Source of the DNA: Ardenticatenales bacterium
GTDB lineage: Bacteria > Chloroflexota > Anaerolineae > Epilineales > Epilineaceae
Direction of reading: 5' to 3'
Length of the DNA stretch: 64,000 nt
NCBI GenBank assembly: GCA_020853525.1
Contig: JADYYS010000039.1
Span: 1-64,000, forward strand
Shown here: one piece after another, positions 1 to 64,000 of the stretch
Position numbering within the stretch: the stretch's first letter is position 1
Layout: each line of letters starts with the position of its first letter
Notes under the pieces: generated by a model
What the model was told of the DNA's origin: nothing
The model's input: only the letters and a program-made list of their open reading frames with translations
Databases searched by the model: none
Made by a program: the position numbers and the translations under genes

Positions 1-2593
1 CGCTGAAGGCGCACGACTGGATCGACACGTTGCCGCTGCTCAGCATCGTATCCGAGATGACGACGTTGCGCGCCACGCTCGGGCCGAGGTTGTCGACGTA
101 GATCGTGTACGTGAAGATCTGCCCGGCGCGGATGTTCTCGTGCGGCTCTGAGAACTTTGTCACACGCAGATCCGCGAGCTCCTTGACGAGGTCCGTCTCG
201 GTATCGCAATTGTTCGCCAGGTTCGGGTCGATGAACGCGCCCGGCCGGATGCAGATGGTGTTCGAGATCGGCAGCTCGCCGTTCGGGCTCGTCACGACGA
301 AGTCCGCATCCACGATGAACGCCATCTGGAACGTCGTCGAGCCGAACGCCGCCACGTCGATGCCCACGCACGTCACCGTGCCCGGACCTTGGAGCGGCGT
401 CGGCGAGCAGCCGGCCGTCACGCCCAGCAGTGCGTTCGCGTCGCCGGCGGCCGTGGATGCAACGAACCGGATGTCCGCCCCCACCGTGTCGTCCAGGATC
501 AGGTCCGCCAGCGGCACGCCGCTCGGGTTCCGGACCGTGATGTCGCAGATCCATTGCTGGCCCGCGATGACGACATCCGGATCCTGCGTCGGCGACCCGG
601 CGATCGGACGGGCGTAGCACGACTTCGTGATCGAGAGGTCGACGAGGATCGCCTCGAACGCGCCGATATCGAAGCCGGCACCTTGCGGCCGAGGAACGCC
701 GCGCTGGTCCGTCGGCAGGCCCTGGGCCGCGTCCGCGTTGTTGAACGCCGAGCTGTTCTGGTCGATCGCCATCGTCGGCGTGTTGCCTGGCGCGTTGATC
801 TGAAGCGGGCCGAGGTTCGGGTCGGCGGTCTGCGCCACACCCGGGCACACGGCCGAGCCGCCGGAATTGGCCTCGATCAGGTTGCCGCTGCCGCTTGCCG
901 CCACGGCTCCGTTCCCTGCGAACGCCGAGCACTCCGAAGCCCCGTTGTTCGCCATGACGTTGTTGAACAGACGTACGGTCGTCGGTGCGCCGTCGGACCA
1001 GATGCCGAACGCGCCTTCGGAGACGCCGGTGCCCGGCGCGGGCGTCGCGCTATTCCCGCTCATCGTGACGTGCCGCAACTCGACGGTGCCGTTGCGCGAC
1101 CACATCACCCCGCCCAGTCCGACGCCGCTGGTGCCGGATGTGCCGCCGCGCGGGCCCGAGACCGCCTGGTTGCCCGCGAACGTGGAGTTCCGCACCGTCA
1201 CCGTGCCGCTGTCGTTGAAGATCGCCCCGCCGAGCCCCGAGCCGCCGCCGCCGCCGTCGGTCCCGCCGTTGCCGCCGATGCCGAAGAACCCGCCCGCACC
1301 CGGCGTGCCGCCGGTGTTGCCGCGCGCGCCGCCGCCGCCGCCGAAGCCGCCGCTGCCGCCGTTGCTCGTGCCGGCGGCGCCCGCGCCGCCGCCGCCGCCG
1401 AAGCCGCCGCTGCCGCCACTGCCGCCGTTGGCCTGGCTGCTCGCACCGCCGCCGCCCGCGCCGCCGCCGTAGTTGCCGTTACCGCCCGCGCCGCCGTTCA
1501 CGCCGGCGCCCGTGCCCTGTGCGCCGCCGCCACCGGCGCCGCCGGAGCAAAAGCCGTTGTTGGCCGCGTTGTTCGGGAAGTCGCCGCCCTTGCCGCCGCA
1601 GTTGAAGCCGCCGTTGCCGCCGACGCCGCCGGCCGAGCCGTCGACACCGTTCAGCGCCGTGCCGCCGCCGCCGCCGCCCGAGTTGGGACCGTTCCCGCCG
1701 CGTCCCCGGGCGCCGCCGCCGCCGCCGCCGCCGTTCCCGGCGCCGACCGCCACGTCGTTGCCGCCGATCGAGGACGTCGACATCCCGCCGCCGCCGCCGC
1801 CGCCAGTCGGCGTCCCGAAGGCGGCGCCGGCGCCGCCCTGGGCCGTGTTCGCCTCGAAGGTGCTGTTCTCGATCGTCAAAACGCCGTTGCGGACGTAGAT
1901 CGCTCCGCCGGCGCCCAGGCCGCCGCCGCCGCCGTCGGAGCCGGCGCCGCCCTGGGCCCTGAAGCCCTTGATGTGCAGGTTCTGGATCGTCAGGTTACCC
2001 TGGGCATGCGACACCTCGGTGCCAACCTGCTGGTTCACCATGAAGGCGCGGACGACGCCGACCGTCCCCGCCGTCCGTTCGAAGCGCGCCCCGTTGCCCT
2101 GGATCGTGATCGTGGACGTGACGGACGGCGTGGCCGTCAGCCCGGCCGGGTTGAACTGGTCCTGGGCGACCCCGTTCTGGACGCCGGAGGCGACCGATCC
2201 GTTCGTCGTATACACCGCGTTCGCCGCCAGCACGATCGTGTCGGCGCCGCTGCCGGGCGTGCAACCGGTGGTGATCTTCGGGCCGTTCAGGCTGTTCGGG
2301 TTGATCGCCACCGCCGCGTCGAAGTTGGCGGCGAAGATCGCCTCCTGCAGCGAGCAGTCCGCGTCGTTGTTGACCTCTTGATCCAGCGTGTTCACGACGA
2401 TCGTCGCGCCGAGCGCCTGGGCTTCCTGGACGGTGTCCGGGGCGTTGCCCTGAGCATGGACCGCGCCGGTGGATGCGGCGCCCGGGGCGCCGAGGGCCAA
2501 CATCGTCAGCGCGGTGCACGCGATGGCGATGGCGCGAATGTACGCTGCAGCCCTGTTGGCCAGGCTCGGACGGGAAAGCGGCAGGCGGCTCAT
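1..2593 (-). CDS. Secreted Gly-rich beta-helix protein with DUF11 repeats (3' end cut by window)
   Basis: The reading frame is open from an ATG at 2593 to base 1, about 864 codons, so the C-terminus lies outside the window. The start follows a GAGGGAG ribosome site and opens a signal peptide ending near AVHAQG (residue about 48). A CSLQEAI motif near residue 80 is typical of secreted right-handed beta-helix proteins. Residues about 220-455 are an extreme Gly/Asn-rich stretch made of GGxGG units. Next come a TDQRGVPRP...DIGAFE block (choice-of-anchor Q type) and two DUF11-like repeats, one starting VDLSITKSC and one LADLRVTKFSEP, with the second running off the edge. It probably acts outside the cell as a surface or adhesive protein; ligand unknown. 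The proline-rich plus-strand reading frames opposite it are antisense artefacts. Confidence 0.85.
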   Translation of the reverse strand, partial: MSRLPLSRPSLANRAAAYIRAIAIACTALTMLALGAPGAASTGAVHAQGNAPDTVQEAQALGATIVVNTLDQEVNNDADCSLQEAIFAANFDAAVAINPNSLNGPKITTGCTPGSGADTIVLAANAVYTTNGSVASGVQNGVAQDQFNPAGLTATPSVTSTITIQGNGARFERTAGTVGVVRAFMVNQQVGTEVSHAQGNLTIQNLHIKGFRAQGGAGSDGGGGGLGAGGAIYVRNGVLTIENSTFEANTAQGGAGAAFGTPTGGGGGGGMSTSSIGGNDVAVGAGNGGGGGGGARGRGGNGPNSGGGGGGTALNGVDGSAGGVGGNGGFNCGGKGGDFPNNAANNGFCSGGAGGGGAQGTGAGVNGGAGGNGNYGGGAGGGGASSQANGGSGGSGGFGGGGGAGAAGTSNGGSGGFGGGGGARGNTGGTPGAGGFFGIGGNGGTDGGGGGSGLGGAIFNDSGTVTVRNSTFAGNQAVSGPRGGTSGTSGVGLGGVMWSRNGTVELRHVTMSGNSATPAPGTGVSEGAFGIWSDGAPTTVRLFNNVMANNGASECSAFAGNGAVAASGSGNLIEANSGGSAVCPGVAQTADPNLGPLQINAPGNTPTMAIDQNSSAFNNADAAQGLPTDQRGVPRPQGAGFDIGAFEAILVDLSITKSCYARPIAGSPTQDPDVVIAGQQWICDITVRNPSGVPLADLILDDTVGADIRFVASTAAGDANALLGVTAGCSPTPLQGPGTVTCVGIDVAAFGSTTFQMAFIVDADFVVTSPNGELPISNTICIRPGAFIDPNLANNCDTETDLVKELADLRVTKFSEPHENIRAGQIFTYTIYVDNLGPSVARNVVISDTMLSSGNVSIQSCAFS

Positions 2594-3063
2594 GGATCTG
2601 CTCCCTCTCGTGACGGCACGGCGCTGAACTGCCGTGCGTCGTTGTGGACAGTGCATCGTTCGTCTGCTGCGAACGCGTGTCGCGCACCCGCGTGGCGGCA
2701 TGCAACGACCGCGCGGCACTTGGCCACGCTGAGTGAACAAACGATGAGGATGGCTGGATGGATACGGCCGCCCGGCTTAAGGAATACTCATCTGCCTGCG
2801 GCGATTCGGCCGTGCGACCGGGTGGGCGGTATGTGCTCCCGATCGGACCGGAGTCGATGGGTCCGGCGGTCCCGCCCCGCTATTGCGGCAACTCGTACAT
2901 CGTCCGCTCAACCTGCCTGTGGCAATGCGACCGCGTCGGGCGCTGCGGCCTGACGCTTCCTTCAAGTGCTGCCCGTTGTAACGCGTCGCCACCAACAGAG
3001 GATACGGTTGCGCCGAACCGGTCACCGGGCGGCGCGTTCGCGGGTAGTGCGGGACACCGGCCG
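2594..3063. other. Intergenic region without a recognisable gene
   Basis: About 470 bases separate the secreted beta-helix gene from the radical SAM gene, both on the minus strand. The first 25 bases hold the ribosome site of the beta-helix gene. A 7-base inverted repeat (GCACGGC at 2616-2622, GCCGTGC at 2631-2637) lies in its presumed leader. Short open frames here have no recognisable motif or convincing ribosome site. No convincing promoter pair was seen. Confidence 0.5.
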
Positions 3064-4320
3064 TCAGATCCCCAGCGACAGCTGCGCCGCCGCCCGCCGC
3101 CCATCGACCGTCACCAAGTCAAGCGCCCGCGCATCGACGCCGAGCCGGCCGAGCTGATCGGGCGATCGCAGCCGCCCCTCGCGCCGCGCCGCGATGACAC
3201 GGTCCGCAGCGATCGGACCGATGCCCGGCACCCGCAACAGCGCGTCGCGGCCGGCACGGTTCACCTCGACGGGAAAGTGATCCGGATGCGCGCGTGCCCA
3301 GGCCAGCTTGGGGTCGGCGTCGAGGTCCAGCCGCTCGCCGGTCATCGGCAGCTCGTCCGCCGACCAGCCGTAGTCGCGCAGCAGGAAGTCCGCCTGGTAG
3401 AGCCGGCGCTCGCGCCGCGGATCTTCGGGCGCATGGCCGTCCAGCGGCGTGTCGGGCACGGGCCGGAAAGCGCTGTAGTAGACGCACGACAGCCCGAGCT
3501 CGCGGTACAGCCGCTGCGTCACGCCCAGCAGGTCCCGGTCCGACTCGCCCGCCGGCCCGACGACGAACTGCGTCGTGCGCGACACGCGCACCGGCTCGTC
3601 CCGCCCCGTGACGACGTTCCGCCGCCGCAGCCGCCGCGCGTCGACGATACGCTTCACGCGGCGCAGCGGCGCGAGGAGGTCGGCCGCCAGATCCTTCGTC
3701 GATGTCAGCCGCGCCAGATGCGCCGCCGTCGGCGCCTCGAGGTTCACGCTCACGCGGTCGGCGACGGTCAGCGCGGCCTCGATGGCCGCATCGCTCGCGC
3801 CCGGCATCATCTTGAGGTGCAGGTAGCCGCTGTACCGGTAGCGTCGCCGCAGGATCTCGCCCGTGGCCACGATCTGCGCCATCGAGTGGTCGTCGTGGCC
3901 GACGACGCCGCTGGACAGGAACAGCGCCTGTATCCGCCCCGCGCGGTGCAGCCCGTCCGTCAAACGCGCCAGCTCGTCCGGCGTGAACGCCTCACGCCGG
4001 AAGTTGCGGCCGGCACGGAACGGGCAGTAGAAGCAGTCCTTGGCGCACGCGTTCGTCTGCAGGACGCGCAGCTGCGTCGTCGGGCCGCGCGGGCCGCTGA
4101 TGCGCTGGATGTGGCGCGTGACGTCACCGTGGCGGTAGCGGCGCTCGGGGCGGGTGCCAGCGGTAGCACTGGCGATGCGCCCGTCGGACGACCCAGCGTC
4201 CGACGGCGCCGCGGATGAGGACGACGCGCCGTCCGGCATGGGCCGGCCGGACTGCGCGCAGAGGTCATACTGCGCGCCATCGGCGAGGACGGCGAGGCGG
4301 TCGGCGAGGTCGGCGGGCAT
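3064..4320 (-). CDS. Radical SAM protein with C-terminal helix-hairpin-helix (putative DNA modification/repair type)
   Basis: 418 residues. The radical SAM cluster motif CxxxCxxC is at Cys92, Cys96 and Cys99 (CAKDCFYC), inside the N-terminal half. The C-terminus (about 365-415) carries a helix-hairpin-helix, with VPGIGPIAADRV as the core, which normally contacts DNA. The opening (LAVLADGAQYDLC) and the architecture match the family annotated as putative DNA modification/repair radical SAM protein (TIGR03916-like). That family is usually paired with a uracil-DNA-glycosylase-like partner; none is encoded next to it here. A Ser/Ala-rich insert at about 30-55 separates the start from the radical SAM fold. 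Substrate unknown. Start at the ATG at 4320 because it preserves the conserved N-terminal opening. Confidence 0.85.
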   Translation of the reverse strand: MPADLADRLAVLADGAQYDLCAQSGRPMPDGASSSSAAPSDAGSSDGRIASATAGTRPERRYRHGDVTRHIQRISGPRGPTTQLRVLQTNACAKDCFYCPFRAGRNFRREAFTPDELARLTDGLHRAGRIQALFLSSGVVGHDDHSMAQIVATGEILRRRYRYSGYLHLKMMPGASDAAIEAALTVADRVSVNLEAPTAAHLARLTSTKDLAADLLAPLRRVKRIVDARRLRRRNVVTGRDEPVRVSRTTQFVVGPAGESDRDLLGVTQRLYRELGLSCVYYSAFRPVPDTPLDGHAPEDPRRERRLYQADFLLRDYGWSADELPMTGERLDLDADPKLAWARAHPDHFPVEVNRAGRDALLRVPGIGPIAADRVIAARREGRLRSPDQLGRLGVDARALDLVTVDGRRAAAQLSLGI

Positions 4321-4388
4321 GGCCGAATTCTATGAACATCCGTTCCATAACACAAGTCGGCTCAGAACGGTCCTTCGCCCAGCATCCT

Positions 4389-4416
4389 CCCCCTCCCCCA
4401 GACTTGGGGGAGGGGG
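4389..4416. repeat. REP-like hairpin, 12-bp perfect stem
   Basis: CCCCCTCCCCCA (4389-4400), loop GACT, TGGGGGAGGGGG (4405-4416). The G-rich run continues to about 4430. It lies between the 5' end of the radical SAM gene and the 3' end of the beta-helix gene at 4457. It could serve as a terminator for the gene ending at 4457, but there is no T tract, and its form (a self-complementary C-rich/G-rich block) is that of a dispersed palindromic repeat. Confidence 0.6.
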
Positions 4417-4456
4417 TCGGGGGGAGAGGGCCGCAGGCGGTCGAACCCGCGCTCCC

Positions 4457-6055
4457 CTACGGCCACCCCCTCCACCCCACCGGCAGCCACACCCGCCCCC
4501 TCACCACCGGCCCCACCGCCGTCGCCGTCGGCGTCGGCCCCGGCACGGTGTCCAACGGCGCGCTCAATGCGGACGAGTTTCCTTCGGGGTCGGTGGCCAG
4601 GGCGGTGATGTACCGGAAGCGGAACGCCTGACCCGGCGAGAAGACCACGTTGCCGCCGTTGTCCGCCTTGGCGGCGCCTTCGAGCGCGGCAGCCTCGTCG
4701 GCCGGGTCGGAGTGGAACTGGACCTCGCACTGTGAGCACGTGCGGCCGACGATGCGCGCGCCGGCCCAGCTCAGCTCCGGCGGCAGGACGCCGCCGTTCG
4801 CGCCGTTCACGACCGCGATCGCGGCGCCCGCATGGCTCGTGATCCGGTTGCGGAGCAACGCGTTCTGCTCGGCCGTCCGGCCCGCGACGCGGATGCCGCC
4901 CGCGCCGTTGCCCTGAATGAGGTTGTCCTCGATGCGGCTGCCCTTGGCCGGCGCGGCGATATCGATCCCCCAGCCCTCGTTCGGCAGCGTGCTCTCAGCC
5001 GGCACGTCGCCCGCGTCGACCCCGATCCGATTGCCGACGATCGCCGTGCTCCACGACGCGCCGACGATCTCGACACCGTTGCCCGCGCTGCGGACGATCG
5101 TGTTCCCCTCCAGCCGCGTTTCGAGCGCATCGGCGCTCACGCGGATCCCGACGCCGTTGCCGTCGACGCGCGCGTTGCGCACTTCGTTTTTCCGCGTCCC
5201 GCGGCCGGTGATGTGCACGCCGATCGCGCCATCCGCGAAGACGTTGGGCGATCCCCCGAGCTCGCCGATCTGGTTGTCGTGGGCGCCGCGCGACACCTCG
5301 ACGCACGCGCCGCTGACCGGCTCCGGCGGCCGCGCCGCACCTTCGACGTTCGGCGGACCGAACCAACCGCACTGCGTCCCGATGATCCGGTTGCCGGTCG
5401 TCTTCTCATCGCGCACCCGGATCGCGTCGCCGCCCGCGCCTGCAACGCGGCCGACGCCGGCGAACGCCAAGCTGTCCAGCAGCACGCCGGTGGCGCCGTT
5501 GTAGAGGACCACCTGCCCCGTCTGGACGTCTCCCCGCAGGTTGAGGCCGCGCAGCACGTGGCCGGTGCCGTCGATTCCGAACGCCCAATCGATCTCCGCC
5601 TTGCCGGTGTCGACCTCGATGACGTTGTCGGCCGCGGCCTGCCAATCCGTCACGCCGACGGAGAAGTCGATCGTGACCTGCGTGCCGGTGATGTCGAACC
5701 CGAAGGGCTCGATCAACGGGATTCGCCAGACGCGGGCCGCCGGAATGTAGTTCGGATCGTCCTGGCCCAGGCAGTACGGCCCGGCGGCGTTCGGGCCGCA
5801 GAAGCGGGCACTGATCCGGCCCGGCTCGCCCATCTGGGCCACGGTCTCGATCGCGTCGCGCAGCGAACAGTGGCGGCCAGGCTTGCACGGCGTCGGCGGG
5901 CCGTCCGCTGTGTTCGTGACGAAGACCGTCGGCGGATCGGCCGCCGCGTGCGCGGCACCGCGCACGGCCTCGATCGTCCCGGCGGCGACGACGCACAGCA
6001 CGGCGGCGAACGCCGCGCCGAGCGCCTTTCGGGTACGGGGCGGGGCAGCCCTCAT
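4457..6055 (-). CDS. Secreted right-handed beta-helix protein with CSLRDAI motif
   Basis: 532 residues starting at an ATG with AAGGAGC eight bases upstream. The N-terminus is a signal peptide (hydrophobic core AAFAAVLCVVAAG) ending near AAHAAADPP. CSLRDAI occurs at about residue 62. The middle shows repeated NxI/V patterns such as GNTIVRSAGNGVEIVG and DNLIQGNGAGGIRVAG, typical of parallel beta-helix turns. The tail has a PTPTATAV linker and ends in VWLPVGWRGWP, a variant of the terminal LP-x-x-x-R motif also seen in the neighbouring secreted proteins. Probable extracellular structural or carbohydrate-related protein; no catalytic residues are recognised. It sits 43 bases downstream of the DNRLRE gene and may share its transcript. 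Confidence 0.82.
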   Translation of the reverse strand: MRAAPPRTRKALGAAFAAVLCVVAAGTIEAVRGAAHAAADPPTVFVTNTADGPPTPCKPGRHCSLRDAIETVAQMGEPGRISARFCGPNAAGPYCLGQDDPNYIPAARVWRIPLIEPFGFDITGTQVTIDFSVGVTDWQAAADNVIEVDTGKAEIDWAFGIDGTGHVLRGLNLRGDVQTGQVVLYNGATGVLLDSLAFAGVGRVAGAGGDAIRVRDEKTTGNRIIGTQCGWFGPPNVEGAARPPEPVSGACVEVSRGAHDNQIGELGGSPNVFADGAIGVHITGRGTRKNEVRNARVDGNGVGIRVSADALETRLEGNTIVRSAGNGVEIVGASWSTAIVGNRIGVDAGDVPAESTLPNEGWGIDIAAPAKGSRIEDNLIQGNGAGGIRVAGRTAEQNALLRNRITSHAGAAIAVVNGANGGVLPPELSWAGARIVGRTCSQCEVQFHSDPADEAAALEGAAKADNGGNVVFSPGQAFRFRYITALATDPEGNSSALSAPLDTVPGPTPTATAVGPVVRGRVWLPVGWRGWP

Positions 6056-6098
6056 GAGCGGTGCTCCTTGCTGTGGGCGACGATGGCGCCCGTGCCTG

Positions 6099-7748
6099 CT
6101 AGCGCCACACCAGCGGCAGCCGGATCTGGTGCGTCAGCGTCGCCCGGTCCAGCACGCCGACGTACAGCTGCGCCTCGTTCGGATAGACACCCTGGTTCCC
6201 GACGTTGTCCGATGCGCGGCCGCGGAAGCTGTAGACGTTGGAGAACGCGCCCTCGAACACACGCGACGTTTCGGTCGAGGCCGTCACCCAGTCCGTCCAG
6301 ACGCCGCCGCCGATTCGGAATTGGATGTCGTAGCGCGCCACGCCGCTCGCGCCGGGCAGCGGATCGACGCCCGCCCATTGGACACTGAAGCGCGGGTTGG
6401 AGATCCCGTGCACCGGCGTGAACGTCACGACCGGCGGCCGGCGGTCGATCGTCGTCGTCGCCTGGACGACGCCGAGGTTGAGCGGCTGCTCGTTCTCGGC
6501 CTTGTCGAACGCGCGGACGTGGAAGTCGTACGTCGCCCCGTCGATCGGGTCCGTCACGGCGACCGCGGTGGACGTCGCCTGCAGCACGAGCGGCGCCCAG
6601 GCGCCTCCGTTCAGCCGATAGACGATGTCGTACCACAGGATGCCGGCGTTCACCTGACCCGGCCCGTTCGGCAGGTCGCCGCCGCCGATGACGACGTTGA
6701 ACGTGCCGCGGCTGAAGGGCGGCAGCGGCTGGGCCGCGACCTGCGGCGCCTGGTGGTCGACGAGCGTCAGCGCCTCGGCCGGCTCCTGCGGCTCGACGTT
6801 GCCCGCCTGGTCGACGGCGTTGATCACGAGCGCGTACTCGACGCCGTTGTCCCCCCTGAACTCGAACTGGTCGGCTTCGATGCTGTCCGCTTCCAGGACG
6901 AGCGGCTGGTTGTTGCGCTGGCTGTACAGGCGGAAGAACGCCACGCCGCTGGCCGGCGCCGGGTCTTCGAAGTCCCAGGAGAGCTTGATCTTGGATTGGC
7001 CCGTTGCGCCGTCGGCGGTCTTGGCATTGAAGTAGCGCGGGACGGCCTTCAGGCGCCCGATCGGCGCCTTTTCGTCGCGCTCGTGCGTGAGCCGCAGCTT
7101 CGGCTTCTGGCCGGACTCGCTCGATCCGAACCCGCGGTGTGAGCCGCCGGTCTCGTAGCCCTGGATGAACAGTCCCCGATTGGGCAGGTACCGCTTCTGC
7201 CACTTCGGGAGGCGCCAACGCTGGACGAGGTCGGTCACCTTGTCGGACCGCCAGCGATGCACGCCGGAGCCGACGCCGACGGACACCGTCGCCAGCCGGT
7301 CGCCGTTCGTGCCCGGGAAATTGTTCCATTTCACGCCGCCTTCGTCCCAGCTGTCGTCCACGCGGAAGATCGGGACGTCGCGCGCCGGGTCGCCCGTCGG
7401 ACCTCCGGTCGTGTTCTCGAGCACGAACTCCGCAGCGGTCACGGCGCGCGCCTTGTCGAGGTCGCCCATGCGAAACTGGACGAGCGATCGGGCCGCACCG
7501 TAGCCCGGGCGCTCGCCGATGTAGAGCCGATTGTCGCCGCCGAAGTTGTCCCCGGCGCGTGCGCTCGACACCCAGGCGTCCTCCGTCGCGGACAGCTCGG
7601 CGGTGTCGAGGACGGCACCCACATCGCTCTCGCGGAGAGGCGCGGTCGGCTGATCGGCGCGGACCGGCGAGGCGAGGAGGAACGGCCCGCCGACGAGGAG
7701 CACGTAGCCACAGCGGCGCAGCGAGCGAGACATCGTCCAAGTGCCCAT
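6099..7748 (-). CDS. Secreted DNRLRE-type protein with fibronectin-like repeats and terminal RLPLVWR
   Basis: 549 residues. I chose the ATG at 7748 because AAGGAGG lies five bases before it and it opens directly into a signal peptide (YVLLVGGPFLLASPVRADQ). A longer in-frame start at 7838 adds 30 residues with no support. The N-terminal third contains DNRLYIGERPGYGAARSLVQF, the signature of DNRLRE-type cell-surface domains. The remainder has several beta-sandwich-like repeats (for example WFDIVYRLNGG-like and DIQFRIGG segments). It ends in LTHQIRLPLVWR, the clearest copy of the terminal LP-x-x-x-R motif in the window. Function unknown; likely exported and surface-retained. Confidence 0.82.
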   Translation of the reverse strand: MGTWTMSRSLRRCGYVLLVGGPFLLASPVRADQPTAPLRESDVGAVLDTAELSATEDAWVSSARAGDNFGGDNRLYIGERPGYGAARSLVQFRMGDLDKARAVTAAEFVLENTTGGPTGDPARDVPIFRVDDSWDEGGVKWNNFPGTNGDRLATVSVGVGSGVHRWRSDKVTDLVQRWRLPKWQKRYLPNRGLFIQGYETGGSHRGFGSSESGQKPKLRLTHERDEKAPIGRLKAVPRYFNAKTADGATGQSKIKLSWDFEDPAPASGVAFFRLYSQRNNQPLVLEADSIEADQFEFRGDNGVEYALVINAVDQAGNVEPQEPAEALTLVDHQAPQVAAQPLPPFSRGTFNVVIGGGDLPNGPGQVNAGILWYDIVYRLNGGAWAPLVLQATSTAVAVTDPIDGATYDFHVRAFDKAENEQPLNLGVVQATTTIDRRPPVVTFTPVHGISNPRFSVQWAGVDPLPGASGVARYDIQFRIGGGVWTDWVTASTETSRVFEGAFSNVYSFRGRASDNVGNQGVYPNEAQLYVGVLDRATLTHQIRLPLVWR

Positions 7749-7856
7749 TGGGGCCTCCTTAAGCATGACGGCCGGCGTCCCCGCCCGCTCGGCGACGGCG
7801 CCGGCCGTTAGCTTAACCGAATTCCGCCCGGTTCGCACGATGTGTCCGCGACGGCG

Positions 7857-9203
7857 CTACTGCCAGGCCGTCGGCCCCAGCCGCCCCAGGTTCAGCGTGA
7901 CGAGCGCCAGGTCCGCGGCGTCGATGCAGCCGCTTCCGTTGAGGTCGATGTGCACGGCGTATGCCGGCGTGCCGATGCATGCGCCGTAGCGCAGCTGGAC
8001 GACGAGCTGATCGAGCGCCGAGACCCGATGGTCGATGTGTACGTCGCCGCTGAGGAGCTTCGCCGGACCGAGCACGGTCCACTGACCGCCGACGAGCGAG
8101 GCCTGCACGGCCGCATCCAGGTACCCGAAGCGCTGCGCCCGGACCGTCTTGTACCCCGGCGCGAGGCCCCGAACCACGAACGAACCGTCGTCGGAAGTGG
8201 CCGCCAGCGGCGCCCCGTTGACGTAGATCGTCGTGCCGCCATGCGACAGGCGACCCTGGAGCACGACCCTGCCGATGAGGGCGGCGACACCGCTCGGTGC
8301 GGCCTCGGTCGGACCGGGCGCGGTGGCGGCTGGCTGCGGCGTGGCGCTGGCGAACGTTGCGGCGGTGGCCGTGCGCGTTGGGGTTCGGGTGGGCGTGCGG
8401 GTCGGCGTGGCGGTCGACGGCGGTCGCGTCGCCGTGCGGGTCCGGGTCGCCGTCGGCAGCGAGGGCGAGAGGGCCGTGCGGGTCGGCGTGCGGGTCGGTG
8501 TGCGCGTCGGGGTACGCGTCGGGGTACGCGTCGGGGTCGACGACACGCCGGGCGTCACCGTCCGCGTGCGCGTCGCGGACGGCGTGGCGGTGACGACGAG
8601 GATCGTCGCCGTCGGCCCGGCGCTCGTTGCGGTCGAGGTGCGGGTCGGCGTGCGCGTCGGGGTGCGCGTCGCGGTCGGCGTCGGGCCGGTCGTCGGCGTG
8701 CTCACGGGCGTGGCGGACCGGGTGCTGTTGGCGATCGTTGCCGTCCAGTAGTGCCGGCGGGTCTGCCCGGTGCACGCCACGTAGGCCACGCCGATGTCGC
8801 GGTACGTGGCGCTCATCAGGAGCGTCCAGTGCGGCGACGACCCGCGCCAGCCGTTCACGACGTCCTGAGGCGTGGGATAGCCCTGGGCGATCGTCTCGCC
8901 GATCGCATTCCAGACGTAGCCGGCGGCCGTGGCGCGCGCGCCCGGGCTCGAACCGCCTGCGCCGATGTGCGACAGCGTCTGGTTCGCGCACATCCACTCG
9001 GAGTGCCCCTCGGCCGCGTTGAACAGGCGGACGTCCGTCCCGAGGGCGGCGCGCCCGAGGGCGGCGCGCTCCTGGTTGACGAGTTGGAAGACCGTGATCT
9101 CGAACGCCGATACGTCGGCCTGGGCGGATCGGGCCATGAAGCCGGAAAGCACGACCGCCATGGAGGCGGCGACGAGGAAGCGATGGTGCCGGGCACGAGA
9201 CAT
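7857..9203 (-). CDS. Secreted CAP-domain protein with Thr-Pro linker and dockerin-like C-terminus
   Basis: 448 residues. A signal peptide (FLVAASMAVVLSGFMARSAQA) precedes a CAP/SCP domain at about 30-160, with conserved features AEGHSEWM, LSHIG, GETIA and SPHWTLLM. Residues about 165-315 are a TPTR/TATR-rich linker encoded by 12-bp tandem repeats. A small carboxypeptidase-regulatory-like domain (YVNGAPLAATSDDGSFVVRG) follows. The C-terminus has two dockerin-type calcium repeats (DHRVSALDQLVVQLRYG and DLNGSGCIDAADLALVTL). CAP proteins act outside the cell in varied roles, so no specific activity is assigned. The dockerin suggests docking to, or calcium-stabilised association with, another surface protein. 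It lacks the LP-x-x-x-R ending of its neighbours. Confidence 0.85.
   Translation of the reverse strand: MSRARHHRFLVAASMAVVLSGFMARSAQADVSAFEITVFQLVNQERAALGRAALGTDVRLFNAAEGHSEWMCANQTLSHIGAGGSSPGARATAAGYVWNAIGETIAQGYPTPQDVVNGWRGSSPHWTLLMSATYRDIGVAYVACTGQTRRHYWTATIANSTRSATPVSTPTTGPTPTATRTPTRTPTRTSTATSAGPTATILVVTATPSATRTRTVTPGVSSTPTRTPTRTPTRTPTRTPTRTALSPSLPTATRTRTATRPPSTATPTRTPTRTPTRTATAATFASATPQPAATAPGPTEAAPSGVAALIGRVVLQGRLSHGGTTIYVNGAPLAATSDDGSFVVRGLAPGYKTVRAQRFGYLDAAVQASLVGGQWTVLGPAKLLSGDVHIDHRVSALDQLVVQLRYGACIGTPAYAVHIDLNGSGCIDAADLALVTLNLGRLGPTAWQ
8371..8545 (-). repeat. 12-bp tandem repeats encoding the TPTR linker
   Basis: In-frame degenerate 12-bp units encoding Thr-Pro-Thr-Arg, in two runs (about 8371-8420 and 8474-8540), inside the CAP-dockerin gene. 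A shorter block lies at about 8634-8690. This is coding low-complexity sequence, not a CRISPR array. Confidence 0.75.
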
Positions 9204-9281
9204 CGCACACTCCTTGCGCTAGGGGCCGGCGGCGCGGGGGGTGCGCCGCCACCGAACGAAGACGGCCGAGCCGCGCGATGG

Positions 9282-12251
<2,970 letters not shown>

Positions 12252-12378
12252 GGCTGTTGGCATCCTCATCGCTCGGTCGGACGAACCAGGTGAGGGTACC
12301 ATTCGGCGGCGGCGGCGGCCAAAGCCGAACGACCGGGGTCCGGCGCGTCCGCACCGGAACGAGATGGTCCACACGATC

Positions 12379-13335
12379 ATGGGACGAGCACGAATGCCCA
12401 ACGACATCGATTCCGATCCCCCGCCTCCGGCGACCGCCGGCGCCGACCGACCACCGGCCGTCGCTCGGCCGTCGGACGGCTGGTCGGCCGCGGCGTTCGA
12501 GGGCGAGTTCCTGCGCGGACCGCGACCACGGCGGCGCGAGACGCGCGAGCTCTTCCGGATGGCGGCCGAGTTCGTGCGCGGCTTTCGAACGTTCCACTTC
12601 ATCGGTCCGTGCGTGACGGTGTTCGGCTCGGCCCGGTTCCCACAGGAGCATCGCTACTGTGCGCTCGCGCACCAGATGGGGGCGCGACTGGCGCGCGCGG
12701 GCTTCGTGACGATGACGGGCGGCGGGCCCGGGATCATGGAGGCCGCCAACCGCGGCGCGCGGGAGAACGGCGGCATGTCGGTCGGCAGCCGCATCCGGCT
12801 GCCGCACGAGGAGGACGCGAATCCCTATCTCGACGTCGACGTCGAGTTCGACTACTTCTTCATCCGCAAGGTGATGCTCCTGAAGTACTCGATGGGCTTC
12901 ATCATCCTGCCGGGCGGCTTCGGCACGCTCGACGAGCTGTTCGATGCGACGACGCTCATCCAGACCGGCAAGATGCACGGCTTCCCGGTGGTCCTGATGG
13001 GGGCCGACTACTGGCAGCCGCTCATGGCGTTCATGCGCCGAACGATGGTGGCCGCCGGGACGATCGCCGCCGCGGACGTCGACCGGATCCTCGTCACCGA
13101 CGTGCCCGAGGAGGCGATGGCGCACCTCCTCGACTTCGCCACGTCGTCGTTCGGGCTGCGCTGGCGACCGTACAAGCCGCTGTGGTTCCTGCGCGAGCAG
13201 CCGCTGGGCGACAACGAGGCGTCGGTCGATCCGGCCGATCCGGGCGATCCGGCCGAGCAGGGCGAGCAGGGCGAGCAGGGCGATCGCCCGGATCTCGACG
13301 ATCCCGTCGACCTGATCGAACGAACGGGCGCGTGA
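12379..13335 (+). CDS. LOG-family protein (possible cytokinin riboside 5'-monophosphate phosphoribohydrolase)
   Basis: 318 residues. The Rossmann-type core carries GGGPGIMEA and PGGFGTLDE, the two diagnostic LOG motifs (nucleotide binding and catalysis). LOG enzymes release free bases from nucleoside monophosphates; several bacterial members have uncertain substrates. It has an N-terminal extension of about 60 residues rich in Pro/Asp. An unusual C-terminal tail of ten three-residue units (DPA, DPG, EQG and so on) is encoded by 9-bp repeats at 13228-13317. It is divergent from gcvP. The start is uncertain: ATG codons at 12364, 12379 and 12394 are all in frame and none has a strong ribosome site. 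Confidence 0.85.
13228..13317 (+). repeat. Ten 9-bp units encoding an acidic tripeptide repeat
   Basis: In the 3' end of the LOG gene: three GATCCGGSC-type units, three identical GAGCAGGGC units, then four diverged units beginning GAT/GAC. Each unit encodes Asp/Glu followed by two residues. The identical central copies suggest recent slippage expansion. Confidence 0.75.
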
Positions 13336-13502
13336 GGGGTGGTCGTCGGCCGGTCGATCGTCGGCGGAACCCCGCAAAGGTGTCGTATCCTTCGCCGCCG
13401 GTCGTCGTTATAGCCGTTGGCCCCGCCGGACGTGCCGGTCGTGCGGGCTACAATGACGCGCGCAATGCTGCGCCGGGCTGCCACACGGGCCGAGGAGGTC
13501 TC

Positions 13503-14945
13503 ATGCTGCACACATCGTTGGGCACACGCCGCACGCTGGCGCGGTGCGCGGCGCTGGCTTTGGCGGCCGCGCTGATCCTGCCGCTCGGTCCGTCGCCGGC
13601 CGCCGCACAGCCCGTCACGGTTTTCGCCTGGCAGAAGTTCGCATCGATCAACGCCAAGCTGTTCCACCGGGCCACGGCGTACGACAGTGTCGACAAGAAG
13701 CTCTACCTGTACGGCGGCTTCGATCTGAACGGCAACGTGCGCAACCAAGTGGACGCCGTCGACCTCTCGGCTGCGCTGGCGGGCGCCAAGGTGGACAACG
13801 GGCTGCGGCCCGCCGGGGCGATCGCCGAGCTCTGGGGCGCCGCCGGGGCGTTCCGGGCCAAGGGCGTCGACCGCAAGATCTACTGGATCGGCGGCACGGA
13901 CGCTGTGGCGACGCCGTTCAAGCAGCTCCAGGTGCATGACCTCGTCCACAACACGTGGAGCGCGGTGAAGCCCGAGGGCGCCTTCGATCACCGTGTGCTG
14001 GCCGCGGCCGTGTATGACCCCAACAACGACGTCGTCGTCGTGCAGGGCGGCAACGAGCGCTGCATCTTCTTCCCGACGACCAGCATCGCGTGCGACGATC
14101 CGTACAACGATACGCTGTTCCTGCAGTTCGACGCGATGACCGGAGCGCCGCGCTGGGTGCGCGGCCCGAGCGGCCCGCGCCTGTTCGGCGCGACGGCGGC
14201 GTTCGACAGCCGCCTGAAGCGGATCCTCCTCTTCGGCGGGACGTACGACCGGATCGACGGCACGAACGAGGTCTGGACGCTGGATATGACCTCCAGTGAT
14301 TATGTCAATTCCAAGTGGCAGAAGCTCGCGTTCGTGAACACGGGCTCGCTGTCGGTGCCCGGCGGTCGCGCGCTGCACACGGCCGCGTACAACGCCGACC
14401 TCAACCACCTCGTCGTGTACGGCGGCGACGTCAAGACGATCCACTCGACGAGTGAGATCGTGGCCGCCCCGGAGGTCTGGGCGCTGGATCTCGGCGTCAC
14501 CCCGCCCGTCTGGCGCAACTTGAAGACGCCGCTCGGCGACCGGATCGGGGCCTCGATGATCTACGACCCCGTCCACAAGACGCCGATCCTGTACGGCGGC
14601 CGCGGCAAGCTGCGCACCGGCCGGCAGACCGTCTCGGGCGATCTGTACGCCCTGACGGCCACCGAGGTCGTCCGCACGCCGACACCCACGGCCGTGCCGA
14701 CCGTCAGCCCGTACGGCCCGCTCGAGCCGCGCCTCTGCCCGACGCTCAACGGGCGCGTGCCGCCGGCCGTCATCCAGAACGCGCTGGCCAACCCGGCCGA
14801 CATCGGCTCGTTCGGTCAGCCCAGCGCCCCGAACCGCCCACCCAGTCCGGCGAACCCGCCGAAGATCTACCTCGGCCTGACGAACATCAACGCGCCCTAC
14901 AACCCCCTCTTCAACCCGGTGACGTTCAAGGCCGGCTGTCCGTAA
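13503..14945 (+). CDS. Secreted kelch-repeat protein
   Basis: 480 residues. The ATG at 13503 has GAGGAGG seven bases before it and starts a signal peptide (CAALALAAALILPLGPSPAAAQ). At least six kelch-type blades are visible through their GG signatures: LYLYGGFD, IYWIGGTD, VVVQGGNERC, ILLFGGTYD, LVVYGGDV and ILYGGRGK. The frame continues upstream to 12609 only as an antisense-like extension through the LOG gene. After the propeller comes a short TPTPTAVP linker, then about 70 Pro/Asn-rich residues ending in KAGCP, without the LP-x-x-x-R motif. Probable extracytoplasmic binding protein; ligand unknown. Confidence 0.82.
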   Translation: MLHTSLGTRRTLARCAALALAAALILPLGPSPAAAQPVTVFAWQKFASINAKLFHRATAYDSVDKKLYLYGGFDLNGNVRNQVDAVDLSAALAGAKVDNGLRPAGAIAELWGAAGAFRAKGVDRKIYWIGGTDAVATPFKQLQVHDLVHNTWSAVKPEGAFDHRVLAAAVYDPNNDVVVVQGGNERCIFFPTTSIACDDPYNDTLFLQFDAMTGAPRWVRGPSGPRLFGATAAFDSRLKRILLFGGTYDRIDGTNEVWTLDMTSSDYVNSKWQKLAFVNTGSLSVPGGRALHTAAYNADLNHLVVYGGDVKTIHSTSEIVAAPEVWALDLGVTPPVWRNLKTPLGDRIGASMIYDPVHKTPILYGGRGKLRTGRQTVSGDLYALTATEVVRTPTPTAVPTVSPYGPLEPRLCPTLNGRVPPAVIQNALANPADIGSFGQPSAPNRPPSPANPPKIYLGLTNINAPYNPLFNPVTFKAGCP

Positions 14946-14947
14946 AC

Positions 14948-14976
14948 GTGACATCCGCCCGCCGCGCGCGTATCAT
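14948..14976 (+). promoter_or_regulatory. Candidate sigma70-type promoter of rpmG
   Basis: GTGACA (14948-14953), 17-bp spacer, TATCAT (14971-14976), 32 bases before the rpmG start. It lies immediately after the kelch gene stop. Confidence 0.6.
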
Positions 14977-15008
14977 CGCCGTTTGTCGTCCGCCGAAGGA
15001 GTGCGTTC

Positions 15009-15176
15009 ATGGCCGGTAGAAAGAAAGACGTCCGGATGGTGATCAAGCTGCGGTCCACCGAGAGTGCGTTCACGTACGTCTCGGAGAAGAACCGCCGCAA
15101 CGATCCCGGCCGGCTGGAGATCAAGAAGTACGATCCGGTCGTGCGCAAGCACGTCCTGTTCCGCGAGGCGAAGTAG
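15009..15176 (+). CDS. rpmG: 50S ribosomal protein L33
   Basis: 55 residues. The protein begins [19 protein letters not shown] and has the L33 core [11 protein letters not shown]...[20 protein letters not shown]. It lacks the cysteine pairs of zinc-binding L33 forms, so it is the C-minus type. The start has GAAGGAG eight bases upstream and a promoter just before it. L33 sits in the large subunit near the E site. The gene is followed 10 bases later by a MoaB-like gene and then rpmB. Confidence 0.95.
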
Positions 15177-15186
15177 ACCGCCGGTC

Positions 15187-15711
15187 GTGACCGCGGCAGC
15201 CCACCGGACCGCGGCCCATCGGGCAGGTGCGGACCGCTCGTCGGCCGCAGTCGCGATCGGCCTCGTGACGGTCAGCGACAGCCGGACGGACGCGACGGAC
15301 GTCAACGGCCGGTGGCTGGCGGAGGCGGTGCGGGCAGCGGGTCATGTCGTGGGCGCCGCCATGCTGGTTCGCGACGATCCGGTCGCGATCGATCAGGCGC
15401 TCGACGGATGCTTGACGGCGGGTTGCCGGGTCGTCGTCTTGAACGGCGGCACGGGGATCAGCCGGCGGGACAACACGGCGGACGTCGTGCTGCGACGGTT
15501 CGACAAGGTGATGCCTGGGTTCGGTGAGCTGTTTCGGATGCTGAGTTGGGAGAGCGTCGGAGCGGCGGCGACGCTCTCGCGGGCGGCGGCGGGCACGGTC
15601 GGGGGTGCGGTGGTGTACGCGCTGCCCGGCTCGCCGGACGCGGTCCGGTTGGCGTTCGAGCGCTTGATCGTGCCGGAGATCGAGCACGTGGTGTGGGAGA
15701 TGAGCCGCTGA
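15187..15711 (+). CDS. MoaB/MogA-family molybdenum cofactor protein
   Basis: 174 residues from a GTG at 15187, chosen because it starts 10 bases after rpmG; the alternative ATG at 15064 would overlap rpmG extensively. The MoCF-binding fold shows LVTVSDSRT near the start and GGTGISRRD in the middle, the molybdopterin-binding signature. Family members adenylylate molybdopterin before molybdate insertion (MogA) or are MoaB paralogues of similar activity; the two cannot be separated here. moaD and moaE occur 13 kb downstream on the other strand. An Ala-rich N-terminal extension of about 20 residues precedes the fold. Confidence 0.88.
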   Translation: MTAAAHRTAAHRAGADRSSAAVAIGLVTVSDSRTDATDVNGRWLAEAVRAAGHVVGAAMLVRDDPVAIDQALDGCLTAGCRVVVLNGGTGISRRDNTADVVLRRFDKVMPGFGELFRMLSWESVGAAATLSRAAAGTVGGAVVYALPGSPDAVRLAFERLIVPEIEHVVWEMSR

Positions 15712-15855
15712 GGCCGCGCAGGTGTTCGGGCTCTCGCACGAGCGCGACCGCGGTCCGGCCGCGGCGATGGCGTGTGCGGCGACGGGCCGACGAAGTGGGT
15801 CAAGACGATCGACGCCTTTTCGGCCGACCGGCCGAACGGCGCAAGGAGGATGCAC

Positions 15856-16095
15856 ATGGCGCGCAAGTGTCAGGTTACGGGCAAGGGGCCGTTCACGGCC
15901 ATGAACGTGTCGTTTTCGCACCGGCGGACGAAGAAGATCTGGAACGTCAACCTCCAGAACCGCCGGCTGTACGTGCCGGAGCTCGGCAAGTTCGTGAACC
16001 TCAAGTTGTCCGCCAGCGCGCTGCGCACGATCTCCAAGAAGGGCCTCTCCGCGGCGCTCAAGGCCGAAGGGCGGTCGCTCGCCGACGTCATGTAG
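15856..16095 (+). CDS. rpmB: 50S ribosomal protein L28
   Basis: 79 residues. The start MARKCQVTGKGPFTAMNVSF and the body SHRRTKKIWNVNLQ are typical L28. I chose the ATG at 15856 because AAGGAGG lies six bases upstream and the protein conventionally begins MARKC; an ATG two codons earlier overlaps that ribosome site. The spacer after the MoaB-like gene is 144 bases. Confidence 0.95.
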   Translation: MARKCQVTGKGPFTAMNVSFSHRRTKKIWNVNLQNRRLYVPELGKFVNLKLSASALRTISKKGLSAALKAEGRSLADVM

Positions 16096-16172
16096 CCGCC
16101 CGGTCGGCATCGAGAGGTCGGTTTCCCGAACGCGGTCGACGCAGGTGCGGCCGGAATCGATAGGAGCGCGCG

Positions 16173-16727
16173 ATGACACCGGGCGATGGGATGGCGCCGA
16201 GCGATGTCCAGTCCAGGCTCAAGGCCCGGATCTGGCAGTCCGTGGCCCAAAGCGGCGTCGACCTGTCCGGCCTGCCGCCCGAGGCGGCCGATCGCCTGGT
16301 GAGCGCGATCAGCGACGGCATGGCGACCGAATTCGATGCGCTCATGGAGGCCGCGTCACCGGGCGGCGACGACGACACCGCCGACCTCGATCCGGCCAAG
16401 GAGCGCGTCCTCTGGCAGGGCCGCCCGTTCCTGTCGCTGCTGACGCGTTACACGATCACCAGCCAACGGCTGCGGATCAGTCACGGACTGCTCACCCGGG
16501 TGCGCTCGGATATCGAGCACGTGCGGATACAGGACCTGGACCAGACCCAGTCGATCGGCGAGCGCATGTTCAACATCGGCGACATCCGCGTCCAGTCGCA
16601 TGACCCGGACAACGCCTTGGTCGTCCTTCGGAACGTGACCGAGCCCGACAACGTCATGGAGATCCTGCGCACGGCGGTGCTCGAAGCGCGCAAGCAGTTC
16701 GGGCTGAGCTATCGCGAAGAGATGTAG
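16173..16727 (+). CDS. Bacterial PH-domain (DUF304-type) protein
   Basis: 184 residues, no signal peptide or membrane segment. Residues about 70-165 match the bPH2 fold: VLWQGRPFLSLLTRYTITSQRLRISHGLLTRVRSDIEHVRIQDLD. This fold often lies at the membrane face, but no lipid ligand can be inferred here. The N-terminal 65 residues are helical and acidic. It is followed by the small-RNA locus and the SRP RNA. Function unknown. Confidence 0.8.
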   Translation: MTPGDGMAPSDVQSRLKARIWQSVAQSGVDLSGLPPEAADRLVSAISDGMATEFDALMEAASPGGDDDTADLDPAKERVLWQGRPFLSLLTRYTITSQRLRISHGLLTRVRSDIEHVRIQDLDQTQSIGERMFNIGDIRVQSHDPDNALVVLRNVTEPDNVMEILRTAVLEARKQFGLSYREEM

Positions 16728-16875
16728 GAATGCCGCGGCGCGGCCGCGGATGGAGACGGCGGTATCGATGCCGGCATCGGCTCGTACCCCGCCACGGCAG
16801 AATCCTCGGGTTCCGTGCTCCGGTTGCCGCTCCGAGCGTGTCCAGTGGCGGGTACGCGCGTTGTGAACAGCGCTC

Positions 16876-17002
16876 GGAAAGACAAAGGACCAGCGCCCCA
16901 AGGCGTTCGCCCTGGACACTGGTCCTTGCGCAGCACCCACACACAACGCGTCGCCACTCTCGTGGCAGACCCCCACACAGCCGCTGGCGTGTTCGTGCTA
17001 CG
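16876..17002 (-). ncRNA. Candidate small RNA with own promoter and Rho-independent terminator
   Basis: Read on the minus strand. A strong promoter (17009-17037) predicts a 5' end near 17002. The transcript begins with GCGTAGCAC, which can pair with GTGCTGCGC about 60 bases later (one G-U pair). Inside lies an apical hairpin GCCAC-GAGA-GTGGC (GNRA loop), extended by a GTC/GAC pair. After the closing stem comes a terminator: AAGGACCAG (16927-16919) pairs perfectly with CTGGTCCTT (16893-16885), followed by TGTCTTT. Length about 125 nt. No open frame is evident. The closing stem, internal asymmetric bubble and apical hairpin resemble 6S RNA architecture, but I cannot assign it to that family by sequence. 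Confidence 0.6.
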
Positions 17003-17008
17003 CGGCAG

Positions 17009-17037
17009 AGTATACGGGGCGGGGCGCGAACTGTCAT
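17009..17037 (-). promoter_or_regulatory. Promoter of the candidate small RNA
   Basis: On the minus strand: ATGACA (17037-17032), 17-bp spacer, TATACT (17014-17009). This is five of six matches at -35 and at -10 to the sigma70 consensus. It faces away from the SRP RNA, and no protein gene starts downstream of it. Confidence 0.65.
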
Positions 17038-17149
17038 TACGGTTACATTAAGCTTAAGAGTGCCTTTGGCTCGGCCGTCGTTTTCCGTCGATGCCGCACC
17101 CCGCCCGCCGTCCTCACCCGCCACGCCGTCGCCCGTTTCGACGGCGCTG

Positions 17150-17158
17150 TACTAGAAT
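17150..17158 (+). promoter_or_regulatory. Candidate -10 element for the SRP RNA
   Basis: TACTAGAAT contains TAGAAT at 17153-17158, about 20 bases before the first paired base of the SRP RNA. No convincing -35 hexamer is visible at 16-18 bp, so this is tentative. Confidence 0.35.
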
Positions 17159-17177
17159 CCACCGTCACGCTCGCCGA

Positions 17178-17299
17178 TCCGGCAGGCCTGCTCAGGGTCC
17201 TGCGCGGCGGAGGCGCTCGAACCGCGTCAGGTCCGGAAGGAAGCAGCGCTAAGGGATGTCCTCCGGGTGCCGCGGGTTCGCCTTGGGCGGGCCTGCCGG
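17178..17299 (+). ncRNA. ffs: Signal recognition particle RNA, small bacterial type (4.5S-like)
   Basis: The invariant Ffh-binding segment GTCAGGTCCGGAAGGAAGC is at 17226-17244, ending in the AAGCAGC of the symmetric loop. The ends are complementary: CCGGCAGGCCTGC (17178-17190) pairs with GCGGGCCTGCCGG (17287-17299) with one G-U. This gives a single hairpin of about 120 nt without an Alu domain. It lies upstream of the YabE-like gene. The exact 5' and 3' ends are estimated from the stem. Confidence 0.93.
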
Positions 17300-17411
17300 G
17301 CCGGTGAGCGGCGCGGCCGATACGCTGTCCCTGCAAGGGTAGCGGACCCTGCATCGGCCTCGGATACGCGGCACTGCCCGTGCCTCCGAGGCGCGCCGCG
17401 GGACGGAGTAC

Positions 17412-19136
17412 GTGGAGGGGGGCGTGGGGGAATCGTCGAATCGACTCGGTCGCCGCGCGGACCGCACTTCCGGTGCGGCCCGGCGATTCCTGGCGTTGCT
17501 GCGCCCGTGGCTCGCCCCGCTCGGCGCGGCCGCCGTCGCGGTGCTGGTGCCCTACCTCCACCGCCAGGCCGCGCGCACCGTCTCGCTCGACGTCGACGGC
17601 CGGTCGGGCCGCGTCGTGACGACGGCCGCCACCACGCGATTGGCGTTGGCGGAGCTGGGCATCCGCGTGGCGAGGGACGACGTCGTCTCGCCGAAGGTCG
17701 ATGCCGCCTTGCCGGAGGGCAGCCGTGTGGTCGTCCGGCGCGCGCCGCGCGTCACCGTCCTCGCGGACGGCAGGGCCACCGAAGTGACAGCCGAAGGCCG
17801 TACGGTCGCCGCGGTGCTGCAGGCGGCCGGCGTCGTCCTCGACCCGGCGGACAGCGTCACCGTGAACGGACAGCCGTGGTCGTTGGCCGCGCGCCTCCCC
17901 GCACCGGCCGGCAGCCGCGCGGCAGCCCGGGAGGCGGCGGAACGCGTCCCGGTCGAGGAGATGTTCCGCGGCGTGTTCAGCCCCCGTGTCGCATACGCCG
18001 ATGAAACGGGCCACCACACCGGCCGCGGTGCATCGGCGGACCGTTCCGCCTCGGCGCTCGCCGCGCACACCACCGGCGACGACCTGCGCGCCGCCGCACG
18101 CCGCCTGCTCGCGCCGGTCCTGTCGGCCCTTCGTCCGGGCGAGCGCCCACCGGGGATCGTCGGACGCAACGTCGTGCGCGTCGTGCGGTCGCGCACCGTC
18201 TGGGTTGTCGACGACGGGGTGCGCACGCCGCTGGCGGCGTCGGGCGAGACCGTCGGCCAGGCGCTCGAGCGTGCCGGCGTGCGCCATCTGCCGGGCGACC
18301 GTGTGCAGCCGCCACTCGATACGCCGCTGGCCTACGCCCCCGAGATCACGATCCACCGGGGCGTGCCGTTCGCCCTCGATGCGGACGGCCTGACACGCGA
18401 GCTGCGCTCCGGCGCGCCGACGATCGGCGCCGCGCTGGCGGCGGCGGGCGTCGGCCTGGCCGGCCGCGACATCGTCGACCCTCCGGCCGAGACCGTGGTG
18501 TCGCCGGGGCTCGCGATCGAGGTGACGCGGGTGCGCGACGTCCTCGAGTGGCGGGAGGTCGAGATCCCGTATCAGACCGAGGCGATTCCCGATCCGAACC
18601 GCCCGCTGGACGAGGTGGCGGTGCTGCAGGCGGGCGTTCCCGGTCTGGCCACCCAACGCCTCGAGGTGACCTACCACGGCGGGCGCGTCGTGGACCGAAC
18701 GGTGCTGGACGAGACGATCGTGCGCGAGCCGGTCGTCGAGCGGGTGGCGTACGGCACGCACATCACCTGGGGCACCGTGATGACCGAGGCCGGGCCGATG
18801 CGCTACTGGCGCAAGCTCCGCACGTACGCCACCAGCTACAGCGCCTCCCGTGCCGGCACGCCGCGTTCGGCGCCGTGGTACGGGCGCACCCGGATCGGCG
18901 AGGTCATGCGCAAGGGCATCGTGGCGGTCGACCCGCGCGTCATCCCGCTCAGAACGAACCTGTACGTCGAGGGCTACGGACTCGGGCTGGCCGGCGACAC
19001 GGGCGGCGGGATCAAGCGCCTGCACATCGACCTCGGCTATGACGACGACAACTACATCGGCTGGCACCACTACGTGGACGTCTACCTCCTCGAGCCGGCC
19101 CCGCCGCCCGATCGCATGCCGTGGGTGCTGCCCTGA
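17412..19136 (+). CDS. YabE-like protein: DUF348 repeats, G5 domain and C-terminal 3D domain
   Basis: 574 residues from a GTG at 17412. A hydrophobic anchor (WLAPLGAAAVAVLVPYL) lies at about 35-52. Repeats of the DUF348 type (VTTAATTRLALAELGIRV; GRTVAAVLQAAGVVLDPAD; GETVGQALERAGVRHL; APTIGAALAAAGVGL) follow. A G5-type segment (REVEIPYQTEAIPDPN) comes next, then a 3D domain at about 495-560 with VDPRVIPLRTNLYVEGYG and the aspartates of GDTGGGIKRLHIDLG. Family members are cell-wall muralytic or stationary-phase survival-type proteins; lytic activity is inferred from the 3D domain only. The yabE-rsmA order is also found in Bacillus. It overlaps rsmA by 16 bases. Confidence 0.85.
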   Translation: MEGGVGESSNRLGRRADRTSGAARRFLALLRPWLAPLGAAAVAVLVPYLHRQAARTVSLDVDGRSGRVVTTAATTRLALAELGIRVARDDVVSPKVDAALPEGSRVVVRRAPRVTVLADGRATEVTAEGRTVAAVLQAAGVVLDPADSVTVNGQPWSLAARLPAPAGSRAAAREAAERVPVEEMFRGVFSPRVAYADETGHHTGRGASADRSASALAAHTTGDDLRAAARRLLAPVLSALRPGERPPGIVGRNVVRVVRSRTVWVVDDGVRTPLAASGETVGQALERAGVRHLPGDRVQPPLDTPLAYAPEITIHRGVPFALDADGLTRELRSGAPTIGAALAAAGVGLAGRDIVDPPAETVVSPGLAIEVTRVRDVLEWREVEIPYQTEAIPDPNRPLDEVAVLQAGVPGLATQRLEVTYHGGRVVDRTVLDETIVREPVVERVAYGTHITWGTVMTEAGPMRYWRKLRTYATSYSASRAGTPRSAPWYGRTRIGEVMRKGIVAVDPRVIPLRTNLYVEGYGLGLAGDTGGGIKRLHIDLGYDDDNYIGWHHYVDVYLLEPAPPPDRMPWVLP

Positions 19137-20284
19137 GCCGCCCCGCCCGCGGTGCGCAGAGCGCTGCGGCAGCCGCCAAGGGCAAGGGCCGCGGCGCGGC
19201 CAAAGGCGCGGGCAAGGGCATGGGCAAGGGCGCGGGCAAGCGCGCGCCCCAAGGCGCCGCGGCCTCCGACCGGCCGAGCGCGATGTTGCGGGCCTACGGC
19301 CTCCGGCCGAACAAGCGCCTCGGCCAGCACTTCCTCGTCGACACGACCTACCTCACGCAAATCGTCGACGCCGCCGAGCTGGCGCAGGACGATACCGTGC
19401 TCGAGGTGGGCCCGGGCCTCGGCGTGCTGACCGAGGCGCTGTGCGAGCGCGCCGGCCGGGTCGTGGCCGTCGAGATCGACGCGGCGATGCGGACGATCCT
19501 GGGCAACCGGTTGGGCACCCGCGCGAACCTTGGGATCGTGGCCGCCGACATCCTCAAGGTCGACCCCGTGTCACTGCTCGACGAGAGACGGGACGGCCCG
19601 GCGGTGCTGCTGGACGGCGGCGCCGTCGACGGTTCCGCGCACGACGCCCCCGCGGCGGCCGATGAAGCGGCTCTCCCAGCCGGCCAGCCGCACTTCGGCC
19701 CGCTGCGCCCGCACTACAAGGTGGTCGCAAACCTGCCCTATTACATCACGTCGGCCGTACTGCGGCGGCTGCTCGAGGCGCGCGAGCGGCCGGTCCGGGC
19801 GGTCGTCATGGTGCAGAAAGAGGTGGCGGATCGGATCACGGCGTCGCCGGGCGACCTCAGCGTGCTGGCCGTGGCGATCCAACTCCACGCCGCCGTGCGC
19901 CGCGTCGCCGTCGTGCCGCCGGGCGCGTTCCACCCGCCGCCCAAGGTGGAGTCGGCCGTGCTCTGCCTCGACCTCTACGATCGGCCGCCCGTGCCGGTCG
20001 ACGACATCGGCTCGTTCTTCCGTGTCGTGCGCGCCGGTTTCGGGCAGAAGCGCAAGCAGTTGAAGAACAGCCTCGCCGCCGGCCTCGACGTCGCGGACGC
20101 CGAGGCCGTCCGCGCGCTCGCCGAGGCAGGCATCGACCCGACGCGCCGCGCGCAGACGCTCACGCTCCTCGAGTGGTCCGCCCTCACCGCGGCATTCACG
20201 GCGGCCGGCCACGTGCGCCCGCCGCGCGCCGCCGAAGCCGACGCCGCACCGTCGGCGCTCGACCGCGACGCCGACTGGACGTAG
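19121..20284 (+). CDS. rsmA: 16S rRNA (adenine1518-N6/adenine1519-N6)-dimethyltransferase
   Basis: Dimethylates two adjacent adenines of the 16S rRNA 3' hairpin. SAM motif EVGPGLGVLTEAL and catalytic motif NLPYYITS are intact, and GQHFLVD marks the conserved N-terminus. Length is 387 residues against about 270-290 usual. The excess comes from a Lys/Gly/Ala-rich N-terminal stretch of about 45 residues (KGKGRGAAKGAGKGMGKG...), an insert of about 40 residues before HYKVVANLPYY, and a 25-residue tail. The start is uncertain: GTG 19121 keeps the whole basic extension, while ATG 19283 (MLRAYGL) gives conventional length; neither has a clear ribosome site. Confidence 0.92.
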   Translation: MGAALSRPARGAQSAAAAAKGKGRGAAKGAGKGMGKGAGKRAPQGAAASDRPSAMLRAYGLRPNKRLGQHFLVDTTYLTQIVDAAELAQDDTVLEVGPGLGVLTEALCERAGRVVAVEIDAAMRTILGNRLGTRANLGIVAADILKVDPVSLLDERRDGPAVLLDGGAVDGSAHDAPAAADEAALPAGQPHFGPLRPHYKVVANLPYYITSAVLRRLLEARERPVRAVVMVQKEVADRITASPGDLSVLAVAIQLHAAVRRVAVVPPGAFHPPPKVESAVLCLDLYDRPPVPVDDIGSFFRVVRAGFGQKRKQLKNSLAAGLDVADAEAVRALAEAGIDPTRRAQTLTLLEWSALTAAFTAAGHVRPPRAAEADAAPSALDRDADWT

Positions 20285-20349
20285 GGCGAATCCTCCGCCG
20301 CGCATTCCGCGTATCCTTTGCCGGCGCTGAGGCGACGGAGGAGCGAGGG

Positions 20350-23223
20350 ATGGGCCAGCAACGGACAGGGCGATCGGAGCGGCACCCGGGAGGCGACGAC
20401 ATCGCCTGGGAAATCGACGGCGAGCGTTCGATCCCGCGCTGGGCGGACAGCGACGGCGATGTGGGTGATGCGAGCCGCCGGTGGGGGCCTTCGGGCGAGG
20501 CGGCCCACATCGAGGACGGCGGCGATGGAGTCGGCGGCGGCGGCGGCGACAACCAGGCGCGTGCCGATTCGGCTGAGCGCCTCCGCCGCTGGTCGACACG
20601 CGCGGCCGGCGCAGCTCTCGCCGTCCTCGTCCTCTTCGGCCTGGTGCGCGCTTATCGCGGCGACCGGACGCACAGGCTGATCCAGCGCGACGTCCAGCAC
20701 GTGGTACAGCTGGAGGCCGAAGCACTGGCCGAAGGAGACCGCGAGCTGTACATGAGCCTGCAGGATGAGCGCCGACGCCGCATCCTTCGGCGCCCCGACC
20801 GGGCGGCGGACGAGCGGCGCACGATCGGTCCGTTCCCGGGCGCCTACTTCACCGACGACCCGCCCGTGGTGGTGGAAATCGAGGTTTCCGCCAAGGACAG
20901 CGCACACGCCGTCGAGGCTGTGACGGCCACGGTCCGCGTGGCAGCGACGGACGGGGCGAAGGTGGGCCGGTTCGAGCAGTTGCGGCGGATGGTTCACGAC
21001 GCGGACGGCCGGTGGCGCCATGCGGTGTCACCCGAGGCCGATCCCCGCCCCGAGGTCGATCGCTTCGTCTCCTCCCGCATCCATGCCGCGTTCCCTGCGG
21101 CGGACGGCCCGGAGCTGCGGCCGTTGCTCGCCGCCGCCAACGATGCCGTCGAGTCATACTGCGCCGAACAGAATCGGTGCACCGGACGGGCCCGGTTCGC
21201 GTTCGGCGTGGTCGACAACCAGGCGGCGGACGTCGCGCTGCGCTTGGCGGCACCGTCCGAGCTGACGGCATGGCGTCCGGCGGACGATACGGCGCGCGAT
21301 CTCCTCACGTTCGGCATCGCACGAGCGGCCGTGCTGCGGCTGGACCATGTCTTCAGCGGCAGGGTTCGCCCGGACGGAACCACGGACGGCGCCCAACCGA
21401 ACTGGACGATCGTCACGGCGCTCGTCGACGCGTCGATCGCGGCCCATCTCGACCGTTCGACGATCGATCTGTTGGCCGCCAACACCACCGCTAGCGCTTC
21501 CGGGCTGACGCTCTGGCACTTCGAACGGCCGGTCGAGCGGCCGGACTGGAACAACACCGACCTCCTCGGCTTTCAGAACGCGCTGCTCCGCCGTGAACTG
21601 ACGATCGCCGCCCGGAGCTTCGCGGCGACCACACGGCTCGAATCGCCGGAACGGTTGAAGGCCATCACCGTCCGCTGGCCCGAGGAGCTCTCGGCCGGAC
21701 GTGGCGACTGGCTGTCGTCCGCCTCCATCGAGCGGGACTTCGGCCCCGGCGGGCTGAACGCCCTTCTGGGCTGGCCGACGCACCAGGCGCCGTTCATCGC
21801 CGACGGTGCAACCGTGATGAAGTGCGACGGCGGGGCGCAGTACGTGGTGTCACGCAGCGGCGGGGTCCGCGACTTGTCGATGCTCGCGTGCGACGGCGGC
21901 CACGTAACGGACGCCGCGTGGAGCCCGGACGGCACGATGCTGGCAGTGGCCTGTGTCGGCCGGGCAAGTGATACGGATCCGCTGAGCAGCGCCATGCTGC
22001 CGTCCTCGCTTGCGCTTGTCCGGCTGGATGCCGCACGGGGTGGGTGGTGGGCGGCCGCGACGCCGCTGCCCGACCGTTCAACGGCAGGGATGCAGCCGAT
22101 GCGGCTCGACTGGGCGCCGGATGCTCGCCACATCGCCTGGGGCGCCCTCATATGGACGGAGGGAGAGCAGGACGCCGTGGCGAGGGTCGGTGTGGTGGCG
22201 GTCGATCCGGCGGCCGACGATCCTTGGACGCATGTGGAGGCAGCGTGGATCGAAGTACCGTCCGGCGATCCGGCAGCGCCCGATGCGGCGGACCCACTGT
22301 TCGAACCCGCGCCGGGCGGCACGCGGCCTCGTTGGTCCCCGGACGGTCGGACCGTGGCGTTCATGGGACGTGCCGGCAAGATCGCCGTGCTGCCCGCCGG
22401 AGGACAGGCGCTGCGGATCGTCGATGGGATGGCGATGGCATGGTCACCCGACGGGACGCGCGTCGCGGTCGTGGCTCTCGTCGCCAACGATCCGACGCCG
22501 AGCGAAGACGCGTTCTCAGCGCACGTTCTCGACGCGGCGACGTGGACGGAGCGCGACTCGATTCGCTTCGATCGTGCATCGCTCGCGCGTGCTGCGGGCG
22601 GATTGTCCGGCGGACGGCCATTGAACGTCCGTGCGGTTCTCGACGTCGCGTGGTCGGACGACGGTCAATTGCTGAGCACGGCGTTCCAGACGGATGCACG
22701 GTGCGGCAACGGCACCGATTGCGTCGACGCGGTCGCGTGGCAGCCGGGCACGACGACGCTGCGGGCAGTTCGCAACGCCCCCCAGTTGCAGGACGGCTCG
22801 TGGCGCTGGGAGTGGCAGGCCGGCTGGGTGTCCGGCAGCCACTCCCTGGCGGTGTTCGTGGCCGGCGAGAGCTGGCCGGGACGCGTGTCGGCGGTCGCCG
22901 GCGAGGCACCGTCGGGCGCATGGAACGCGCCGTTCCGCCCGGGCGATGGCCAAGCCGACATCGACGCCGAGGTTGCGTTCGTCATCGATGCCGACACGGG
23001 CGACGTGAGAAGCGTGCCGCGCTCCGAGAGCCGCACGCTCGCGACGCTCCTGCCCGACTACTCGCCCGACGGCCGGTGGCACGTTCGACGCGACCCGATG
23101 TGGCGCCTGATCGTCGAGCCGGTGGACGGGATCGGCGGGTTCCGCGAGGAGGATCCGGACTCCGGGTGGCGGTTCAATCGGCCGTTCTGTTCGCCCTATC
23201 TGGCGTGGAGTGCAGGGCGGTAG
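20350..23223 (+). CDS. Membrane-anchored beta-propeller protein (TolB/PD40-like repeats)
   Basis: 957 residues. I chose the ATG at 20350 because GGAGGAGCGAGGG lies directly before it and the upstream frame overlaps rsmA. The first 80 residues are polar and acidic. One transmembrane helix is at about 84-101 (AAGAALAVLVLFGLVRA), giving a type II-like anchor. Residues about 525-950 hold six propeller blades marked by WSPDGTMLAV, WAPDARHIAW, WSPDGRTVAF, WSPDGTRVAV, WSDDGQLLST and YSPDGRWHV. The middle region (about 105-520) has no recognised domain. Function unknown; the layout suggests an extracytoplasmic sensor or binding role. Confidence 0.75.
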   Translation: MGQQRTGRSERHPGGDDIAWEIDGERSIPRWADSDGDVGDASRRWGPSGEAAHIEDGGDGVGGGGGDNQARADSAERLRRWSTRAAGAALAVLVLFGLVRAYRGDRTHRLIQRDVQHVVQLEAEALAEGDRELYMSLQDERRRRILRRPDRAADERRTIGPFPGAYFTDDPPVVVEIEVSAKDSAHAVEAVTATVRVAATDGAKVGRFEQLRRMVHDADGRWRHAVSPEADPRPEVDRFVSSRIHAAFPAADGPELRPLLAAANDAVESYCAEQNRCTGRARFAFGVVDNQAADVALRLAAPSELTAWRPADDTARDLLTFGIARAAVLRLDHVFSGRVRPDGTTDGAQPNWTIVTALVDASIAAHLDRSTIDLLAANTTASASGLTLWHFERPVERPDWNNTDLLGFQNALLRRELTIAARSFAATTRLESPERLKAITVRWPEELSAGRGDWLSSASIERDFGPGGLNALLGWPTHQAPFIADGATVMKCDGGAQYVVSRSGGVRDLSMLACDGGHVTDAAWSPDGTMLAVACVGRASDTDPLSSAMLPSSLALVRLDAARGGWWAAATPLPDRSTAGMQPMRLDWAPDARHIAWGALIWTEGEQDAVARVGVVAVDPAADDPWTHVEAAWIEVPSGDPAAPDAADPLFEPAPGGTRPRWSPDGRTVAFMGRAGKIAVLPAGGQALRIVDGMAMAWSPDGTRVAVVALVANDPTPSEDAFSAHVLDAATWTERDSIRFDRASLARAAGGLSGGRPLNVRAVLDVAWSDDGQLLSTAFQTDARCGNGTDCVDAVAWQPGTTTLRAVRNAPQLQDGSWRWEWQAGWVSGSHSLAVFVAGESWPGRVSAVAGEAPSGAWNAPFRPGDGQADIDAEVAFVIDADTGDVRSVPRSESRTLATLLPDYSPDGRWHVRRDPMWRLIVEPVDGIGGFREEDPDSGWRFNRPFCSPYLAWSAGR

Positions 23224-23246
23224 CCGCCGGCATCGATGTTCGGCGC

Positions 23247-23283
23247 ACACGGGGGGACGGTGTCGATCCGTCACCCGCCGTGT
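23247..23283. terminator. Candidate bidirectional terminator between convergent genes
   Basis: A hairpin of about 14 bp with two single-base bulges: the left arm (23247-23260) begins ACACGG and ends GACGG, the loop is TGTCGAT, and the right arm (23268-23283) begins CCGTC and ends CCGTGT. It lies between the 3' ends of the propeller gene (plus) and tsaD (minus). No T tract is present. Confidence 0.45.
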
Positions 23284-23286
23284 CGC

Positions 23287-24555
23287 TCAGGCCAATCCCC
23301 AGTCCGCCCGAACGTCGATGCCCAGCCCATCCCCGGCCGCCCCCCGCTCCCACGCAAACCACCCCGCCGCCGCGATCATCGCCGCGTTGTCCGTGCACAG
23401 GGCCAGCGGCGGGAACAGGACCGGTACGTCGAACGCGGTGGCCAGCGCGGCGCGCAGGGTGCTGTTCGCGCTGACGCCGCCCGACACGGCGATCGCGCGC
23501 GCGTGGTGCTCGGCGACCGCCCGCCGCAGCCGCTCGACGACGGCGCGTACGACGGCGGCCTGGAAGGACGCGGCGAGGTCGGCGACGGGAAGGGGGGCGG
23601 CCGCCGCGGGCGGTACCGCAAGCGATGCCGCAGGCGTTGCCCCAGGCGTTGCGTGACCGGTGCCGAAGACGTCCGTGCCCGCCGCACCGCCCAAGCGATC
23701 GGCTGGGCCGGCCGACAACTGCGCGACGCGGCGGGCCAGGGCCGACTTCAGCCCGCTGAAGCTCCAGTCGCCGTCGTCGGTCCGGGCGACGGGCAGCGGG
23801 AAGCGCGCCGGATCACCGCCTTCGGCGGCGCGTTGGATGGCGGGACCGCCCGGATAGCCGAGGCCGAGGATGCGGGCGGCCTTGTCGAATGCCTCGCCGG
23901 CCGCGTCGTCGCGCGTGGCCGCCAGGAGCGTCATGTCGTCGAGGGCACGGACCCGGAAGAGGTGGGTATGACCACCGGAGACGATCAGGGCGAGGTGCGG
24001 GAGCGGTGGGGTCGGTAGCGTCGCGGGATCGACGTCGCCCCGCGGCCCGGCGTCGCCATCGACGGCTACCGCGTCCGCGCCGACGACTTGCACGTCCCCG
24101 CGGCCGATCCGGCTGCCCGCGGGTCGTTCATGTAGGACGCCGCCCGAGTGCAGCCAGTTGGAGGCCAGATGACCGGCCAGGTGGTTCACGGCGATGAGCG
24201 GCTTGCCGGTGGCGATCGCGAGGCCCTTGGCGGCGTTCGCGCCGACGAGCAGCGCACCGGCGAGGCCGGGGCCGGCCGTGACGGCGATGGCGGCGACGTC
24301 GGCCAACGTGATGCCCGCGTCCAGCAGCGCCGTCTCGATCACGGGCACGATGTCGCGGACGTGCTGGCGGCTGGCGACCTCGGGGAAGACGCCGCCGTAC
24401 GGGGCGTGCAGCATCGCCTGGCTGGCGACGACGTTCGACCACACGACGCGGCCCGCCTCGACGACGGCGGCGGCCGTCTCATCGCACGACGTCTCGATGC
24501 CGAGGATCAGGCGAGATCCGTGCACGTGCCCAGACACGCCGAGCGGGACGCTCAT
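23287..24555 (-). CDS. tsaD: tRNA N6-adenosine threonylcarbamoyltransferase
   Basis: 422 residues (usual about 340). Transfers threonylcarbamoyl to A37 of ANN-decoding tRNAs together with TsaB/TsaE. Metal-binding histidines His125 and His129 are in VNHLAGHLAS. The ASKHA motifs LGIETSCDETAAA, SGGHTHL and SGGVSANSTLR are intact. Extra length comes from two Ala/Asp/Pro-rich inserts, one after SNWLHSGG and one before VADLAASFQ. The start ATG at 24555 overlaps the PHP gene stop by four bases (ATGA); a GTG at 24525 (VHGSRLILGIE) is an alternative. Last gene of the lipA-PHP-tsaD operon. Confidence 0.95.
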   Translation of the reverse strand: MSVPLGVSGHVHGSRLILGIETSCDETAAAVVEAGRVVWSNVVASQAMLHAPYGGVFPEVASRQHVRDIVPVIETALLDAGITLADVAAIAVTAGPGLAGALLVGANAAKGLAIATGKPLIAVNHLAGHLASNWLHSGGVLHERPAGSRIGRGDVQVVGADAVAVDGDAGPRGDVDPATLPTPPLPHLALIVSGGHTHLFRVRALDDMTLLAATRDDAAGEAFDKAARILGLGYPGGPAIQRAAEGGDPARFPLPVARTDDGDWSFSGLKSALARRVAQLSAGPADRLGGAAGTDVFGTGHATPGATPAASLAVPPAAAAPLPVADLAASFQAAVVRAVVERLRRAVAEHHARAIAVSGGVSANSTLRAALATAFDVPVLFPPLALCTDNAAMIAAAGWFAWERGAAGDGLGIDVRADWGLA

Positions 24556-25418
24556 GCGCGGGCCTTCGGCCGGTTCCCCGGCACCGGGCCCGCCGCCGCG
24601 CGCAGCCGCTCGACGGTGTCGTCGGGCACGCGCACCGCACCGAGCACGCTGCGCGGCCGGTGCGGACCGTGGAAGTCGCTGCCGCCGGACGGCACGAGCC
24701 CGAAGTGGTCGGCCAGCACGGCCAGCCAGCGGTTCACGCGGGCGGTGTAGCCGGTGTAGTAGCACTCGAGGCCGCCGAGGCCGGCGTCGGCGAGCGGTCC
24801 GAGCATCGTCCGCAGCCGCTTGGGGTCGGACCACGGGTTGCCGGGCGGGGTCGGATGGGCTAGGACGGGCACGCCGCCGGCGGCGCGGATGGCCGCGCAC
24901 GCTTCGGCCGGCGAGAGGCGGTAGCGCCCGACGTGGGCGGGGCGGCCGGCGCCGAGGTAGCGGCGGAACGCGTCGGAAACGTCCTCCGCCCAGCCGATGC
25001 CGACGAGCGCACGCGCCACGTGCGGCCGGCCGATCGCGCCGCCGTCGGACAGGGCCAGGACGTCGTCGATGGCGAGCGGGGCGCCGGCGGCGCGCAGGCG
25101 CTCGACGATGGCCACGGCGCGGACGTGGCGGTGGGCGCGGATCGTCTCGAGGAGGGCCTGGAACGGCGCATCGGCGACATCGACGAAGTAACCGAGGATG
25201 TCGTGCTCCCCGCGCTCGTCCTCCGTGCCGAGCTCGACGCCGGCGATCAGCGTGATCCCGTGCGCCCCGGCGGCGGCCGCAGCCGGGGCGATGGCGTCCG
25301 TCGTGTCGTGGTCGGTGATCGCCAGCGTGCGCAGGCCGGCGACGGCGGCGTGGGCCACGAGTTCGGGGGGCGTGAGCGTGCCGTCGGAGGCGGTCGTGTG
25401 GGTGTGGAGGTCGATCAT
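24552..25418 (-). CDS. PHP-domain phosphoesterase (TrpH/RNase AM type)
   Basis: 288 residues, covering the whole PHP fold. Metal ligands are visible in [11 protein letters not shown] (His5, His7), [25 protein letters not shown] and GSDFHGPHR. Relatives hydrolyse 3',5'-nucleoside bisphosphates or trim 5' ends of RNA; which applies here is not decided. The start ATG at 25418 overlaps the lipA stop by four bases, and its own stop overlaps the tsaD start by four bases, so translation is probably coupled along the operon. Confidence 0.88.
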
Positions 25419-26536
25419 GCCCCGGCGGCGTCGAAGAGCGTGATCTCGGCGGTCGCGGCGACGGGCGACGGATGCGCGCCTTCCTCCAACGAAGCCGGAG
25501 GCGCAACGATCGCGCCGTCCTCCGCCCCGACGCGGGCCAGATGGCGCAGCTCGGCGGCGGTGCGGCGCATCCCGTCGTGCGGGCTGCGCGCGGACAGGTG
25601 GGCCACCTGCTGTTCGGCGCGGTAGGAGCTGCGCACGAGCGGTCCGGCCTCGACCCAGCGCAGTCCGAGGGCAAGGCCGGTGTCGCGCAGGCGGTCGAAC
25701 TCGTCGGGGGACCAGTAGCGCATGATCGGCAGGTGGGCTTCGGTCGGGCGGAGGTACTGGCCGACGGTCAGGATGTCCACACCGACGGCCACGAGGTCGG
25801 CGACCAGCGTCTCGATCTCCGCCCAGGTCTCGCCGAGGCCGACCATGATGCCGGTCTTCGTGAGAACGGTCGGGTCCATCTCCTTGGCCCACCGCAGGAC
25901 ATCGAGCGAGCGCGGGTAGATGGCCTGCGGGCGGACGGTGCGATACAGGCGCGGGACGGTCTCCAGGTTGTGGTTCAGGATCTCGGGCCGCGCGTCCATG
26001 ACCACCTGCAGCGCCGCCCGATCGCCGCAGAAGTCCGGGATGAGCACCTCGATGGACGTGTGCGGCGCCAGCGCACGGCTGCGCGCAATCGAGCGGGCGA
26101 AGATCGCGGCGCCGCCGTCGGGCAGTTCGTCACGGTTCACCGACGTGATCACGCAGTGCGTCAGGTTAAGCTTCTCGATCGTCCGCGCCACGCGCTCGGG
26201 CTCGAGGACGTCGAACACGCCCGGTCGGCCCGTCTTGATCGCGCAGAAGCCGCACGACCGGGTGCACGTATCGCCCATGATCAGGAACGTCGCCGTCCCC
26301 GCCCCCCAGCACTCGCCGATGTTCGGGCAGCGCGCCTCCTCGCACACCGTGTGCAGGCCGTTGGACCGCATGAGCTGCTCGACCGCCCCGAACGTCTCGC
26401 CCCACGGCGCGCGGACCTTCAGCCACGGCGGACGGCGGTGGCGCAGCGGCAGCGGCCGGCCGTCGTCGGCGGTGAGGGCGGCGAGGTCGAGGTCGACGAG
26501 CGGGATGGGGTTGCGGGCGGGAGGCGGGGTGCTCAT
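25415..26536 (-). CDS. lipA: Lipoyl synthase
   Basis: 373 residues (usual about 290-320). Radical SAM enzyme inserting two sulfurs into the octanoyl chain on lipoyl proteins such as GcvH and E2 subunits. The auxiliary cluster cysteines are Cys65, Cys70 and Cys76 ([12 protein letters not shown]), the SAM cluster cysteines Cys91, Cys95 and Cys98 (CTRSCGFC), and the conserved RSSYRAEQ is near residue 302. About 60 residues beyond that motif are unusual for the family. The ATG at 26536 has no ribosome site; a -10 hexamer ends seven bases before it, suggesting a leaderless mRNA. First gene of the operon with PHP and tsaD. lipB is not nearby. Confidence 0.96.
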
Positions 26537-26542
26537 GGGGGG

Positions 26543-26572
26543 ATTATGGCGCCGCCGGGGTGGCAGGGCCAA
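26543..26572 (-). promoter_or_regulatory. Candidate leaderless promoter of lipA
   Basis: On the minus strand: TTGGCC (26572-26567), 18-bp spacer, CATAAT (26548-26543). Only six bases separate the -10 from the lipA ATG, so the predicted transcription start coincides with the start codon. Confidence 0.55.
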
Positions 26573-26735
26573 GCGGAGCCGAAGGGTTGGACACGCGGCG
26601 TGGACGGTCGGCCCACGTTCCCTTGGGACGTCGCGCAAGATCACATGCGTGCTTGGACCCCTTCAGCATGCATACATGGAGCAAAGACGCATGCCGACAT
26701 GGAGTGAGTCCCGATGCGTGCTTCAGCGTACGTTC

Positions 26736-26778
26736 CGATGCTTGCCACGCTTGCCACACGCGCCGCACGCAAGCATCG
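26736..26778. repeat. 10-bp perfect inverted repeat, 23-base loop
   Basis: CGATGCTTGC (26736-26745) and GCAAGCATCG (26769-26778) in the spacer upstream of the C39-like gene (ATG at 26813). The surrounding 26640-26735 also repeats short ATGC-rich words (ATGCGTGCTT twice). It may be an operator or leader hairpin; no family assigned. Confidence 0.45.
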
Positions 26779-26812
26779 TTGCCCCGGCAATTCTGCAGCC
26801 GCAAGGTGGCCC

Positions 26813-27625
26813 ATGGCCGGATCCACGAAGAAGACGGCATCGCCGGACGCACCCGCCGACGGGCAAGTCCGCCGCGGCGGCCCGGGCAAGGGCACATGGC
26901 TGTTCGTTCTGGCCGTCGGCTCGGCGGCGGTGTACCCGTGGTGGTCGATGCGCACGCCGGCATTCACGGCCGTCGACGATGCCGCCGTCCAGGTCGGCGA
27001 GCTGAAGGACCACCTGGCCCGCAGCGGCGAGCCCGCGCGCGTCGTGCAGGTGGACCTCGACGGCCATCCCAAGGTCTCGCAGTTCGACGACATCGACGCC
27101 TCACCGTCCGGCTACGGCCGGGTCGCCTGCGGCCCGATCGCGGCGGCCGTCGCGCTCGGGGGGGACGACTGGCCGGCGCTGCTGGCCGAGATCGTGGCGA
27201 CGGCCGGCGACGACTACGGTGCGCGCACCGGCATCCAGCCGGGGCCGTATGCGGCCGCGCTGCGGCGAACGTTCGGTTGGTGGAACGTCAAGGCGCGCGA
27301 TCGTACGACGTTGGGCGTTCTCTACGGCGCCCTGGCGTCCGACCGAATCGTCATCGTCGACCTCAAGGTCAACGACGATCGCGTGGTGCCGTCCGATCAG
27401 CCGCCCAACTACGCCCACTTCGCACGCGTGCTCGGCATCGACGTCCGCGAGGGCGAGATCTACCTCGACAACACGCTGCACGGCCCCTCCTACTGGACGG
27501 TGTCGCTCGAGGACTTCATGGCGGCGTGGCGGTTGCCGGAGACGAGCGCGTCGGTGGTTCTGGACGCGGAGGGGGCGGAGGGGGTGGATCGGTGGGCGGT
27601 GATCGTGGATGCGGGGTGGCCGTAG
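26813..27625 (+). CDS. Membrane-anchored C39-like (papain-fold) protein
   Basis: 270 residues. I chose the ATG at 26813 with AAGGTGG just upstream. A single transmembrane segment (TWLFVLAVGSAAVYPWW) is at about 28-44. The rest resembles a C39-like peptidase: candidate cysteine in YGRVACGPIAAAVAL, candidate histidine in YAHFARVLGID, and candidate Asp/Asn in EIYLDNTL, in the expected Cys-His-Asp order. No ABC transporter or double-glycine substrate is adjacent. It could be an exported cysteine peptidase or a catalytically altered relative. Its 3' end faces moaE. Confidence 0.6.
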   Translation: MAGSTKKTASPDAPADGQVRRGGPGKGTWLFVLAVGSAAVYPWWSMRTPAFTAVDDAAVQVGELKDHLARSGEPARVVQVDLDGHPKVSQFDDIDASPSGYGRVACGPIAAAVALGGDDWPALLAEIVATAGDDYGARTGIQPGPYAAALRRTFGWWNVKARDRTTLGVLYGALASDRIVIVDLKVNDDRVVPSDQPPNYAHFARVLGIDVREGEIYLDNTLHGPSYWTVSLEDFMAAWRLPETSASVVLDAEGAEGVDRWAVIVDAGWP

Positions 27626-27711
27626 TGCGCAGGCGTCCCCGCGAGCCGGACTCGACTCGGCAACGGACTCCGACCTTCAACGCGTGAACGACGATCCGAT
27701 CAGCCCGCCGA

Positions 27712-28212
27712 TCAGCCCGCCCCCTCCATCGCCTGCCCCGCCACCCAGGCCGACGCACCGCCCCCGGCCCACACGTCCTTCTTCCAGATCGGTACCGTCG
27801 TCTTCAACGTATCGATCACCCACCTGCACGCCTCGAACGCCTCCGCCCGATGCGCCGCCGACACGGCGATGACGACGGATGCGCGGCCGATGTCGACGCG
27901 CCCGGTACGGTGCACCACGGCCGCCTGCGCGCCCGCCCCCGCCCAGCGCTCCGCCACGCCGTCGACGAGCGCCTGCAGCGCCGGCAGCGCCATCTCGTCG
28001 AACGCCTCGTACTCGAGCCAGTCGATCGGCCGGCCGTCCGTGTTGTCGCGCGTCACGCCGAGAAACGTCACGATGGCCCCGGCGCCGGGGCGGGCGACGA
28101 GCGCCTCGACGGCGCGCGGGTCGATGTCGGCGTCGGTCAGGGCCGCGCGGGCGACCTTCATGTCCACGCCGCCCGCGTCGTCTTCGACGTTCACGTTCGC
28201 ATCCGCAGCCAT
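27712..28212 (-). CDS. moaE: Molybdopterin synthase catalytic subunit
   Basis: 166 residues. MoaE converts precursor Z to molybdopterin with thiocarboxylated MoaD. The core GAIVTFLGVTRD, LEYEAFDEMAL, VVHRTGRVDIG and the C-terminal PIWKKDVW (with the catalytic lysine pair) are clear. It follows moaD by nine bases. The tail after KKDVW is Ala/Gly-rich. The N-terminal 15 residues before MKVARAALTD are acidic and may be an over-extended start. Confidence 0.94.
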   Translation of the reverse strand: MAADANVNVEDDAGGVDMKVARAALTDADIDPRAVEALVARPGAGAIVTFLGVTRDNTDGRPIDWLEYEAFDEMALPALQALVDGVAERWAGAGAQAAVVHRTGRVDIGRASVVIAVSAAHRAEAFEACRWVIDTLKTTVPIWKKDVWAGGGASAWVAGQAMEGAG

Positions 28213-28221
28213 GCCCGGCCG

Positions 28222-28470
28222 CTAACCGCCGCTGACCGGCGGCAGATATGCGACCTCGTCGCCCGGCGCGAGCACGTGCTCGAAGCGAGCGAGGACGGCA
28301 TTGACGGCCGCGGCCGGCGGCAACTTCGACAGCGCAGGGTGGTCGCCGACGAGTTCGGCCCACAGGGCGCCGACCGTCAAGGGTCGGCCGTCCGGCCCGA
28401 CGGCCGATCGCGTCAGCTCCGCCCGTCCGGCCGCATCGCGATAGGCGGCAAACAGGCGCACGGACACCAT
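28222..28470 (-). CDS. moaD: Molybdopterin synthase sulfur carrier subunit
   Basis: 82 residues from the ATG at 28470, beginning MVSVRLFAAYRDAAG as usual for MoaD. The beta-grasp fold ends in VAYLPPVSGG, with the C-terminal Gly-Gly needed for thiocarboxylation. An in-frame ATG at 28503 would add 11 residues and overlap the MBL gene by 14 bases; neither start has a strong ribosome site. It lies between the MBL hydrolase and moaE in one transcription direction. Confidence 0.93.
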   Translation of the reverse strand: MVSVRLFAAYRDAAGRAELTRSAVGPDGRPLTVGALWAELVGDHPALSKLPPAAAVNAVLARFEHVLAPGDEVAYLPPVSGG

Positions 28471-28489
28471 CGGCGGCCGCCGGGTACCC

Positions 28490-29167
28490 TCACCGAGCGG
28501 CATGGTGCGCCAGCCAGTCCAACACGAACGGGTTCGATCGCCGCTCTCGCCCGACCGTCGTCGCCGGGCCGTGGCCGCTGAAGAGGACCGTCGCGTCGTC
28601 GAGCGTCAGGATCTGCTCTTCGATCGACTGCAGCAGCTGCGCGTAGTCGCCGCCCGGCAGGTCGGTGCGGCCGATGGATCCCAGGAAGATCACGTCGCCG
28701 CAGAACGCCACGGGGGCCGTGACGCCCTCGTACGCGACGTCGGGTCCGACGAACGTGACGTGGCCGGGGGCGTGGCCGGGCGTGTCGCGGACGGTGAACG
28801 CGTACCGGCCAACGGAGACCGTGTCGCCCGCCGCCAGCAGCCCCTGCACGGTCGGCACTTCCACCGGCGGCATGCCGAAGCGATCCGCCTGCACGGGCAG
28901 GCCGACGAGTATCGGCACTGCCTCCGGGTGCAGGAGGAACGGTGCGCCCGTCCGCCGCTGCAACTCGGCCACGCCGGCCATGTGGTCGATGTGGCTGTGC
29001 GTACCCCAGATCTGCGTGATCCGAACCCCCCGCAGCTCGGCCGTGCGAAGCACCTCGTCGATCCGGCCGCCGGGGTCGATGACGACGGCCTCGCCGGCCG
29101 CGTCGCCGACGAGGTAGGTGTTCTCGGCGAAGGGTGGGCAGACGAACGTGTCCAGGAGGAAAGTCAT
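28490..29167 (-). CDS. Metallo-beta-lactamase-fold hydrolase (glyoxalase II-like)
   Basis: 225 residues covering a complete MBL fold. Zinc ligands are in THSHIDHMAG, TPGHAPGH and FCGDVIF, with the final SGHG. This pattern matches the glyoxalase II-like group, but Ser replaces the first of the usual THxHxDH spacer residues, and substrate cannot be fixed. The ATG at 29167 has TATAAT seven bases upstream and no ribosome site, again suggesting a leaderless transcript. moaD and moaE follow on the same strand. Confidence 0.88.
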   Translation of the reverse strand: MTFLLDTFVCPPFAENTYLVGDAAGEAVVIDPGGRIDEVLRTAELRGVRITQIWGTHSHIDHMAGVAELQRRTGAPFLLHPEAVPILVGLPVQADRFGMPPVEVPTVQGLLAAGDTVSVGRYAFTVRDTPGHAPGHVTFVGPDVAYEGVTAPVAFCGDVIFLGSIGRTDLPGGDYAQLLQSIEEQILTLDDATVLFSGHGPATTVGRERRSNPFVLDWLAHHAAR

Positions 29168-29174
29168 GAGGCGA

Positions 29175-29180
29175 TTATAG
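29175..29180 (-). promoter_or_regulatory. TATAAT -10 element giving a leaderless MBL transcript
   Basis: A perfect TATAAT on the minus strand ends seven bases before the MBL start codon. No good -35 hexamer is seen, so the promoter may rely on an extended -10 or an activator. Confidence 0.5.
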
Positions 29181-29206
29181 CCGCCGGTGCACCCGGGAAT
29201 CGTCGA

Positions 29207-29653
29207 TCACGGCACGCTGCCGCCACCCTGTCCCGTGACGGACGCGACGATCTCGAACGCCCGCGCGAGCATCGCGACGAGGAACGACGCGATGGCCACC
29301 GAGAACAGCGGGATGAACGTCAGCTTCGCCTCGGCAGCCGCCGTCTCGGGATAGGCTTCCACCCACGCCCGGCCGTACAGGACACGCTGCGCAAGCCGTC
29401 GGACACGCGGCGCGGTGAAGACGCCGATGACGATGCTGTAGACGAGAAGCGTCCACACGGCGGACACGATGCGAAAGCCGAGCAACGAGCCCGCGAAGAA
29501 CGTCGCAAACCACAGCGCGTGCCGCCCGATCGACCGCGGCGCCGGCGGCCCGCTCGATCGGCCACGCAGCATGGCGTACAACGGCACCCCGGCCATGATG
29601 CTGGCGGCGATGACCGGATAGAACGATGGGAAGCCGTTGCCGTCCGCGAACAC
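29207..29653 (-). CDS. Small integral membrane protein of unknown family
   Basis: 148 residues from a GTG at 29653 with TAGGAG six bases upstream; the start lies eight bases after the stop of the endonuclease IV-like gene. Hydrophobic segments are at about 8-25 (SFYPVIAASIMAGVPLYAM), 44-62 (LWFATFFAGSLLGFRIV), 65-80 (VWTLLVYSIVIGVFT) and 112-130 (FIPLFSVAIASFLVAML). Four helices are probable, with a charged loop RVRRLAQRVLYGRAWVEAYPE. No family recognised. Confidence 0.65.
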   Translation of the reverse strand: MFADGNGFPSFYPVIAASIMAGVPLYAMLRGRSSGPPAPRSIGRHALWFATFFAGSLLGFRIVSAVWTLLVYSIVIGVFTAPRVRRLAQRVLYGRAWVEAYPETAAAEAKLTFIPLFSVAIASFLVAMLARAFEIVASVTGQGGGSVP

Positions 29654-29661
29654 GTCCGCTC

Positions 29662-30525
29662 CTATTCGCCGCACGCCGAGCCCGCCGCCTCGCGCTGCCG
29701 CTCGATCAGCCAGAGCACGTCGCGCTCCCGCTCCGGGCTCTCGACGATCGCCGTACCGGCCAGCCCCATGTCGGTGGCGACATCGAGGAAGGCGCGCACG
29801 TCGAGGTCGGCGTCGGCGAACGGCAGGTGCTTCTTCTCGCCGAGCGGCCCGTAGGCGATGCCGCTGATGTGGATGTGGAGGTCCTGCAGCGCCGCCGGTC
29901 CGAGCGCATCGCGCACCGCGCGGAAGAACGCCTCGAACTCGTGCGCCGTGTTCCAGGCGCCCGTGCGGGCGTGCCAGTGCGCCACGTCGAGGCACGGGGC
30001 GATGCCCGGCACGTCCTGGCAGAGCCGCAGCACCTCGTCCAGGTCGCCGAACTGGCTCGCTCGGCCCATCAGCTCGGGGCGCAGGCAGACCGAGGATGGA
30101 TCGACGTCGTCGAGGGCCGTGATCCGCGACTGCGCCTCGAGCAAGCCGTCTCGTACGCGGGCGTAGACGTCGGCTCGATCGTCCGTGTGGTAGAAACCGA
30201 GGTGAAGCACGACGTTCCGCGCCCCGACCCACGCCGCCCCGCGCGCCGCGAGGACGATCCGGCCGATGCTGGACTCCACCTTCTCGGGCTCCGGGCTGTT
30301 CAGGTTGATGTAGTACGGCGCGTGGACGCTCAGCCGCACGCCCAGCGACTCGGCCGCCGCGCGTATCCTGGCGCCGCCCTCCGGCTTCACCGAAACGCTG
30401 TGGACCCACGCCAGCTCGAGCGCATCGATGCCGAGCGCGCGGCAGGCGCGGACGGAAGCGGCGCTGCCGGTGCCCTTGATCGCGTCGGGAGCGCCGCTGA
30501 TGCCGATGAGGAGGGCTGCCGTCAA
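29662..30525 (-). CDS. TIM-barrel protein related to endonuclease IV
   Basis: 287 residues. The AP-endonuclease family 2 barrel is shown by LSVHAPYYINLNS, VLHLGFYHTDD, LRPELMGRASQFGDLDEVLRLC, PCLDVAHWHARTG and LHIHISGIAYG, each carrying candidate zinc-binding His/Asp/Glu residues. It differs from canonical Nfo in the last motif, so it may be an archaeal-type endonuclease IV homologue or a sugar-phosphate isomerase-like relative. It lies four bases after citrate synthase, probably in the same transcript. Confidence 0.8.
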   Translation of the reverse strand: MTAALLIGISGAPDAIKGTGSAASVRACRALGIDALELAWVHSVSVKPEGGARIRAAAESLGVRLSVHAPYYINLNSPEPEKVESSIGRIVLAARGAAWVGARNVVLHLGFYHTDDRADVYARVRDGLLEAQSRITALDDVDPSSVCLRPELMGRASQFGDLDEVLRLCQDVPGIAPCLDVAHWHARTGAWNTAHEFEAFFRAVRDALGPAALQDLHIHISGIAYGPLGEKKHLPFADADLDVRAFLDVATDMGLAGTAIVESPERERDVLWLIERQREAAGSACGE

Positions 30526-30529
30526 GCGA

Positions 30530-31693
30530 TCACCGCTCCTCGATCGGCGCCACCACGCGGTCCAGCGGACCGACGTACTCTCCGCGCGGCCGGATCAACC
30601 GGTTGTCCGCGTACTGCTCCAGGATGTGGGCCGTGTAGCCGGCCACGCGGCTCATCGCGAACATGGGCGTGAACTGGTCCGTCGGGACGCCGGCCACGCG
30701 CAGCGCGATCGCCGAGTAGAAGTCCACGTTCGGGTGGAGGCGCAGGTCCGGCCGGTTCGCCTCGAACCAGGTCGCGGCCGCGTCGGCCACGTTCGTCGCG
30801 ATCTCGTGGTAGCGGCGCTCCGGGCTGTCGCCCACCTCGGCCACGAGCTCTTCGCTCAGGCGGCGCAGCACCCCGGCGCGCGGGTCCAGCGTCTTGTAGA
30901 CGCGGTGACCGATGCCGGGGATCCGGCCCTTGCCCGACAATGTCTCGTCCACGAACGCCTTGGCCCTGGCCGGGTCGCCGATCTGCTCCAGCATCGCCAT
31001 CACGCGTTCGTTCGCCCCGCCGTGCAGCGGGCCCTTGAGCGTCCCGATGGCGGTCGTGATCGCCGAGTACGGATCGGACTCGGTGGACACCGTCACACGG
31101 GCCGAGAACGTGCTGGCGTTGAAGCCGTGATCGGCCAGGAGGACCAGATAGGCGTCGAGCGCGCGTTCGGCACGCGGACCGGGCGCCGTGCCGTGGAGCA
31201 TGTGCAGGAAGTTGGCCGCGTGCGCCAGATCGGCGCGCGGGGCGACCATCGGCTGGCCGCGGCGGTGCCGCTCGTGGGCGGCGATGAGCGTCGGGATGCG
31301 CGCCACCAGCCGCTTGGCGCAACGCCAGCGGGCCGCCTCGTCGCGCGCGGCGGCTTCGGCGTCCGCGTTGTCAAGGCAGCCGAGAGCGCTGACGAGCGTC
31401 CGGAGCACGGACATCGGGTGGGCATCGAGCGGCAGGTCGCGCAGGACGGCCAGAACGCCGTCCGGCACGGCGCGCAGGTCGGCCAGCTCCGCCTTGAGCG
31501 CGGCCAGCTGCGCCTGGTTCGGCAGCTCGCCGTACCACAGGAGGTGGATCACCTCCTCGAACGTCACGTTCTCGGCCAGATCCTCGATGGCGTAGCCACC
31601 GTAGATCAACTTCCCGACCTCGCCGTACACCTTGCTCTTGGAGGACTGGGCGACGACGACCCCGTCGAGGCCCTTGATCAGCATATCCGTCAC
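30530..31693 (-). CDS. gltA: Citrate synthase
   Basis: 387 residues, the short type II-like form without the N-terminal extension of E. coli GltA. Condenses oxaloacetate and acetyl-CoA. Catalytic residues occur in GPLHGGANERV, GIGHRVYKTLDPRA and HPNVDFYSAIAL. I chose the GTG at 31693 because GAGGAG lies ten bases before it; the ATG at 31684 (MLIKGLDG) is the conservative alternative. It follows sdhB after 152 bases and forms a TCA block with sdhCDAB. A 15-bp triple repeat lies in that spacer. Confidence 0.95.
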   Translation of the reverse strand: MTDMLIKGLDGVVVAQSSKSKVYGEVGKLIYGGYAIEDLAENVTFEEVIHLLWYGELPNQAQLAALKAELADLRAVPDGVLAVLRDLPLDAHPMSVLRTLVSALGCLDNADAEAAARDEAARWRCAKRLVARIPTLIAAHERHRRGQPMVAPRADLAHAANFLHMLHGTAPGPRAERALDAYLVLLADHGFNASTFSARVTVSTESDPYSAITTAIGTLKGPLHGGANERVMAMLEQIGDPARAKAFVDETLSGKGRIPGIGHRVYKTLDPRAGVLRRLSEELVAEVGDSPERRYHEIATNVADAAATWFEANRPDLRLHPNVDFYSAIALRVAGVPTDQFTPMFAMSRVAGYTAHILEQYADNRLIRPRGEYVGPLDRVVAPIEER

Positions 31694-31793
31694 GGTCTCA
31701 CATCTCCTCAACGTGTTCAGCGGTCCGACCCTTCCGATCGGCCCGGAAGATCGCGCTTCGCGGCGCGCGCCTGCGCCCCGTAGCGTACCCCTT

Positions 31794-31838
31794 GCAGAAA
31801 CTCGAACTGCAGCAACTCGATCTGCAGTAACTCAATCG
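31794..31838. repeat. Three imperfect 15-bp tandem repeats
   Basis: GCAGAAACTCGAACT, GCAGCAACTCGATCT and GCAGTAACTCAATCG, end to end between sdhB and citrate synthase, eight bases from the sdhB stop codon. It could be a regulatory site array or slippage product; nothing similar was seen elsewhere in the window. Confidence 0.6.
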
Positions 31839-31845
31839 ACCGGTG

Positions 31846-32547
31846 TCAGCGCACCTTGTTGAACAGGAGCGCCTTCTTCACCTCGCCGATCCGCCGCGTC
31901 ACCTCGATGCCGCGCGGACAGGCCTCCGTGCAGTTGAAGATCGTGCGGCAGCGCCAGACGCCGTCGCCGTCGTTCAGCACCTCGAGCCGCTCGGCGGCGC
32001 CGCGGTCCCGGCTGTCGAACATGAAGCGATGCGCCTGCACGATCGACGCCGGGCCGATGAACTGATCGTTCGCCAGGAACGATGGACAGCTCGTCGTGCA
32101 CGCCGCGCACAGGATGCACTTCGTCGAGTCGTCGAATCGCTCGCGTTCCTCGGGCGACTGCAGCCGCTCTCGCTCGCCCGGCGTCTCGTCGTTGATCAGG
32201 AACGGGCTGACCGCCCGGTAGCTGTCGAAGAAGGGCACCATGTCGACGATCAGGTCCTTCAAGACCGGCAGGCCGCCGATCGGCTCGACGGTGACGTGCT
32301 TGCCGACGTCCTTGAGGATCGTCTTGCACGCCAGCCGGTTCTGGCCGTTGATCCGGAGCGCGTCGCTGCCGCACACGCCGTGGTTGCAGCTGCGCCGCAC
32401 GGCCAGCGTGCCGTCGTGGTACCACTTCACGATGTTGAGCGCCGTGAGCACGGTGTCGTCCGGCTCGGCCTCGACGGTGTACTCGCCCCACCACGGCTCG
32501 GTGTCCCGCTCGGGGTTGAAGCGCCGGACTTTGAGATGGACGTCCAT
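31846..32547 (-). CDS. sdhB: Succinate dehydrogenase iron-sulfur subunit
   Basis: 233 residues. The 2Fe-2S site is in SCNHGVCGSDALRINGQ...LAC, the 4Fe-4S site in CILCAACTTSCP, and the 3Fe-4S site in CRTIFNCTEACPRGIEV. It passes electrons from the SdhA flavin to the membrane quinone site. The ATG directly abuts the sdhA stop codon. Confidence 0.96.
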   Translation of the reverse strand: MDVHLKVRRFNPERDTEPWWGEYTVEAEPDDTVLTALNIVKWYHDGTLAVRRSCNHGVCGSDALRINGQNRLACKTILKDVGKHVTVEPIGGLPVLKDLIVDMVPFFDSYRAVSPFLINDETPGERERLQSPEERERFDDSTKCILCAACTTSCPSFLANDQFIGPASIVQAHRFMFDSRDRGAAERLEVLNDGDGVWRCRTIFNCTEACPRGIEVTRRIGEVKKALLFNKVR

Positions 32548-34362
<1,815 letters not shown>

Positions 34363-34414
34363 GATTCCCCCTGACACGCGGCGCCGGACGACGGCCCGCC
34401 GCGCGGCGGTTCGA

Positions 34415-34834
34415 CTAAACGACGAGGCGGAGCAGCGCCAGCGCGGCTGCCGGGACCTTGGTGGTCAGGATGACCTGGGTGCCCATGACGAAGAAGAACA
34501 GCGCCAAACCGAACGCCGTCCACTTGCAGACGACGTTGGCGAGGCCGCGCGGCACGTAGTCATCGATCACGGTCCGTACGCCGTTCGTGCCGTGCGACAG
34601 CGCGAACGTCAGGAGCAGCCAGTCGTACAGCCGCCACCCCGGATGCGACCAGCGCTGCACGACCCAGGCGTAATCGATCGTCTCGACCCGCGCATACAGG
34701 TGCATGTAGAGCAGGTGGAACACGGCGATGAACAACAGGACAAGGCCGCTGACGCGCATGAAGAACCATGCGTACAGTTCGAAGTTGCCTTGCGCGCGCA
34801 CGCGCTCGGCGCGCGGGGTGCGATAGATGCTCAC
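34415..34834 (-). CDS. sdhD: Succinate dehydrogenase membrane anchor subunit
   Basis: 139 residues from a GTG at 34834 with GGAGG five bases upstream. Three membrane helices: [41 protein letters not shown] and [20 protein letters not shown]. Histidines in FHLLYMH and ALSHGTNG are candidate heme b ligands. It anchors SdhAB and helps form the quinone site. The reading frame upstream of this start overlaps sdhC out of frame. Confidence 0.88.
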
Positions 34835-34848
34835 GCTCACCTCCGCGA

Positions 34849-35268
34849 TCAGCGAAACAAGGACTCGAGGGTGACCCAGATGGTCGGGACGAGGACGATG
34901 AGCATGACGGCGGTCTCGATGTAGACGAGCTTGCGCTGGTGCCGGGTCATCCCGGGCACGAGGTCGACCAGGATGATCCGCGCGCCGTTGACCGCATGGA
35001 ACAGCACGCCGAAGATGAGGAACGTCTCGAACATCTTGAACACCGGGTGGCTGTAGAGGAAGAGGAAGTCGTTGAACGTCTCCTCGCCCAGCCCGATGAG
35101 CCAGATGTCGAAGATGTGGAGGTAGAGGAACAGGATGATGCCGAGCCCGGCCGCCCGATGCAGCATCCAAGACCACTGCCCCTCGTGCCCGCGGTACCGC
35201 AGGATGCCGAGCAGGCGACGCCAAAGCCCCGGGCGCGGCAGCGTGCCGGCCGTGCGCATACTGGCCAT
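34849..35268 (-). CDS. sdhC: Succinate dehydrogenase cytochrome b subunit
   Basis: 139 residues from the ATG at 35268 (GGGGAG seven bases upstream). The motif HRAAGLGIILFLYLHIFD and FHAVNGARIILVD are SdhC-type, with candidate heme histidines. Three helices span the remaining length. First gene of the sdhCDAB operon, with a promoter at 35335-35362. Confidence 0.92.
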   Translation of the reverse strand: MASMRTAGTLPRPGLWRRLLGILRYRGHEGQWSWMLHRAAGLGIILFLYLHIFDIWLIGLGEETFNDFLFLYSHPVFKMFETFLIFGVLFHAVNGARIILVDLVPGMTRHQRKLVYIETAVMLIVLVPTIWVTLESLFR

Positions 35269-35334
35269 GCGGTTTCTCCCCCTCTCACGACGAGACAAGG
35301 CTCGGCCGCCCTCACCGGCCGCCGAACCTTGGTA

Positions 35335-35362
35335 AGTATATGGGATTGGGGCGGGGGGGCAA
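35335..35362 (-). promoter_or_regulatory. Candidate promoter of sdhCDAB
   Basis: On the minus strand: TTGCCC (35362-35357), 16-bp spacer, TATACT (35340-35335), about 65 bases before the sdhC start. Confidence 0.55.
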
Positions 35363-35385
35363 TGAAACGGCGGCCCGCGCCGGCC

Positions 35386-36111
35386 CTACACCCGCACCCC
35401 CATCGCCAGCCCCTCCGCCGTCGGCCACATCGTCGCCAGGAACCGCCCGTCCCCCGCCAGCGACGCGTTGAACGCCCGGATCGCCCGCGCATCATCGCTC
35501 GGCGCGTCATCGCCGACCACCCCGCCCCATGCGAACGCGTTGTCGCCGAGGACGACGCCGCCCGGGCGGAGGTTGGCGGCTGCCCAGTCGAGGTAGGCGC
35601 CGTAGCCCCCCTTGTCGGCGTCGATGAACACAAGGTCGAACGGGCCGCGGGCCGCCAGCGCCGGCAGGTTGTCCAGCGCCGGGCCGACGACGACCGTCAC
35701 GCGGTCGGCGATGCCCGCGGCCGCGAAGTTCGCGCGCGCCAGCTCGGCGCGGTCCGGATCGAGCTCGAGCGTCCAAAGGTGGCCGCCCTGCGCGAGGCCG
35801 CGGGCGATCGCGATGCCCGAGTAGCCGCCGAGCGTGCCGATCTCGACCGCCTTCACCGCCCCGGCGGCGCGCGTCACGACCTCGAGATGGCGGGCGTCCA
35901 TCGCGCCGACCTGGATCGTCGGCAGGCCGGCGGCGGCGGAGCGCACGCGGGCGGCGCGGAGGGCATCGTCCTCGGGGGCGAACACGGCCTCGACGTAGGC
36001 GGCCAGGGCGGGATCGCCGGCGCCGTACGCCTTGATCGGCGGCGACCCGGTCGGGGGCAGCGCGGGGTCGGCGGCGGGATTCCCGGTCGGCCCTGTGGGT
36101 TCGGTCGTCAT
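35386..36111 (-). CDS. SAM-dependent O-methyltransferase (class I, catechol-type)
   Basis: 241 residues. SAM-binding AVEIGTLGGYSGIAIARGL, metal/substrate DLVFIDADKGGYGAYLDWA and LGDNAFAWGGVV identify the methyltransf_3 family (caffeoyl-CoA/catechol O-methyltransferase relatives). I chose the ATG at 36111 with GAAGGA upstream, beginning MTTEPTGPTG; longer in-frame starts lack support. It ends just before the sdhC promoter and reads toward it. Substrate unknown. Confidence 0.88.
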   Translation of the reverse strand: MTTEPTGPTGNPAADPALPPTGSPPIKAYGAGDPALAAYVEAVFAPEDDALRAARVRSAAAGLPTIQVGAMDARHLEVVTRAAGAVKAVEIGTLGGYSGIAIARGLAQGGHLWTLELDPDRAELARANFAAAGIADRVTVVVGPALDNLPALAARGPFDLVFIDADKGGYGAYLDWAAANLRPGGVVLGDNAFAWGGVVGDDAPSDDARAIRAFNASLAGDGRFLATMWPTAEGLAMGVRV

Positions 36112-36233
36112 CGTCCATCCTTCCCATCGGTTCGGCGAACCCATAGGATAACGGCTCGCGCCGTCGTTCGATAGCCCCTGACTACACGAATCGTCGTTGC
36201 GCCCGTGCCCACGCCCCACCCGAGGTCCACGCG

Positions 36234-37919
36234 ATGTCCGACACCCAACAGATCCTCTTCTCCATGATCGGCGTCGGCCGCTTCCACCCGCCGGACCGAC
36301 ACGTGCTGCGCGACATCTCGCTCTCGTTCTACTACGGCGCCAAGATCGGCGTCCTCGGCCTGAACGGCGCCGGCAAGAGCAGCTTGCTGCGCATCATGGC
36401 CGGCGAGGACGACGGCTACACCGGGCAGATCGTCATCGACAAAGGCGTGACGCGCGGGATGCTCCATCAGGAGCCGGCTCTCGACGACGCCAAGACCGTT
36501 CGCCAGGTGGTGGAGGAGGCCGTCAAGCCCGTCATCGATCTGCTGGCCGAGTACGACGTGCTGTCCGGTCGCTTCGCCGAGGAGCTGTCGGGCGACGAGA
36601 TGGACGCGCTCATCGAGACCCAGGCCAAGCTCGGGCAGCGGATCGAGGCCGTCGACGGCTGGAGCCTTGCCGGCCGCCTCGAACACGCGATGGACGCCCT
36701 GCGCTGTCCGCCGCCAGAGACACCCATCCGCGTGCTCTCCGGCGGCGAACGCCGGCGCGTCGCGCTCTGCCGCCTGCTCCTCACCGAACCGGACATCCTC
36801 CTCCTGGACGAGCCGACGAACCATCTGGATGCCGAGAGCGTCCAGTGGCTCGAGCGGCACCTGCAGCAGTACAAGGGCACCGTCATCGCCGTGACGCACG
36901 ACCGCTACTTCCTGGACAACGTCGCCCAGTGGATCCTCGAGCTCGACCGCGGCCACGGCATCCCGTGGCGCGGCAACTACACGTCGTGGCTCGAGCAGAA
37001 GCAGGCGCGACTGGCGAACGAGGCCAAGGCCGACTCGCGACGGCAGCAGACGCTGGCGCGCGAGCTCGAGTGGATCCGAATGGCGCCCAAGGCGCGCCAC
37101 GCCAAGGGCAAGGCGCGCGTCACGGCCTACGAGCGGATGCTCGGCGAGGAGGGCGAGCGCGAGCGGACCGACCTCGAGATCTACATCCCGCCGGGCCCGC
37201 GGCTGGGCGACGTCGTGATCACGTTCGACGGCGTGACCAAGGCGTTCGGCGACAAGCTGCTCTTCGAGGATCTGTCGTTCATGATCCCGCCGGGCTGCAT
37301 CGTCGGCGTCATCGGCCCGAACGGTGCCGGCAAGACGACGATGCTCGAGCTGATCACCGGTGAGGACGTGCCCGACGCCGGAACGGTGACGGTCGGCGAA
37401 ACCGTCAAGCTGGCATACGTCGACCAGTCGCGCGCCCATCTGGCCGCCGACGAGACCGTCTGGCAGGCGATCACCGAAGGCGACGAGTACCTTCAGCTCG
37501 GCCCGCGGACCGTGAACTCGCGCGGGTACGTTTCGGGGTTCAACTTCATGGGCTCGGACCAGCAGAAGAAGGTCGGCGTGCTGTCCGGCGGCGAGCGCAA
37601 CCGCGTGAACCTGGCCCGGATGCTGCGATCGGGCGCCAACGTCCTCCTCCTTGACGAGCCGACGAACGACCTCGACCTCAACACGCTCCGGGCGCTCGAG
37701 GAAGCGATCGAGCAGTTCGCCGGATGCGCCGTGATCGTCAGCCACGACCGCTGGTTCCTGGACCGCGTGGCGACGCACATCCTGGCGTTCGAGGGGGACA
37801 GCGTCGTGTGCTGGTTCGAGGGCAACTTCCAGGATTACGAGGCCGATCGGCGCCGGCGGCTCGGCACGGCGGCCGACACGCCGCATCGAATCCGGTATCG
37901 GAGCTTGACGCGGGGCTGA
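36234..37919 (+). CDS. ettA: Energy-dependent translational throttle protein, ABC-F ATPase
   Basis: 561 residues, the family length. Two ATPase domains: Walker A GLNGAGKSSL and GPNGAGKTTM, signatures LSGGERRRVALCRL and LSGGERNRVNLARM, Walker B ILLLDEPTNHLD and VLLLDEPTNDLD. The interdomain linker with RGNYTSWLEQKQARLANEAK matches EttA. It binds the ribosomal E site and gates initiation-to-elongation according to energy state. It has no membrane segments, as expected. Divergent from the O-methyltransferase gene. Confidence 0.95.
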   Translation: MSDTQQILFSMIGVGRFHPPDRHVLRDISLSFYYGAKIGVLGLNGAGKSSLLRIMAGEDDGYTGQIVIDKGVTRGMLHQEPALDDAKTVRQVVEEAVKPVIDLLAEYDVLSGRFAEELSGDEMDALIETQAKLGQRIEAVDGWSLAGRLEHAMDALRCPPPETPIRVLSGGERRRVALCRLLLTEPDILLLDEPTNHLDAESVQWLERHLQQYKGTVIAVTHDRYFLDNVAQWILELDRGHGIPWRGNYTSWLEQKQARLANEAKADSRRQQTLARELEWIRMAPKARHAKGKARVTAYERMLGEEGERERTDLEIYIPPGPRLGDVVITFDGVTKAFGDKLLFEDLSFMIPPGCIVGVIGPNGAGKTTMLELITGEDVPDAGTVTVGETVKLAYVDQSRAHLAADETVWQAITEGDEYLQLGPRTVNSRGYVSGFNFMGSDQQKKVGVLSGGERNRVNLARMLRSGANVLLLDEPTNDLDLNTLRALEEAIEQFAGCAVIVSHDRWFLDRVATHILAFEGDSVVCWFEGNFQDYEADRRRRLGTAADTPHRIRYRSLTRG

Positions 37920-37961
37920 GACCGTCGGGCACGGCCGGCCGCGCGCCCGGAGAAACCCACC

Positions 37962-37990
37962 TTGTCAGGTGCCCCGTCCTCTGCCATATT
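37962..37990 (+). promoter_or_regulatory. Candidate promoter upstream of the secreted protein gene at 38046
   Basis: TTGTCA (37962-37967), 17-bp spacer, CATATT (37985-37990), in the spacer after ettA. Predicted leader of about 50 bases. Confidence 0.5.
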
Positions 37991-38045
37991 GTGTCGCCAT
38001 GCGCCGCACCGCAGCACACGGCCGAAGGTTCGAGGAGAGCATCTG

Positions 38046-39533
38046 ATGATGGGTCGCACCCGACAGACAGCAGCGTACGGTGGACGGCGGAACGGATGGC
38101 GGCGCGTGGCGTGCGGCGCGTTCGCCGCGGCGCTCGGTGCGATCATGACGGGCCCGGCGGCGCCGTTCGATGCCGCCCGTGCGGCCGGCGTCGCGCAGTT
38201 CGCCCCGCCGCCGCGCGTCGAGCGGATCTACTTGTCCGTCGTCATGCGGCAGGCGTTGCGGCGCGATATCCCGGCCGCCCCGACCGCACCGCCGCCCACC
38301 CACACCCCGGAGCCGACGAACACGTCCGAGCCGACGGCCGTCCCGTCCCCGACCGCGATCCCCGGACAGCCCGGCCCGTGCCGCGGCCCGCTCGACACCC
38401 GCGTCTCGACCCGCCCGATCGATATCGGCGAGTACGAGGTGAATCGCCGAGCGACGTACTTCACCAGCATGCCGGTCCTCGCCGCGCCGGTCGACCTCGG
38501 CCGGACGATCGTCGCGTGGCCGGACACGGATGGCCAGATCCACTTCTCGTTCGTGACATCGCTGGGCCGACGGGAGCACGACGACGTCAAGGTGCAGGGC
38601 GACAGCGTCCACGGGCTGGCGGCCGTCGGGGCCGACGGCGGGGCGGCGCTCGTGCGGAACAACACGCAGATGCTCCTCGTCCGCTTCAAGACGGACGGGA
38701 CCGTGCCGTGGAAGACCGTCGTCGTCGGGGACGGCGGCACGGGCAGCGGCAAGAAGTGGGCGCGACCGGACTGGACGCACGAGAGCCGGCTGCGCTGGAC
38801 GGGCGAGGTCTTCGCCGCGTACGTCGGCCACACCCAGAACTTCGGCTCGGGCGGCGTCCACCAGGGCGATCTGATGTGGCTGTTCGATGGCGACGGCAAG
38901 CGCGTGGTGCCCGAAACCGAGAAGGCGCGCGACTACCCGCAGTGGGACTGGGGCTGCAGCCACAGCCTCGACGTCCGGCTGCGCTACAACCGCCGGCAGG
39001 ACATCGTCGGCCCGGTCTGCCTGTCCGACAGCTTTCCGGCCAAGGCGATCGTCTACCGCCACGGCCCGACGCTGAAGAGCGAGCCGAGCGGCGACGGCAA
39101 CGGCCACAGCGACGCGGCGCTCGGCGGGCTCGTCACGATCGAAGGCCGCGGCGAAGAGGACGGCTTTGCGCTGAACTTCCAGTCCAAGGAAGGCCGAAAG
39201 TCGTACGACATCGGCCTCGTGCGGGTGTACGGCGATGCCGAGGAGATCAGCGACCCGTACTGGTTCACGAACAGCGCCGCCGTCGACGAGGTCGCCCCGC
39301 ACATGGCAAACTACGGCGAACACCTCCTCGTCGGCTGGAACGAAGGCGATCAGCTCAAGCTCTCGGTCTTCAGCACCCGTGCCGAACCGCGCGAGGCGCC
39401 CGTCGGCGTGCCGGCCGCCGTCGGCGCCCACGACGACTTCGAGAACTACCCGAACGGCGACGTGGGCTGGGCGTATGCGAGCGACGACGGCACGCAACTG
39501 CGACTGGCGCGCGTGCAGTTGTGCTATCCGTAG
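38046..39533 (+). CDS. Secreted protein with N-terminal IYLSVVMR motif and Thr-Pro linker
   Basis: 495 residues. The ATG at 38046 has GAGGAG eight bases upstream. A signal peptide (VACGAFAAALGAIMTGPAAPFDAARAA) is followed directly by RVERIYLSVVMRQ, which resembles the terminal LP-x-x-x-R motif of neighbouring secreted proteins but lies near the N-terminus. A linker of Pro/Thr-rich sequence (THTPEPTNTSEPTAVPSPT) follows. The remaining 400 residues contain beta-rich segments (LMWLFDGDGKRVVP, AYVGHTQNFGSGGVHQGDL) with no recognised domain. The C-terminus RVQLCYP has no anchor. Function unknown. Confidence 0.75.
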   Translation: MMGRTRQTAAYGGRRNGWRRVACGAFAAALGAIMTGPAAPFDAARAAGVAQFAPPPRVERIYLSVVMRQALRRDIPAAPTAPPPTHTPEPTNTSEPTAVPSPTAIPGQPGPCRGPLDTRVSTRPIDIGEYEVNRRATYFTSMPVLAAPVDLGRTIVAWPDTDGQIHFSFVTSLGRREHDDVKVQGDSVHGLAAVGADGGAALVRNNTQMLLVRFKTDGTVPWKTVVVGDGGTGSGKKWARPDWTHESRLRWTGEVFAAYVGHTQNFGSGGVHQGDLMWLFDGDGKRVVPETEKARDYPQWDWGCSHSLDVRLRYNRRQDIVGPVCLSDSFPAKAIVYRHGPTLKSEPSGDGNGHSDAALGGLVTIEGRGEEDGFALNFQSKEGRKSYDIGLVRVYGDAEEISDPYWFTNSAAVDEVAPHMANYGEHLLVGWNEGDQLKLSVFSTRAEPREAPVGVPAAVGAHDDFENYPNGDVGWAYASDDGTQLRLARVQLCYP

Positions 39534-39679
39534 CGTCGTAACCGCAGCGGCAGCCCCTCCGTCTTAACCGCCGACTTGAACGACGATCCGCTCGACCCTC
39601 CATTCTGTTCGACCGCCGATTCGCGCGTTCGATCTGGCCTCCCCACCCGCTCAGGCCACCTCGAAGGACAACACCACCC

Positions 39680-42250
39680 TTGACGTCCATCCCCCCCGAT
39701 GGCTCGCACGTCGTGTCCCGATCGAGACTCGCTCTCGTCAACAGCCGAAGGATCGTCGCCGCGTGCCTCGTCGTCGGCGCCGCCGCGACGCACCTTCCGG
39801 CGCCACCCGCCGCGGCGCAGGTCGTCGGCATTCCGGCGCTCCCGCCGCTCCACCACCCGGCCGACGCGACCGCGTGGCGGACGTTCGCCAGCGGGGACGA
39901 GGTGCTGACGCTGCAGGCCGATCCGCGGGATGCCAACCGGCTGTGGGCCGGCACCGAGAGCGCCGGCGTCGTGGTCTGGGACGCGCTGGCGGGGACGTTT
40001 GCGCAGTTCGTGGCGCCGGCGCAGGCCGGCCTGCCGTCCAACCGTGTATACGACATCGCGTTCGACGCTGCCGACACCGCCTGGCTCGCCACCGCCGGCG
40101 GCGTCGTGCGCGCCGATGGCGTGGTGTGGCCCAGCTGGCACGTGGCCGACGGCCTGCCGTCGGACGTCGTGCGGACCGTCGTCGTCCAGGCGGACGGGAC
40201 GGTATGGGCCAGCGGCGACGCCGGCATCGCCCGCATGGCGCCCGGCGACGATCGTTTCACGGTCGTCGCCCGGGACACGTTCACGCGGTTCTCGCGTGCC
40301 GCCAAGAAGGGCCCCGGCGCCGGCGGTGCGATCGCCAGCCTGATCGATGGTCGCGGCCGGATCTGGTTCGCCCACGGCCGCGACCGGGTCGACGAGGATC
40401 GGGCCGCCATGTCGTACTACGACCCGGAGGAACGGGCGTGGCACCACGTCACGTCCGTCGGTCCCGGCGGCAACCCGAACAACGGGCCGCAGACCGAGCA
40501 GATCACGACGCTGGCCGCCGACCCGCGGGACGGGTCGCTGTGGGCCGGCACGTGGCTGCGCGGCCTCTATCGGTTCGACGGCGAGGACTGGTACTGGCAC
40601 CGGCCCCAGAACGGGCTCTGCGGCAAGAGCATCACCGCGCTGTCCGCCGTCGGCACCCAGCTCTGGGCCGCCTGCGCCGATGAGAGCGGCGCCGCCGGCA
40701 CGTCGCGCTGGGACGGTGCGCGCTGGACGACCGCCGCCGCCGCACCCGGCGCACCCGCCATCACGGCCATCGCCGGCGCCGCCGGCCGCGTCTGGTTCGC
40801 CGCCGACGGGATGACGAACGACGGGTCGGGCGACGGCAGCGGGATCGCGACGCGGGACGGCGGGCCGGCGCGCGTCCTGTCCACCGCCGGCGGCGCACCG
40901 GCCACGAACGACATCACGGCGCTGGCCGTCGACGGCCGCGGCGGGCTCTGGGCCGGCACGCGCGGCCACGGGCTGCTCCACTACGACGGCCGGACGTGGA
41001 CGCGGCAGACGCGCGCCACCACCGGCGGTCGGCTGGCGGGCGATGCGATCACGGACCTCGCGGTCGGCGCGGACACGCTGTGGGTCGCCAGCACGAAGTC
41101 CGCATATGACGGCAACTCTTGGGTCGACGGCGGCGTGAGCGCCTTGGACGTGCACACGCTGCAGTGGCAGCCGCCGCTGCGCCACGGCTCGTCCGAACTG
41201 CCGGACAACGACGTCGGCAGCTTGCTCGTCGCACCGGACGGTCGGCTGTGGATCGGGCTTGGCGCCTCGCCGGACGGTCCCGGCGCCAGCGGAACGACGA
41301 GCCGCGGCAACGGCATCGCGATCTACGACCCGCGGACGAAGGGCTGGGAGGATCACACCTACGACAGCACAAGCCGGGCGCTCGTCGGCAACACCGTCCT
41401 CGACCTGGCCGCCGGCCCGAACGGGATCTGGGCCGCCGCGAGCCATCACCTCGACCCCGAAACCGAGTCGCGCGTCGGCGGCGGCGTGACCCGCGCCATC
41501 GACCGCACGTTCGGCGGGTGGACGGGCGGCCGGGACGGCCTCGACAGCTACCACGGCTCGAGCTTCGGGCGCGACCCGCAGGTGACGGGCGATGTGCGCA
41601 GCATCGTCGTAGCGGCCAGCGGCGAGGCCTGGGCGGGGACGTACGACATCGACGTCACTCGGGACACGATCGCCGCGGTCTGGCCGTTTACGGACGCCGT
41701 CGTCAACCGCTGGGACGGCGGGCGCTGGCACGCGACGCGCTTCAAGGGCGAGGGCTGGGTGGACGCGCTGGCGACGGACGGCCAGGGACGGCTATGGGCG
41801 GGCACGACGCGCGGCCACGCGGCCACGGAGCACGCCGTCGTCGGCTTCGACACGGTCGACAAGGCGCAGGGCGGGATCCGGATCTTCGACGGCCGTGGCT
41901 GGCTCGCGCTCGCGCCGTCGCCAGACGTGCTCGGCGTCAAGTCCGTCACCGCGTTGGCGTTCGACGCCATTCGGGGCGGGATGTGGGTTGGGACGGAGAA
42001 CGCCGGCATCCACTTCTTCCGCGCTTCACCGCCCACGCCGACGCCCACGCCGTTGCCGTCCGCCACCGCCACGCCGACGGACGAGCCGACGCCGACGGTC
42101 CCCTCCACCGCCACGCCGATCCACACCGCCACCGCCGCCCCATCGCCCAGCGCAACGCGGCCGACGCGGTTCGTCATTTACCTGCCGTACGCAACGCACG
42201 GCCGCATCGGAGCGGCCGCGGCACGGCGTTCGGACGGGCGCGGCCTATAA
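39680..42250 (+). CDS. Secreted propeller protein with two-component-regulator-type (Reg_prop) repeats
   Basis: 856 residues. The start is uncertain: TTG 39680 has GAAGGA about 12 bases upstream, while a GTG at 39713 opens closer to the signal peptide (LVNSRRIVAACLVVGAAATHLPAPPAAAQ). Many blades carry the Reg_prop pattern, such as RLWAGTESAGVVVWD, TAWLATAGGVVRADG, TVWASGDAGIARM, SLWAGTWLRGLYRFDG, GLWAGTRGHGLLHYDG and MWVGTENAGIHFF. A TPTP/TATP linker precedes the C-terminal FVIYLPYATHGR, a variant of the terminal LP motif. It is not fused to a kinase, so a sensing role is speculative. Confidence 0.8.
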   Translation: MTSIPPDGSHVVSRSRLALVNSRRIVAACLVVGAAATHLPAPPAAAQVVGIPALPPLHHPADATAWRTFASGDEVLTLQADPRDANRLWAGTESAGVVVWDALAGTFAQFVAPAQAGLPSNRVYDIAFDAADTAWLATAGGVVRADGVVWPSWHVADGLPSDVVRTVVVQADGTVWASGDAGIARMAPGDDRFTVVARDTFTRFSRAAKKGPGAGGAIASLIDGRGRIWFAHGRDRVDEDRAAMSYYDPEERAWHHVTSVGPGGNPNNGPQTEQITTLAADPRDGSLWAGTWLRGLYRFDGEDWYWHRPQNGLCGKSITALSAVGTQLWAACADESGAAGTSRWDGARWTTAAAAPGAPAITAIAGAAGRVWFAADGMTNDGSGDGSGIATRDGGPARVLSTAGGAPATNDITALAVDGRGGLWAGTRGHGLLHYDGRTWTRQTRATTGGRLAGDAITDLAVGADTLWVASTKSAYDGNSWVDGGVSALDVHTLQWQPPLRHGSSELPDNDVGSLLVAPDGRLWIGLGASPDGPGASGTTSRGNGIAIYDPRTKGWEDHTYDSTSRALVGNTVLDLAAGPNGIWAAASHHLDPETESRVGGGVTRAIDRTFGGWTGGRDGLDSYHGSSFGRDPQVTGDVRSIVVAASGEAWAGTYDIDVTRDTIAAVWPFTDAVVNRWDGGRWHATRFKGEGWVDALATDGQGRLWAGTTRGHAATEHAVVGFDTVDKAQGGIRIFDGRGWLALAPSPDVLGVKSVTALAFDAIRGGMWVGTENAGIHFFRASPPTPTPTPLPSATATPTDEPTPTVPSTATPIHTATAAPSPSATRPTRFVIYLPYATHGRIGAAAARRSDGRGL

Positions 42251-42251
42251 T
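42246..42251 (+). promoter_or_regulatory. TATAAT -10 element before the NHL-repeat gene
   Basis: A perfect TATAAT overlapping the stop region of the preceding gene, 45 bases before the ATG at 42297. No clear -35 hexamer. Confidence 0.4.
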
Positions 42252-42296
42252 CGCCTGCCCGCCCCCCCACTGACGAACCGATAGGGGACTCACCTG

Positions 42297-43367
42297 ATGC
42301 CCGCAACCACGATCCTTCGCAGGACGCGCCGCATTGCGCGCGGTATGGCCGCCGCCACGCTGCTGTCCCTCGGAATGACGACCGGCTGCACGCCCAACGA
42401 TGGGCCGGTCGGCACGCCGGGCGCCGTCACGCCGGAAGGCTCGACCTTGCCGCCCGGCGCAACTGCGGCCGTCACCGTCGCGAGCAGCTCCGGGCCGACG
42501 CTCTCCGCGCCGGACGCGCTCGGCACGCAGCGGGCGACGGGCAAGGTGCCGACGTACGTGCGCAGCTTCGGCGGCTTCGGCAACGGCGACGGCCAGCTCC
42601 AGCTGCCGACCGGTATCGCCGTCGATGCCGCCGGCAACGTGTACATCGCCGATTCCGTCGGGGTGCAGGTGTTCGACGGCACGGGCGCCTTCGTGCGGCG
42701 CGTGGCCGCCGGCGAGCTCGTCTCGGTGGAAGGCGTAGCCGTCGCGCCCGACGGCTCGCGTTTGTACGTGGCCGAGCGGACGCCGCCGGTGCGGGTGTTC
42801 GATGCGGCGGGTGCGGCGATCGGCACCGTCGGCGAGGCCGGTACCTCACCCGGCCAGCTGACACAGCCGGCGGCACTGGCGCTCGACGGCGACGGGAACC
42901 TGTACGTGGCCGACGCGGTCAACGGCCGCATCGAGGTCTTCGATGCCGGCGGTCGCCACCTCCGGACGATCGGCGAGAAGGGCGGCGGTCGCGGCCAGTT
43001 CTCGCAGCCGCGCGCGTTGGCCGTCGGTTCGGACGGTCGCGTGTACGTCGGCGTCGGCGACAGCTACGCGATCCAGGTATTCGGCGCGGACGGTGCGTAC
43101 GAGAAGAGCGTCGCCCATGGCTACAAGGACGAGACGCTCTTCCGGATCGCCGGTCTGGCGCTGGACGATGTCGGCCGGCTGTACGCCAGCGAAGCGGCGT
43201 CGCATTACGTCCAGGTTTTCGACGCCGACGGCTGGGTGAGCGACCTCGGCAAGCTTGGCGCCGGACCGACGCAGTTCAACACGCCGACCGGCCTGGCGTT
43301 CAACGCCGGCCAGCTGTACGTCGTCGATCAGCAGAACGGGCGGATCCAGGTCTTCCAGACGCCGTAG
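42297..43367 (+). CDS. Exported NHL-repeat protein, possible lipoprotein
   Basis: 356 residues; the ATG at 42297 has AGGGGA eight bases upstream. The N-terminus is a signal sequence (GMAAATLLSLGMTTGC) whose Cys could be a lipidation site, although the Thr-Thr-Gly before it is a weak lipobox. Five or six NHL blades follow: LQLPTGIAVDAAGNVYIAD, LTQPAALALDGDGNLYVAD, FSQPRALAVGSDGRVYVG, RIAGLALDDVGRLYAS and FNTPTGLAFNAGQLYVVD. No catalytic domain. Probable extracytoplasmic binding propeller. Confidence 0.85.
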   Translation: MPATTILRRTRRIARGMAAATLLSLGMTTGCTPNDGPVGTPGAVTPEGSTLPPGATAAVTVASSSGPTLSAPDALGTQRATGKVPTYVRSFGGFGNGDGQLQLPTGIAVDAAGNVYIADSVGVQVFDGTGAFVRRVAAGELVSVEGVAVAPDGSRLYVAERTPPVRVFDAAGAAIGTVGEAGTSPGQLTQPAALALDGDGNLYVADAVNGRIEVFDAGGRHLRTIGEKGGGRGQFSQPRALAVGSDGRVYVGVGDSYAIQVFGADGAYEKSVAHGYKDETLFRIAGLALDDVGRLYASEAASHYVQVFDADGWVSDLGKLGAGPTQFNTPTGLAFNAGQLYVVDQQNGRIQVFQTP

Positions 43368-43434
43368 GGGCGGCCCCGGTGGCCGCTCTGCCATGGGCGC
43401 ACAAGTCCGCCCCGGCGGGCGCGATCCGCGTCGT

Positions 43435-43512
43435 GTAGGGGCACGGCATGCCGTGCCCTGCATCCGGCTTCGCAACTGCCGGCGAATTGGGCACGGCATG
43501 CCGTGCCCCTAC
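43435..43512. mobile_element. 78-bp palindromic mini-element with 24-bp perfect inverted repeats
   Basis: The left copy (43435-43458) and right copy (43489-43512) are exact reverse complements over 24 bp. Each contains the self-complementary 20-mer GGGCACGGCATGCCGTGCCC. The outer ends are GTAGGGG and CCCCTAC. The 30-base centre has its own CCGGC/GCCGG arms. It encodes no protein. Form and dispersion are consistent with a REP- or MITE-like element; no target-site duplication is obvious. Confidence 0.6.
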
Positions 43513-43748
43513 ATCACCGCCTCGACCAGCCGTTCCGACTCCGTGCGTACGAACCCGTAGCGCCGTGCGGATATTCCCGCGCGCCGCCGCGCCTTCGCGT
43601 ACCCGGCAGCCGCCCAGGCGCCCGCGCGTCACGCCGGGCTCGGCCCTCCCACCTCTGTCCACTCCGACGTCCCGCCGGCGTTTCGGCACGCCGCGAAGGC
43701 CGTGCCCAGCGTGGCACGACCATTGCATGTCCGCGCCCGGCTGACGGC

Positions 43749-43788
43749 GACGCACCCGGCCGCGCCGCGTGGTGCGGCCGGGTGCGTC
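43749..43788 (-). terminator. Strong hairpin downstream of ssb
   Basis: A 15-bp perfect stem, GACGCACCCGGCCGC (43749-43763) with GCGGCCGGGTGCGTC (43774-43788) and a 10-base loop, beginning 14 bases after the ssb stop. No T tract, so termination may be hairpin- or Rho-dependent. Confidence 0.55.
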
Positions 43789-43801
43789 CTCTTCGGCGTG
43801 C

Positions 43802-44212
43802 TTAGAACGGGATGTCGTCCTCGGCCATGTGGCTCTCGCCGTGACCGGCGCCGGCGTCGTCGAACGCGCCGGCCGGGCCGCGGTCACCGGTGCCGCCGAG
43901 GAACTTGACGATGTTCGCCCGAAGCTCCCAGCCGTTGCGCTCCGCGCCGTTCTGATCCGTGTAGGTGCTCGTGCGGATCTCGCCCTCGCACAGGACCAGC
44001 CGACCCTTGGCCAGGTACTGGTTGCAGATCTCGGCCTGGCGGCCGAAGACGCTGACGCGGAACCAGGTTGTCTCCTCCTGGGATGAGCCGTCCTGGTCCG
44101 TCCACTTCCGATTGGTGGCCACGGTGAAGTTGCAGACAGGGGTGCCGTTGGCGGTGTAGCGCATCTCGGGATCCCGGCCGAGATTGCCCACGACGACAGT
44201 GCGTTGGTACAT
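43802..44212 (-). CDS. ssb: Single-stranded DNA-binding protein
   Basis: 136 residues. An OB fold at about 1-105 (VVVGNLGRDPEMRYTANGTPVCNFTVATNRKW; WFRVSVFGRQAEICNQYLAKGRLVLCEGEI) is followed by a short Gly-rich linker and the acidic protein-interaction tip EDDIPF. Binds ssDNA and recruits replication and repair proteins. It is divergent from mraZ, with a consensus promoter 88 bases upstream. Confidence 0.96.
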   Translation of the reverse strand: MYQRTVVVGNLGRDPEMRYTANGTPVCNFTVATNRKWTDQDGSSQEETTWFRVSVFGRQAEICNQYLAKGRLVLCEGEIRTSTYTDQNGAERNGWELRANIVKFLGGTGDRGPAGAFDDAGAGHGESHMAEDDIPF

Positions 44213-44299
44213 GACTTCCTCCAGATCGTTCAGGGTTCGTGGGTGACGGTTCGATCACATGACCAGAGAGGCATAGAACATGCATTCTAGTCTATCGCA

Positions 44300-44327
44300 A
44301 GTATACGCATCCGCTCCATGCTGTCAA
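44300..44327 (-). promoter_or_regulatory. Consensus sigma70-type promoter of ssb
   Basis: On the minus strand: TTGACA (44327-44322, perfect), 16-bp spacer, TATACT (44305-44300). Leader of about 80 bases to the ssb ATG. Confidence 0.7.
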
Positions 44328-44405
44328 CGCCCTCGCGACACCCGGGCGACATGCTCGCGCCAGCATCGACAGAGGCGCACCATGGTCGACATCCTTCGCC
44401 GGGCC

Positions 44406-44452
44406 TGTGGACAACTAAACCTTAAAAGTTGGCCGGGGTGGGTTGTGGACAG
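44406..44452 (-). promoter_or_regulatory. Two DnaA-box-like sites between ssb and mraZ
   Basis: TGTGGACAA (44406-44414) is the reverse complement of TTGTCCACA, the DnaA box form used in high-GC bacteria such as Streptomyces. TGTGGACAG (44444-44452) differs by one base and overlaps the mraZ -35 region. A short AT-rich run (44412-44430) lies between them. Regulatory binding of DnaA is possible. There is no sign of a chromosome origin. Confidence 0.45.
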
Positions 44453-44472
44453 GCCCTGCGTTATGGTAAGAT
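44443..44472 (+). promoter_or_regulatory. Candidate promoter of the mraZ division operon
   Basis: TTGTGG (44443-44448), 18-bp spacer, TAAGAT (44467-44472), about 88 bases before the mraZ GTG. The MraZ-box-like repeats begin nine bases after the -10, over the predicted transcription start. Confidence 0.55.
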
Positions 44473-44480
44473 CGACCGAT

Positions 44481-44505
44481 GTGGAGAATCGTGGTGAATT
44501 GTGGA
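44481..44505 (+). promoter_or_regulatory. MraZ-box-like operator: three GTGG repeats with 10-bp period
   Basis: GTGGA at 44481, GTGGT at 44491 and GTGGA at 44501, each followed by five bases, so the copies lie on one face of the helix. Known MraZ operators are arrays of TGGG/GTGG-type pentamers with five-base spacers in front of mraZ. Position just downstream of the -10 fits repression by MraZ of its own operon. Confidence 0.65.
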
Positions 44506-44559
44506 TGAAACACATCTCGTTTGCCTCGATGATTGCAAGCCGAGTGGGAAGGAAACCGC

Positions 44560-45033
44560 GTGTCTGCCTGGGATCTGGACGGCGAGCTCCGGTGCAGCAT
44601 CGACGACAAGGGCCGGGTGATCATCCCGAAGCCCTTCCGCGAGCCGTTCGAGGCCGGTCTGCACATGATTCGCGGCCTCTCGGGCAAGTGCCTCTGGCTG
44701 TTCCCCTTGGACGAGTGGCCGGCGCAACGGGCGGCGCTCCTGGCGCACCTCACGGCCGGCGCCGGCGCGGTGGACGCGGTCCGCTTCCTGCGCACGGGCT
44801 TCGCCGAGACACCGGATCGCCAGGGGCGGGCGATGATCCCGGCGCCGCTGCGCGACCACTGCGGTCTCAAGCCCAACTCCGCCATCGCTGCGCTCGGCAT
44901 GGGCCACCGGCTCGAACTCTGGAGCGCCGAGCTCTGGCAGAAGCAGGCCGTCGACGTGATCGACCAGGTGGCGGAGATCATGGCCGCCGCCGACCTGGCG
45001 GCGATGCGCGGCGACCCGGAGCCTGCGCCATGA
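44560..45033 (+). CDS. mraZ: Transcriptional regulator MraZ
   Basis: 157 residues from a GTG at 44560 with GGAAGGAAA upstream, giving the conserved N-terminus close to the start; an upstream TTG at 44533 would add nine residues. Two AbrB-like swapped-hairpin repeats: [17 protein letters not shown] and [18 protein letters not shown]. It represses the division and wall cluster and probably binds the operator at 44481-44505. Overlaps rsmH by four bases. Confidence 0.95.
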
Positions 45034-45971
45034 CGACGCGCCACGCCCCGGTCCTCCTCGCCGAGATCCTCGCGCTGTTGGCTCCGACGCCCGGCGGCCA
45101 CTGGCTGGACGGCACGCTCGGCGGCGGCGGCCACGCCGAGGCGCTGCTGATGCGCACCGCGCCGGACGGCCGGCTGCTCGGCATCGACCGCGACCCGTCG
45201 GCGCTCGCGCGGGCGGCCGAGCGGCTGGCCGCGTACGGCGACCGGCTCGTCTTGGCGGAAGGCAACATCGCCGACCTCGGCGCCGTCGCCGACGCGAACG
45301 CCTGGCCGCTGTGCAACGGTATCCTTTTCGATCTCGGCATCTCGTCCGACCAGCTGGACGATCCGGCCCGCGGTCTGTCCTTCCAAACCGACGGCCCGCT
45401 CGACATGCGGATCGGCCCCGACGCCGACACGACCGCCGCCGACTGGGTGAACGACGCGGCCGAGGCCGACCTGGCGGACATCATCTGGCGCTACGGCGAG
45501 GAACGGGCGAGCCGCCGGATCGCCCGGGCGATCGTGGCCGCCCGCCCGCTCCGCACGACGCGCGCGCTGGCGGACGTCGTGGCGCGGGTCGTCCGACCCG
45601 AGCGGGGCCGGCGGCCGCTCCATCCGGCCACACGCACGTTCCAGGCGCTCCGCATCGCGGTGAATGACGAGCTCGCGGCGGTGGAGAGGGCGGTGCCGCA
45701 GGCCTTCGGGCGGCTCGTTGCCGGCGGGCGCCTGGCGGTGATCAGCTTCCACTCGCTCGAGGACCGGATCATCAAGCGCGCCTTCAAGGCCGCGTCCACC
45801 GGCTGCACGTGCCCCCCCGAACTGCCGCTGTGCGTCTGCGGCGGCCGCCCTACGGTCCGCCTCGTGACTCGCCACCCCGTGACGCCCACCGACGACGAGT
45901 GCCGCATGAACCCGCGCGCCCGCAGCGCCAAGCTGCGCGTCGCCGAGCGCCTCGCCGAGGTGGCGGCGTGA
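45030..45971 (+). CDS. rsmH: 16S rRNA (cytosine1402-N4)-methyltransferase
   Basis: 313 residues. SAM site [48 protein letters not shown] and [14 protein letters not shown] are diagnostic. A cysteine pair region ([12 protein letters not shown]) lies in the C-terminal third, as usual. ATGA overlap with mraZ and GTGA overlap with the FtsL-like gene. Confidence 0.96.
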
Positions 45972-46543
45972 TCGCACCGCGCGGCGGCGCGCGCAGCGGC
46001 AACCCGAGCACGGTCCCGTCGCGCGGCAGCGGGCCGCACGAAGCGGCGCACCGCCGGGCGGCCGCGACGCCGCGCTCGGACGCGTCGCCCTACCTGGACC
46101 GGCGCCCGCCGGTCGCCGCGCTCGCCCCGACGGTGCTCGTCGCCGTCCTCGGCTTCACGATGGCCGGCCTGCTCTGGGTCCGCCAGGCCAACTCCGTGGC
46201 GGACACCGGGCGAGCGATCGCCCACCTCCTCGAGCGCCGCGAGGCGCTGCTCATGCAGCGTGCGGCGGCCCGCGTCGCCCTGGCGCAAGCGACGGACCCC
46301 GGCGGCCTGGCGGACCGGGCGCGCGGCCTCGGCTTCGTGCCGGTCGAGGAAGCCGCGGTCGAGGTCGTCGTCGTCACGGCGGCCGCGGCGCCGGCCGGTT
46401 CGGCGGCGCTGGCCGAGCCCGGTCGGCGCAGTCCGCTGGAACTCATCGTCCCGCCGTCCGACGTGCCGACCGCCGACGCGGACGAGCCGCCGCTGTCGGC
46501 GATCCCGCTGTCGTTCTGGCAGGCGCTGGAGCCGAGCCCGTGA
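45968..46543 (+). CDS. ftsL: FtsL-like septum-formation protein
   Basis: 191 residues from a GTG overlapping the rsmH stop. It has a polar N-terminus (1-48), one membrane helix at about 49-71 ([23 protein letters not shown]), then a coiled-coil-like region about 72-105 ([26 protein letters not shown]) and a short [15 protein letters not shown] segment, the FtsL/DivIC layout. Sequence identity to FtsL is low, so the assignment rests on topology and its position between rsmH and ftsI. The C-terminal 80 residues are Ala/Pro-rich and longer than usual. Confidence 0.75.
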
Positions 46544-48213
46544 GGGGCCGCGTGGACTACCCGCGGCTGCCGTGGCTCGGGCTCGCGCTCTTCGGCGCGA
46601 TGGCGCTCGTCGCCGGCCGCGTGGTCTGGCTGAGCGCCCGGCCGGCGTCGGCAGCGGGCGCGGCCTGGGAGCCGTCGACGGAAGTGCTGCCGCAGCGCGG
46701 CGCGATGTGGGACCGGCGGGGGCGCCTGGTGGCCACGGAGAGCTACGACCGCTACGAGGTGATCCTCGAGAAGGCCAAGCTGCCGGACCCGGCGGGATTC
46801 CTGGCCGCGGCGTCGCCGCATCTGGGCGCGCGCGCGGATTTCGTCCGCCAGCAGCTCGACGACCCGATGGTGAAGTGGGTGACGGTGTTCAGCTACGCCC
46901 AGCGGGAGGCCGCGGACGCCGTCAAGGCGCTGGCGCCGGCCGAGGCCGTCTTCGTCCGGCCGCTCGCCAGCCGGCACTACGCGCTCGGCGAGGCGGCGGG
47001 CCACCTGACGGGCTTCGTGGACGCGAACGGCAACGGCGAGTACGGGATCGAAGCGGCCTACAACGCGCAGCTGATCGGGGTCAAGGGCCACACGCCGGGC
47101 CCGTTCGGCACGGACCCGCGGGCGTTCGTCCCGCCGCGCGAGGGCACGGATCTGGTGCTGACGATCGACCGCGACCTCCAGCTGGCGGTGTGGCGGATCC
47201 TGGCGGCCCACATCGGCACGCAGGACGCCACGGGCGGCACCGTCATCGTCCTCGAACCCTCGACCGGCGACGTCCTGGCATCGGTCAGCTACCCGGCCTA
47301 CGACCCGAACAACTTCGCCGCGGCCGACGTGAACCGCTACATCGACCCGGCCGTCGGCGCGTACTACCCGCCCGGCAGCGTGCTGAAGCCGCTGAGCCTT
47401 GCGGCGGCGATCGACGGCGGGATCCTGTCGCCCAACTCCACGTACGACGACACGGCCACGGTCTTCTACCAGGGGGTGACGATTCCCAACCAGGACTACA
47501 CGGCCCACGGCGCGGCGACGATGTGGCAGATGCTGCAGCTCTCGCTGAACGTCGGTGCCGTCCACGTGGCGGACACGCTCGGCAGCGCCCGCTTCTATCG
47601 CGCGCTCGACGCGTTCGGCCTCGGCCGCCCGACGGGCATCGACGTCGCGGGCGAGGCGCCGGGCATGATCGTCCAGCCGGGCGCCGAGGGGTGGGTGGGC
47701 AGCAACTTCGCCTACAACGCGTTCGGCCAGGGACTGGACGTCACGCCCCTCCAGATGGCCGCCGCGATGGCGACGATCGCGAACGACGGCGTCCGGATGA
47801 CGCCGCGTGTCGTGCGCCAGCTGCGCGCGGACGGGGCGCCGCCGCAGGACGTGGCGCCCATCCCGGTGGCCCAGGTGATCTCCGCCGCCACCGCCCGCAC
47901 GATGCGCACGATGCTCGAGAGCGTCGTCGCTGAGACCGCAACGGGCGCCGAGATGGCCCACCACACGTCCGGCGGCAAGACCGGCACATCGGAGTTGTTC
48001 GACAGCGATGGCGACGGCGAGGACGACCTGATCGCCAGCTTCTGCGGCTTCTTCCCGGTCGCCAAGCCGCGGGCCGTCATCCTCGTGAAGCTGGACCGCC
48101 CGGTCGGCGAGCGCGGCAGCCGGGTGGCGGCGCCGATCTTCGCGGAGGTGGCGGAGGTGGTGGCGGGGGTGTTGGGGGTCGCAGGGGACAAGATGGGGGA
48201 CGACGAGCAGTGA
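46540..48213 (+). CDS. ftsI: Peptidoglycan D,D-transpeptidase (class B PBP, FtsI type)
   Basis: 557 residues, GTG start overlapping the previous stop. A membrane anchor at about 10-28 (LPWLGLALFGAMALVAGRVV) is followed by the PBP dimerisation domain and the transpeptidase domain. Active-site motifs: PGSVLKP with Ser near 279 and Lys near 282, SLN near 334, and GGKTGTSEL near 481. Cross-links septal peptidoglycan. No PASTA domain. murE normally follows ftsI; here mraY follows directly with a GTGA overlap. Confidence 0.95.
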   Translation: MRGRVDYPRLPWLGLALFGAMALVAGRVVWLSARPASAAGAAWEPSTEVLPQRGAMWDRRGRLVATESYDRYEVILEKAKLPDPAGFLAAASPHLGARADFVRQQLDDPMVKWVTVFSYAQREAADAVKALAPAEAVFVRPLASRHYALGEAAGHLTGFVDANGNGEYGIEAAYNAQLIGVKGHTPGPFGTDPRAFVPPREGTDLVLTIDRDLQLAVWRILAAHIGTQDATGGTVIVLEPSTGDVLASVSYPAYDPNNFAAADVNRYIDPAVGAYYPPGSVLKPLSLAAAIDGGILSPNSTYDDTATVFYQGVTIPNQDYTAHGAATMWQMLQLSLNVGAVHVADTLGSARFYRALDAFGLGRPTGIDVAGEAPGMIVQPGAEGWVGSNFAYNAFGQGLDVTPLQMAAAMATIANDGVRMTPRVVRQLRADGAPPQDVAPIPVAQVISAATARTMRTMLESVVAETATGAEMAHHTSGGKTGTSELFDSDGDGEDDLIASFCGFFPVAKPRAVILVKLDRPVGERGSRVAAPIFAEVAEVVAGVLGVAGDKMGDDEQ

Positions 48214-49418
48214 ACCACTGGCTTTCGGCGCTCCTGTATGTCGCTTTGTTCGCGACGCCTGCGTTCGTCCTGGTGGCGCTGGCGACGGGGCCGCTCACCC
48301 GATGGCTCGCGCAACGCCAGCTGGGAAAGGCGATCCGCGAGGATGGGCCGCAGCACGCTTCGAAGGCGGGGACGCCGACGATGGGCGGCCTGGTGCTCGT
48401 CGCGACCGTCCTGCTCAGCACGATCGCCATCGGCGCGCTCGCCTACGCGTTCTTGTTTCGCCCGATGATCCACGTCGCCGACGACACGTACCGCGTGGCC
48501 GAGAGCGCCCGCGTTGCGGCCACGGCGCTGGTGCGGATGCTGACCGCAACCGCCGTCGCCATCGTGCTGTTCGGTGCCATCGGTCTGGCCGACGACTGGC
48601 AGGGGCTGGCGCGCAAAGGACGCGCGCGAGCGATGGGCATCGGGCTGTCCGCCCGCCGGCTCATCGCACTGCAGCTCGCCGCCGCGGTGATCGTCGCACT
48701 GCTCCTTGCCTGGGTACCGACGCCCAAGCCGTTCGCGTCGGACACGCAGCTCGGTGCCACGTCTGCGCACCCGGGAGCGCAGGCGTTTCTCCAAGCCATC
48801 GCGGTCGACGCGGCCACGTTCGAGAACGGGTTCGGAGCCGTGGCTTGGCTTGTCGTCGCATCGCTCGTGCTCGTGGCAACCGTGAACGGCGTGAACCTGA
48901 GCGACGGGCTCGACGGCCTGGCGGCCGGCCTCGCGGCCGTCGCCTTCGCTGCGCTCGGGCTCGTCCTGCTGCGCTGGCACAACTGGGTGCCGGAAGGCGA
49001 TCGGATGATGCCGATCGTCGACGCCACGCTGTTCGTACTCTGTTTCGCCATCGCCGGCGCCTGCCTCGGCTTCCTCGTCCACAACCGCTTCCCGGCGCGC
49101 GTGTTCATGGGCAACGTGACGAGCATGGCCCTCGGCGGCGCCCTCGCGACGATCGCCCTCGCCACGGGCACATGGCTGCTGCTCCCGCTCATCGGCATCG
49201 TCTACGTCGCCGAGGTGCTCAGCGACATCATCCAGGTCGGCTACTTCAAGTGGACCGGCGGCAAGCGCTTCTTCCGGATGGCGCCGCTCCACCACCACTT
49301 CGAGCTCCTCGGGATGCACGAAAGCGCCGTGACGCGGCGGTTCTGGCTGGCGGGCGCCGCGGGCGCAGCGCTGGCGGTGGGGTTCGTGTACTGGGCCACG
49401 TGGGGGATGTCGGGATGA
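48210..49418 (+). CDS. mraY: Phospho-N-acetylmuramoyl-pentapeptide-transferase
   Basis: 402 residues, ten predicted helices. Transfers phospho-MurNAc-pentapeptide to undecaprenyl phosphate. Motifs: KAGTPTMGGL, IGLADDWQGLARKG, NGVNLSDGLDGLAAGL and APLHHHFELLG with the characteristic HHH. It has an insert of about 30 residues between the DDW region and the next helices (PTPKPFASDTQLGATSAHPG). Followed by a palindrome-rich 139-base gap, the only significant gap in the wall-gene part of the cluster before ftsZ. Confidence 0.96.
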   Translation: MNHWLSALLYVALFATPAFVLVALATGPLTRWLAQRQLGKAIREDGPQHASKAGTPTMGGLVLVATVLLSTIAIGALAYAFLFRPMIHVADDTYRVAESARVAATALVRMLTATAVAIVLFGAIGLADDWQGLARKGRARAMGIGLSARRLIALQLAAAVIVALLLAWVPTPKPFASDTQLGATSAHPGAQAFLQAIAVDAATFENGFGAVAWLVVASLVLVATVNGVNLSDGLDGLAAGLAAVAFAALGLVLLRWHNWVPEGDRMMPIVDATLFVLCFAIAGACLGFLVHNRFPARVFMGNVTSMALGGALATIALATGTWLLLPLIGIVYVAEVLSDIIQVGYFKWTGGKRFFRMAPLHHHFELLGMHESAVTRRFWLAGAAGAALAVGFVYWATWGMSG

Positions 49419-49456
49419 TCGAAGGCAACCGAAGCTTCGCGATGTGCACGCATACA

Positions 49457-49537
49457 TCCCTCCCCTTGCCTCCAAGGGGAGGGACAGGCTGGCCACAGGC
49501 CAGCCAGGGCTGGGGATACGCGGGATGCGGATCCCCC
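49457..49537. repeat. Cluster of three hairpins in the mraY-ftsW interval
   Basis: Hairpin 1: TCCCTCCCCTTG (49457-49468), loop CCTC, CAAGGGGAGGGA (49473-49484), a perfect 12-bp stem. Hairpin 2: GGCTGGCC (49487-49494), loop ACA, GGCCAGCC (49498-49505). Hairpin 3: GGGGAT (49512-49517) with ATCCCC (49531-49536). This resembles a dispersed REP-type repeat and sits just before the MurD remnant, the probable scar of a rearrangement. Confidence 0.6.
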
Positions 49538-49557
49538 ACAATCATCGGAGACCGACC

Positions 49558-50091
49558 GTGAACGACACCTCCCTGGCCGCGCCCACCCTTCCCCGCCTGA
49601 AGACGATCGAGACGATCGGCACGCGCGACGGCGTCACGTGGCTGGCGGCCGAGCACGCCGCGACCGGAGCGCAGGCGATGGCCCGCCTCCGCCCGTGGCC
49701 CGGCATGGTCCTGCCGATCGTCCCGGCGCACGAAGTGCCGGCGGCGCTCGGCGGCTGGGCGCGGGCTTGCGCGGGCAAGGCGCGCTACGTCGTGATGTTC
49801 GGGCCGTCCGCACCCCGGCTGGCCGGCGCGATCGCGCAGGTCGGCGGCGGCGTGATCGTCGTGCGGTGCGCGGACGTGGCGGATGCCGTGCAGGCCGCCG
49901 GGCGGCTGGCCCACGTGGGCGACGCGGTGGCGTGGACGCCGCTCAGGGGGCGGGTCGACGGCGTCGACAACCTCGGCGGCGTCGGGGGCGCTGGGGGCGA
50001 AGTGGTCGAGCCGGTTGGGACGGCCGCGTTCCGCACGTGCGCGACGGACTGGGTCCTGGCGGCGCGCACCGAGGCATGGGTGGCGGCGTGA
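49558..50091 (+). CDS. MurD remnant: isolated, degenerate C-terminal Mur-ligase domain
   Basis: 177 residues from a GTG at 49558 (GGAG eight bases upstream). It aligns in order with only the third domain of MurD (compare E. coli MurD about 300-438): LPRLKTIETIGTRDGVTWL with LPHRFEVV...NGVRWI, AEHAAT at the NDSKAT site, GWARACAGKARYVVMFGPSAPRLAGA with PLARYL...LYCFGRDGAQLAAL, and ADAVQAAGRLAHVGDAVAWTP with EQAMRLL...PGDMVLLSP. The N-terminal and ATP-binding domains are absent (no GxxGKT/S). DSK, the GGxxK turn and SPACAS are all replaced, so ligase activity is not expected. It is at the standard murD position between mraY and ftsW and overlaps ftsW by four bases. Its frame is intact, so it may have a new structural role or be a fossil. 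Confidence 0.65.
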   Translation: MNDTSLAAPTLPRLKTIETIGTRDGVTWLAAEHAATGAQAMARLRPWPGMVLPIVPAHEVPAALGGWARACAGKARYVVMFGPSAPRLAGAIAQVGGGVIVVRCADVADAVQAAGRLAHVGDAVAWTPLRGRVDGVDNLGGVGGAGGEVVEPVGTAAFRTCATDWVLAARTEAWVAA

Positions 50092-51311
50092 CGGACGTGC
50101 AGCGCTCGGCGGGCGACGGGCAGGCGCCCCTCCACGCGATGCAGGCGCCGCCGCGGCCGAAGCGGCAGCGGGACGGCGTCCTGATCGGCGCGGTCGGGCT
50201 GCTCCTGCTCATCGGCATCCTGGCCGTCTTCACCGCCAGCGACAGCGCCGCGCTGCAGGGGCACCTCATGTGGTCGGCGGTCGGGATCGCCGCCGCCGGC
50301 GTCGTCGCCACCGTCGGCGACTACCGGCTCATCCAGCGCTGGTCGCCGCTCCTGTTCATCGGGCTGATCGGCCTCCTCGTGCTGGTGCTCCTCGTCGGCC
50401 AGGAGGTGAACGGCAGCACGCGCTGGCTGTTCGGCGGCTCCGTCCAGCCGGGCGAGCTCGCCAAGCTCGTCGTCGTCATCTACATCGCCGACTGGCTGTC
50501 GGGACGGCCGCATGAGATCCGTCAGTTCGCGGTCGGCCTCGTGCCGTTCATCGTCCTCGTCAGCCTGGTCTGCGGCCTGATCATCCTCCAGCCGAACTTC
50601 TCGACCGCCATCCTCGTCCTCGGCATCGCCAGCGCGATGCTCGTGGCGGCCGGCGCCCGGATCGACCAGATGCTGATGAGCGGCTCGATCGCCGTCGTCG
50701 TCCTCACCGGGGCGCTGATCATGGCCGACTACCGCGTCAGCCGCGTCCTGGGCTTCCTGAACGCCGGCGGCATGGCCGACGGCGCGAACTGGCAGCCGAA
50801 CCTGGTGCAGGGCGCCGTGCTCCGCGGCGGCTGGTTCGGCGTCGGCCTCGGCAACGGACAGTACAAGCACTTCATGCCGCTCGCCACCGGCGCCACGGAC
50901 GCCGTGTTCGCCGTCATCGGCGAGGAGACCGGCGTCCTCGGCTGCCTGCTCGTCGTCGCGCTCTTCGCATGCGTCGCGTGGCGCGGCATGCGCATCGCCC
51001 GCGGCGCGCCCGACCCGTTCGCCAAGCTGGCGGCCCTCGGCGTGACGTGGTGGATCGTCAGCCAGGCGTTCGTGCACATGGCCGTCGTCACGCGCCTCAT
51101 TCCGTTCACCGGCGTGCCGCTGCCGTTCATCTCGTCCGGCGGCAGCAGCCTCACCACGACGCTGGTGGGCGTCGGGCTGCTCGTGGCGATCTCGCAGCGG
51201 GTCGATCCCGCAAAGGTGACGCCGTATGGTCTTGTGGATTTCCGGTGGTGGAACCGCCGGTCACGTGTATCCCGCGCTTACCGTGCGCGGCGCGCTGGGC
51301 TCGCGGGTTAG
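50088..51311 (+). CDS. ftsW: Lipid II polymerase/division protein FtsW (SEDS family)
   Basis: 407 residues, GTG start overlapping the previous stop. About ten membrane helices. SEDS motifs: NGSTRWLFGGSVQPGELAKL, PNFSTAILVLG, QGAVLRGGWFGVGLGNGQYKHFMPLATGATDAVFAVIGEE (catalytic Asp region) and GVPLPFISSGGSSL. Works with FtsI in septal wall synthesis. The last 28 codons (86 bases) overlap murG out of frame and encode an Arg-rich tail. Confidence 0.95.
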   Translation: MTDVQRSAGDGQAPLHAMQAPPRPKRQRDGVLIGAVGLLLLIGILAVFTASDSAALQGHLMWSAVGIAAAGVVATVGDYRLIQRWSPLLFIGLIGLLVLVLLVGQEVNGSTRWLFGGSVQPGELAKLVVVIYIADWLSGRPHEIRQFAVGLVPFIVLVSLVCGLIILQPNFSTAILVLGIASAMLVAAGARIDQMLMSGSIAVVVLTGALIMADYRVSRVLGFLNAGGMADGANWQPNLVQGAVLRGGWFGVGLGNGQYKHFMPLATGATDAVFAVIGEETGVLGCLLVVALFACVAWRGMRIARGAPDPFAKLAALGVTWWIVSQAFVHMAVVTRLIPFTGVPLPFISSGGSSLTTTLVGVGLLVAISQRVDPAKVTPYGLVDFRWWNRRSRVSRAYRARRAGLAG

Positions 51312-52350
51312 CGCCGTGATGTGGTACGGCCGCGCCGGCGGCATGGAGGCGACGCTCGCGGCCCGGGCGGGCATCCCGTTCCGCGCCGTGCGGACCGGCG
51401 CCCTCGTCGACCGCGGCCCGCTCGGCGTTCTCGCCGGCGCCGTCGCGATCGCCCGCGGCACGCTCGCCGCCGTCCGCGACCTCCGCCGCGAGCGGCCCAA
51501 CGCCGTCTTCGTCACCGGCGGCTACGTCAGCGTCCCGCTCGCCGTCGCCGCCCGCCTCACGGGTACGCCGCTGTGCCTCTACCTGCCGGACATCGTCCCC
51601 GGCCGCGCCGTGCAGCTGATCGCCCGTCTGGCCGACCGCATCTGCGTGACCGCCGAGGCAGCGCTCGACTCTCTGCCCCGCCGCGCCCGCGTCCGTGCCG
51701 CCGTCACCGGCTACCCGGTCCGCCCGCTCGTCCGCGACGCCGACCGCGCCGCCGCCCGCGCCCGCCTCGCCGTCGACCCCGACGCCGCCGTCGTGCTCGT
51801 CTTCGGCGGCAGTCAGGGCGCGCGCCGGATCAACGATGCCGTCGCCGACGCCGGGCCCGCGCTTCTCGCGCGCGCCGTCGTGCTGCACGCTGCCGGCGCC
51901 ACGACGCTGCCGGCGGCGACGGCCGCCCGCGCCGCGCTCGCCGAACGCCTCGGCGCCGAAGTCGCCGCCCGCTGGCGCCTCGTGCCGTACTTCGAGGACG
52001 ACGCGATGGCCGATGCCCTCGCCGCCGCCGACGTCGTCGTCTGCCGCGCCGGCGCCGCCGTCCTCGGCGAGCTTCCGGCACGCGGCCTGCCGGCCATCCT
52101 CGTCCCGCTGCCGATCTCCGGCGGCCACCAATGGCCCAACGCGCGCGTCCTGGCCGACGCCGGCGCAGCCGTCGTCGTGGCGGATGCCGACTTCGACGGC
52201 GCGCGCCTTGCGGCCGAGGTCGCGGCGCTGCTCGACGACCCGGCGCAGCGCGGCGCGATGGGCGCCGCCGCACGCCGGCTCGACCGGCCGGCGGCGGCGG
52301 AGGACATCGCCCTGGTGCTCCTCGCGATGACGAGCGGAGGGGCGGCATGA
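51226..52350 (+). CDS. murG: UDP-N-acetylglucosamine-N-acetylmuramyl-(pentapeptide) pyrophosphoryl-undecaprenol GlcNAc transferase
   Basis: 374 residues. The ATG at 51226 is required because the glycine loop SGGGTAGHVYPAL starts six residues later. Other motifs: FVTGGYVSVPLAVAARL, VFGGSQGARRIND, VVCRAGAAVLGELPARGLPAILVPLP and GHQWPNA. Adds GlcNAc to lipid I to make lipid II. The start lies 86 bases inside ftsW, an unusually long overlap. ATGA overlap with the next gene. Confidence 0.95.
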   Translation: MVLWISGGGTAGHVYPALTVRGALGSRVSAVMWYGRAGGMEATLAARAGIPFRAVRTGALVDRGPLGVLAGAVAIARGTLAAVRDLRRERPNAVFVTGGYVSVPLAVAARLTGTPLCLYLPDIVPGRAVQLIARLADRICVTAEAALDSLPRRARVRAAVTGYPVRPLVRDADRAAARARLAVDPDAAVVLVFGGSQGARRINDAVADAGPALLARAVVLHAAGATTLPAATAARAALAERLGAEVAARWRLVPYFEDDAMADALAAADVVVCRAGAAVLGELPARGLPAILVPLPISGGHQWPNARVLADAGAAVVVADADFDGARLAAEVAALLDDPAQRGAMGAAARRLDRPAAAEDIALVLLAMTSGGAA

Positions 52351-53129
52351 AGATGCTGACGGCGCGCGGATCGCGGTCGGCGGCGGCGAGCCTTGCGCTG
52401 TGCCTGTTCCTGGCAGGCGCCGCCTCGGCCTACGCCCACCCGTCGTTCGGCGGCCCGGTCGACCCGGCGGTGCCGGGTACCCTGCCGTCCGGCGTCGACC
52501 TGAGCGCGTACGCCCTCGTGATCATGGCCGTACTGGCCGTGATCGGCGCGGCGCGCGGCGTGAAGGGAGCGACGCGGGCGCTCGTCGTCACCGGCATGGC
52601 GGTCCTCCTGTTCGGGCCGGCCTGGGCCAAGGTGGCGTCCGTCATCAACAAGCAGTGGAAGTTGTTGTACGCCGGCGTCCAGGTCAGCGCCGGGACGGGC
52701 GAGCCGGCGGAGGTGTTCGCGTCCATGTCCGCGATGAAGCCCATCGTGCCCGCCACGGGCACGAACGCCGCGGTCTGGCAGATCGCGCTGTTCGCGCTGG
52801 CCGTTCTCCTCGTCGGCTACCGGGTGTTCGGCTCGATCGCAGCGCGTCCTGCCGCCGGCGGCCAGCCTGGCGCGCCGCGGATGCCCCGCGTCATCGACCG
52901 CCTCGTCGGCGCGCTGATCGGCGGCCTGACGGGCCTGCTCGTCGCCCACTTCGTGCTGCCGCGGATCGTCCCCGGGGCACGGATCAGCATCGTCGATCCG
53001 CGCCTCACGATCGCCGCGGCGGCCGCGCCGTACGCGCCGATGATCTTCTTCGGCGTCGTCGTCCTGCTGATCTTCTTCGGCGTGAAATCGCTCGGCGGCA
53101 GCGCGCCGCGGTTCAAGGTGTACAACTGA
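52347..53129 (+). CDS. Unrecognised multi-pass membrane protein in the division cluster
   Basis: 260 residues, ATG overlapping the murG stop by four bases. It opens with a signal-like helix (SAAASLALCLFLAGAASAYA) and has further helices near 51-68, 74-92, 143-160, 190-207 and 233-250. A loop of about 50 residues (KQWKLLYAGVQVSAGTGEPAEV...) lies after the third helix. VIDRLVGALIGGLTGLLVAHFV resembles the DR-x-x-G-x-x-x-G pattern of CvpA-type proteins, but the match is too short to assign. Coupled position between murG and murC suggests an envelope or division role (inference). Confidence 0.7.
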   Translation: MKMLTARGSRSAAASLALCLFLAGAASAYAHPSFGGPVDPAVPGTLPSGVDLSAYALVIMAVLAVIGAARGVKGATRALVVTGMAVLLFGPAWAKVASVINKQWKLLYAGVQVSAGTGEPAEVFASMSAMKPIVPATGTNAAVWQIALFALAVLLVGYRVFGSIAARPAAGGQPGAPRMPRVIDRLVGALIGGLTGLLVAHFVLPRIVPGARISIVDPRLTIAAAAAPYAPMIFFGVVVLLIFFGVKSLGGSAPRFKVYN

Positions 53130-53683
53130 TGGTCCCGATCGAGTACGTCGCGGTCCTGTTCGTCGGCGCGTTCGGCGTCGTCGGCGTGGCGCGCAAGTTC
53201 CCGCGCGAGCTCGGGGCGACGATCGTGTACGCCGCGATGATGCTCATGCTGAGCCTGGGCGGCGACGCGCTCGGCACGCTGGTCTACGACGGCTTCAAGG
53301 GCCTCGGCCTTGCGTCGCAGACGAACGTCGACTTGTTCAAGTGGTTCGTCATGATGGCGATCATCACCGGCTTCGTCGTGATCAACTACGCCGGCCAGAC
53401 GCTGTCCTTCCAGGGCAAGTGGCCGCCCAACCCCGCCACCGGCCTCATCTTCGACCTTCTCATCGGGCTGTTCAACGGCTGGCTCGTCATCTGGACGGCG
53501 TGGAAGGTGACGCACGACCTCGGCTACCCGAACACGGCCTTCGGCGGCTTCCAGCTGCCGATCACCGCCCGGGCCGACCACTGGGTCCAACTCGCTCCGC
53601 TGGCCCTGATTCCCGACCGCCTCGAAACGTGGGTGCTGGCCGGCTTCCTCATCCTCCTCATCGGCCTGCGGGTCGTTCGATGA
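53129..53683 (+). CDS. Unrecognised five-helix membrane protein in the division cluster
   Basis: 184 residues; the ATG shares one base with the preceding stop (TGATG). Helices at about 2-20, 29-50, 71-91, 104-127 (GLIFDLLIGLFNGWLVIWTAWKV) and 165-183. A conserved-looking extracellular or cytoplasmic loop between helices 4 and 5 contains ADHWVQLAPL. Like the gene before it, helix 4 has a D-x-x-IG-x-x-x-G pattern. No known domain. The ATG/GTG of murC lies 10-13 bases downstream. Confidence 0.68.
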   Translation: MVPIEYVAVLFVGAFGVVGVARKFPRELGATIVYAAMMLMLSLGGDALGTLVYDGFKGLGLASQTNVDLFKWFVMMAIITGFVVINYAGQTLSFQGKWPPNPATGLIFDLLIGLFNGWLVIWTAWKVTHDLGYPNTAFGGFQLPITARADHWVQLAPLALIPDRLETWVLAGFLILLIGLRVVR

Positions 53684-53693
53684 AGGCGGCGCG

Positions 53694-56201
53694 GTGATGG
53701 CTGCGATCCTCCCCGCACGCGGCTGGCCCGCCGGCTGCGGCGCCCCCGCCCTCGCCGCCGGCGACGCCGTCCACCTCGTCGGCATCGGCGGCGCGGGCAT
53801 GCAGGCGCTGGCCGTCGTCCTGCTGGCGCGCGGCCTGCGCGTCTCCGGGTCGGACCGCGACGCGTCGCCCGCCCTCGCGCGGCTCGCCGAAGCGGGCGCG
53901 ACGGTCCACGCCGGCCACGACGCGGACCATGTGCCCGCGGACGCCCGCGTGCTCGTCGTGACGGCCGCCCTGCCGGCGGGCAATCCCGAGGTCGACGCCG
54001 CGCGCGGGGCGGGGATCCCGGTCGTGAAGGGCAAGCAGCTCCTCGGCGCCCTCGTCGACGCCGGCCGCGGCATCGGTGTCGCCGGGACGCACGGCAAGAC
54101 GACGACCACCGGCCTCGTCGGCCACATCCTCCGCAGCGCCGGCCTCGACGCCACCGTCTTCGTCGGCGGCGACATCCCGGACATCGGCGGCAGCGCGGTC
54201 GCCGGAACGTCCGACCTCGTGGTCTACGAGGCCGACGAGTACGACCGCAGCTTCCTGTTCGGCCGGCCGCACATCGCCGTCGTCACGAACGTCGAGCACG
54301 ACCACCCCGACATCTACCCGCAGTTCGACGACGTGCTGGAAGCGTTCCGTGCATTCGTCGCCCTCGTCCACCCGGACGGCCGCGTGATCGTCAGCGCCGG
54401 CTCGGACGCCATCGGCGCCGTCGTCGGCGCGGCGTCCGCGGCCGTCGAGTCGTACGCCGTCCGCCTGGACGGCGCAGACGACGCCGCCTTCGCGGCAGAC
54501 GCACCGCCCACGGCCGTCGCGGCCGTCGCGGCCGACGCTCCGGGCCCTGCGGCGCGCTGGACGGCGCGCATCGTCGCCGTCCAGCCGGATCGCCAGCTCT
54601 TCGACGTCACGTGCGACGGTGAATGCCTCGGCACGTTCACGACGCGCCTGCCGGGCACGCACAACGTCGGCAATGCCCTCGCCGCCATCGCCGCGGCCCG
54701 CGCGCTCGACGTCGACGTGGACGCAATTCGCGCGGCCGTGGCCGGCTACCGCGGGGCGGGCCGGCGGTTCGAAGTGATCGCCGACGTGGCCGGCGTCACC
54801 GTCGTGGACGACTACGCCCACCATCCCACCGAGATCGCGGCGACGCTCTCCGCCGCGCGCAGCCGCTTCCCGGGCCGCCGCATCTGGGCGATCTTCCAAC
54901 CCCACACGTTCAGCCGTGTCGCGCTCCTGGCCGACGCGTTCGCCGCGACGCTCTCCGCCGCCGACCGCGTCGTCCTCACGCCGGTGTACGGCGCCCGCGA
55001 GACGGCCGGCGACGGCGGTCCGGACGCGATCGATGCGGCCCTGCAGGCGATGGACCGGTCCGACGAAGTCCATGCCGGCCCCTTGCGCGTCGACAGCCTC
55101 ACGCAGGCGGCCGACGTCGTCGCGGCCGAGGCACGACCGGGCGATGTGGCGCTCTTCATGGGCGCCGGTGACATTCCCCGCGCCAGCCGCGTCGCGGTGC
55201 GCGCCCTGGCCCGCCGCGCCGCTGCCGCCGTCGCGGATGCCGCGCGCGCCGCCGGCCTCGGCGGCGACCTCCTCGGCCCGTCCCCGCTCTCCGACTACAC
55301 CACCTTGCGGATCGGCGGCCCGGCCGACGTGGCGGTGCGCATCCGGACGCTGGCCGATCTGACGGACTGGTGGCTCCTCGCGTGGCGGCTCGGCGCGCCG
55401 GTGCGCGTGCTCGGCCGCGGCTCCAACGTGCTCGTCGCCGACGCCGGACTGCCGGGCGTCGCGCTGATCAACCGCTGTGAGGGCTGGCACGTCGTGGCCG
55501 ACGACGGCGGCTGCGAGCGCGGCGCAACGGACGGCCCACCGCCCGGCGACGCGGCCGCAACCGCGCGCGTCGTGGCCGAGGGCGGCGTGACGCTGGCGGC
55601 GCTGGCGCATCAGCTGGCGCGGCAGGGCTGGGCCGGCATCGAGCCCGGCGTCGGCATCCCGGGCAGCGTCGGTGCGGCCATCGTCACGAACGCCGGAGCG
55701 CACGGCTGGGCGATGGCCGACAGCGTCGTGTGGGCCGAGGTCGTGGACCGCAGCGGCGCGGTCGAGCGCTGGGACGCCGGCCGGCTGGCGTTCGGCTACC
55801 GCTCCAGCGCCCTCAAGCACGACCCGTCCCACCTGGTGCGCCGCGCCGTGCTGGCCGTCCGCCGGGACGATCCGACCGCGATCCTCACCCGCATCGCCGC
55901 CCACAGCGCCTACCGCCGCCGAACGCAGCCGACGACCCCGTCCGTCGGCTCGGTCTTCCGGAATCCGCCGGGCGACTTCGCCGGGCGGCTCATCGAGGAC
56001 GCCGGGTTGAAGGGCCACGGCGAGGGCGGTGCGCGGATCTCGCACGTGCACGCGAACTTCTTCGTGAACGAGGGCGGCGCGCACGCCCGCGACGTCCGGC
56101 GTCTCATCGCCGCCGCGCGGTCGGCCGTCGCCCGCCGCGCCGGCATCCGGCTCGACCTCGAGATCGAAACGCTTGGAGACGACGATGAAGCTCTGGTCTA
56201 G
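53694..56201 (+). CDS. murC/murB: Bifunctional MurC-MurB fusion: UDP-MurNAc-L-alanine ligase and UDP-MurNAc enolpyruvyl reductase
   Basis: 835 residues. Residues about 25-490 are MurC: GIGGAGMQALAVVL, ATP loop GTHGKTTTTG, EADEYDRSFL, NVEHDHPDIYP, GTHNVGNALAAIAAA, DDYAHHPTEI and QPHTFSR. A short Ala/Arg-rich linker leads to MurB at about 515-835: RIGGPADVAV, VLGRGSNVLVAD, GVGIPGSVGAAIVTNAGAHG (FAD site), FGYRSSALKH, SVGSVFRNPPGDFAGRLIEDAGLKG (catalytic Ser) and DLEIETLG (catalytic Glu). The two normally act on successive intermediates (MurB then MurC). An Ala/Asp/Pro insert (about 265-280) lies in the MurC central domain. GTG 53694 and ATG 53697 are both possible. Confidence 0.93.
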   Translation: MMAAILPARGWPAGCGAPALAAGDAVHLVGIGGAGMQALAVVLLARGLRVSGSDRDASPALARLAEAGATVHAGHDADHVPADARVLVVTAALPAGNPEVDAARGAGIPVVKGKQLLGALVDAGRGIGVAGTHGKTTTTGLVGHILRSAGLDATVFVGGDIPDIGGSAVAGTSDLVVYEADEYDRSFLFGRPHIAVVTNVEHDHPDIYPQFDDVLEAFRAFVALVHPDGRVIVSAGSDAIGAVVGAASAAVESYAVRLDGADDAAFAADAPPTAVAAVAADAPGPAARWTARIVAVQPDRQLFDVTCDGECLGTFTTRLPGTHNVGNALAAIAAARALDVDVDAIRAAVAGYRGAGRRFEVIADVAGVTVVDDYAHHPTEIAATLSAARSRFPGRRIWAIFQPHTFSRVALLADAFAATLSAADRVVLTPVYGARETAGDGGPDAIDAALQAMDRSDEVHAGPLRVDSLTQAADVVAAEARPGDVALFMGAGDIPRASRVAVRALARRAAAAVADAARAAGLGGDLLGPSPLSDYTTLRIGGPADVAVRIRTLADLTDWWLLAWRLGAPVRVLGRGSNVLVADAGLPGVALINRCEGWHVVADDGGCERGATDGPPPGDAAATARVVAEGGVTLAALAHQLARQGWAGIEPGVGIPGSVGAAIVTNAGAHGWAMADSVVWAEVVDRSGAVERWDAGRLAFGYRSSALKHDPSHLVRRAVLAVRRDDPTAILTRIAAHSAYRRRTQPTTPSVGSVFRNPPGDFAGRLIEDAGLKGHGEGGARISHVHANFFVNEGGAHARDVRRLIAAARSAVARRAGIRLDLEIETLGDDDEALV

Positions 56202-57057
56202 CCGTCGGCGCCGCCGCGTCACCCGGATCTGGCGCGCCAGGCGCGGCCAGGAAGCGCTGGCCGCCGCACCGCCGTCCCCCGCCGGCGCGGTGCCCCGCGT
56301 CCGCGCCCGCCACCGCGCCCGCACGCCCGACCTCGGCGCACCCTTCGCGGCGCTCCTCGGCAACCCGTCGCGCGTCGCCAGCCTGGCCTCGGTCATCGTT
56401 CTCGGGGCGATGCTGGTCCACATCTGGACCGGCCAGCGCTTCCGCGTGCACGGCGCCGTGGTCGTCGGCAACGAGCGACTGAAGAGCGCCGCGGTGTACG
56501 CGCAGTCCGGCATCGACGGGCGGCTGGCGCTGGCGATCGACGCCGACGCCGTGAAGGCCCGCCTCACCGCGCTGGCCGACATCCGGGACGCAACGCTCGA
56601 GGTTTCACTTCCGAACCGGGTGACGATCCACGTCGTCGAGACCGCACCGGCGCTGCTCTGGCAGAGCGGGGCGGCGGCGGTGGCGATCGACGAGGGTGGG
56701 CGGGCGATCCCGCTGCCGCCCGACGGCGCATGGGCGGCCGGGCTCGTCCGCGTCACGGACGCCAGCGGCCAGCCGCCGGCGATCGGGTCGCTCATCGGGG
56801 CCGGCACCGTCGCGGCGGCCAGGGCATATCAGGAACGCTTCGGCGCGCTGGAGTGGCGCGGACCGGCCGAAGGCTTCCGCGTCACGACCGAAGACGGCTG
56901 GGCGGTCGTCCTCGGGGCGGACGCCGGCCAGGCGGCGCTGCAGGCGGCCACGCTGCAGGCATTCCGGCGCGGGCTCGACACGCCGGCCGACGCGGTCGGC
57001 CTGGTTGACCTGCGCTTCCCTTCCCGACCGTACTACCGACTGCGGTCCGGACTGTGA
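56185..57057 (+). CDS. ftsQ: Cell division protein FtsQ
   Basis: 290 residues from the ATG at 56185 (GGAG six bases upstream), overlapping murC/B by 17 bases; another in-frame ATG at 56173 adds four residues. A very basic N-terminus (KLWSSRRRRRVTRIWRARRG) precedes one helix at about 70-85 (ASLASVIVLGAMLVHIW), then a POTRA domain (VHGAVVVGNERLKSAAVYAQSGIDG) and the FtsQ-type domain (PNRVTIHVVETAPALLW). Scaffolds the divisome. It ends four bases past the GTG from which FtsA could alternatively start. Confidence 0.88.
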   Translation: MKLWSSRRRRRVTRIWRARRGQEALAAAPPSPAGAVPRVRARHRARTPDLGAPFAALLGNPSRVASLASVIVLGAMLVHIWTGQRFRVHGAVVVGNERLKSAAVYAQSGIDGRLALAIDADAVKARLTALADIRDATLEVSLPNRVTIHVVETAPALLWQSGAAAVAIDEGGRAIPLPPDGAWAAGLVRVTDASGQPPAIGSLIGAGTVAAARAYQERFGALEWRGPAEGFRVTTEDGWAVVLGADAGQAALQAATLQAFRRGLDTPADAVGLVDLRFPSRPYYRLRSGL

Positions 57058-57083
57058 CGACACGCACCAAAGGACCGAACCGC

Positions 57084-58328
57084 ATGATCATCGGCATCGA
57101 TATCGGATCGCACAAGATCGTCGCGCTCATGGGCGAGGGCCTGCCCGGCGGCGGCGTGCGCGTCGTCGGAGCCGGACACGCGCCGGCCGAGGGCATCCGG
57201 GCCGGGGAGGTCGTGAGCGTCGAGGACGCCGCGGGGGCGATCGGGGCGTGCGTCGAGCGGGCCGAGCGGCTCGCGGGGGACACGTTCGACAGCGCGATGA
57301 TCGGCGTGACCGGCGCGCACGTGGTGGGCACCGCCAACCGCGCGGCCGTGCCGTGCGGCCGGCGCCCGCGGCCGATGGACGCCACCGACGTCGAGCGCGT
57401 GCTCGAGGTGGCCGGCACCGTGCCGGTCGAGCCCGAGCGCGAGGTGCTGCACGTCCTGCCCCGAAGCTATCGACTGGACGGCGGCAGCGCCGTGGACTCG
57501 CCGATCGGCATGGAAGGTTTTCGGCTGGAGGCCGAGGTCCACATCGTCACCGGCAGCCTCGGCGCGTTCAACACGGTGCGCCGCTGCCTCAAGCTGGCCG
57601 ACATCGACCGCTACCGGATCGTGATGAGCACGCTGGCGGCGGCCGAGGCCACGGTCACGCCCGACGAGCGCGAGCTGGGGGTCGTCGTCGTTGACCTCGG
57701 GCACGCGCTGACGGGCATCGCGTGCTTCGCGGACGGGGCGATCGTTCACACCGCCACGCTCAAGATCGGCGGGAAGCACTTGACGAACGACCTGGCCGTT
57801 CTCTTCCAGACACCGTTCGACCAGGCCGAGCGCCTGAAGAAGACGCACGGCCACGTCCTGCCCGAGCACGACGACGACCGGGCGGAGGTCGACATCGTGC
57901 CGTTCGGCGAGGAGCAGGTGCGCAGCGTCCGGCGGCGCGACGTCAGCCGCGTGCTGGCGGCCCGGGCGGACGAGATGGCGTCCATGATCCTCGCGGAGAT
58001 CGAACGTGCCGGATTCGGCGACCACCCGCCGGCCGGCGTCGTGCTGGTGGGCGGCGGCACGGAGCTCAAGGGCCTGCCGCACCGGCTGCAGGAGAGCTGG
58101 CGTGTGCCGGTCCGTGTCGGCCGGCCGACGCAGGTGGCGGGGCTGACGAACGCCGCCAAGAGCCCCGACCACGCCGCGGCGGTCGGCCTGCTGATGTGGG
58201 CGGTGCGCGGCGTGCCGGACGCCGCCGTGCCCAACGTGTCCACGAACGGCCACGCGGTGCCGCTCGGCGGCATGTTCGGCTGGATGCGCGAGACGCTCCT
58301 GCCGCGCCGGGACGGGAGGCGCGGATGA
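57084..58328 (+). CDS. ftsA: Cell division protein FtsA
   Basis: 414 residues from the ATG at 57084 (AAGGA ten bases upstream); a GTG at 57054 would add ten residues and overlap ftsQ. Actin-like ATPase: GIDIGSHKIVALM, the SHS2/1C subdomain (MIGVTGAHV...VLHVLPRSYRLDG), VVVDLGHALTGIACF and VLVGGGTELKGL. The tail GGMFGWMRETLLPRR is the amphipathic membrane-targeting helix. It anchors FtsZ filaments. A 10-bp repeat array separates it from ftsZ. Confidence 0.95.
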   Translation: MIIGIDIGSHKIVALMGEGLPGGGVRVVGAGHAPAEGIRAGEVVSVEDAAGAIGACVERAERLAGDTFDSAMIGVTGAHVVGTANRAAVPCGRRPRPMDATDVERVLEVAGTVPVEPEREVLHVLPRSYRLDGGSAVDSPIGMEGFRLEAEVHIVTGSLGAFNTVRRCLKLADIDRYRIVMSTLAAAEATVTPDERELGVVVVDLGHALTGIACFADGAIVHTATLKIGGKHLTNDLAVLFQTPFDQAERLKKTHGHVLPEHDDDRAEVDIVPFGEEQVRSVRRRDVSRVLAARADEMASMILAEIERAGFGDHPPAGVVLVGGGTELKGLPHRLQESWRVPVRVGRPTQVAGLTNAAKSPDHAAAVGLLMWAVRGVPDAAVPNVSTNGHAVPLGGMFGWMRETLLPRRDGRRG

Positions 58329-58408
58329 AGTCCCGAAAGGAGTGGCCTCCTCCTTGAACGCCGAACCGTCACCCGCCGGCCGCCGCGCCGGCACGCCACC
58401 CTCCATCC

Positions 58409-58468
58409 GATTCGATCTGATCCGACCCGATCCGACCTGATCCAACCCGATCCAACCCGATCCAACCG
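58409..58468. repeat. Six 10-bp tandem repeats between ftsA and ftsZ
   Basis: A degenerate first unit (GATTCGATCT, 58409) then GATCCGACCC (58419), GATCCGACCT (58429), GATCCAACCC (58439), GATCCAACCC (58449) and GATCCAACCG (58459). The 10-bp period matches one helical turn, so a protein could bind all copies on one face. It lies 58 bases before the ftsZ start. Confidence 0.7.
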
Positions 58469-58525
58469 CGCGGTCTCCGCGCTCGAAACCACGAACCGTT
58501 TGACCCACCAACCCGGAGGTACCCC

Positions 58526-59647
58526 ATGAACCCGCACCACTACACGAATCTGCACGAGAACCTGGCCACGATCAAGGTCGTCGGCGTCGGCGGCGGCGGA
58601 TCGAACGCCGTCAACCGGATGATCGAGGAAGGACTGACCGGCGTCGACTTCGTCACCGTCAACACGGATGCCCAGGCGCTCCAGTTGTCCCGCGCCGACG
58701 CGCGGCTGCAGATCGGCACGAAGCTCACGAAGGGTCTCGGCGCCGGCGGCCGCGCCGAGGTCGGCGAGCGGGCGGCCGAAGAGAGCCGCGAGGACCTCGA
58801 GGAGGCGGTCAAGGGCGCCGACATGGTCTTCGTCACGGCCGGCATGGGCGGTGGGACCGGCACCGGCGCCGCGCCCGTCGTCGCCCAGATCGCCCGCGAC
58901 GCCGGCGCGTTGACGATCGGCGTCGTGACGCGCCCGTTCATCTTCGAGGGCACGCCGCGGTCGCGCTCGGCTGAGACCGGGCTCGAGCGGATGGCGGAGG
59001 CCGTCGACACGCTGATCATCATCCCGAACGACCGGCTGATGTCGCTCAACGACGGCCGCCTGACGTTCCACGACGCGTTCCGCGCCGCCGACGAAGTGCT
59101 TCACCAGGGCATCCAGGGGATCTCGGAGCTGATCACCGTGCCCGGCCTGATCAACCTGGACTTCGCCGACGTCCGCTCGATCATGAGCGGCGGCGGCGCG
59201 GCGCTGATGAGCGTCGGGCGCGCCAAGGGCGAGCGGCGGGCGGTCGAGTCGGCCGAGCGCGCGATCCAGAGCCCGCTCCTCGACATCACGATCGACGGCG
59301 CGACCGGCGTGCTGTTCAACGTGACGGGCGGGATGAACATGACGCTGACCGAGGTGAACGACGCGGCGGAGGTCATCGGCCGCCATCTGGACGCGAACGC
59401 GAACATCATCTTCGGCGCGGTGCTCGACCCGACGATGGACGAAGAGCTCAGGATCACCGTGATCGCTACCGGCTTCCAGGCGAACGCACGCGTCGAAGGT
59501 CGGCCGACGCCGTCCAACGTGATCGACCTCTCGCACCGCCGCCCGGTGACGCGCACGGTCGAGTCCTCGCTCCAGCGCGGACTGCCGGCCGGCGCATCCG
59601 ACATCGATATCCCGGCGTTCCTCCGTCGCCAGTCGACCGGGGGCTGA
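58526..59647 (+). CDS. ftsZ: Cell division protein FtsZ
   Basis: 373 residues, preceded by GGAGGTACCCC. Tubulin-like GTPase: [17 protein letters not shown], signature GGGTGTG at 108-114, T7 loop [11 protein letters not shown]. The short C-terminal linker ends in [11 protein letters not shown], the conserved tail binding FtsA. Forms the Z ring. A hairpin terminator follows at 59690. Confidence 0.97.
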
Positions 59648-59689
59648 TCGACGCTTCCACCCCCACGCGGCCGCGCCCTTCGGGGTGTG

Positions 59690-59722
59690 CGAGGGCGATC
59701 GGGCATGTCCCGGTCGCCCTCG
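59690..59722 (+). terminator. Hairpin after ftsZ
   Basis: A 14-bp stem, CGAGGGCGATCGGG (59690-59703) with CCCGGTCGCCCTCG (59709-59722), one G-U pair, five-base loop. Followed by TGCGTTAATG, a weak T tract. Probably ends the division operon. Confidence 0.6.
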
Positions 59723-59754
59723 TGCGTTAATGGGTCGATTCGCCGGGAGACCGG

Positions 59755-59783
59755 TTGCGACGCGTTTCGCCGGGTGGTACAAT
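59755..59783 (+). promoter_or_regulatory. Candidate promoter of nrdR-nrdJ
   Basis: TTGCGA (59755-59760), 17-bp spacer, TACAAT (59778-59783). The predicted leader to nrdR is about 140 bases. Just past the -10 lies CACC-CAGATAC-GGTG (59796-59810), an inverted repeat at a position suited to NrdR autoregulation, although it does not match the published NrdR box well. Confidence 0.6.
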
Positions 59784-59930
59784 CGCTCCCGGATACACCC
59801 AGATACGGTGGTCCCACGGCCGGATCGCGACGACATCTAGCGTCGGCGGCTGTTTTGCGCCAAAGTCGTCGCAAAGCTGTCGCATGGCACGCGGATCCCT
59901 TTCGATTCCCGTTGCGCCTCGGAGCATACG

Positions 59931-60422
59931 ATGAAGTGCCCGTACTGCCAGGCCGACAGCCACGTCGTCGACACGCGCGAGGTGGCCAGCACGATCCGGC
60001 GGCGCCGCGAGTGCGACGGCTGCCGGCAGCGCTTCACGACCTACGAGCAGCTCTCCTCGACGAACCTGCAGGTGGTCAAGCGGGATCGGCGGCGCGAGGG
60101 CTACAGCCAGGACAAGCTCCTCACGAGCATTCAGATCGCGTGCGCCAAGCGGCCGATCAGCACGGACGTCGTGAACGACGTGCTGCGAACGGTGGAGAGC
60201 GAGCTCTACCGCCAGGGGCGCAGCGAGATCGACAGCCAGCTGATCGGCGACCTCGTGATCGCCCAGCTGCGTCTGCTGGACGACGTGGCCTATGTTCGCT
60301 TCGCCTCGGTCTACCGCCGGTTCACCGACCTGGACGGTCTGGTCGATGAGATCGAGCGGTTGCGAGACCAGAAGCAGCGCGACGAGGAAGACAAGCGCCA
60401 GATGCGCTTGATCGAGGTGTAG
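59931..60422 (+). CDS. nrdR: Transcriptional repressor NrdR
   Basis: 163 residues. Zinc ribbon with Cys3, Cys6, Cys28 and Cys31 (KCPYC...CDGC), then an ATP-cone domain at about 45-135 (QVVKRDRRREGYSQDKLLTSIQIACAKRPIS). It senses ATP/dATP and represses ribonucleotide reductase genes. Three bases before nrdJ, so it is co-transcribed with its target. Confidence 0.96.
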   Translation: MKCPYCQADSHVVDTREVASTIRRRRECDGCRQRFTTYEQLSSTNLQVVKRDRRREGYSQDKLLTSIQIACAKRPISTDVVNDVLRTVESELYRQGRSEIDSQLIGDLVIAQLRLLDDVAYVRFASVYRRFTDLDGLVDEIERLRDQKQRDEEDKRQMRLIEV

Positions 60423-60425
60423 CCG

Positions 60426-63218
60426 ATGAGCAAGATCGCATGGCCGGCCCCCGCCGCCGAGGGCGCACGCCCCTCCGCCGCGGCCGACGCCGCCCCTTCC
60501 GTTTCCGCTCCGCCCGACGACGGACCGCGCCCGATCGAGCGCGACGGCGTACCGGCGCAGCTCGGACGCCGTGTGGCCGAGGGCGACCTCAACGCGCTCG
60601 GTGAACTCGGCGAGCGGATCTTCCTCGACCGGTACGCCCTCAAGGACATGGACAAGGCCCACCTCTCCGTCGGCGACACCGTCGTCGTGTGCGTGGACAC
60701 CGCGACGGGGCAGCGGGAGATCGGCGTCGTCACCGCGGTCGGTGGCGGCCACGCGACGGTGGCGCTGGACGGCGGCGAGGCGGTCGATCGGGCGCTCGAG
60801 CACATCGACCGGCCGATCGAGCTTCACCCGGACGAGATGCATGCCCGTGTCGCCCGCGGGATCGCGGCCATCGAGGCGCCCGCCGATCGGGAGGCGTGGA
60901 CGGCGCGCTTCGAGTGGTTGCTCGGCGGGTGGCGGTTCGTGCCCGGCGGGCGGATCCTGTCGGCGGCCGGCACGGACCAGAACCTGACGTTCTACAACTG
61001 TTATGTCATCCCCAGCCCGCGCGACAGCCGCGACGGGATCTTCACGACGCTGGCGCACATGGCCGAGATCATGTCGCGCGGCGGCGGCGTCGGGATCAAC
61101 CTGAGCTCGCTCCGTCCGCGCTACGCCTACGTGCGCGGCGTGAACGGCCGCTCGAGCGGCGCCGTGTCGTGGGGCTCGGTCTACAGTTTCGTTACCGGCC
61201 TGATCGAGCAGGGAGGCAGCCGCCGCGGCGCGCTGATGCTCATCCTGAACATCTGGCACCCGGACGTGGCGGAGTTCATCGAAGCCAAGCGGACGATGGG
61301 CCGGATCACGAACGCGAACATCTCGGTGGGCATCACGGACGACTTCATGGCCGCCGTTCAGGCCGACGGCGACTGGGATCTGGTGTTCCCGGACACGAAC
61401 GCGCCCGCGTACGACACGGCGTGGGATGGCGACCTGGCCGCGTGGCGCGCCGCCGGGCATCCGGTCATCACGCACAAGACCGTGCGGGCACGCGAGCTCT
61501 GGGACACGATCATCGAGAGCGCGTGGGCCAGCGCCGAGCCGGGGGTGTGGTTCAGCGAGCGATCGAACCGGATGTCGAACTCGGGGTACTTCGCGCCGCT
61601 GATCTGCACGAATCCGTGCGGCGAACAGCCGCTCGCGGCCTGGTCCGTCTGCAACCTCGGCGCCCTCAACCTCGCCCGCTTCCACACCCCCGTCGGCGAG
61701 GTCGACTGGCCGGCGCTCGGCCAGGGCGTGCGCTACGCCGTGCGGTTCCTGGACGACGTGATCGACGCCACGCCCTACCACTTTGCCGAGAACGAGGCCC
61801 AGCAGAAGTCGGAACGGCGCGTCGGGCTCGGGACGATGGGGTTGGCCGAGCTGATGGTGCGCTGCGGCGTTCGCTACGGCAGCGCCGAGGGCAACGCGTT
61901 CTGCGACGGCTTGTTCGCGTTCATCGCCCGCGAGGCCTACCTGGCATCCAGCGACATCGCCGCCGAGAAGGGCAGCTTCCCGCAGTTCGACGCCGAGCCA
62001 CTGCTCCAAAGCGGCTATATGCAGGGCATGCCAGACGACGTGCGCGACGCCGTGCGCGCCAAAGGGCTGCGCAACGTCACGCTCCTGACCCAGGCGCCGA
62101 CGGGCACGACCGGCACGATGGTGAACACGAGCACCGGTATCGAGCCGTTCTTCAGCTGGTCCTTCTACCGCAAGAGCCGGCTGGGGTGGCACGAGGAGAC
62201 CGTGGCGGTCGTGAACGAGTGGCGCGCCGCGCACCCCGACGCGGTCGTACTGCCCGCGCACTTCGTGACCGCGATGGACCTGACGCCGCTCGAACATGTC
62301 GGGGCGCAGGCCGCCATCCAACGCTGGATCGACTCGGCGATCTCCAAGACCTGCAACGTTCCGGCCGAGTACACGATCGATCAGACGCGGACGCTGTACG
62401 AGGAGATGTACCGCCTCGGGTGCAAGGGCGGCACGATCTACCGTGACGGGTCGCGCAACGAGCAGGTGCTGCACCGCAAGGACGAGGATGCCACCACCGA
62501 CGACAACGCCGACGCCGTGGGGGCACGGCGTGCCGCGCCCCCACGCGACGGGGAAGGTGGAGTCGATCCGGCAGGGGACGGCGACGCGGGCCATGTCGGC
62601 GCAGCTGCGTCGGTGCGCACGTGGCCGACGGCCGACGCGATCCGGCGGCGACCGCGCCAGACCGTTGGGCGGACGGTGCGGGTGAACACGCCGTTCGGCA
62701 AGGCGTATGTCACGGTGAACCTGGCCGAGGAGAACGAGCCGTTCGAGGTCTTCGTGAACGTCGGCAAGGCGGGCAGCGATCTGGCGGCGGATGCCGAGGC
62801 GATGGGGCGGCTGATCAGCCTGCTGCTGCGGATGCCCAGCCGCCTCCGACCGAGCGAGCGCCTCCGGCTCGTCGTCGACGAGCTAGAGGGGATCGGCGGC
62901 AGCCGGCACGTGGGGTTCGGACCGGACCGTGTCCGGTCGATCCCGGACGGCATCGCCAGCGCGCTGCGCGACGCGGCGGCAGGCGACGGCGGCGCGGAGG
63001 CCGTCCAGCCGGGGCTGTTCCCGGCGTCCGCCGAGGGCGCAACGGACAGCGGAAGCGTTCGGGGACCGAGCGGCGGTGTTCCGGGCGGCCACGGCGACGT
63101 CACGGACCACGCACCGCACATGCCGGGCGGCGACCTCTGCCCATCGTGCCACTTCGCCACATTCGTTCACGTCGAGGGGTGTCAGAAATGCTTCACGTGC
63201 GGCTACTCCGAGTGCTGA
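60426..63218 (+). CDS. nrdJ: Adenosylcobalamin-dependent (class II) ribonucleotide reductase
   Basis: 930 residues. Reduces ribonucleotides using a B12-generated thiyl radical. The catalytic N-x-C-x-E motif is Asn396, Cys398 and Glu400 (CTNPCGEQPL); the redox cysteines are in FYNCYVIPS and the C-terminal region. A small insert domain at about 75-130 (GDTVVVCVDTATGQREIGVV) follows FLDRYALKDMDK. A TSCPD-type domain is at about 745-850, and the C-terminus is a zinc ribbon (CPSC...CQKCFTCGYSEC). An in-frame palindromic insertion lies in the linker at residues about 698-706. The N-terminal 35 residues are Ala/Pro-rich. No ATP cone is evident. Confidence 0.95.
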   Translation: MSKIAWPAPAAEGARPSAAADAAPSVSAPPDDGPRPIERDGVPAQLGRRVAEGDLNALGELGERIFLDRYALKDMDKAHLSVGDTVVVCVDTATGQREIGVVTAVGGGHATVALDGGEAVDRALEHIDRPIELHPDEMHARVARGIAAIEAPADREAWTARFEWLLGGWRFVPGGRILSAAGTDQNLTFYNCYVIPSPRDSRDGIFTTLAHMAEIMSRGGGVGINLSSLRPRYAYVRGVNGRSSGAVSWGSVYSFVTGLIEQGGSRRGALMLILNIWHPDVAEFIEAKRTMGRITNANISVGITDDFMAAVQADGDWDLVFPDTNAPAYDTAWDGDLAAWRAAGHPVITHKTVRARELWDTIIESAWASAEPGVWFSERSNRMSNSGYFAPLICTNPCGEQPLAAWSVCNLGALNLARFHTPVGEVDWPALGQGVRYAVRFLDDVIDATPYHFAENEAQQKSERRVGLGTMGLAELMVRCGVRYGSAEGNAFCDGLFAFIAREAYLASSDIAAEKGSFPQFDAEPLLQSGYMQGMPDDVRDAVRAKGLRNVTLLTQAPTGTTGTMVNTSTGIEPFFSWSFYRKSRLGWHEETVAVVNEWRAAHPDAVVLPAHFVTAMDLTPLEHVGAQAAIQRWIDSAISKTCNVPAEYTIDQTRTLYEEMYRLGCKGGTIYRDGSRNEQVLHRKDEDATTDDNADAVGARRAAPPRDGEGGVDPAGDGDAGHVGAAASVRTWPTADAIRRRPRQTVGRTVRVNTPFGKAYVTVNLAEENEPFEVFVNVGKAGSDLAADAEAMGRLISLLLRMPSRLRPSERLRLVVDELEGIGGSRHVGFGPDRVRSIPDGIASALRDAAAGDGGAEAVQPGLFPASAEGATDSGSVRGPSGGVPGGHGDVTDHAPHMPGGDLCPSCHFATFVHVEGCQKCFTCGYSEC
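62517..62544. mobile_element. Palindromic mini-element copy inside the nrdJ coding region
   Basis: 28 bp, GTGGGGGCACGGCG followed by TGCCGCGCCCCCAC, a near-perfect palindrome with two mismatched pairs. It belongs to the same sequence type as the element at 43435-43512 (GT-G-GGGGCACGGC-TGCCG-GCCCC-AC). It is read through in frame and encodes VGARRAAPP in the linker between the catalytic barrel and the TSCPD domain. Confidence 0.55.
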
Positions 63219-63246
63219 ACCCGGCACCCCTTCGACGCCTGCCGCG

Positions 63247-64000
63247 ATGACCGCCCGGCCGCCCCTCGAGATCGAAGCCAAGTTCACCCTCGAGGCGCCC
63301 GAGGTCGGCGACGCGCTGGCCGAGGCGGTCACGCTGGGCGACGACATCGCGCTCGGCGTCGTCACGGAGAAGGTGGACCAGGACGACTACGCCGACACGG
63401 ACGACCTGGCGCTGCTGCGCGCCGGCTGGGCGCTGCGGCACCGCACGCGGTTCATCACCGGCGCCGAGGGCTGGCCGTCCGTCAAGCATGTGGTGACGCT
63501 CAAGCAGCTCGCCGGCGCCGCCACGCTCCGGGACGGGGTCCACGTCCGCGCCGAGCACGAAGGGCCGGTCGTCGGCCCGCCGTTCGACACCGCCGGGTGG
63601 CCGGACGACGTTCGGCTGGCCGCGGAAGCGGCGATCGGCGGGGTGGTGCCGCCGCTGGCGGAGCTCTTCACGCTGGCCCAGCGCCGGCGTGTCCGGGCGG
63701 TGACGCTGGACGGCGCGACGGTCGGCGAGCTTTCGATCGATGCCGTGCGGCTTCACCTGCCCGGCGACATCCGCCGCGGCGCGGACGCGATCGCCAGCTT
63801 CGACGAGGTCGAGGTCGAGCTCGTATCGGGCGCGACGATGGCCGACCTGGCGCGCGTCGTGCCGGCGCTGTCGGCGGCGAGCGGCGGGCGGGCGGCCGTG
63901 GGCGGCAAGTTCGATCGCGCGGTCGAGCTGCTGGCGGCGGCGCCCGCCGTCGCGACGCTTCCGTCGGACGCGCGCGCGCGTCTGGCCCGCGCGCTGTCGA
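63247..64000 (+). CDS. CYTH-domain protein (3' end cut by window)
   Basis: The frame is open from the ATG at 63247 to the window end, 251 codons. LEIEAKFTLEAP carries the CYTH ExExK signature (EIEAK). Further acidic/basic alternation (ALRHRTR, SVKHVVTLKQLAG, SFDEVEVELVSGAT, GKFDRAVELL) follows the triphosphate tunnel pattern. CYTH enzymes hydrolyse triphosphates or make cAMP or thiamine triphosphate derivatives; many bacterial ones are fused to a CHAD domain, and the sequence ends where such a domain might begin. It lies 28 bases after nrdJ. Confidence 0.8.
   Translation, partial: MTARPPLEIEAKFTLEAPEVGDALAEAVTLGDDIALGVVTEKVDQDDYADTDDLALLRAGWALRHRTRFITGAEGWPSVKHVVTLKQLAGAATLRDGVHVRAEHEGPVVGPPFDTAGWPDDVRLAAEAAIGGVVPPLAELFTLAQRRRVRAVTLDGATVGELSIDAVRLHLPGDIRRGADAIASFDEVEVELVSGATMADLARVVPALSAASGGRAAVGGKFDRAVELLAAAPAVATLPSDARARLARALS

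Follow-up and report, generated by a model that had tools for sequence, protein, structure and literature searches.

In enterobacteria, the small RNAs OmrA/OmrB and MicF are activated by OmpR. The Anaerolineae locus described here resembles these systems in its proposed logic, by which an envelope response regulator would activate a small RNA (sRNA) and also act on surface genes; it has no sequence relation to them, and both its regulator and its targets are predicted. Sites of OmpR-family response regulators are repeats with an 11-bp period, a spacing that is also seen upstream of the sRNA. Two such sites are the MtrA consensus of actinobacteria, GTAACCNNNNNGTAACC, i.e. GTAACC-N5-GTAACC (PMC12323332), and the WalR box, TGTWAH-N5-TGTWAH (PMC4168254). 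The literature on small RNAs of Anaerolineae was searched, and nothing relevant was found. With RNA, promoter element and candidate co-regulated genes all named, the locus would make envelope regulation in uncultured Anaerolineae accessible to testing.

The window, i.e. the whole stretch of DNA that was analysed, consists of the first 64,000 nt of contig JADYYS010000039.1, from an Ardenticatenales bacterium. The features of the locus are the following:

17191..17290, plus strand: SRP RNA, divergent neighbour lying outside the sRNA, and the sole Rfam family in the window
17035..17058, minus strand: conserved upstream element CTTAAGCTTAATGTAACCGTAATG, kept in the promoters of relatives and weakest in the paralogue
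17032..17037, minus strand: -35-like hexamer ATGACA, not conserved in relatives
17009..17014, minus strand: -10 hexamer TATACT; TATACT, TAGACT and TATAGT in relatives
16878..17003, minus strand: predicted sRNA, its start at about 17003-17002 deduced from the -10 hexamer and the base of P1
16995..17003, minus strand: closing stem P1, 5' strand GCGTAGCAC, covarying with the L006 copy
16968..16991, minus strand: near-invariant core CACGCCAGCGGCTGTGTGGGGGTC, comprising the 5' strands of P2 and the one-sided bulge GCTGTGTGGGG (16971-16981)
16950..16970, minus strand: apical hairpin P3, GTCTGCCACGAGAGTGGCGAC
16928..16936, minus strand: closing stem P1, 3' strand GTGCTGCGC
16876..16927, minus strand: intrinsic terminator, with stem AAGGACCAG/CTGGTCCTT (16885-16927) and tail TTTGTCTTTCC (16876-16886)

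The first-pass annotation had proposed an unannotated small RNA beside the SRP RNA, preceded by a consensus promoter on the minus strand. Hexamers ATGACA (17037-17032) and TATACT (17014-17009), separated by a 17-nt spacer, are present as first described, and constitute the only sigma-70-like site in the 4.5 kb between 15000 and 19500, against 0.2 expected from shuffles. Of the two hexamers, the -10 is conserved in relatives and the -35 is not. All the parts attributed to the RNA of about 125 nt were found, including the closing stem, the GAGA-capped hairpin, the 9-bp terminator stem and the T-rich tail. The predicted minimum folding energy (MFE) of the RNA (17002-16878) is -69.4 kcal/mol, compared with -50.7 +/- 3.6 for shuffled sequences (z -5.24), and none of 200 shuffles was as good. 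No conserved coding frame was found at the locus: indels between relatives are not multiples of three, in agreement with the lack of coding potential originally suggested. The sRNA and SRP RNA genes are divergently oriented, the former being transcribed away from the latter. An Rfam scan of the sRNA identified no fitting family; matches to mir-3075 and Actino-ugpB were discarded as sub-threshold noise.

Copies of the sRNA were sought in other genomes, which are indicated below as G000 (the window's genome), G001 (second genus) and G002 (third genus), all of the same Anaerolineae family. When 100 related genomes were searched at the nucleotide level, one strong match appeared in the second genus, with 88% identity over 83 nt, and two in the third; the strong copies are thus four, in three genera of one family. 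Scanning 85,000 species for the motif gave matches on JAJCYU010000328.1 (Anaerolineae bacterium OFTM155) and QEVT01000017.1 (bacterium UCB3). Three of the four copies, one each in the window, OFTM155 and UCB3, are transcribed divergently from the neighbouring SRP RNA gene, while the fourth (L006) is a paralogue, located 6.6 kb from the SRP-side copy on the UCB3 (G002) contig. The four copies score 77-93 bits (E = 1e-16 to 5e-21) with a covariance model, R1, that was built from these same copies, the independent evidence being the nucleotide match and the synteny. Promoter, core, stems and terminator are kept in the three genera, and the sequence comparison leaves little doubt that the RNA proposed beside the SRP RNA is a real, conserved sRNA, for which there is no existing Rfam family.

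Two neighbouring protein genes were also noted. Directly 3' of the SRP RNA gene, the window contains (17412-19136, plus strand) a gene with DUF348, G5 and 3D domains, in a resuscitation-factor-like layout; similar sequence is also found 3' of SRP in G001, in G002 and, within the order, in at least two further genomes (L031, L033). In G002, a gene for a small cysteine-rich secreted protein (L006, 1838-2416) lies 3' of the paralogous sRNA copy, on the same strand.

When 298 genomes of the class and 400 of the phylum were searched with R1, nothing convincing was obtained. Weak hits of about 26-32 bits (G000 C19 and C51, G168, G479, G535) were judged to be due to chance, as they show coding-like sequence and lack both the promoter element and the invariant core, of which G168 retains only part. 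Exact-motif hits of the 85,000-species scan in Nioella, in the archaeon A07HR67 and in a gammaproteobacterium gave no match with the model, and the scan revealed no convincing copy beyond the three genera; none was found in the viral contigs searched. In the four other genomes of the order the SRP RNA is present and the sRNA is not beside it, one of these loci being near a contig end. Since no convincing copy was detected in the class, in the phylum or at the SRP-side loci of these four genomes, the sRNA appears to be family-specific, as far as searched.

The consensus established from the four copies is a rod, in which the closing stem P1 (7-9 bp) is followed by an internal loop, by P2a (CACG/CGUG), by a second internal loop and by P2b (AGYG/CGYU). 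An 11-nt bulge, present on the 5' side only (GCUGUGUGGGG), then leads to the apical hairpin P3, with a GUY...RAC base, and a separate terminator hairpin follows. The core, CACGCYAGYGGCUGUGUGGGGGUY, is almost invariant, and its bulge-region part reads AGYGGCUGUGUGGGGGUY. The GAGA-capped apical hairpin, GCCAC/GUGGC, is present in the window; its GAGA loop is not conserved in relatives. The terminator stem (9-13 bp) is found in all four copies; the sequences of its arms are wholly replaced from copy to copy and complementarity is kept. In the consensus structure of the four sequences, 94.2% of the cells are paired, compared with 17.6-52.1% when slid. Compensatory changes were looked for in the closing stem, and found there; covariation also involves the base of the P3 apical stem and the terminator. 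Overall, double-sided changes occur in 4 of 23 pairs, a value reached by 7 of 500 shuffles, which, for four sequences aligned to fit the structure, constitutes support, short of proof. In G001, the core is predicted to form an alternative local hairpin (ACAC-GCC-AGC-GGC-U-GUGU) with an energy close to that of P2, and a conformational switch is therefore possible.

The layout of the RNA had initially been likened to that of 6S RNA (RF00013). The sRNA does form a single long rod with a closing stem, an unpaired, asymmetric centre and an apical stem, and this outline is what recommends reading it as 6S RNA, or as an additional 6S in shortened form. However, 6S RNA, which binds RNA polymerase holoenzyme and serves as template for product RNAs, is about 180 nt long and has a large two-sided bubble within a long duplex, whereas the rod of the sRNA measures only about 75-80 nt before the terminator, with a 5' stem of about 20 nt, a bulge on one side and one apical hairpin. 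A cmscan search with the 6S model, recommended in the first-pass annotation, gave no match to the sRNA even at E <= 10, and 6S matches were found at other loci in G000 (C44:89225-89387, L075; 37.1 bits), G001 (C264, L076; 35.7) and G002 (C87, L077; 26.6). With no model match, and the genomes having their own 6S at separate loci, the identification was rejected and is regarded as extremely improbable. The three 6S matches are full-length yet below the Rfam gathering score of 46.4 bits, while 6S is above the curated score in 77 of the 100 related genomes. Within this family 6S RNA is thus divergent, and would be missed by routine annotation; a 6S-like outline by itself misleads where the true 6S of a genome is too divergent for the curated threshold.

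The element upstream of the sRNA is an A/T-rich direct repeat, extending from about -55 to -31 and ending about 20-22 nt 5' of the -10 hexamer. In the window its half-sites follow an 11-bp period, as TTAAGC-N5-GTAACC and TTAATG-N5-GTAATG. The relatives carry CTTAACCTTAATGTCACCTTTATG and GTTAATCTTAACGTTACCTTTAGA, and the paralogue a weaker version, CTCTTAATAAAACCTTTACG; the SRP-side copies differ in the second half-site, which reads GTAACC in the window and GTCACC or GTTACC in the others. Promoters that depend on an activator usually have a conserved -10 hexamer with an upstream element and no conserved -35 hexamer. Such a promoter is suggested here, because the -10 hexamer and the element are kept at a spacing of 20-22 nt, and no -35 hexamer is kept in relatives.

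Like MtrA and WalR boxes, the window element is made of hexamers 11 bp apart; its second half-site is exactly GTAACC, as in MtrA, and a related element precedes LysM genes in these genomes. The differences lie in the first half-site, which is here TTAAGC, TTAACC or TTAATC, and in the regulator, which is putative in this phylum. Control of the sRNA by a regulator of the MtrA/WalR type is reasonably probable. An alternative is offered by G001, where the element starts with CTTAACCT, identical to the half-site of cyanobacterial SphR, which also has an 11-bp period (PMC1906773); the element would then be a Pho box, and the sRNA induced by phosphate starvation. The Pho box was set aside as improbable, since the element is missing at the pstS loci examined in G000, G001 and G002, and marks LysM, fpg and surface genes instead.

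The pattern TTAA-N7-GTNACC was matched 8 times in G000, 10 in G001 and 8 in G002, against 1, 11 and 0 matches, respectively, for a reversed-pattern control, hence without enrichment in G001; the pattern was picked after some of these promoters had been inspected, and the counts are descriptive. All 8 matches in G000 read GTAACC. The related element TTAA-N7-GTAACC is found 5' of LysM genes in three genera, and of fpg and giant surface-protein genes in two each. It is located near the start of orthologues across genera (L117, L126 and L119 for LysM, L102 and L127 for fpg), as well as near the start of giant surface-protein genes (L123, L118, L106). Several of the element-bearing genes have a good promoter of the TTGACA type 5' of the element, which itself overlaps the start region, the position expected of a repressor site. 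Taken across genera, the shared element looks like the mark of an MtrA/WalR-type regulon in Anaerolineae. An OmpR-family regulator of this type would bind the 11-bp direct repeat 5' of the -10 hexamer and activate transcription of the sRNA, and would probably repress the LysM and giant surface-protein genes, through boxes overlapping the start site. The sRNA would in this way belong to an envelope regulon, activated by the same regulator that represses surface genes.

The transcript, ending at the intrinsic terminator, would display on its rod the fixed, G/U-rich one-sided bulge, which may act in trans; pairing with mRNA leaders is the likeliest mode, ahead of a role as protein-binding site. 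Outside the sRNA genes, the core has a single exact complement of 18 nt, in G001. It falls (L080, 1497-1514) about 140 nt 5' of the ATG of a gene for a giant surface protein (open frame of 2,575 residues), within what is predicted to be its leader, and the duplex is predicted at -42 kcal/mol; the family of this protein has members in all three genomes. As a target of the sRNA, this leader is a lead, not a result. The complement is absent from the other leaders examined, and pairing with the leaders of other element-bearing genes is no better than with random windows, which speaks against general base-pairing with these leaders. An additional exact complement in G000 (C11) was also discarded, being on the strand opposite to the coding one and hence absent from the mRNA. 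Action by base-pairing may be considered possible, though doubtful.

The lack of a conserved target among the leaders examined is also compatible with a real sRNA working via protein, in which the bulge and its flanking stems would bind a protein or RNA polymerase, in a 6S/Ms1-like manner or as a decoy. Structure and unpaired sequence are indeed both conserved, beyond the usual need of short antisense seeds; however, the genome has its own 6S and no known RNA family matches, and this mode of action seems rather unlikely. The reading tentatively preferred, with reservations close to those expressed for base-pairing, is that of a family-restricted, trans-acting sRNA of about 125 nt, putatively activated by an MtrA/WalR-type regulator within an envelope regulon and most likely pairing with mRNA leaders. 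Its most specific form, in which an MtrA-like envelope regulator and a family-limited RNA, pairing through its G/U-rich bulge with giant surface-protein leaders, would make up a surface-layer sRNA circuit in Chloroflexota, is speculative and unlikely.

The giant surface proteins themselves form a family (L090-L101) with open frames of about 1,900-5,600 residues, found in several members per genome in all three genera.
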